Origin: a virus
Length of the DNA stretch: 27,395 bases
Direction: 5' to 3' (one strand)
Virus record (IMG/VR): IMGVR_UViG_3300022752_000319
Span: 1 to 27,395 of that record
The position numbers and the translations under genes are program-made. The notes below the pieces were generated by a model. That model was not told the origin of the DNA and made no database searches. It worked only from the letters and a program-made list of their open reading frames with translations. This document shows positions 1 to 27,395 of the stretch, one piece after another (positions within the stretch are counted from its first letter, which is position 1; each line of letters opens with the position of its first letter).

Positions 1-276
1 CGTTGATCCGCTGTTGCTGGAATACTGCACGCTGTAGTCAGTGATGGAGACGCCGCCGTTGCTCGCTGGCGCGGTCCATGTCAGCGAGACCTGCGCATTG
101 CCGGAAGCGCCACTCAACGCAGTGGGGACGCCGGGCAGCGTTGGCGCACTCGGCCACGTTCCTGCCCGCCTTAGCGCCTCCGCCTCGCGCAGCGTCCAAA
201 TGCCGCCAGCCGCCGAATTGATCGCCGCCGCCCCCGGCTGCACCGTCGCCCCGATGATACCGCCGCGTGGCCGCAT
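1..276 (-). CDS. FN3-containing tail fibre protein, partial
   Basis: The gene starts with ATG at 276, overlapping the TAA stop of the upstream gene (TAATG), and runs off the left edge of the window; 92 codons are visible. The N-terminus contains a GGIWTLREAEALRRAGTWP segment of a type I associate with phage fibre and appendage proteins. From about residue 50 a fibronectin type III domain begins, with SLTWTAPASNGG and ITDYSVQYSSNSGS. That domain closely resembles the two FN3 domains in the large fibre gene at 859-3396. It is probably a virion surface protein that contacts carbohydrate or the cell envelope. Total length and C-terminal function cannot be seen. Confidence 0.8.
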   Translation of the reverse strand, partial: MRPRGGIIGATVQPGAAAINSAAGGIWTLREAEALRRAGTWPSAPTLPGVPTALSGASGNAQVSLTWTAPASNGGVSITDYSVQYSSNSGST

Positions 277-650
277 TAGCTCAGTTCCTTCCAGCTTGCG
301 TTGACCTTGAGCTTCGACGCCGTCCCCGCCGTGACGTAGATCGACTCGTTCTCCAGCAGGCTCACGCCCTGCGACTTGTCGACGACGATCAGCGCGGCGT
401 TGGCCGGGATGCTCACGGTCGAGCAAAGCTCGAACGCGGTTCCCGTGTTCGTCGCCGACTGGTACAGCGTCACCGTCACCGTCACGGCGTTGGCCGTGTC
501 GATGTTGGCGATCGTGATGCCGTCGAGCAAATACACCCTGCCGCTGCTCGCGGCGTTGCTCACAAGCTGCGTCGCGCTCGTCGTCGTGAGCGAGAGCGAG
601 GCGTTGTTGGCGTAGACGTTACTGGCCGAGCCGAGGTTGGGGTTTGCCAT
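276..650 (-). CDS. Small fibre-associated structural protein
   Basis: A 124-residue protein beginning MANPNLGSASNVYANN. It is rich in Ser, Thr, Ala and Val and has alternating hydrophobic residues typical of a beta-sandwich. It has no cysteine pair, membrane segment or signal peptide that would suggest anything other than a virion protein. Similar short beta proteins occur beside fibre genes in many phages, and I recognise the general type without a firm family name. It lies between a 67-residue fibre-region protein (3-nt gap) and the partial FN3 fibre gene (1-nt overlap), so a tail-fibre or tail-tip accessory role is an inference from context. Confidence 0.75.
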   Translation of the reverse strand: MANPNLGSASNVYANNASLSLTTTSATQLVSNAASSGRVYLLDGITIANIDTANAVTVTVTLYQSATNTGTAFELCSTVSIPANAALIVVDKSQGVSLLENESIYVTAGTASKLKVNASWKELS

Positions 651-653
651 TAA

Positions 654-857
654 CTAGCTCCCGAAGAGGATAGTGCGGACAAGGGGGTTCATGCCGCTGG
701 TCGCGTTGAGCGGCGCAGAGACGATGGTGCCAGACGAGTTCTTGGTGTAAAGCACTTTGTCGGTCCAGTTGATCACTAACTCGTTGGCGGCAACCTCTGC
801 CGCCGTCGGCACTGCGCCTGCGGTAAATGATCTCTGTGGTTTGATGGGCGTGGGCAT
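654..857 (-). CDS. Small tail-fibre N-terminal-like protein
   Basis: A 67-residue protein. I chose the ATG at 857 because it sits 1 nt after the stop of the large fibre gene; an in-frame upstream start at 920 would overlap that gene. The sequence RSFTAGAVPTAAEVAANELV followed by INWTDKVLYTKNSSGTIVS resembles the N-terminal module of phage tail fibre and tropism-determinant-like proteins, where it normally heads a longer fibre and ends in an Asn-Trp, Lys-Asp-type beta hairpin. Here it stands alone. It may be an attachment piece for a neighbouring fibre or a remnant of a once longer fibre. Confidence 0.7.
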   Translation of the reverse strand: MPTPIKPQRSFTAGAVPTAAEVAANELVINWTDKVLYTKNSSGTIVSAPLNATSGMNPLVRTILFGS

Positions 858-858
858 A

Positions 859-3396
859 CTAGCTCGGCGTAAATGACACGGAGATAGAGAAGCTCGCTCC
901 GCTCTCGATGTTTGTGCCAACCTGACCGGAGAATCCGAGAGACTGGCCGGCGCTTACGGTGCGAGTGATGCTTGTCGTCCCAGCGACTTCCACTCGATTG
1001 CCGTCAGCGACAGAGACGCTGCTGTTTGTAAGATTGCCGGAAAGCCCGTAGGAGATATTTGCCGACCCAGCCCTCGCGAAAGTGATCGTGCCAACAAAGC
1101 CCTTGGCGACGAATTGGCCTGTTGCCGGGCTGCTAACCGTTCCGCCAATGTTCGCTGCGTTAGCAGAGTATTGCGCTGCCGCGAAATTGTCTGTGTTGCT
1201 TGAAAACGCCACCGACACGCCACGCGACGGCGTAACCGCAGAGGACGCCACAGAGTAGCTGCCTGTGCCGATAGAGTTCGTCGCGGAAACGCGAAACACA
1301 TACGCCGTGCCGTTCGTCAATCCCGTGACCGTCGCGGACGTGGCGATTGACACGCCGTCGCTGAATGTCGTCCAACTAGTGCCGCCGTTGCTGGAATACT
1401 GCACCGTGTAGTCGGTGATCGCAGAGTCACCATCGTTTGGTGCAGTCCACGCCAGAAACGCTTGCCCGTCGTCCGCAGTGCCGGCGACGTTAGTCGGCTG
1501 ACCCGGCGCAGTCGCATTTACGGGCGGCGTGATCGCAGACGACGCGGCAGAGAACGCCCCATTGCCCAGTGCGTTCACAGCCGCGACGCGGAAAATGTAT
1601 GCAGTGCCTCGCGTCAGTCCGGTGACAGTCGCAGACGTTGACGCCGATGCTGCTCTCGCAAACGTCGTCCAAGTCGATCCAGAGTTGGCCGAGTATTGAA
1701 CGGTGTAGTCGGTGATTGCGGAGCCGCCATTCGACGCCGGCGCTGTCCACGACAGCGATACAGTGCTTGATATGCCGGTGCCAGAAACGCCTGTTGGTGC
1801 CGCAGCGTAGGTTCCGAATACCCCCGTGTAATCGCCGCCGTCCGCCGTCTCGCTTGTGCCGCCAGACGTTCCAAGCTCAATGTATGTGCTGCCAGATGAA
1901 TCCCAGCGGTATACGCGAGACTCGTCGGTGGCGACGTAGAGAGTCGCCGAAGCTCCGGTGGCAGGAAAAGACGAGGCGGTCGCGTACTCTGCGATGTTGC
2001 CAGAGCCGCCACCGCCTGCCGCCGCCCATGCGCCGTCGCCTCTGAGAAAGGTGCTGGATGAGGCCGTCCCGCTCGACGCAAGCTGCGCCAGCGTGATCGT
2101 CCCCGTTCGGCCGGCGACGCTGACCACCGGCCCGTACTTCGCCGCCTCGGCCGCGAAGTCGCTGATCGTCGAAGCCGTCTGCGTGCCGGTGTGATTCGTC
2201 CGCAGTGTCGCGTCTGTGTTTGGCACGTTTGCGAGGCCGACATCAGACTTCGCCAGCGTGATCGTCCCCGTGCGGCCGGCGACGCTCTGGACGGGGGCCG
2301 CAGCCGCCGCGCGTGCGGCGGTGAAGTAGAGGTTGTTCGCCCCCTCGGCCACGCTGTCAGTCGAGCCGGGTGACGGCAGATTCGCCGACGGCACCAAGTT
2401 GTTCACGAGCGTTAGGTACGACCCAGCGGGCTGCTTGGCGTCGAGCGCGTCCTGTAGGCCACTCACCGCACTGATCGCGTGCGTGTGGGCGGAGGGTACA
2501 AAACTCGCCGGGACGCCCGTCAGCGATCCGTATGGGAACGAGGTCGGGGCCGCATGGATGTGATCAGCCCGGGCGGCGGACTGCGCCGACCCGGCCGATG
2601 CGGACGCACCAAGCGGCTGCGGAGTCTCGTCGGCGAGGTTGACGCTGCCGGGACTGCCTCGCGGGATCGTGAAGTTCAGGGTGACCGTGTTCCCGTTCGT
2701 CGCGGTCGAGACTGCCGCGTTCGTGCCCGGCTCGCCGGTAGTTACCGACCCCGTCTGGATGACGGTCGCTGGCCCCGTGTCGCCCTGCGGCCCTCGGGGC
2801 ACGACGAACGAGATCACCTGCGACGGTGCTGACCCGGTGATGCTGACGCTCGCCGTGTTCGACGCGGTCGTCGTCACGCTGCCGACGGTCAGCGAGTTCG
2901 CCGGCCCCGTCGGCCCCGTCGGGAGAACGAACGACAATGACTGGGAGGGCGCATTGCCGCTGATGGTGACCGCCGCCGTCGCGCCCGTGGTCACGCTGCC
3001 GATCGACAGGGAGTTCGCCGGCCCGGCCGGGCCTTGTGGCCCGGCTTGGAGCACGAACGACAGGGACTGCGATGGCGCGTTGCCGCTGACGGTCACAGCC
3101 GCCGTCGCGCCTGTCGATACGCTGCCGATTGACAGCGAGTTCGCCGGCCCTGCCGCGCCGGCCGCTCCGCGCGGGATTCCGAAGTCAAGTTTGGCGGCGT
3201 ATGCCGTGCCGCTGTTGACGACCGTCGCGGCCTGCGTGGGGGCAAGGCTTGTTACCGACCCGACCTCCACCGTCGCAGCCGCGCCATTGCCGCCGCCAAT
3301 CGCCTGATCGCCGACATTGATTTTGACTGTATCGCCGTTGCCGACGACGCTGCTGATGCTCGTCGAGCCGACAACCACGACGGAGATTTCGCTCAT
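859..3396 (-). CDS. Tail fibre with collagen-like linkers and two FN3 domains
   Basis: An 845-residue modular fibre. Residues about 41-245 hold five beta repeats of about 40 residues (core GSVTTGATAAVTISGNAPSQ) joined by short Gly-X-Y linkers such as GPQGPAGPAN and GPTGPAN. Residues about 275-320 carry two HxH motifs (ADHIHAAP and SAHTHAISAVSGLQDALDAK), typical of long trimeric fibres where histidines can bind metal on the fibre axis. Two copies of SVAGRTGTITLA follow. Two FN3 domains lie near residues 530-722, and residues about 723-845 form a separate beta-rich C-terminal domain that is a candidate for receptor contact. It starts with an ATGA overlap on the upstream gene. Repeats and FN3 units suggest growth by domain duplication. 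Confidence 0.9.
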   Translation of the reverse strand: MSEISVVVVGSTSISSVVGNGDTVKINVGDQAIGGGNGAAATVEVGSVTSLAPTQAATVVNSGTAYAAKLDFGIPRGAAGAAGPANSLSIGSVSTGATAAVTVSGNAPSQSLSFVLQAGPQGPAGPANSLSIGSVTTGATAAVTISGNAPSQSLSFVLPTGPTGPANSLTVGSVTTTASNTASVSITGSAPSQVISFVVPRGPQGDTGPATVIQTGSVTTGEPGTNAAVSTATNGNTVTLNFTIPRGSPGSVNLADETPQPLGASASAGSAQSAARADHIHAAPTSFPYGSLTGVPASFVPSAHTHAISAVSGLQDALDAKQPAGSYLTLVNNLVPSANLPSPGSTDSVAEGANNLYFTAARAAAAAPVQSVAGRTGTITLAKSDVGLANVPNTDATLRTNHTGTQTASTISDFAAEAAKYGPVVSVAGRTGTITLAQLASSGTASSSTFLRGDGAWAAAGGGGSGNIAEYATASSFPATGASATLYVATDESRVYRWDSSGSTYIELGTSGGTSETADGGDYTGVFGTYAAAPTGVSGTGISSTVSLSWTAPASNGGSAITDYTVQYSANSGSTWTTFARAASASTSATVTGLTRGTAYIFRVAAVNALGNGAFSAASSAITPPVNATAPGQPTNVAGTADDGQAFLAWTAPNDGDSAITDYTVQYSSNGGTSWTTFSDGVSIATSATVTGLTNGTAYVFRVSATNSIGTGSYSVASSAVTPSRGVSVAFSSNTDNFAAAQYSANAANIGGTVSSPATGQFVAKGFVGTITFARAGSANISYGLSGNLTNSSVSVADGNRVEVAGTTSITRTVSAGQSLGFSGQVGTNIESGASFSISVSFTPS
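2765..3275 (-). repeat. Tandem repeats encoding fibre beta/collagen-like units
   Basis: Within the fibre gene the motif gagttcgccggcc (plus-strand reading) recurs at 2894, 3011 and 3137, spaced 117 and 126 nt, both multiples of three. Two more divergent protein-level copies flank these. Each unit encodes a beta module plus a Gly-Pro-rich linker, and the spacing difference equals one Gly-X-Y triplet. This is coding repetition inside one ORF. Confidence 0.8.
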
Positions 3397-3758
3397 GGAG
3401 CCACCGCCGTGACGCTGCCGCTGACGATGGTGCGAGTGATCTGCCCCGGCGCGACCCAGCGGAGAAACCAGCGGTAACCGCTGCCGGGCGTGAGCTGTGC
3501 CGTCTGGGCCTCTGTGAGCCCGATGATCATTGACCCCGTGGATGCGTCCACGATGCCGATGGTCGGCTGGACGACCGTTGCCCCGATGCTACTAAACGAC
3601 CCGACGCCGCCGCCAGCGCCGATCGTGTCGCTTCGGTAGATGTAGCTGGAGAACGAATAGTTCTGCACGTTTCGTTGCAGATTTACAGCGACGTTAACTT
3701 CGTCGCCGGAAACGAAAGTGAGCCCTAATTCACCAGGGAGCTGGCTGAAAGTAGGCAA
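3393..3758 (-). CDS. Upper baseplate/fibre-attachment domain protein (BppU-like)
   Basis: A 121-residue protein starting with TTG at 3758, preceded by AGGTGA. The order is GDEVNVAVNLQRNVQNYSF, then TIGIVDASTGSMIIGLTEAQ, then GYRWFLRWVAPGQITRTIVS. This matches the pattern of small phage domains that describe a polarisable beta sandwich and end in YRW-x-LRWV, similar in style to the N-terminal domain of baseplate upper proteins of lactococcal phages. It overlaps the fibre gene by ATGA, so the two are probably translationally coupled and this protein may anchor the fibre. The family assignment is by recall and moderate. Confidence 0.75.
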   Translation of the reverse strand: MPTFSQLPGELGLTFVSGDEVNVAVNLQRNVQNYSFSSYIYRSDTIGAGGGVGSFSSIGATVVQPTIGIVDASTGSMIIGLTEAQTAQLTPGSGYRWFLRWVAPGQITRTIVSGSVTAVAP

Positions 3759-3769
3759 GCGTCACCTGC

Positions 3770-4093
3770 TCAGTTCTGCGGTGCTTCGCTGATCGCCGCG
3801 CCGGCTTTCTTGACCACCGCCTGCTTGATTTCGCGCTGGCCGGCGGCGATCTCCTGAAGGGTCTCGGCCTGCTTGAACTGAGTTTTGCCGATCTCGTCAA
3901 GCGTGCTCCTCGTCGAGTCCAGAAACTCCGTGTGCGACTGGACAATCGGCACAAGGACTGTGCCGTGGAGCGTCACGGCGGCGTCCCGCAGGAACCAGAC
4001 CAGAACTGCCAGGAGGACGACCGGGACGCCAAACCGCTCGGCAATCCGCAATCCGGCTTCCATGAAAGATAGCGGGCGGTCGGGCTCAGACAT
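3770..4093 (-). CDS. Single-TM coiled-coil protein, possible holin/lysis or membrane protein
   Basis: A 107-residue protein with one hydrophobic segment at residues about 22-36 (FGVPVVLLAVLVWFL). A long polar amphipathic stretch with coiled-coil character follows (about 53-95, with ILxxIxxxQ-type spacing and many Gln, Glu and Lys). The start is ATG at 4093, preceded by GGAG about 10 nt upstream. One TM plus a cytoplasmic or periplasmic coiled coil is seen in some small phage holins and in lysis-cassette accessory proteins, but no endolysin is visible beside it. The role is therefore open, and a membrane protein is the only secure statement. Confidence 0.65.
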   Translation of the reverse strand: MSEPDRPLSFMEAGLRIAERFGVPVVLLAVLVWFLRDAAVTLHGTVLVPIVQSHTEFLDSTRSTLDEIGKTQFKQAETLQEIAAGQREIKQAVVKKAGAAISEAPQN

Positions 4094-4136
4094 CGCGTGA
4101 ACTCCAAAACCCTGTAAATGCGGCCCTGTAGCCTAT

Positions 4137-4679
4137 TTAGATTTTAGCAGCCGCGACGCTCCTCTTGAGATCATCCAGAGTGCCGGAATTCTCCACCGTT
4201 CTGGAGACAAGGCGGTCCGAGACGCCCGCTTCGCTACGGTGGTTGGCGGCTTCCACATCAAGGCAGCGCCATCCAGGGCGGATCACTCGCCACACCTCGC
4301 CGCCTGCTGCGACGATGGCCTCGGCCTCGTTGTCAAAGCGAACGTCGGTGACGACGACGCGGTGGCCGAGACTCATGTGCCGGCTGGCCCGCTCCATCGT
4401 GATGCGAATCCAGATTTCCGGGTGAACCTGATCCCGCCCCCAGTCGGTGCCCATGCTCTGGAGGAGCTGCCGCGGCGACCGGCCCAGCCAGGAGATAACC
4501 TGTTCCTTGACGGTGCGGTCCTTGAGTCGGCTGGCCGGCAGGCCGGTGATCGCGGATATGCACTGGTAGATCGGGTCGGCGAATGCCAGCAGCACGAACT
4601 CGCCGCTGCCCTCGCATGCCAGGATGTCGGCGACGGTGTTCTTTCCGGCTCCCGCCGGCCCGCAGAGACCGATCAGCAC
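4137..4679 (-). CDS. Deoxynucleoside monophosphate kinase
   Basis: A 180-residue P-loop kinase of the T4 gp1-like dNMP kinase type. It phosphorylates deoxynucleoside monophosphates to diphosphates for phage DNA synthesis. The Walker A motif GPAGAGKNT lies at residues 7-15. An RQLLQSMGTDWGRDQVHPEIW segment in the middle is characteristic of phage dNMP kinases, and VVVTDVRFDNEAEAI follows with the conserved DVRF/NE signature. The start is GTG at 4679, overlapping the dCMP deaminase stop by 7 nt, which suggests translational coupling. With the neighbouring deaminase it would raise the dTMP/dTTP supply. Substrate specificity cannot be read from the sequence. Confidence 0.9.
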   Translation of the reverse strand: MLIGLCGPAGAGKNTVADILACEGSGEFVLLAFADPIYQCISAITGLPASRLKDRTVKEQVISWLGRSPRQLLQSMGTDWGRDQVHPEIWIRITMERASRHMSLGHRVVVTDVRFDNEAEAIVAAGGEVWRVIRPGWRCLDVEAANHRSEAGVSDRLVSRTVENSGTLDDLKRSVAAAKI

Positions 4680-5152
4680 TTGAAGTCCCTCCCGTCGAAC
4701 CTAACAGTCACCCCCACGGGCTCCGCCAGGAGCCTCTGGCCGACGCCGGCCTCTCGCAGCATATCCTCGGCGATCTGTATCTTCTCCAGCCACCGCGCCG
4801 GCGTGGCGTTGCGGAGGGCGATCAGCCCGACGACCTCCCTGATTCCGCTGCCGATGATCGCCCTGGCGCAGTCGGTGCAGGCGAACCATGGGCAGAACAG
4901 GGTGGCCCCCGCCGTTGCCACGCCAGACGCCGCGGCTTTGTGAATCGCCGCTCGCTCGGCGTGCTCGATGTAGTCGTACTTCCACGGCCTGGAAAGCCTG
5001 TTGCCGTGCCGGCCTACGCCCCTCGGCACACAGTTTGCCGCATAGATTGTCTTGCCGCCGGCAACCAGCACGGCGCAGTTCTGCGTGTCCGGGTCGTGTG
5101 AGTTCTGCGCCGCGAACCGGCAAGCCTCGCGGAGTAAGTCCAGCTCGCTCAT
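4673..5152 (-). CDS. Deoxycytidylate (dCMP) deaminase
   Basis: A 159-residue zinc deaminase of the dCMP deaminase/ComE family, which converts dCMP to dUMP and so feeds dTMP synthesis. HAERAAI gives the zinc ligand H64 and catalytic E66; CPWFACTDC supplies zinc ligands C92 and C95. The usual PCxxC is ACxxC here, so the proline before the first ligand cysteine is replaced by alanine; a proline does sit earlier in CPW. The length is normal for the family. It starts at an ATGA overlap with the phosphoesterase and overlaps the kinase gene by 7 nt. The three enzymes form a unit inside the tail gene cluster. Confidence 0.9.
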   Translation of the reverse strand: MSELDLLREACRFAAQNSHDPDTQNCAVLVAGGKTIYAANCVPRGVGRHGNRLSRPWKYDYIEHAERAAIHKAAASGVATAGATLFCPWFACTDCARAIIGSGIREVVGLIALRNATPARWLEKIQIAEDMLREAGVGQRLLAEPVGVTVRFDGRDFKC

Positions 5153-6321
5153 TTCGCCGGCCCCGCGACGTGCATGGCGACGAGTCCGCCCTCGGGCCGG
5201 TAGATGAATGTCTCCATCGCCTGCCTCGAACCGATGAAGCCGTTGTCAGCGTGCCACGAGTCGGGCGGGCAAATCGCAGGCGCGGTTCTCACAATGACGC
5301 CGTCAATCGTCTCGATCGGCCTTTGCCACTCGGCCGCCTGGGAGTGATAGTGCCCGGTGTGGTACTCCCTGTACCAGCACCGGGACCAATCCTCGTGAGC
5401 CTCCAGAGCCATGATCTGCGGCAATCGCTTCTTCGCCTTGTGCCCGTGGGTCGCGCCGATCAGGTTGTTCCCATGCGTGAGGTATTGCCGCCCTCGCACG
5501 TCGTGCGAGACATTCACCCGTCCGTCGTTTCGGAACCGCTCTGCAAGGATTCTCTGGAACATCCACGTCAGAGTCTCGTCGTGGTTGCCGTTGACGATGA
5601 CGCAGTCGGTCGGCGCAGTCGCCGCCGACCGCTCGACGACCTGAAGCAGGGAGTCGCAGCCCACTTGGATGATCTTCTGGATGCGGCCGTCTTGGTCAAG
5701 CGGCGTGCCGCTGGTGGTGGTGCCGGAGACGTTATCGACGTGAAACAGGTCGCCCAGGAACAGGATGGAACGCCGCGATGGGGCCGCGCATGACAGCAGC
5801 TCGTCGGCCGCGTTGCGCACGAGTTGGTCGGCGATCGACAGGTCGTAGTCGCTGTCGCCGGTTGCCCTCCCCCAGGCCCGCTTGCCGAAGTGGGTGTCGG
5901 CGACGACGAGAACCTGCCAGAGGTCGCCGCGGGCCTTGGGCTTCATGGGCTTCTGCTTTGATCGGGGCAGGTTTGCCCCGGCGATCATAGCCTCGACCAT
6001 CTCCCTGACGCCTGGGCCAGCCTTGGGCTTGAGCCTCACCCATACCCGGTGCAGCTCCGTCACCGTCGGCTCGCCGTTGTCTCCTGCCGTCGCCACTTCC
6101 CATTTGGTGGCCTCGCTGGCGGCCACCTCGTACTTGGCGAGGTCGGCCTCGATGTGGGCGAGTAGATCGTCGACCGTCTTGATGCGGCGGCTCGTCGATC
6201 GCGCCTCGAGCGTGTCGCCGTCGCGGCGTTGCGTTACCTGCTCGGCGTCGGCTGACGGCCTGGGCGTTGCCGCCGCAGCAGCCGCAGACAGGATTTCGCC
6301 GGTCAGCCCTGGGTCAGCCAT
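5149..6321 (-). CDS. Calcineurin-like metallophosphoesterase
   Basis: A 390-residue protein with the complete dimetal phosphoesterase motif set: ADTHFGK (D142, H144), FLGDLFH (D191, H194), NGNHDE (N246, H247, D248), ATHGH (H292) and HTGHYHS (H324, H326). The N-terminal 130 residues are Ala- and charge-rich and lack a recognised fold. The C-terminal catalytic part resembles phage SbcD/Mre11-like phosphoesterases of unknown substrate; a nuclease or phosphodiesterase activity is likely but unproven. I chose ATG 6321 (MADPGLTGE), which overlaps the upstream gene by 19 nt; a longer in-frame start at 6435 would overlap that gene fully. It is coupled by ATGA to the deaminase. Confidence 0.88.
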   Translation of the reverse strand: MADPGLTGEILSAAAAAATPRPSADAEQVTQRRDGDTLEARSTSRRIKTVDDLLAHIEADLAKYEVAASEATKWEVATAGDNGEPTVTELHRVWVRLKPKAGPGVREMVEAMIAGANLPRSKQKPMKPKARGDLWQVLVVADTHFGKRAWGRATGDSDYDLSIADQLVRNAADELLSCAAPSRRSILFLGDLFHVDNVSGTTTSGTPLDQDGRIQKIIQVGCDSLLQVVERSAATAPTDCVIVNGNHDETLTWMFQRILAERFRNDGRVNVSHDVRGRQYLTHGNNLIGATHGHKAKKRLPQIMALEAHEDWSRCWYREYHTGHYHSQAAEWQRPIETIDGVIVRTAPAICPPDSWHADNGFIGSRQAMETFIYRPEGGLVAMHVAGPAK

Positions 6322-6551
6322 GCCTGCACCTGCTTCGGCTTTGCGACCCTGCATCCGCGGGCGGTCAGCTTCTCGACGATCACTCTCGCCATTTCCGTGG
6401 CGGAGATTCCCGTGGACCCTGCGGTCCGACGCCACGTCTCTCGAACTTCAGCGATTGCCCTTTGGTGGTCTTCTGGCAGACCGGCGAACCAGCTTCTGCC
6501 GGGATGCCGCTTTGCGCTTTCGAGGATTTCCCTCACGAGGTCTGACTCCAT
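6303..6551 (-). CDS. Small helical, possibly DNA-binding protein
   Basis: An 82-residue protein starting MESDLVREILESAKRHPG. A good ribosome-binding site (AGAGGGA) lies before ATG 6551, and an in-frame TAG stands five codons upstream, which fixes the start. It is predicted mainly helical. The C-terminal half, ISATEMARVIVEKLTARGCR then VAKPKQVQAWL, looks like a short helix-turn-helix-type unit of the kind found in small phage DNA-binding proteins, but I cannot name a family. It overlaps both neighbours: the acidic ORF upstream by 104 nt and the phosphoesterase by 19 nt. Confidence 0.7.
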   Translation of the reverse strand: MESDLVREILESAKRHPGRSWFAGLPEDHQRAIAEVRETWRRTAGSTGISATEMARVIVEKLTARGCRVAKPKQVQAWLTQG

Positions 6552-6675
6552 CCTGCTTTCCCTCTAGGTGAATCCACCCGTCCGAGTCGGGAATTCCGCC
6601 GCCGACGACATCGTCGTCGTCTTCGTCGTCTGAGAAGACGAAGTTCTGCTCGCCGGATGGTGGCTGCTTGCTCAT
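6448..6675 (-). CDS. Small acidic-then-basic hypothetical protein
   Basis: A 75-residue ORF between the zinc-ribbon-like gene and the 82-residue helical gene. Residues 14-24 are highly acidic (FSDDEDDDDVV) and residues 45-75 are strongly basic (PRKRKAASRQKLVRRSARR). The basic tail is read from DNA that also encodes the start of the next gene in another frame (104-nt overlap), so that part may be constrained mainly by the other frame. No clear Shine-Dalgarno sequence precedes ATG 6675. It fills a space that would otherwise be empty between 6552 and 6699, which supports it being real, but the call is tentative. Confidence 0.45.
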   Translation of the reverse strand: MSKQPPSGEQNFVFSDDEDDDDVVGGGIPDSDGWIHLEGKQDGVRPREGNPRKRKAASRQKLVRRSARRPPKGNR

Positions 6676-6699
6676 GGCAAAAGTGTCGCCCAGTAGCTT

Positions 6700-7089
6700 C
6701 TAGCGGTCAATGTTAGTTTTTGGTGCCGCCTTGCCCCATTTGCCAGCGGGGCACTCCTGATCCGCCCAACTCAGCTTGCTGACGTACCCGGCCGCACGCG
6801 AAACAGGGCATCCGCAAAGGTTGCAGGCGTCGTTTTGCAAGTGCTCGCATTGCAAGCAGATGTCGTGCCGGCGAATGATCTCGTCGTCCGACGCCATCGG
6901 CATCCCGGCGGCGACGTGCTGGACGGTGGCGGCGGCGAAGTTCTTGACCTTCGTGAGGAAGGATGGGGCGTCGGTGCGGGCGAGGTTGAGGTCGGGGGGC
7001 GGCGAGGGCGGTGGCGACGCAGGAGAGGCTGCGACAGAATCCCACGCAGGGCACGACGCCGACGCCGGGCGGCCGCAAACGACACACAT
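6700..7089 (-). CDS. Cysteine-rich zinc-ribbon-like protein
   Basis: A 129-residue protein. I chose ATG 7089 (MCVVCGRP), 22 nt after the stop of the upstream gene; an in-frame start at 7224 would overlap that gene by over 100 nt. The N-terminus has a CxxC pair. A Pro-rich linker follows, then HDICLQCEHL, DACNLCGCPV and WADQECPAGKWG: two CxxC pairs with an extra cysteine, and a terminal CPxGKW. The CxxC, CGCP and CPxGKW combination recurs in small phage-associated proteins and fits zinc or iron-sulfur binding. It stands between tail-tip genes and enzymes, so it may be a virion or a regulatory protein. The start is uncertain. Confidence 0.7.
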   Translation of the reverse strand: MCVVCGRPASASCPAWDSVAASPASPPPSPPPDLNLARTDAPSFLTKVKNFAAATVQHVAAGMPMASDDEIIRRHDICLQCEHLQNDACNLCGCPVSRAAGYVSKLSWADQECPAGKWGKAAPKTNIDR

Positions 7090-7111
7090 GCCCTGCTCGT
7101 CTTGTATGCAA

Positions 7112-7843
7112 CTAAGCAAGCGAAAGCTCCAGAGAAACAGACCACATGGCCCCGCCGTAGAGAAACGTCTTGCCCGCCGTCGGGTGCGGAGGGGCGTCAG
7201 GGACGGATGATACTGACGATACAACCACCGTGCTGAGTTCTCGACTTATGTCTGTGAAAAGAAAGACGTAGTAGGTCGCCGAATACGAAGACTGTCCGAT
7301 AACGTGCGGCCATGCGTAGTACGTTGACGACAGGCCGCCACAGGGATTTAGCGGCCATCCGATAATGCAGTAGACTCGGCAAGGAAATCGCAGAAATCCA
7401 ATTGATCCCGTCACGCTCCCGTAGTCGTCTGTTTCTCCTGATATCAGCCGAGAGCAGGTCTGGGGAATGCCATATTGCGTGAATAGTCCTGACTGGCTCT
7501 TGCATCGCGTTTCCTCCTGTGGCGGCGGCTGGAATGGGATGCAGGGGCAGCGAGAGTTGGCGACGACATCAAGCGTTCTCGTGACGCTGACAGTGGCAAT
7601 TCCATTGCCCAAGTCCTCCCCGCCTCCGCAGCAGCCGCAGAACGTGTCTTCGCACTTTGTTCCGACGCCGCGAAAAGTCTTTCCTTCACCCTGACACAGG
7701 CACTGGGGTCTGATGCTGCAAAAAATTCCCTGGCAGCACGCGCCGTCTCCGCATGCTTTGAGGCACTCCGCCTCCGTTCTGTATGAGGTTCTGCCGCCAG
7801 ACGTAACGCCGGGCGGGGGGAGGTTGGCTTGATAGCAGGGCAT
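7112..7843 (-). CDS. Cysteine-rich tail-tip region protein with GACC-type motif
   Basis: A 243-residue protein starting at TAATG with the upstream gene. Twelve cysteines fall in the first 72 residues (C3, C27, C31, C36, C37, C42, C48, C50, C64, C69, C71, C72) and about seven more follow. GACCQGIFCS, then CQGEGKTFRGVGTKC, matches a short cysteine module that I associate with secreted or surface proteins of Planctomycetes and some other bacteria. FCGCCGGGED repeats the CGCCGG element of the upstream gene. The C-terminal half is beta-rich with many Ser and Tyr. No signal peptide is seen. Function is unknown; a disulfide-rich or metal-binding virion protein at the tail tip is an inference from position. 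Confidence 0.75.
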   Translation of the reverse strand: MPCYQANLPPPGVTSGGRTSYRTEAECLKACGDGACCQGIFCSIRPQCLCQGEGKTFRGVGTKCEDTFCGCCGGGEDLGNGIATVSVTRTLDVVANSRCPCIPFQPPPQEETRCKSQSGLFTQYGIPQTCSRLISGETDDYGSVTGSIGFLRFPCRVYCIIGWPLNPCGGLSSTYYAWPHVIGQSSYSATYYVFLFTDISRELSTVVVSSVSSVPDAPPHPTAGKTFLYGGAMWSVSLELSLA

Positions 7844-8613
7844 TACGTTTTTGTGGTTATTTCAAGCGAGATCGAAACCACGCTTGATCCAGTGTCCGCG
7901 ACCGCGCGGGTGTAACCTCTTGGCGGCCCTTTTTCGCCAAATGAAAAGCCGCCGCTCAGGACGTTAAGTGAAAGGGTTGTAGAGATTCTCACGGGCAGCG
8001 GCCTGCACACGAATGCCTGCCTGCCAGACGGGCCAAACGAGAAATGGGCGGCCTCGTACATTTCAAACGGAGTTGTGTAGCACGGCGTGTACCCGGAGAT
8101 GATAGTTCTAGCGAGCATCATGTCCGAGAGTTCCTTCGACTCGCTTATCTGATTGCGGCTCATTTTTTGCCACATATACTGCACACCAGACAGCTCCAGT
8201 CGCCAGCCAAACTCGCCGAGCGCACTGTCGCCGTACTCCGCCGGCTTTGAGACTGTTAAGCTCAATCCGCCCTCGCCTCCAGCATCGTCTGGGGCGAAAG
8301 AATGTGCCCATTGCGTGACTGCGACTCGCTCAAGAGTGAACGTCCCGAAGTATCTCTGCACCGGGGTGATGCTGATTTGCTTTGCGTATACCGTTGGCTC
8401 TTTCGGGCAGTCTAAAAACGGTGCCGACTCTTCAACGACACGTTTTCTGTCTTGGCCGCCGGAAACGGTCACCACGACCCTGTCTATGCCATCGGCCATG
8501 GAGCAGATATCCGCCGTCGTGTTGCAACAAAACCACCCACCGCAGCACCCGCAGTCCTCTGCGATGCTGCCGTCCTTGACGATCAGCGACCCGTTTTTGG
8601 TGGCGAGTGTCAT
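7843..8613 (-). CDS. Tail-tip region protein with N-terminal Cys cluster
   Basis: A 256-residue protein. The N-terminus SLIVKDGSIAEDCGCCGGWF then CCNTTADIC packs six cysteines into residues 21-37; the rest is mainly beta-strand with three further cysteines. ATG 8613 lies 2 nt downstream of the previous stop. I do not recognise a family. The CGCCGG element is shared with the next gene, and the gene sits between the tape measure/tail protein block and the enzymes, where minor tail and tail-tip proteins normally lie. The clustered cysteines could bind a metal or form disulfides; nothing in the sequence decides between these. Confidence 0.7.
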   Translation of the reverse strand: MTLATKNGSLIVKDGSIAEDCGCCGGWFCCNTTADICSMADGIDRVVVTVSGGQDRKRVVEESAPFLDCPKEPTVYAKQISITPVQRYFGTFTLERVAVTQWAHSFAPDDAGGEGGLSLTVSKPAEYGDSALGEFGWRLELSGVQYMWQKMSRNQISESKELSDMMLARTIISGYTPCYTTPFEMYEAAHFSFGPSGRQAFVCRPLPVRISTTLSLNVLSGGFSFGEKGPPRGYTRAVADTGSSVVSISLEITTKT

Positions 8614-8615
8614 GG

Positions 8616-9053
8616 TTATGAGCAGGCGGTGGTGCCGACCCAGCGCAGGGAGCCGTTCACCAAGGCGAGAACCTGCGTTCCGGTCGGCGAATATCCTGGC
8701 TGCTGGGTAAGGTTAGGCTGCACGAGATACCACGCGGTCCCGTCTTTCGCTACAGTGATGTCGCACTGCGCCGTGGGCGAGAGGCCGCAGACAAGATTCC
8801 TCACGCTCACCGTATTCGGCGTGGTCGTGATGCCTCGGAAAGTCACCGTCTTGTCTGTGTTGATCGACCATGAGCCGGTGAAGGTGCAGATGCGGAAGAC
8901 CTTGGGCGTGAAGGACGGCCCGTCCTCGAGCGAGGTCGGTATGCGGCTCGCAGGCCCGCCGAACGGGATCGAGTCCACCTTCGAGATTGTGCTCTTCAGC
9001 TTCTCTCGAAGGCTCTCGCCGATGAAGTATTTGCCTGGGCCTTGCTCTGCCAT
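8616..9053 (-). CDS. Hypothetical tail-region protein
   Basis: A 145-residue protein. I chose ATG 9053 (MAEQGPGKYFIGESLREKLK) because it overlaps the TAA stop of the upstream gene as TAATG; the GTG at 9065 is less likely. A short amphipathic helix comes first (ESLREKLKSTISKV). It is followed by a beta-rich region with TVTFRGITTTPNTVSVRNL, two cysteines (VCGLSPTAQC), and KDGTAWYLVQPNLTQQPGYS. The composition suits a structural domain in the tail tip or baseplate. I know no family name and infer the role from neighbours only. Confidence 0.7.
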   Translation of the reverse strand: MAEQGPGKYFIGESLREKLKSTISKVDSIPFGGPASRIPTSLEDGPSFTPKVFRICTFTGSWSINTDKTVTFRGITTTPNTVSVRNLVCGLSPTAQCDITVAKDGTAWYLVQPNLTQQPGYSPTGTQVLALVNGSLRWVGTTACS

Positions 9054-10138
9054 TACGCGAACCAACGAATGCCGAAGTTGGAGAAGTTGTTGCCAAACGC
9101 CATCTCGGGCTGAATGCAGATGCGATTGATGAGCACTTTTTGGGCGGCCGAGAACGCTCTCGGGTTCCGGGGGGTGCCGTCGTCGTTGAGAGCTACTGGC
9201 TGCGCCGAGGGTCTCTGCAAATAGCCGCGGTCACCGGCCGGAACGGCCACGCTCGCCCTGCACTTTTTATTTGCCAACCTGTCTACGAGCACGCCCTCGC
9301 CCGCCTCGGTGAAGAAGACCTTGTTGTCAACGTGCAGCAGCGCGAGAGCCTCCTGATCTACGTCAGCCCTGGAAAGGCCCGCGTTGATGATGTTGAACCC
9401 TGTCTGCGGAACGGCCATGTCCCAGCCGATTGCCCGGAACCCCTCCCGCGTCAGCGTCCAGTGCGACCTCACGGCGAACCCGAAGGTCACCTTGAATCCT
9501 CGAAACGTGGAATCGCCGAACTGCTCGACCACCGGGTTGGATGAAATGCTCTGCAACATACAGCAGTGTACGCCAATCGACAGGCTGCTGAACGTGAACT
9601 GGTCGCTGTTGACGTAGCCGGTGTAAGCCAGCAACTGGCTCATGTCGGTTGCGGCGTATTGATCGACGTTGATGTTGACCACCGGCTCCAGGCGAGTGAT
9701 GCCATCGACGAGGTCGCCGACCGGGTTCACTGACGGCACCCAGCCCTGTGAGACACCGCCCGTAACCGGCGAGCCGCCCCAGGCGGCGATCTCCGTCAGC
9801 GAGGTGGTCATCGAGTAGAGCGCGGGGCGCGTCGTAGGCTGCTGCGTCCTCGGGTCCGGCGAATCTGGCGCGGCGCTGGCGCTGCTGCGGTACTCGGCGG
9901 TGACGATCCGCACGAGCCGGCTTTCGCCGTCGGCCGCTGCGCTCACCTTTACGCACGGTATCGGGTTTGCGTCGCTGTAGCGGTCCCCGATGTTTACGCC
10001 GACGGTCGTCGTGACATCCCAGTTTTCGTCGGGGGAGTTCAGCAGCACCTTCCACCTGCGCGTCGCCTCGTAGGCGTTCTGGTCCGCGCTCCTAGAGAAG
10101 GAGTTGCCCTGCCCGATTTGTGACACCATCCTCGGCAT
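9053..10138 (-). CDS. Tail protein downstream of tape measure (distal-tail candidate)
   Basis: A 361-residue protein that starts with a TGATG overlap on the tape-measure stop, the usual place for a distal tail or tail-tip protein in siphoviruses. It is mixed alpha/beta with an Asp- and Asn-rich beta pattern (NIGDRYSDANPIPCVKVSA and DQFTFSSLSIGVHCCMLQSI), a central aromatic segment (FGFAVRSHWTLTREGFRAIG) and no membrane segment. A second Met lies at residue 4 and could be the true start. No family was recognised from the sequence, so the distal-tail assignment rests on gene order. Confidence 0.7.
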   Translation of the reverse strand: MPRMVSQIGQGNSFSRSADQNAYEATRRWKVLLNSPDENWDVTTTVGVNIGDRYSDANPIPCVKVSAAADGESRLVRIVTAEYRSSASAAPDSPDPRTQQPTTRPALYSMTTSLTEIAAWGGSPVTGGVSQGWVPSVNPVGDLVDGITRLEPVVNINVDQYAATDMSQLLAYTGYVNSDQFTFSSLSIGVHCCMLQSISSNPVVEQFGDSTFRGFKVTFGFAVRSHWTLTREGFRAIGWDMAVPQTGFNIINAGLSRADVDQEALALLHVDNKVFFTEAGEGVLVDRLANKKCRASVAVPAGDRGYLQRPSAQPVALNDDGTPRNPRAFSAAQKVLINRICIQPEMAFGNNFSNFGIRWFA

Positions 10139-13100
10139 CAGAGTAGGACTCCCGGGTTGTTATCCTTGATGCTCCTCGCGATGTCTTCAAGGACTTGCGA
10201 CTGCTTCCGCAACTCTGCAAGATTCGCGTCCTTCGCCGAGTCGTCGCCTCGGAGAAGCCGGTTGAGTTCGCTCTGGCCCTGAGTCGTCGAAACGTCGGAG
10301 ACGTTGAGTGCGGCGCGGGACGGGCCTTGGAGGAGGGCGTTCTGTCGCTCCTCGGCGAACTGCGCGAACATCGGGGCGACCTGTTCGGCTTGATTTCTGT
10401 AGGCTTGCCGAAGGAAGGCTTGCGGGTCCTCGCCGTTGGCACGCATCTCGGCGGCGCGGGCGTTGATATCCGCTCCTGCGCCCTCCTGGAAGTCGCGGCG
10501 GAATCGCTCTTCGGGCGTCATGCCGAGTTCGCGGCCTCGGCGGGCGCGGTCGCGGTCTCTGATACCCTGCTGCTGCGCATCGACGGCATCCTGTTCGTGC
10601 TTAGTGCCCGCGGCGATAAGACCCTCGTTCTCTCTTCGCATCATGCGGTTTTCGCCCTGAAGCCTTCTCCTCTCGTCCTTCTCGCCTTGCGTTAAGCCGC
10701 CGCTCGCCTCCTTTTCGGCAAGCTCTGCGAGCCTCTTGTCGTTTTCAGCGATTGCCCTGTTATTGCCAGCGACTCGAGGGTCGCTCTCCATCTCCCTCCG
10801 CGCGTTGTCAAGATCGTCTTGCAGTTCCTGGGCGCGCTGCCGGTCTCTTCGCAGGTTCTCATCGGCCTCGTCTCGCCCCCTCAAGTTTTCCGCGCTGGGG
10901 TTGTTAATGAATCTCTCACGAGCCTCGTTCGCCTGCCGCTCGCTGTCGGCGATGAGTTGGTTCGTGGCGTCCATTCGCCTCTTGAAGGTCGGGTCTTCGG
11001 CAGCCCGCTGCCGGCTCTTCTCAAGCTCCTTCTCGCGGGCAGCGATGCCGTTGTTAATGGCGTCAAGCTGCTTCCGCTCTGCCTCGGTGAGGTCGCGGGC
11101 GAGGTGCTCTCGTTGCCGCATAAGCTCGATTTCGCGCCTTCTGGCGGCGTCAAGCTCCTTTTGTTCAGCCGGATTAAGACTGCCAGTCCTCGCTTTTGCC
11201 TCTAGGTCTGCTCGCCGCTGCGTAATGGCCTCAAGCTCTTTACTGATGCCCTGCATGCGAGGGTCGTTTTGCACCGCGCTTCGCCGAATATCCAACTCCA
11301 CCTGGGCCTGTGCCGCGCGAGCGCGGTCGTCGATGAGTCTTCGCTCCGCATCGTCGCGAGACTGCCCGCCGCCAGCCCGCAGGGGATTCTCCTCGAACGC
11401 CTTCTGTGCGGCATCCGCGCCTTGCTCAGACCTCTGCACCGCCGATTCGCCGACCTTGCGAATGCGGGTCAGCGCGGCCTCGACGGCTAGGGCGGCTTCA
11501 GCGAACGCAGCGGCAGCCTCAGAGGCTTTCTGGGCGGCCTCCAGCTCCGCCTCCGCGGCCTTGATTTCGGCGTCGGCACCCTTGGCCGTCGCAGCCTCAA
11601 GCTGTCTGCGGGCCTCGATCTCTCGATCGATTGCTGCCTCAATGTACGCGGTCGTTCTGACGCTGTAACCGTCGCCCTTAAACCGCTCGTTCCCTTGAAT
11701 CGATGACAACGCGGCGGTCGTCCGCTCTCCGCCGAACGTGCGGCCGAGCCGCATTTCGCGCGAGCGGTTTCGTATATTAGCGCGCTCCGCCTCGACTTGA
11801 TCGATGTTTGCCTTGGCTTCGTCTACCTTGGCCTGCTTTTTGGTCGGATCGGTTTCGTTCTGCGCGGCCTCGAGTGCGTCGTAGGCAGCCTTGAGCTTTT
11901 TTGCGTTCGCGTCTAGCTCTCGCTGGAACGCTGCGGCATTCGGGACGCCCTTGCGAATCGCCTCCGCAACGTCCTCTTGGGCTTGGCGAATCTGTGCCGC
12001 TGGGCCGCGAGATGCTTCGGCAACGCTGGTCGCAGCCTTGTCGATGGCCGCTGCCAGTGGCTGCTCAAGGCTTCTCAACAGCCGCTCGAGCGCTAGGATT
12101 TCCTTGCTGGCAACCTCCGGCGTTACGAATCCCAGCGGGCTGCCAGCGGAGGCAGTCGAAGAGAGCGACTTTATCTGCTTCTCAATAGCAGCCATCTGGG
12201 CGCGAATGGCTTCAGGCGTCTCTCCGTCGGGGATGCCTTCCGTCGCAGCCGCTGCGCGATCTCTTACGCGCTGTTCCGCAGCCGCTCGCCCCGCCTCGTC
12301 TCCGCGGCGAGGGCCGAGAGCTGCGATACCGACTCGCTCCATCGATGCTCTGATGCGAGCCCTGGCCTCGCCGGGTGCAACAACCCTGTCAACGGCCGCC
12401 GCCTTCGCGGCCTTCTCTCGTTCTTCGGAAACGGCTATCTCCCGCTGGATCGCAATCCTTCGACCGATGTCTGTCTCAGACTCAAGCTTCTTGCGCTGCT
12501 TGTTTTGTTCCGCTCTCTCTCGCTGCACTGCTGGGTCTATGTCAGCAACGCGAGCCTCGCGAGCCTCTCGCTGCTTCTTATTGATGTCTGCCACTTGACG
12601 GGCGAAGTCAGCGGCCTGCTCGCCCCCTGCCGAAAAAGTCCCTCGGGACAGCGCATCGCCGAGCGATCGGAATGCCTGCGCGAGGTCTTCTACGAGACTT
12701 TTCTGCCGTGCCAGAGACTCATTGAGTGCCTTAGTCTGATCTTCTGCCGATCGGCCGTTGTTGATCCACTTAATCAACCCGACTGCCGCCTGCCCCGCGA
12801 TCACAGCGCCAAGGCCAACGAACAGGCCAGTCGTATCGCCGAGTATGAACGCGAGCTGCGTGACGTTGTTGCTGACCGCACGAAGTTTGAATTCCAGGCC
12901 GCCTGTCGAAGACAAGAAGTCGTCCACGGCAAAGGCGGCTTGATTAAGAGCCAGCGCGAACTTGTCTGCACCAGCGCGCCCCACGTCGCCGACGCCTTTT
13001 ACAAATGCGGCAGCCTCCGCCTTGCTTTTGAACAAACCCGCCGCCAGGGCAGCCTCGCCGATCTTCTCCGCAAGCTGATCGGCTTGCTCTTTTGTTGCCG

Positions 13101-15762
13101 CAAGTCCAATCGTGCCCTTCTTGGCGGCATCGGCGACGAACGCGGAGTACCTGTTGAAAGCATTAGCTACCGGCCCGCTTGCAGTGGCACCGAGATCAAG
13201 GAGCTTGGCTCGAATGAATCCAATCTGCTTCTCGGTGCGAGTTAAGGCCGCCGAGTTGAGGGCGTCTCCGAGTGTGCCGCCGAGCTTGGCTGCCTGACCC
13301 GCTCTCGTCAGCGCTCGCTCAAGGCCGGCTGCCTTCTTGACGACCGCGTCAATCTGTGCCTGCGTAGACGAAGTAGTGAGCCCCTTGAATGCGTCGCGCA
13401 CCTTGTTGATCGCCGGGATGAACTGAGCCTGCAACGGCGCGGGCAGTTTCTCCAGACTGCCCTGAAGTCCAATAACGGTCGATTGGACGGAAGCTATTCT
13501 CCTCTCCGCGGTGCCGAAGTCGGCACCGAGCGGATCAACTGGGGGCTTCGGCGGTTTCGGTGGCGGAGCGGCGGCTACGGCGGCGTCTCGAACCTGACCA
13601 GCACGCAGCCCCGCAAGCCTCGCGGCGGCCTCGTTGCCTGCATTGGCCCCGACGAACGTCTCGATCTTGGCGATATTTCTCTCGCCGATCGCCTTCAGCG
13701 GCCCCTCAAGCTTTGCCACCGCCGCCCTTGCCTCGGCGAGGTTCTTCTTGAGGATGTCAATCGGGTCGCTCGGATTGGCCGCATCCCCGATCGCTTTCAT
13801 TGCGGTCGTCAAGTCGTCGGCCGCCTTCTTCGCCTGCAACTCCTTGTCGACGAGATCGACGAAGACCTTGATCAGCGGCGCGCCGAAGTCGGCGTTGCCC
13901 AGGCCGGCGATGGCGGCGTCTTTGGCGGCCGTAATTCGAGACAGCGCCGCCGGGTCAAGCTCTCCTGCCTTGCCGATCGTGGACCGCAGGGTGCTCTCCG
14001 CCTGCGACCTGTTCTGCGGCAATCCCGTAAACTGAAAGTCGGCAGATTCCCTGAGTGAGTCGATGCTGGCCTTGAGGTCGCCTGCCTTCTTCTGGGCCTC
14101 CGCGGTGTCGATGTTGAACTTCTTGTCTTTGGCGACATTGAGGGCGATCTTGTCGAGCGCATCGTTGTATTTATCCAGATCGCCTAGCTGACGGGCGATC
14201 GTCGCGTCTTCCAGCAGTGGCTTGTAGTTCTGCCGCTGAAAGCGATTCAGGCCAGAGATGTCTCCCTCAAGCTGCCCCCGACGAGCGTCGGCCTGATCAA
14301 TGTTCTGAGGGCGGCCTGTGATGACGAATGCGGCTCGTTCGCGGAGGGCCGTGATCTTGGCCGCAAGATCATCGGCCTTCTTCTGGGCATCAACGGTATC
14401 TAGATGAATCTGAATCTCGTTTTCTGCGACCGCCTGAGCGTCGTTGAGCCTTGCGACGAGATTGTCCAATTGCTTCTGCGCAGAGCCAGTCGGCAGGTTT
14501 TCGGCGGTCTTGGATTGCAATCGGGAGTAGGCTGAGATCGCCTCCTGCGCGAGTCTATTGACCTCCACGAGAGACGCGGCGATTCGTGGATTTGCCTGTA
14601 ACGCGGCCGCTGGCAGCGCTGCGGCCTTCGCGCCGACTGTTGCCCCGCGGTCAAGAGACTCAGAAAGCTCCGGCTGATCAAATACAAGCTCGCGCCCCGT
14701 CTTGATCTTGCTCGCCTTCGCTGACGCCTCGGCCAGCCTCGACACTGCCGCGACCGTCTGATCGACGCTTTCCCTGACCCCGTTGAAGGCCGCTTCAATC
14801 GCCTTCGTCGGGGCGACGCCGCTTTCAATCAGAGAGTTCAGCGACTCAAGATCACTCTGGACACTGCTGAGAGCCGGCAGAAAACCCGCCTGCACCTCCC
14901 GCGTCAGCGTGCCGAACTGTTGCGTGGCCGCGGCGATCGGCTTTGACAGCTCCTCCGACTGCGACACCATCTGCCGCATCCTCGTCGTCGCGGCGTTCAG
15001 ATCGGAGCGGCCAAGCTCCTCCATGACTCGAGGGAGCGTGCCGAGAACCGCGCTTGCCTTCTCGGCCTTTTGCGCAAGAGCGTCCAGCTCGGCAAGGTTC
15101 GCATCGACGCCGAACTGGGCGACTACCTTGCGATCAACAAGACGCAGCAGCCGAGCTAGCTTGGTTTCGGCGCGAGACAGCTCGTCGGTCTTCGTCTTGA
15201 TGACGACGCCGTCGGAGCCGGCCTCCTTGGCGGCCTTGATTTCCTCCTTGAGAGTCTGCACCCGAGCGGCAGCCTCGGGGACTTTAACGCTTACCTCAAT
15301 CTCGGCGCGGGACGACCTGACTTGATCTTGCAGCTCCTTGATCTTCTCAAGCCCGCCGATGCGGGTGATGATCTCCACGTCCTTCGACGAAAGCCCCCTG
15401 ACGGCATCGCGGAATTCCGTGATGCTCTTCATCCCGCTGGTCTTCAAGACGATGTCGATCTGACGCTGGTTGAGCCCTTGCAGACGGCGCTGGAGGGCGT
15501 CCACGTCGCCGATCAGCCCCTTGAATCCCTTGAATGACAGTTTCAGCGACTCGGCCGCCCGCAGGGACCGCTCGACCTTCTGGAGCGGCGTGTAGATGCC
15601 CTCAAGAGCACGGGCGGCTTGGGTGGACGCAGATGTCAGGTTGCCTTGGACGCGACTGGCGAAGTTGGCGACTTCCTTCGCCGACTTCGCCAGCTTGGCG
15701 TCGAAGTCGCCCGTGCTCGCCGAGACGACCGCGCTGATTTTTCCGAGATAGCCGTTTGCCAT
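10138..15762 (-). CDS. Tape measure protein
   Basis: An 1874-residue, largely alpha-helical protein placed directly after the tail chaperones, as expected for the tape measure that sets tail length and is later ejected. It is rich in Ala, Glu, Lys, Arg and Gln with long coiled-coil stretches, and has one hydrophobic region near residues 965-1000 (VTQLAFILGDTTGLFVGLGA), a common feature of tape measures thought to enter the host membrane. Internal repeats are visible near residues 470-590 (AQKKADDL, then GRPQN and GLPQN) and 1450-1740. At about 0.15 nm per residue, a family rule of thumb, the tail would be near 280 nm. No lysozyme or peptidase domain was recognised. Confidence 0.93.
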   Translation of the reverse strand: MANGYLGKISAVVSASTGDFDAKLAKSAKEVANFASRVQGNLTSASTQAARALEGIYTPLQKVERSLRAAESLKLSFKGFKGLIGDVDALQRRLQGLNQRQIDIVLKTSGMKSITEFRDAVRGLSSKDVEIITRIGGLEKIKELQDQVRSSRAEIEVSVKVPEAAARVQTLKEEIKAAKEAGSDGVVIKTKTDELSRAETKLARLLRLVDRKVVAQFGVDANLAELDALAQKAEKASAVLGTLPRVMEELGRSDLNAATTRMRQMVSQSEELSKPIAAATQQFGTLTREVQAGFLPALSSVQSDLESLNSLIESGVAPTKAIEAAFNGVRESVDQTVAAVSRLAEASAKASKIKTGRELVFDQPELSESLDRGATVGAKAAALPAAALQANPRIAASLVEVNRLAQEAISAYSRLQSKTAENLPTGSAQKQLDNLVARLNDAQAVAENEIQIHLDTVDAQKKADDLAAKITALRERAAFVITGRPQNIDQADARRGQLEGDISGLNRFQRQNYKPLLEDATIARQLGDLDKYNDALDKIALNVAKDKKFNIDTAEAQKKAGDLKASIDSLRESADFQFTGLPQNRSQAESTLRSTIGKAGELDPAALSRITAAKDAAIAGLGNADFGAPLIKVFVDLVDKELQAKKAADDLTTAMKAIGDAANPSDPIDILKKNLAEARAAVAKLEGPLKAIGERNIAKIETFVGANAGNEAAARLAGLRAGQVRDAAVAAAPPPKPPKPPVDPLGADFGTAERRIASVQSTVIGLQGSLEKLPAPLQAQFIPAINKVRDAFKGLTTSSTQAQIDAVVKKAAGLERALTRAGQAAKLGGTLGDALNSAALTRTEKQIGFIRAKLLDLGATASGPVANAFNRYSAFVADAAKKGTIGLAATKEQADQLAEKIGEAALAAGLFKSKAEAAAFVKGVGDVGRAGADKFALALNQAAFAVDDFLSSTGGLEFKLRAVSNNVTQLAFILGDTTGLFVGLGAVIAGQAAVGLIKWINNGRSAEDQTKALNESLARQKSLVEDLAQAFRSLGDALSRGTFSAGGEQAADFARQVADINKKQREAREARVADIDPAVQRERAEQNKQRKKLESETDIGRRIAIQREIAVSEEREKAAKAAAVDRVVAPGEARARIRASMERVGIAALGPRRGDEAGRAAAEQRVRDRAAAATEGIPDGETPEAIRAQMAAIEKQIKSLSSTASAGSPLGFVTPEVASKEILALERLLRSLEQPLAAAIDKAATSVAEASRGPAAQIRQAQEDVAEAIRKGVPNAAAFQRELDANAKKLKAAYDALEAAQNETDPTKKQAKVDEAKANIDQVEAERANIRNRSREMRLGRTFGGERTTAALSSIQGNERFKGDGYSVRTTAYIEAAIDREIEARRQLEAATAKGADAEIKAAEAELEAAQKASEAAAAFAEAALAVEAALTRIRKVGESAVQRSEQGADAAQKAFEENPLRAGGGQSRDDAERRLIDDRARAAQAQVELDIRRSAVQNDPRMQGISKELEAITQRRADLEAKARTGSLNPAEQKELDAARRREIELMRQREHLARDLTEAERKQLDAINNGIAAREKELEKSRQRAAEDPTFKRRMDATNQLIADSERQANEARERFINNPSAENLRGRDEADENLRRDRQRAQELQDDLDNARREMESDPRVAGNNRAIAENDKRLAELAEKEASGGLTQGEKDERRRLQGENRMMRRENEGLIAAGTKHEQDAVDAQQQGIRDRDRARRGRELGMTPEERFRRDFQEGAGADINARAAEMRANGEDPQAFLRQAYRNQAEQVAPMFAQFAEERQNALLQGPSRAALNVSDVSTTQGQSELNRLLRGDDSAKDANLAELRKQSQVLEDIARSIKDNNPGVLL

Positions 15763-15766
15763 CTGT

Positions 15767-16027
15767 TCATCCCTGAAGCGGCGTGTTCAACTTCATCAGC
15801 TCGGCCATGATCTGGGCGTCCGTCTGCTCCGGCCGGACGGCCGTGGGGATGAACGCTGCCTCGTCTGGGATGTCATGCTTCTTGTAGTTCCCAGACGAGG
15901 CCATGATCACCCTGCACAGCCGCGCAGTCTGGCCCCATGGGTCAGGCAGCGGCCATCTCTGGTCGTAGGCGTACCACTCTGCGATCTCGGCGCTGTCGAC
16001 CTCCTGCAACAGCCTGCGAACGCTCAT
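15767..16027 (-). CDS. Tail assembly chaperone T segment (expressed by -1 frameshift)
   Basis: The 86 residues from ATG 16027 (MSVRRLLQEVDSAEIAEWYA) match the short T segment of siphovirus tail chaperones, which pair a G protein with a frameshifted G-T fusion. The T frame stays open upstream of ATG 16027 back to a TGA at 16097-16099 and encodes RRFYFRLAASLGMSV, which continues the family pattern. No convincing ribosome-binding site precedes ATG 16027. The frame is -1 relative to the G gene and overlaps its last 18 or so codons. I therefore expect T mainly as part of a G-T fusion of about 215 residues. It ends 4 nt before the tape-measure start. Confidence 0.8.
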   Translation of the reverse strand: MSVRRLLQEVDSAEIAEWYAYDQRWPLPDPWGQTARLCRVIMASSGNYKKHDIPDEAAFIPTAVRPEQTDAQIMAELMKLNTPLQG

Positions 16028-16041
16028 TCCCAGCGATGCCG

Positions 16042-16413
16042 CTAGGCGGAAGTAGAAGCGACGCTCGGGTCGTTGGCGGAATCTTCCCCCAGGGCATCAA
16101 CTGCCTCCTGGGTGAAGGCATTCAGCTTCCAGCCGGCCTCGAACAGGCGATTGATCACCACGGACGACTTCTTGCCGAGGATGTCGGCCTCGTCGTCGCC
16201 GAAGAGCCTCTCGCCGGCCTCGTCGCACAGGGCGAGCAGCAGGAAGCGGATGCGGAACGCCTTCATCTTCTGGTCGGCGTAGGACTGCTCGAAACGGTCG
16301 CGGTCGGTGCCCGTGAGCACCCGGAGGAATACGTCGCCGCCCCATTCGGGGACAGCCACCTTCTCCTTGCGAACGTCGTCGGCGGCCAGGATGCTCTTGC
16401 GGTCAAGCGGCAC
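16042..16413 (-). CDS. Tail assembly chaperone G
   Basis: A 123-residue protein beginning at GTG 16413, preceded by AAGGAG. The pattern VPEWGGDVFLRVLTGTDRDR followed by FEQSYADQK, MKAFRIRFLLLALCDEAGE and RLFGDDEADILGKKSS is typical of the phage tail assembly chaperone family: an EWGG-type strand, a T-x-x-(D/E)RDxFE helix and a long helix ending in the D/EG-x-x-LF motif. The C-terminal 20 residues are the alternative ending used when ribosomes do not shift frame. It lies between the tail-tube genes and the tape measure, the canonical position. The protein should bind the tape measure during tail assembly and be absent from mature virions. Confidence 0.88.
   Translation of the reverse strand: MPLDRKSILAADDVRKEKVAVPEWGGDVFLRVLTGTDRDRFEQSYADQKMKAFRIRFLLLALCDEAGERLFGDDEADILGKKSSVVINRLFEAGWKLNAFTQEAVDALGEDSANDPSVASTSA
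16084..16090 (-). other. Candidate -1 ribosomal frameshift site
   Basis: Minus strand GGGGGAA at 16090-16084, read in the G frame as CTG GGG GAA. A slip of one base back lets the P-site tRNA re-pair GGG with GGG and continue GGA AGA TTC in the T frame. The T frame opens at 16096 just after a TGA, and the G frame ends at 16042, so the shift must occur in that 55-nt span; the G5 run is the only homopolymer there. No strong downstream pseudoknot is obvious; only 4-bp stems were found. Confidence 0.6.
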
Positions 16414-16464
16414 GGTTGTGCTCCTTGTGGTGAAAACGTGACATGACGGCGTCCTGCCGCACGG

Positions 16465-16824
16465 CTATCCCAGGTAATCGGTAACCATGAAACGCAGCGA
16501 GCCGCTGACGATCTCGCCCGCCCTCGCCTGCACCGACGCAGACTGGCAGATAACCTGACGGCTCAGAGAGAGACCGTCGGAGGCGAACGTCAGCGGTCCA
16601 ACACGTCGCACGAGAGAAGTGGGGTCGCCGTAGCCGACAAAGTCGACCGTCACGGTGCCGCCGGACCAAGAGCCGGTCGGCACCATGACAATCTGCGAGG
16701 CCGAGTGCTGAATACCCGACATATCGACGACCTCTGCGGTCGGCGACTCTACAGAGACCCCCGTCACCTTGCCTGCGAACCCACCGAAGCTGAACGTCGC
16801 CCCCTGGGCGGTGACTCCGGCCAT
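16465..16824 (-). CDS. Tail tube-like protein, copy 2
   Basis: A 119-residue protein starting MAGVTAQGATFSFGGFAGKV, directly after a strong Shine-Dalgarno sequence (GGGAGGTGA). The beta-rich sequence with a SVESPTAEVVDMSGI element and a conserved central WSGGTVTVDF fits small major tail proteins that form the tube by ring stacking. Its N-terminus is alike in sequence and length to the gene upstream (MAGVAAMGVTLTYGAQTLTI), so the two look like paralogues. It is followed after a 51-nt gap by the tail chaperone, the usual order. Which copy forms the main tube cannot be decided here. Confidence 0.8.
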   Translation of the reverse strand: MAGVTAQGATFSFGGFAGKVTGVSVESPTAEVVDMSGIQHSASQIVMVPTGSWSGGTVTVDFVGYGDPTSLVRRVGPLTFASDGLSLSRQVICQSASVQARAGEIVSGSLRFMVTDYLG

Positions 16825-16844
16825 GACGGGTCACCTCCCAGTTA

Positions 16845-17174
16845 TCAGGCCACTCGCCAAGTAGCGTTGCCCTTGACGAGGTCGCCGACGGTGCCGCCGA
16901 CGGTCGAGGCCGTGAGGGTGGCGTTGCCGCTGAAGCTGACCGGTCCGGAAATACTGATCGCGCCGGACTGGGCCGTGATGACGGTCGTGGCGATGTAATC
17001 GCAGGAGATTTCCCGCTGCACGAACGTGGGGACGTACTCACGACGACCACCGGGAGCGATGCCGAGGTGCGAGCCGTCGGCGTTGTCGATCTGGTCGTTG
17101 ACATTGAAGCTCGTGATCGTCAGGGTCTGAGCGCCGTAGGTCAACGTGACGCCCATCGCAGCAACACCGGCCAT
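16845..17174 (-). CDS. Tail tube-like protein, copy 1
   Basis: A 109-residue beta protein starting MAGVAAMGVTLTYGAQTLTI, preceded by AGGAGG at a good distance, so strong translation is likely. It shares the MAGV-x-A-x-G-x-T opening with the next gene, lies 20 nt upstream of it, and is near the size of the small tail tube subunits. The middle contains GRREYVPTFVQREISCDYIA and the C-terminus GTVGDLVKGNATWRV, which parallels the SGSLRFMV ending of copy 2. It follows the tail terminator in the usual siphovirus order. One copy may be the main tube protein and the other a modified or connecting ring. Confidence 0.75.
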   Translation of the reverse strand: MAGVAAMGVTLTYGAQTLTITSFNVNDQIDNADGSHLGIAPGGRREYVPTFVQREISCDYIATTVITAQSGAISISGPVSFSGNATLTASTVGGTVGDLVKGNATWRVA

Positions 17175-17198
17175 ATTGCGCCTCCTTGCGCTGAAGTC

Positions 17199-17624
17199 TT
17201 ATTCAGTGGCCTCAGACCACCGAATTTGAAACAGTTGTCGAACCTCGTATGCGGGCGGGAGCTGGGCTCCCACGGCTGCCGGGTCCAGAAAGTCGTCTGT
17301 CTCCGACACGAGCCGTATATCACTAATTGTAACGCCCGCGAGGGTGCCGATGCGGCCATCCAAAGACAACCGCACCTCATCGGCCAGTTCTCTCGCGGAG
17401 TCGTAATACAGAGCCCACGAGGCGATCTGAAGGCTGACGAGCGGCTGGAAAAGCGGGCCGGCAAGGTGCGGGTCGCGGGTGATATTGTTTCGCTTGTAGA
17501 CGCAAAACGGCAGAACGGCGTTCTTGGGCACCGCGATCGGGTAGACCTGAAAGCCGACCAGCCTCGCCACGCCCGGCGTGGTGATCAGCCTCTGGAGGAC
17601 GTGCTTTTCTGGGGAGAGGATCAC
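17199..17624 (-). CDS. Tail terminator/completion protein (gp17-like, DUF3168 type)
   Basis: A 141-residue protein starting at GTG 17624 with a GTGA overlap on the upstream stop. The order is a helical N-terminus (SPEKHVLQRLITTPGVARLV), then the beta region ending VYPIAVPKNAVLPFCVYKRN, PLVSLQIASWALYYDSAREL with a helix after it, and the C-terminal LVSETDDFLDP. This is the pattern of the HK97 gp10/SPP1 gp17-like tail completion family (known as DUF3168). Such proteins close the tail tube and join it to the head. Its position between the gp10-like protein and the tail tube is canonical. Confidence 0.85.
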   Translation of the reverse strand: MILSPEKHVLQRLITTPGVARLVGFQVYPIAVPKNAVLPFCVYKRNNITRDPHLAGPLFQPLVSLQIASWALYYDSARELADEVRLSLDGRIGTLAGVTISDIRLVSETDDFLDPAAVGAQLPPAYEVRQLFQIRWSEATE

Positions 17625-18361
17625 TTACTAATCCTGTCAAGCGTGTTCTGGATGGCTGTCGTGAGCGTGCTCAAGACGGCGTCTTTTGTCTCTGCGATAG
17701 ACCGCTCCATCGCATGGCTGGCCGGCATTGCGCCGTAGGTGTCGCCTGGGTGCAACGTGATTGGGTGCTGCCTGCCTCGGGAGTAGCCGAAGTCATGCGG
17801 GTAGCCGACGCCCTGCCGAGCGAGCCTCGTCGGCTCGTCAAGGCTGCCCATGAGGAAGTAGTATCCTCGAGACATATTCGCGAACTGGGTGTTGTTCGCG
17901 GACGAGTGCCGCCTCATCTTCCTGTTGATCACCTGGTGGACGTTGATGTACGTCCGGCGACCCTTTGTGCCGGGCTTGCGCGGCCCCGACCCGAACTCCT
18001 TGAGCCACGCATGATTGCCCGAGGCTTGCGTGTCGGTGCTGCCTGCCGTGCCCGTTTGGTACGGCCCGACGATCGCCACCGTCGCGGCGTCGTAGACCTT
18101 CGTCTTGATTCTCGTCGATCTCGCCAGATTCCCGGTGACGTTGCCCACCTTGGACTGATAGCTCCGCTGGATGTGCATGCTCGCGCGTTTGACGGCATTC
18201 TCGAGCGCCTTGGGCTCACCCATTCTGGCGGCGAGCGTCTGTAGCCTCTCGGCCATCTCACGAACGCCGTCCATGCGGACGGTGACAAACCCTTCGGCAA
18301 GCTGCTTGCCGGTCTGCCCGCCAAACGTAGTCGGCCGTCCGTAGCCCTGCGTGATGCTCAT
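17621..18361 (-). CDS. HK97 gp10-like head-tail joining protein
   Basis: A 246-residue protein with an ATGA start overlap. The core VTVRMDGVREMAERLQTLAA followed by RMGEPKALENAVKRASMHIQ matches the HK97 gp10-like family of small proteins placed between head-tail adaptor and tail terminator. The family is usually nearer 110-150 residues; this one is longer, with a Gly- and Arg-rich middle (KEFGSGPRKPGTKGRRTYIN) and a C-terminal region with several histidines and RGYYFLMGSLDEPTRLAR. The extra length may add a virion-specific decoration. Role: joining and completion of the tail; direct activity is unknown. Confidence 0.82.
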   Translation of the reverse strand: MSITQGYGRPTTFGGQTGKQLAEGFVTVRMDGVREMAERLQTLAARMGEPKALENAVKRASMHIQRSYQSKVGNVTGNLARSTRIKTKVYDAATVAIVGPYQTGTAGSTDTQASGNHAWLKEFGSGPRKPGTKGRRTYINVHQVINRKMRRHSSANNTQFANMSRGYYFLMGSLDEPTRLARQGVGYPHDFGYSRGRQHPITLHPGDTYGAMPASHAMERSIAETKDAVLSTLTTAIQNTLDRISK

Positions 18362-18678
18362 GTCGCGTCCTCTCTCGCCAGTATCTCATGGATTGAGCGA
18401 GCCTCCCGCTCGAGCACGCTGGAAATCTCCATCACGCGCCCCCGCCAGATGAGGCGGTGCTGGTGCGTGATGCCGGGGAAGAAGCGAATGCGAATGCGAT
18501 GCGTCACGAGCACGCCGGCCTGCTGGGCGGCGAAATAGTCGCTCGCCCTGACGCCCATGACGCTGGCATAGACGGTGGCCTCGTCGACCCAGTCAAGCGT
18601 CGTCTCGCCGAACGCGCTCTGCTGCTCCACGGGCTTCTGGATCGTCACCCGCTCCCGCATGGCCCCTGAGTTGATCAC
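18358..18678 (-). CDS. Head-tail adaptor
   Basis: A 106-residue protein of the SPP1 gp16/HK97-type head-tail joining family. MRERVTIQKP, TTLDWVDEATVYASV, SDYFAAQQ, THRIRIRFFPG and a WRGRVMEISS strand make up the small beta-barrel connector pattern. The start is GTG at 18678, 3 nt after the upstream stop; an internal ATG at 18660 (MRERVTIQ) is a possible alternative. It is coupled by ATGA to the gp10-like gene. It should form a ring on the portal-side connector and link head and tail. Confidence 0.88.
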   Translation of the reverse strand: MINSGAMRERVTIQKPVEQQSAFGETTLDWVDEATVYASVMGVRASDYFAAQQAGVLVTHRIRIRFFPGITHQHRLIWRGRVMEISSVLEREARSIHEILAREDAT

Positions 18679-18681
18679 GGG

Positions 18682-19011
18682 TCACCCCATCCAGAGGGCG
18701 GTGTATGATCCGCCCCCCGCGGGCGCGGAAACCGTGATGGTCGCCGTCACGGGCAGCACTGCCACGCGGCCGGCGGCCACGTCGATGCTGCCGGCCAGCC
18801 GCAGCGTGCCGCTGCCAGTGTTCTTCACGACCAGCGTCGACAGCGGGGTCGCGCCGATGATCTGCACCGCGGCGGTGCCGACGCTCGCCGTGACGGTCTG
18901 CGCGACCGTCAGGCTCGGCGAAATGTGTTCCGACAGGCTGCCGACCGTTAGCGACCTTTCGTCACCAGCGTGGTACACGGCGTCGATGTCGACCCTGGCC
19001 CTGGAAGTCAT
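18682..19011 (-). CDS. Small beta-rich connector-region protein
   Basis: A 109-residue protein starting at an ATGA overlap with the gp6-like gene. It is almost entirely Val, Thr, Ser and Ala with short beta-strand repeats (LTVAQTVTASVGTAAVQIIG, then LVVKNTGSGTLRLAGSIDVA). It has no cysteine and no membrane segment. I do not recognise a family. It is located inside the head-tail connector run and may be a minor structural or decoration protein. Confidence 0.7.
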   Translation of the reverse strand: MTSRARVDIDAVYHAGDERSLTVGSLSEHISPSLTVAQTVTASVGTAAVQIIGATPLSTLVVKNTGSGTLRLAGSIDVAAGRVAVLPVTATITVSAPAGGGSYTALWMG

Positions 19012-19649
19012 CTGTACACCCCCATGCTGGCGGCGGCCAGCAGCGTCTCAAACGTCTGCGGCACCGAAACAGGTGCCCCGGTGACGGCCGGCTGCCGGGT
19101 GTCGAACCAGTGGGCCACGAGCAGGAGCATGAGGTGCTTGACGATCGGCGGCGCGGACTGCCCGTCATCCCCGTAGCCCGCCGAGTACCGCACTGTCACC
19201 GAATTCTCGTCGCCCCGAGTCGCCGGCCACGAGCGAGCCCACTGCGGGTAGACTCGCCCAGGCAGGACGCTGGCGTCCACCTGGAAGTCGCCGTTCGCGC
19301 TCAAGAGCGTGCCGTAGGTGCCGTCTCCCGTGCGGTACGTTACCGTCACGGCCTTGTCCTGCATGGGGAGGCGTGGCAGGATGATCGCCCAGATCGGGAA
19401 CAGGTCGTACTTGACCTCCCAGACGGTCGTGCAGATCGTGATGTCAAGGATGTCCTCGACGTACTGCCGCGCGACGGAGATCAGGCTCTGCATGTAGAAA
19501 TCGTCGACCTCGGTATCTACGCGGCAGTGCTGCTTCGCCAAGGCGAGGCTCACCGGCTCCACGGCGGGGTTCGTGATTCGGCGAAGGCTGCGAAATGGCG
19601 TGATCGTCGCCGTCGGCTTCTGCGGCGTGCCGAAGAAAATCGTGTCCAT
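19008..19649 (-). CDS. gp6-like head-tail connector
   Basis: A 213-residue protein. EPVSLALAKQHCRVDTEVDD followed by FYMQSLISVARQYVEDILD is the hallmark helical N-terminus of the gp6-like connector family (HK97 gp6, YqbG type). A beta region (LPRLPMQDKAVTVTYRTGDG) and a C-terminal helical part (PPIVKHLMLLLVAHWFDTRQ) complete the usual order. These proteins form a ring beneath the portal. ATG 19649 follows the preceding stop at 19653 by 3 nt, and the next gene overlaps by ATGA. Confidence 0.88.
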   Translation of the reverse strand: MDTIFFGTPQKPTATITPFRSLRRITNPAVEPVSLALAKQHCRVDTEVDDFYMQSLISVARQYVEDILDITICTTVWEVKYDLFPIWAIILPRLPMQDKAVTVTYRTGDGTYGTLLSANGDFQVDASVLPGRVYPQWARSWPATRGDENSVTVRYSAGYGDDGQSAPPIVKHLMLLLVAHWFDTRQPAVTGAPVSVPQTFETLLAAASMGVYR

Positions 19650-19652
19650 TCT

Positions 19653-19844
19653 TTACCGCCTCTTCTTCTGTGCCGGCCTGTACGTCATATCCGCGTGCTC
19701 CACCGAGTCTGCAACCGCCTCGGCGGTCTCCACTTTCTCGACGAGGCCGCGGCGAATGAGGATGTCGCACATGCCGCCGGGCCAGTCCTCGAAGACCTGC
19801 CCCCTCTCGTAGCAGTCGAAGTTCTGAAGGACGCGAATCCTCAT
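19653..19844 (-). CDS. Small phage protein of connector region
   Basis: A 63-residue protein starting with an ATGA overlap on the glycosyltransferase-like gene. MRIRVLQNFDCYERGQVFED followed by WPGGMCDILIRRGLVEKVE shows the pattern (hydrophobic strand, polar turn with G-x-V/F-x-D, then L-x-x-x-G-x-x-E) of short phage proteins often found beside connector genes. The C-terminus is charged (RPAQKKRR). Two cysteines (C11, C26) are present. Function is unknown. Confidence 0.75.
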   Translation of the reverse strand: MRIRVLQNFDCYERGQVFEDWPGGMCDILIRRGLVEKVETAEAVADSVEHADMTYRPAQKKRR

Positions 19845-20569
19845 GTCACCTGCCCCCAGGCGTCCTTCGGAGCCTTCTGACCGCTGTTCCAGTATTCCGT
19901 CGTGTGCTGCTGCACTTTGCCGCCCTCGACGGTTCTGGAGGGCCACGTCACCATCAGCTCGGCGTGCCCGACGCTGACGTGAGTCGCCAGCCCCAGCTTG
20001 TTCCCGCAGGCCGCCCACGACTTCCAGAACGCGATGTCCTCGTCCATGTGCCCGCCCGTCCATTCGCCCTGGTCGTTGGCTCTGGAGATGAACCAGGGCT
20101 TGGACATCTTCTTCAGGCCACTGGTCCGCAGGAACGTGAGGCCGAAGTGCGCTGTCTCGACGGGCTGCACCACCTTCTTGAAGAAGTCGCCATCGACCGT
20201 CGTCTTCTCGTCCACATCGCTGCCGGCCAAGGCGAACATCACGGCGTTCGCCTCGCGCTTCGTCTGAAGCGGCGCGATGGCGTCGTAGCCGGAGTGCAGG
20301 AGCAGAGCCAGGAGCGCCTCGACCGTCTTCGAGTTGAAGACCGTGTCGTAGTCGATCGTCAGAATCACGTCGTGGGTGTCCACGACCTGCTCCATCGCCC
20401 GCTGAAGGCACTGGCCCCAGAAGGCACCAGTCACCTTGATCGGGCTGATGCCATGCGGGGCCAGTGCCGACGAGACGCAGAAGAAATTGTCCGTGAATCC
20501 AAGTCGCGGGGTGCTCATCACCGCCGCGACTTTGATTTCCGCTTCGACGTTACCGACACGAATAAGCAT
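19841..20569 (-). CDS. GT-A-like glycosyltransferase
   Basis: A 242-residue protein with a GT-A-type layout. An N-terminal beta-alpha region comes first, then VILTIDYDTVF, whose D73-Y-D75 is a DxD-like metal-sugar-nucleotide motif. HFGLTFLRTSGLKKM and WTGGHMDEDIAFWKSW follow, in the place of the acceptor and catalytic-acid region. A short TVEALLALLLHSGYDAIAPL helix-strand pair supports the fold. It should use an activated sugar to modify a protein, glycan or DNA; the acceptor is unknown. It lies between the decoration-like gene and the connector genes, behind a 76-nt gap, and starts with ATG 20569 after AAGGAG. Virion glycosylation is an inference from this position. Confidence 0.8.
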   Translation of the reverse strand: MLIRVGNVEAEIKVAAVMSTPRLGFTDNFFCVSSALAPHGISPIKVTGAFWGQCLQRAMEQVVDTHDVILTIDYDTVFNSKTVEALLALLLHSGYDAIAPLQTKREANAVMFALAGSDVDEKTTVDGDFFKKVVQPVETAHFGLTFLRTSGLKKMSKPWFISRANDQGEWTGGHMDEDIAFWKSWAACGNKLGLATHVSVGHAELMVTWPSRTVEGGKVQQHTTEYWNSGQKAPKDAWGQVT

Positions 20570-20574
20570 GGATC

Positions 20575-20590
20575 GCTCCTTGTTTGGAGC
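20575..20590 (-). promoter_or_regulatory. RBS hairpin of glycosyltransferase-like gene
   Basis: Minus strand GCTCC-AAACAA-GGAGC, a 5-bp stem with 6-nt loop, just upstream of ATG 20569. The Shine-Dalgarno core GGAG lies in the 3' arm of the stem, so pairing could hide it. The stem is short, and its effect is unproven. Confidence 0.35.
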
Positions 20591-20594
20591 GGGC

Positions 20595-20614
20595 GCGCAT
20601 CCATGCGCTTTTTT
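20595..20614 (+). terminator. Candidate rho-independent terminator (plus strand)
   Basis: GCGCAT-CC-ATGCGC followed directly by six T on the plus strand. The two-base loop means an effective 5-bp stem with 4-nt loop. It points against the direction of all genes, so it would stop antisense transcription; on the minus strand the T run is absent and only A6 precedes the hairpin. The evidence is a single short hairpin. Confidence 0.4.
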
Positions 20615-20645
20615 CGGCCGTCGTGGCCGTCCCGCAGTTCGGGAA

Positions 20646-21071
20646 TCAGCCCCTGACCCAGCCGATCACGCCGGCCTCGGCGGCGGTCGCCGGGGCGTTC
20701 TCGCCGCGAGACAGCCGCGCCGTCACCACCGTGTTCACGCTGACCGCCGGGGTCGCGATGACCTTGAGGTAGCGCTTCCTGGCCTTCGTGTCGACATCCA
20801 GCTTCACGATCGACGCCGACGCGGTGTCGGCCACGGCCGGGATCGCGAAGTCGGTGCCGCCGACGAAACCCGACACGTCCGAGTAGGACGAGTTGTCGTC
20901 GGAGTGCTGAATCTTCAGAGCACTGGCGAAGACCGTCGAGGCGTTGCTGGCCCGCAGGACCGTCACGCTCGCGTAGTCGTAGCCGATCGTGTCGATCGTC
21001 AGGGTCACGTCGCTCGTGCCCACCGCGGTCGGCACAGAGCCGACAACCTTCTCCATCTGCGAATGAATCAT
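20646..21071 (-). CDS. Decoration-like small structural protein
   Basis: A 141-residue protein following the capsid gene by 34 nt, with AGAAGGAG before ATG 21071. It is rich in Val, Thr, Ala and Ser and beta-strand prone (GTSDVTLTIDTIGYDYASVT, then SALKIQHSDDNSSYSDVSGF, and KRYLKVIATPAVSVNTVVTA). Its SDDNSSYSDV segment with a following KRYLKV strand recurs in phage proteins found near capsid genes. It could be a head decoration protein or other virion component. I do not recognise a specific family. Confidence 0.72.
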   Translation of the reverse strand: MIHSQMEKVVGSVPTAVGTSDVTLTIDTIGYDYASVTVLRASNASTVFASALKIQHSDDNSSYSDVSGFVGGTDFAIPAVADTASASIVKLDVDTKARKRYLKVIATPAVSVNTVVTARLSRGENAPATAAEAGVIGWVRG

Positions 21072-21105
21072 GGTCTAGGGTTCTCCTTCTAGAGGGTTGT
21101 TAGGC

Positions 21106-22458
21106 TCACGACGCCGCGGTCTTGAGAGCGACCACCGGGCCGGCGGTCGTGTTGTCGCCCAGCGAGTGGTGAACCACGTCGAACCGCATCGTGCCCTGGA
21201 GCAGGAGCTGATCGGTCGTGGCGTAGACTTGGTCGTACATCCGAACCGAGAAGTCCCGGCGACGGGCGTAGATGCTGGACAGACCCAGGTTCGCGAACAG
21301 CACCTTGACCTTGCTCGGGTCGGAGCCCAGGGTGCCGTCAAGGACATGCACCATGTGAACCGGATATCCGAGGAACTGCTCGTTGACGCCGCCGCCGACC
21401 TGCTCGACGGTGTTACCGCCAGCCGCGTAGCGGAGGCGAGCCATCGACGCGGCGAAGCCGGCCGGCGAGATGTACCACGCAGCGCCCTGGCGAGCGTAGA
21501 GCGGCATCTTGCCGATGACCTTGATGAAGTCGGTCACGGTCAGGGTCTCGAAGCCCACCGCGCCCGAGCCCGCCGTCACGACGCCGGCCGTGTGCGTGCC
21601 GTCGTTGACCTTCGGCACCACGCCGTAGATTCCGCCCGACGCGGAGTCGCCTGCACCGAGCCAGCCGACCACGTCGGTCTTGTAGGCCAAGCTCGTCGCG
21701 AACTCAGTCGCGACAGCGTCAGCGATCGACACGAGGGCGTCTTCCACCACCTCGCTCGACATGCGAGTGCCGACCGCGAGCTTCTTCGCGATGAGCTGCA
21801 CGTTCGCGTAGGTCGGCTCGCTCTCGCTCACCGCGGTGCCTTCGCCGACGAAGTAAGCCGTGGTGCCAGTGACGCGCTTCGGAATGATCATCGTGTCCCG
21901 AGTCATCGTCACCTTCTCGACGTTGCTCGCCGCGAAGGTTCCATAATTTTCTACCAACCTGATCACTCGGGCAGCGAATTCCTCTGGGACGAGGGCACCG
22001 CCCGAGGCGTTGCTGTTCTCGCCGAGAGCACGGTTTTCGACGCCGTGATCCTTGCACCACCGGAGGTCGTCGGCGTTCTTGAAGATGTGCGCCCGCAGCC
22101 ACCGGCCGCAGCGGTAGGCACTCTCGACAGCCTCGGGGCCGTCGTTGAACGCCCGCAGGCTGGTGTGATGGGGCTGGATCGACCGAATCTCGACCTTCTT
22201 GTCCTCGACCTTGGCGGCCACTTCGGCCACGGGGGCCGGGGCGGGGGCGGCCTTCTCGACCACGGCCCGCAGCTCGGCCTCCTTGGCGGCGATCCGCTCC
22301 TCGAACTCGAGGGAGGTCTTCAGGTCGTCGGCCTGGGTGCCGAGCGAGATGAGTTCCTTGGTCTGCTCCGCCGAGCGGTCCTCGATGCCGGACAGCTCGG
22401 TCATCCTCGCGGCAACAGCCGCGGCACGCTCTTGAAGACGCTTGAGATTCGACGCCAT
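21106..22458 (-). CDS. HK97-fold major capsid protein
   Basis: A 450-residue protein starting at ATG 22458 (MASNLKRLQERAAAVAARM), preceded by AAGGAG; the reading frame extends further upstream but that part overlaps the protease gene. Residues 1 to about 95 are a coiled-coil scaffold-like delta domain with a Pro/Ala linker, expected to be removed by the adjacent protease. The rest has the HK97 pattern: GGALVPEEFAARVIRLVENY, RDTMIIPKRVTGTTAYFVGE, GTAVSESEPTYANVQLIAKK, KLAVGTRMSSEVVEDA and GGIYGVVPKVNDG. Length and the adjacent portal and protease support the assignment. Few cysteines are present, unlike the tail-tip proteins. Confidence 0.95.
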   Translation of the reverse strand: MASNLKRLQERAAAVAARMTELSGIEDRSAEQTKELISLGTQADDLKTSLEFEERIAAKEAELRAVVEKAAPAPAPVAEVAAKVEDKKVEIRSIQPHHTSLRAFNDGPEAVESAYRCGRWLRAHIFKNADDLRWCKDHGVENRALGENSNASGGALVPEEFAARVIRLVENYGTFAASNVEKVTMTRDTMIIPKRVTGTTAYFVGEGTAVSESEPTYANVQLIAKKLAVGTRMSSEVVEDALVSIADAVATEFATSLAYKTDVVGWLGAGDSASGGIYGVVPKVNDGTHTAGVVTAGSGAVGFETLTVTDFIKVIGKMPLYARQGAAWYISPAGFAASMARLRYAAGGNTVEQVGGGVNEQFLGYPVHMVHVLDGTLGSDPSKVKVLFANLGLSSIYARRRDFSVRMYDQVYATTDQLLLQGTMRFDVVHHSLGDNTTAGPVVALKTAAS

Positions 22459-22607
22459 GATCGGCCTGCTCCTTGGTTTGAGCCGGCCGATCGCGGATGT
22501 GCGGCGGCCGGCGGGTGTTCCCGCTAGCGCGCCGCGCTCTTGAATCCTCAAGTCGCTCGCACTGCCCCCCACGACATCCGTCGTGGAGCGATGTGTCTCT
22601 CTGTAGC
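22459..22607 (-). promoter_or_regulatory. Structured leader upstream of capsid gene (five hairpins)
   Basis: The 149-nt gap between protease and capsid genes holds five perfect, non-overlapping inverted repeats. In transcription order: 22586-22569 (CCACGAC/GTCGTGG, 7 bp, 4-nt loop), 22552-22539 (5 bp), 22538-22526 (5 bp), 22524-22511 (5 bp), and 22492-22459 (GATCGGCC/GGCCGATC, 8 bp, 18-nt loop). The loop of the last carries the capsid Shine-Dalgarno AAGGAG, and its stem ends at the ATG. No T run follows the first hairpin and no clear -10/-35 pair is visible. It may tune translation or mRNA stability of the most abundant virion protein. Confidence 0.5.
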
Positions 22608-24890
22608 CTAGCGATCCTTCCGTGCGCCGTGCAACTGAGTCCGAAGGATTGTCGCCTTCAGGCCGGCGAGCTTGATCGCGATGTCCGTCGCCTCCTGCTC
22701 GGCACGCTTGTCTTCGGCCGGCTTCTCTTCCACCGGAGCGGGCTCCGGCTTCTTGACTTCCTCGTTCATGCGTTCCTCGGGGATTATCCAGAACTTGCAC
22801 ACACCATTCGGAGCGATTTCGCCGCTGACGATTTCACAGCCACCGCCACCTTCGTAGAAGATGCAGTTCGCGCACGCGATGCCACGCTCCGCGAACGGGC
22901 TCTCATCCATGTAGTGGGCACCGTCGATCGCGTCCTGCGACCAGTGGCCGTTATTTTCAGCGATGACTTCCTGGCTTTCGGCGAGGTCGAGGTTTGCCTG
23001 CGACAACGTGCCTGGATACTGCTCCTCCATGCCCTCACCCGCCTCGTCCATATCGCGGGCCGCCATCTCGTTCTCCATCTGGGCGACCTTCGCTTCAGAG
23101 AACCGCCACGCGGGATCACCCCCCCAAAGCAGCCACGCCGTGTACCCTGGGGTTTCAGCACCCTTCTTCGCCCAGTCGGGCCTCTTATCGACCTTGTGGC
23201 GGCGGAACCACGCCCGCATCTCGCGAACGTGCTCCGGCGTCAGCTCCTCGCGGGCCGCAATCTTGTGGGCTCGTGCCACCGTCTCGGGCTTGAGGCCGTC
23301 GCCAGACCGCCCCGCCTCGTGCAGGGCAATCCCCCGCTTTGCGGCGGCAGCCATGCCGGCGGTCGGCTTCAGGCTGATCGCCCGCTCTTCGACTTCCGCC
23401 TCGTGGCTCCGCTCTTTCGTGGACTTGGGGTGGTCGGCCGGCAACAAGTCGTTGTCGGTGACGTACTTGGCATCCTGCGGCCCGCCGTTGCGGAGCAGAT
23501 ACAGGTATGCGTTGACCCGCGCCATCGCCCATGCCGCTCGGCTCACCCCCGGCCGATGGCTGGTCGAGTAAGCCCCGGAGCCGCGGCGGTACACCGCCAG
23601 CAATTGCCCCAGAGTCGTTCTTGACCACGACGGCTTGCCGTCCTCTCGCATGGCGGCGTTATGGTCGCGGACCTTGTTCTGGAGGCCCGCCCGCGCGGTC
23701 TTGGACACGGCGATCTTGCCGCCTGCGTTCTTCGCCGACCCCGGCTTGTTCTTGTCGCTCCCCTTGATCTGGTCTTCCTTGGGGGCCGGGGTCGACTGGG
23801 ACTTGTCGCCGGCCGCGCGGTCCTCGTCGGGAGCGTCGATCTTCGTCAACTCCGACACCATCACGACGACCATGTAGCTCTCGGGCTCGTCGTCGTCGTA
23901 TGGGGTCACGACTGCCAGCGGCGAGTCGGCTGACGCCGACTGCCCCTGGAGAGCGCCGTCTCGCATGACGTACTCGACACGCCCCATGCCGCCGTCCCAT
24001 GCCACGAAATCCCCCTCGGACAGCTCGGTAGGCTCTGCCCGCACCTCGGGAACCGTCGCGGGGGCCGTGCGTCGCGAAATCCACTTCTCACCAGCGTCGC
24101 CGCCAGCCAGTTGCCATTCGATCCAGGCCGGCGAGCCCGACCAGCCCGTCACCTTCGCCGCCAAACAGCGCTCGTAGACGCCGAAGAGGTATGAAACCTC
24201 CTCGACGCTGACGATTTCGCGGTTTGCGACTCGTTCGGCGATGCAGAGCAGGCGAGAATCGATGTTTTCGTGCCTCTGGGCCAGCTTCAGGCCGCGCTTT
24301 GACGCATTCGCCATCGTCTGGATGGGCCGAAACGACTCGCCGAGGGCCATTTCGATGGCCCGGCGGCTTACGACGACGCTGGAGGAGTCGTAGGCGGGCC
24401 GAACAACCGGCCCCACGTCCTCGAGCAGGCCGATCGCGCGCACTTCGCGCTTGCGAATGCCTCTCTGCGAGTCAGTAGACCATGAGTCGCCGTTATCTCG
24501 ACGCACCGCGAAGGCGAAACTGCTTCCGACGACCGTTCGATCCTTCACCCACTCGATCACGTTGCGTCCGACGGACGTGTTTTCGTTCGGCATGATCTCG
24601 TAACGAAGCCCATACGGGTCTTTCATCAGCTTCATCGACCCGTTTCCGGTGCGGCCGAGGAGCAAATTGCGGTCGTGATTGAACACGCCGATCACGTCGG
24701 GGTTCTCGGCGAGCACGTCGTCGAACGCATTCGGGTGAATCGTCTCGACAAAGCCCCCCAAATTGCGACTCTCGGAGTTGAAAACGGCTGCGTAGCCCGA
24801 AATTACGGGCTTTTTCTCGCCGTTGCCCATGTCTCGGTACTCGACCGTCGCGTCGGAAACCGTCGTGCGCCGCTCAATCTCGTTGCCCAT
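22608..24890 (-). CDS. Prohead protease polyprotein with extra domains
   Basis: A 760-residue protein starting with a TGATG overlap. Residues 1-190 are an S78/U35-like HK97 prohead protease: NHDRNLLLGR (H72) and GSSFAF (S124), then LLEDVGPVVRPAY. Residues about 190-340 include a small beta module (FVAWDGGMGRVEYVMRDG). Residues about 400-490 carry a phage-associated RRGSGAYSTSHRPGVSRAAW segment, and about 510-605 a TAGMAAAAKRGIALHEAGR to TAWLLWGGDPAW module. Near 673-698 a CxxC-x8-C-x12-C motif (CANCIFYEGGGGC, later NGVCKFW) resembles high-potential iron-sulfur proteins. The C-terminal 50 residues are charged and helical. Common prohead proteases are 200-300 residues, so this fusion is exceptional. 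Confidence 0.9.
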   Translation of the reverse strand: MGNEIERRTTVSDATVEYRDMGNGEKKPVISGYAAVFNSESRNLGGFVETIHPNAFDDVLAENPDVIGVFNHDRNLLLGRTGNGSMKLMKDPYGLRYEIMPNENTSVGRNVIEWVKDRTVVGSSFAFAVRRDNGDSWSTDSQRGIRKREVRAIGLLEDVGPVVRPAYDSSSVVVSRRAIEMALGESFRPIQTMANASKRGLKLAQRHENIDSRLLCIAERVANREIVSVEEVSYLFGVYERCLAAKVTGWSGSPAWIEWQLAGGDAGEKWISRRTAPATVPEVRAEPTELSEGDFVAWDGGMGRVEYVMRDGALQGQSASADSPLAVVTPYDDDEPESYMVVVMVSELTKIDAPDEDRAAGDKSQSTPAPKEDQIKGSDKNKPGSAKNAGGKIAVSKTARAGLQNKVRDHNAAMREDGKPSWSRTTLGQLLAVYRRGSGAYSTSHRPGVSRAAWAMARVNAYLYLLRNGGPQDAKYVTDNDLLPADHPKSTKERSHEAEVEERAISLKPTAGMAAAAKRGIALHEAGRSGDGLKPETVARAHKIAAREELTPEHVREMRAWFRRHKVDKRPDWAKKGAETPGYTAWLLWGGDPAWRFSEAKVAQMENEMAARDMDEAGEGMEEQYPGTLSQANLDLAESQEVIAENNGHWSQDAIDGAHYMDESPFAERGIACANCIFYEGGGGCEIVSGEIAPNGVCKFWIIPEERMNEEVKKPEPAPVEEKPAEDKRAEQEATDIAIKLAGLKATILRTQLHGARKDR

Positions 24891-25360
24891 CAGCTCACCT
24901 GATTCGCGAGGTAGTTGTCGATACCGATCTGCTCGATCACACGCTGCGTCGCTTCGATCTCAGCGACGGACGCCTCGCTGCCCTTGAGCAACTTGGCAAA
25001 AATCTTGGCCGACAGCTCGTCGCCGGCTGCACGGCACGTCAGAACATTGGCTCGCTCGACCTCCGCGGCAGCCATCTCGAGCGAAAGGTTTGCCGCGAGG
25101 ACGCCATCGAAGTCATGCCGGGGCCAATCGGGCTGATCATGGTCGTAAGTCGGCTGCACGTCGTAGAACTCGAGCCTCGCCTGCACTTCATGCAGGTGGC
25201 CGCGTTCTTCTTCGACATCGGCGCGATAGCCGGCCGCCAGCTTGCCGTAGCCCCAGCGGTCAAAGTGCTCCGCCTGCGACTGATAGTTCTCAATCGCCAG
25301 CAGATGCAGGCGAACGGAGGATTGGAGGGCGTCGATCACGCCTTCAGGTGCTTGCGGCAT
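24890..25360 (-). CDS. Bacterioferritin-like protein
   Basis: A 156-residue four-helix protein that I can align without gaps to E. coli bacterioferritin from memory, with numbering offset by one from residue 26 to the end (AIENY, FDRWGYGKLA, ANLSLEM and IGIDNYLANQ against AINQY, FKNWGLKRLN, SDLALEL and MGLQNYLQAQ). Of the ferroxidase ligands, E52, H55 and E95 are kept, but E18, E127 and H130 align with H19, S128 and S131. The heme ligand M52 aligns with R53. Iron oxidation is therefore doubtful. No targeting peptide or signal is visible. It overlaps the portal by 17 nt, and its stop overlaps the protease start (TGATG), so it is made with the head genes. Confidence 0.85.
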   Translation of the reverse strand: MPQAPEGVIDALQSSVRLHLLAIENYQSQAEHFDRWGYGKLAAGYRADVEEERGHLHEVQARLEFYDVQPTYDHDQPDWPRHDFDGVLAANLSLEMAAAEVERANVLTCRAAGDELSAKIFAKLLKGSEASVAEIEATQRVIEQIGIDNYLANQVS

Positions 25361-26987
25361 CAGTCGTCAGGTGCTTGTCGCACCAGTCCTCGGTGACGGT
25401 TTCGTACTTCTGGCCGCTGCGATGACACTCCAGCAAGAGTTCTCGCGAGCGGTTCGCCCACACTCCCACGAACTTCTCGATGTCTCTGCCAGTAGCCTGC
25501 GCCGACTCTCGCAGCTCTTCTCGCATGCGAGCGGCCATCTGGTCGAACCACGCGGACAGCTTCTCGGGCTTGTTGCGCCGCTCGAGAACGCCGTCGGCCT
25601 CGATGACGGCGAGCCGCCGAAGATTCGTCTTGAACAAGACCTCGGCACCGGCGACCTGACGGGCATCCGTCGTGTCCGCGGTGTCGCCTGCCTGCGGCTC
25701 GGGCGGCGAGTCGACGCTCGCCGGCGGGGCGGGGGCCACCTCTGCCTGCGGCTTCTGGCCGGTGGGGTTGTCCAGCGTGAACGCCTCAAGAAGCTGCATG
25801 TTCACCTGAATGAATCGCTTCTTGCCCATGTCGTTGGGCAGCGGGTTGTAGCCGATCTGAGCACGAATCTCGTCGACATCGAGCGCACCGAGATTCGCCA
25901 TCTCGCGGATGAACTGCGACCGCGCCGCGTAGTCGCCGGCCATCAGGGCATTCACGTCGAACTGGCAGAAATACTGCTTGTCATCGACGACGAGGTCGCG
26001 GCGGCAGGCCATTTCCCATCGGCGGCACCACGGGATCAAACTGAACGTGACGAAGTCGATGGCAGACTGCTCGACCGTGCTGAAGCGGACGTTGGTCAAA
26101 TCCCCCAAAAGGTGAGGCGGCACGCGATAGGCTCTCGCCACCTCCTCAACTTGATAGCGGCGGGTCTCAATGAGCTGGGCGGTGTCATTGCGAATCTCCA
26201 CCTGCTTGCGATGGAAGCCGAACGGCATGACGACGGTTTTGTACGCCTTATCCGGCCCCTGATGCGCGTCGTTCCACTGCTCCTTGAAGCGGGCCAGCAC
26301 CTCGGGCTTGTGCGGCTGATCGGTTTCGATGTACGTCCCCGGCTGGGCACCGTTGCCGAAAAACGACCCCGAGTGCAACTCGGTGGCTCTTGCCAGCCCG
26401 ATTGCGTCGCGAGACAGGCTCGTGGGCACGAACCCCGTCACCCCATCGCTTGAAAGCCACCGCAAATGAAAAATCTCGTCCTGCCGATACTCAGTGACTT
26501 CGACTTGAGGCTGAATCGGCGTTGTCGGCTCGGTGTAGTAATACCGCAGCTTGCCGTTCGTGAGCCGCTTGACCTCCATCCGCGACGGATGCAGCGGGAT
26601 CAGCTCAGTCACGCCGCCCTGCCGGCCGCCCTTGATGTAGGCGTAGGCGTTACCCCAGAGAAGCAGCCAGCTCTGCATCAATTCGCGAAACTCGAAGCCC
26701 GTCATCCACGAGTTCGGCTGGTAGCAGAGCACCTCGTGCAGATGCTGCTCTTCGGCGATTTCCTTGCCGCCGCCGGGGAGCCTGCGATAGACGTTGAAAG
26801 GCAACGAGGCGATCGACTCGGACAGAACACGCACGCACGCGAGAACCGCGGTGCACTCCAGGGCCGTTTCTGGCGACACCGTGACGCCCGACGCCGTCCG
26901 TCGGGTGTTCGTAATCTCCTCGAAAATACGAGAGAGATTGCCGCGAAGCTCGATCAGATCGGAGACTTCCTCGTCGACCTTGTCCAC
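25344..26987 (-). CDS. HK97-type portal protein
   Basis: A 547-residue protein with the phage portal signature: ECTAVLACVRVLSESIASLP then FNVYRR, WLLLWGNAYAYIKGG, ELIPLHPSRMEV, FHLRWLSSDGVTGFVPTSLS, and LARFKEQWNDAHQGPDKAYK. EVARAYRVPPHLLGDLTNVR followed by FSTVEQSAIDFVTFSLIPW is diagnostic. The dodecameric ring serves as the DNA channel. The C-terminal 150 residues are Pro-rich then helical. GTG 26987 follows the terminase stop by one base. The length is within the upper range for HK97-type portals. Confidence 0.97.
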   Translation of the reverse strand: MDKVDEEVSDLIELRGNLSRIFEEITNTRRTASGVTVSPETALECTAVLACVRVLSESIASLPFNVYRRLPGGGKEIAEEQHLHEVLCYQPNSWMTGFEFRELMQSWLLLWGNAYAYIKGGRQGGVTELIPLHPSRMEVKRLTNGKLRYYYTEPTTPIQPQVEVTEYRQDEIFHLRWLSSDGVTGFVPTSLSRDAIGLARATELHSGSFFGNGAQPGTYIETDQPHKPEVLARFKEQWNDAHQGPDKAYKTVVMPFGFHRKQVEIRNDTAQLIETRRYQVEEVARAYRVPPHLLGDLTNVRFSTVEQSAIDFVTFSLIPWCRRWEMACRRDLVVDDKQYFCQFDVNALMAGDYAARSQFIREMANLGALDVDEIRAQIGYNPLPNDMGKKRFIQVNMQLLEAFTLDNPTGQKPQAEVAPAPPASVDSPPEPQAGDTADTTDARQVAGAEVLFKTNLRRLAVIEADGVLERRNKPEKLSAWFDQMAARMREELRESAQATGRDIEKFVGVWANRSRELLLECHRSGQKYETVTEDWCDKHLTTDAAST

Positions 26988-26988
26988 G

Positions 26989-27395
26989 CTACAGCACCAT
27001 GAGGGTGGGTTCGTCAGTGTTGCCGTGGTTCTCGCCAGAGGCGATGCCCAAGGCCATGATCAGCGAGACCGCGCCGTCGATGCGGGCCGTGGAATGACTG
27101 TTTTTCTTGGTCGGCTTGATGTTCCCGGCGTCGTCTACCTTCACCTGCACGTTCGACATCTGCCACGTCAGGACAGGGTTGCCGCCGTGACGCAGACGTT
27201 TACCGACTACGAGAGTTACAAGCAGCTTGCTGGGCGCGCTCATACTGGCAAACCCCTGCCCGAAAGGCCTCACGTCGATGCCTTCGGCCGTCAGTTGAGT
27301 CGTCAGATGAACTGCGTTCCAGCGGTCAATCGCAATAGCCCGAACCTGATTCTTCTCGCAAAACGAGAGAACGTAGTCGCGGACAGCGTCGTAAT
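26989..27395 (-). CDS. Large terminase subunit, C-terminal part
   Basis: The frame is open from the right edge of the window (first complete codon at 27393) to TAG at 26989. It contains AIAIDRWNAVHLTTQL, then GIDVRPFGQGFASMSAPSKL and LRHGGNPVLTWQMSNVQVKV, ending ARIDGAVSLIMALGIA. This is the C-terminal RNase H-like nuclease region of the HK97/Terminase_1-type large subunit, which cuts concatemers during packaging. The D of IDRWNA and the last D of ARIDGAV are in the positions of conserved acidic residues. The ATPase part lies outside the window. Confidence 0.92.
   Translation of the reverse strand, partial: YDAVRDYVLSFCEKNQVRAIAIDRWNAVHLTTQLTAEGIDVRPFGQGFASMSAPSKLLVTLVVGKRLRHGGNPVLTWQMSNVQVKVDDAGNIKPTKKNSHSTARIDGAVSLIMALGIASGENHGNTDEPTLMVL

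What the first reader, a model, noticed from the sequence alone, without database searches (positions are those of the whole stretch)
24890..25360. Bacterioferritin-fold gene inside the head operon, with a half-degenerate diiron centre
Between portal and prohead protease, where HK97-type phages normally carry nothing, lies a 156-residue protein that aligns without gaps to bacterioferritin. Three ferroxidase ligands are kept (E52, H55, E95) and three are replaced (H19, S128, S131); the heme Met is Arg. It overlaps both neighbours, so it is co-translated with head proteins. It could be a virion component, a chaperone of head assembly or an iron or metal binder. I know of no described phage head protein of this type, though recall is limited.
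Basis: partly seen in the sequence, partly recalled or inferred. Interest (0 to 1): 0.8.

Follow-up and report, generated by a model that had tools for sequence, protein, structure and literature searches.

The report
Swappable phage bacterioferritin with remodelled metal site
A group of uncultured phages carries a bacterioferritin-fold gene wedged between two capsid genes; its metal site is rebuilt and conserved rather than decayed, and the gene is swapped, moved or lost between close relatives, so it is probably a helper gene rather than part of the capsid machinery.

Summary
The 156-aa ORF (24890-25360, minus strand) is a bacterioferritin homologue: Pfam Ferritin 9e-11, best PDB sequence hit 1.4e-10, AlphaFold pLDDT 96, Foldseek TM about 0.93-0.95 to solved Bfrs. 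It sits between portal and prohead protease and overlaps both.

Two parts of the interpretation need changing. First, the metal centre is remodelled, not half degenerate: in 64 of 64 distinct relatives H19, E52, H55 and S128 are invariant and position 95 is E or D. Second, it is not an integral head protein. Of 82 related portal-protease loci, 46 have the gene and 36 do not. L170 carries a clean deletion of it although its portal DNA is 96-99% identical to that of L171, and L137 keeps only its tail. Divergent alleles (50-56% identical) are exchanged precisely between phages whose portals are 95-98% identical. Other members of the same clade lie in the replication module behind a helicase, with their own ribosome-binding site. 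Each of nine positive records tested has exactly one ferritin gene.

Most likely it is an accessory, cage-forming metal- or ROS-buffering protein, made late by translational coupling. A virion-borne role is untested. It is a new, phage-dominated branch of the bacterioferritin fold.

The parts
24890..25360 (-). Bacterioferritin-fold gene, 156 aa, phage-type clade (H19, E52, H55, E95, S128, S131; R53 at the heme Met position)
25344..26987 (-). HK97-type portal protein, upstream neighbour; its end overlaps the ferritin start by 17 bases
   Evidence: PF04860 1.7e-94, phrog_12 1.2e-103
22608..24890 (-). Prohead serine protease with long C-terminal extension, downstream neighbour; ATG overlaps the ferritin stop (TGATG)
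   Evidence: PF04586 7.2e-36, phrog_80 1.7e-37
21106..22458 (-). Major head protein (start inferred at the internal ATG, MASNLKRL; the ORF is open to 22800)
   Evidence: phrog_10 4.9e-42
26989..27393 (-). C-terminal fragment of the large terminase, cut by the window end
   Evidence: homologous to the full-length ORF upstream of portal in related loci; identity as terminase is by position and conservation, not by a family search

Best explanation
The gene encodes an accessory, non-essential bacterioferritin-fold protein. It most likely assembles into a Bfr-type cage and binds a metal ion at a rebuilt, probably mononuclear site (H19, E52, H55, E/D95) in place of the di-iron ferroxidase centre. 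In the head operon it is made late and in step with portal and protease by translational coupling, and there it most likely buffers iron or another metal, and so oxidative damage, in the infected cell while virions are assembled. Shown: fold, conserved site, absence from close relatives, exchange as a cassette, alternative location. Inferred: cage assembly, metal binding, the metal/ROS role, and late timing.
For: Fold: AF2 pLDDT 96.1, pTM 0.88 with short helix E; Foldseek hits are Bfrs, TM about 0.93-0.95. Site kept by selection: 64/64 H19, E52, H55, S128, and E or D at 95; 4 of 6 ligand columns invariant against 25 of 156 columns overall, hypergeometric p 0.006 (rough because columns are not independent); within-type dN/dS median 0.145. 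Helix-E motif I145 G146 N149 Y150 L151 invariant in the 32-row alignment. Dispensable: 36 of 82 related loci lack it, with deletion scars in L170 and L137 and a clean junction in L138. Exchangeable: portal 98% with ferritin 51% (L023/L057), identity dip confined to the gene. Movable: behind a helicase with its own Shine-Dalgarno in L070, L073, L076, L077, L081, L084, in phages that share a homologous helicase; one copy per positive record. Ferritin among ROS-defence genes of freshwater phages has been reported (PMC6802176).
Against: No direct evidence of metal binding, cage formation or timing. Loss of E127 and H130 equivalents makes an ordinary ferroxidase unlikely, so iron mineralisation may be lost altogether. 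Most members found are in the head operon, so a link to assembly is not excluded. All genomes are metagenomic contigs and mostly fragments.
Confidence: 0.5

Rival explanations
1. Virion component: the protein enters the procapsid lumen or decorates the head, like ferritin-like cargo in encapsulins, and protects or supplies metal to virion contents.
For: Position between portal and protease with coupled translation; weak structural matches to uncultured-phage proteins annotated as prohead protease or Dps, hinting at fused ferritin-like domains elsewhere; a ferritin-like phage protein detected by mass spectrometry in Vi01-like phages (PMC10892097); ferritin-like cargo in HK97-fold encapsulins (PMC8346489).
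Against: Replication-module copies have their own ribosome-binding site, so the protein works without head-operon expression; absent from near-identical head operons. No virion proteomics.
Confidence: 0.2
2. Interference with the host's own bacterioferritin or ferritin: the phage subunit joins host cages or their ferredoxin partner and changes iron storage or release to favour the phage.
For: Bfr fold and conserved helix-E packing motif; allele exchange at 50-56% identity could reflect matching to different hosts; half of 398 planctomycete-class genomes carry a Bfr-like protein.
Against: Host unknown. In the one genome family searched closely, only 3 of 72 genomes have any match, and those are phage-type. 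Dimer-interface positions were not tested structurally.
Confidence: 0.15
3. Head-assembly chaperone or scaffold that happens to use the ferritin bundle.
For: Overlapping reading frames with portal and protease.
Against: L170 and L171 differ by a clean deletion with 94-99% identical flanks; 36 of 82 related loci lack it; family members outside the head operon; buried metal-site residues are the conserved ones.
Confidence: 0.05
4. Selfish or neutral cassette: the gene persists by recombination at the portal-protease junction without benefit to the phage.
For: Repeated gain or loss and allele exchange.
Against: Purifying selection (dN/dS 0.145) and invariant residues; no homing nuclease or mobility gene inside the insert.
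Confidence: 0.05

Closest known systems
Bacterioferritin (Bfr, TIGR00754; PDB 5zur, 1bcf, 1sof)
   Same: Whole-length homology (about 22-27% identity), four-helix bundle plus short helix E, E52/H55/E95 equivalents, invariant N-Y-L near the C terminus
   Different: E18 to H19, E127 to S128, H130 to S/A/G131, heme Met52 to Arg53; new invariant H32, H82, E102; forms a separate clade, 100/100
Planctomycete Bfr-like proteins (L105-L123)
   Same: Same fold; most of those read also have S/T and S at the E127 and H130 positions
   Different: Keep E18 and the heme Met; they form a separate group on the tree; the sample is the top scorers of the search and therefore biased
Phage-borne ferritin or Dps genes as ROS-defence genes in freshwater phages (PMC6802176)
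   Same: Ferritin-family gene on freshwater phages, proposed to limit oxidative damage
   Different: Here a distinct Bfr-derived clade, remodelled site, exchanged within the head operon; whether that paper's ferritins include this one was not tested
Ferritin-like cargo of encapsulins (PMC8346489)
   Same: Ferritin-fold protein encoded beside an HK97-fold shell gene
   Different: Genuine phage head operon with portal, protease and terminase; cargo-loading peptide not tested; gene also found away from head genes

Membership tests
Ferritin superfamily (PF00210) | Profile match above curated cut-off | tested here: met
   42.3 bits against 24.5, E 9.2e-11
Ferritin superfamily (PF00210) | Four-helix ferritin bundle | tested here: met
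   AF2 model and Foldseek
Bacterioferritin (TIGR00754 equivalog) | Score above equivalog cut-off | tested here: not met
   52.9 bits against 125.55
Bacterioferritin (TIGR00754 equivalog) | Six di-iron ligands (E18, E51, H54, E94, E127, H130) | tested here: not met
   Three kept in the window, three replaced; pattern fixed in 64 relatives apart from E/D95 and S/A/G131
Bacterioferritin (TIGR00754 equivalog) | Heme-ligating Met52 | tested here: not met
   Arg53 in the window, R in 59 of 64, never M among the residues listed
Bacterioferritin (TIGR00754 equivalog) | 24-subunit cage | not testable with these tools
   Only the conserved helix-E motif hints at it
Bacterioferritin (TIGR00754 equivalog) | Ferroxidase activity and iron core | not testable with these tools
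   Needs biochemistry
Integral phage head protein | Present wherever the same head genes occur | tested here: not met
   36 of 82 loci lack it; L170, L137 and L138
Integral phage head protein | Found in virions | not testable with these tools
   No proteomics available
Encapsulin cargo | C-terminal targeting peptide and non-phage shell operon | not tested
   Operon is a phage head operon; targeting peptide not examined

The most novel reading that the evidence does not exclude
A phage-specific ferritin cage with a rebuilt mononuclear metal site is made beside the forming procapsid and enters or decorates the virion, a viral parallel to encapsulin cargo, with divergent alleles swapped as host- or partner-matching cassettes.
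Probability: 0.15. Interest if true: 0.8.

Novelty: new variant of a known kind. Interest (0 to 1): 0.48.

Why it matters
It defines a phage-dominated branch of the bacterioferritin fold with a conserved non-canonical metal site, and nature supplies matched pairs (with and without the gene, or with different alleles) that make its role testable. It also shows that lying inside a head operon does not make a gene a head gene: here an accessory gene is traded precisely between portal and protease.

Tried and rejected
Chance similarity: rejected. Decaying pseudogene: rejected by purifying selection and invariant residues. Head chaperone or scaffold: made unlikely by natural deletions. Functional link to the HiPIP-like motif in the protease: raw co-occurrence is strong (32 both, 17 neither, 7 and 6 discordant), but only 5 phylogenetically independent pairs exist and the sign test gives p about 0.5, so no link is claimed. 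Annotated phage relatives: the only two hits, Acinetobacter 'phage' MD-2021a, have an ordinary bfr beside zipA and ligA and look like bacterial chromosome. Host: a related portal (62%) is in a planctomycete-family genome, but on a 14,043-base contig, the same length as a viral record (that of L195), so it may be a binned phage contig. The copies in planctomycete genomes nest in the phage clade beside L049, so they are not the cellular ancestor.

Full report
OBSERVATION. The ORF at 24890-25360 on the minus strand is 156 codons long, starts with ATG inside the end of the portal gene and ends with a TGA that shares its A with the ATG of the prohead protease. Pfam Ferritin matches at 9.2e-11, NCBIfam bfr at 3.9e-14 but well under its equivalog cut-off, and PDB bacterioferritins at 1.4e-10 and weaker. 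The flanks are an HK97 portal and an S78 prohead protease, followed by the major head protein. The window is an IMG/VR virus record.

STRUCTURE. With an alignment of 32 relatives AlphaFold2 gives mean pLDDT 96.1 and pTM 0.88, with helices 8-35, 39-65, 84-111, 115-145 and a short fifth helix 147-152. The best Foldseek matches in the PDB are bacterioferritins and close ferritins, TM mostly 0.92-0.95 and rmsd mostly 1.1-1.7.

FAMILY. A single-sequence scan found 27 viral loci and a profile scan 72; four of the 72 (L087-L090) carry an ordinary Bfr with all six ligands. A tree of 94 distinct proteins puts the 64 phage-type ones in one clade with 100/100 support, apart from 17 planctomycete Bfr-like proteins and 13 others. 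Within that clade H19, H32, E52, H55, R62, H82, E102, D114, S128 and N149 are invariant; 95 is E (38) or D (26); 131 is S, A or G; 53 is R in 59. This is a rebuilt, maintained site. Changes at the E127 and H130 positions also occur in most of the planctomycete proteins I read, but those were the top scorers of the search, so the sample is biased.

THE GENE COMES AND GOES. A portal search and a portal-profile search gave 82 non-identical loci with portal and protease; 46 have the gene between them and 36 have essentially nothing there. The label needs at least six changes on the portal tree. L170 and L171 are 96-99% identical in portal DNA and 94-99% after the gene, yet L170 lacks it: the first six codons of the ferritin are joined to its last bases and run in frame into the protease. 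L137 ends its portal with DQIGLDNYLVNKVQE, recognisably the ferritin tail. L138 has the same TAATCATG junction as L019 but leads straight into the protease. None of the records of L137-L139 holds a copy elsewhere, though they are fragments.

ALLELES ARE SWAPPED. L023 and L057 share 98% identical portals but 51% identical ferritins; window and L025, 95% and 56%. DNA identity between window and L025 is 80-95% in portal, about 60% in the ferritin gene and 79-92% again in the N-terminal part of the protease. Within allele types dN/dS is 0.145 (median of 126 non-independent pairs).

IT ALSO LIVES ELSEWHERE. In L070, L073 and L082 the gene follows a helicase and precedes a DNA methyltransferase; L070, L073, L076, L077, L081 and L084 have a Shine-Dalgarno-like GGA(G/T) just upstream, which the head-operon copies lack. 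L049 has it near an integrase. Eleven records tested, with the gene in the head operon, in the replication module or absent, all carry a homologous helicase at 36-56% identity to that of L073, and each of nine positive records (one of them, G010, with an ordinary Bfr) has exactly one ferritin gene. Which location is ancestral could not be decided because the tree is unrooted.

MECHANISM. The facts point to an accessory protein that is selected for what it does in the infected cell rather than for a place in the capsid. Invariant helix-E residues suggest that Bfr-type packing remains. H19, E52, H55 and E/D95 could hold one metal ion. An ordinary ferroxidase is unlikely. I commit to late metal and ROS buffering (0.5), with virion component (0.2), interference with host Bfr (0.15), head chaperone (0.05) and neutral cassette (0.05) as rivals.

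LITERATURE. Freshwater phages carrying ferritin among ROS-defence genes are reported (PMC6802176). A ferritin-like protein, assigned by Phyre2, was found by mass spectrometry in Vi01-like phages, and iron-uptake mutants did not change infection (PMC10892097). Host Bfr was found in a purified phage sample (PMC9206674), a warning for proteomics. My searches found no description of a bacterioferritin between portal and protease, but the library lacks most subscription papers.

LIMITS. All genomes are metagenomic contigs, many from related samples, so counts are of sequences, not independent events. E. coli Bfr ligand numbering and ligand roles are from general knowledge of the family.

Noticed in passing
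window 22794-22877 (-): The C-terminal part of the prohead protease has a HiPIP-like four-cysteine motif (CANCIFYEGGGGCEIVSGEIAPNGVCKFW); a profile of 12 copies matches solved HiPIP 3h31 at E 0.0013 with all four cysteines aligned. It is frequent in this phage group with or without the ferritin gene.
   Followed up: partly
L096 3116-10285 (+); L097 2141-5608 (+): In two 94-96 kb phages the portal is the start of a giant ORF (2389 and 1155 aa) that also holds the HiPIP-like motif and repeated RAFCPTGEGGG..N.C motifs.
   Followed up: no
L091 7884-8468 (+); L104: Copies of the phage-type protein in planctomycete genomes have an upstream in-frame stretch resembling a signal peptide (MLKMLGLGLAICASSIAISA), suggesting an exported, domesticated version; L091 nests inside the phage clade.
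   Followed up: partly
BFVD hits listed (e.g. A0A6J7XDU5, A0A6J7WIS1, A0A6J7WPK9): Several uncultured-phage proteins annotated prohead protease or Dps (290-763 aa) match the ferritin fold, hinting that ferritin-like domains have been fused to head proteases elsewhere.
   Followed up: no
L087 5983-6456 (+): A 107-kb phage record with an SU10-type major head protein carries an ordinary bacterioferritin with all six ligands, beside a glycosyltransferase.
   Followed up: no
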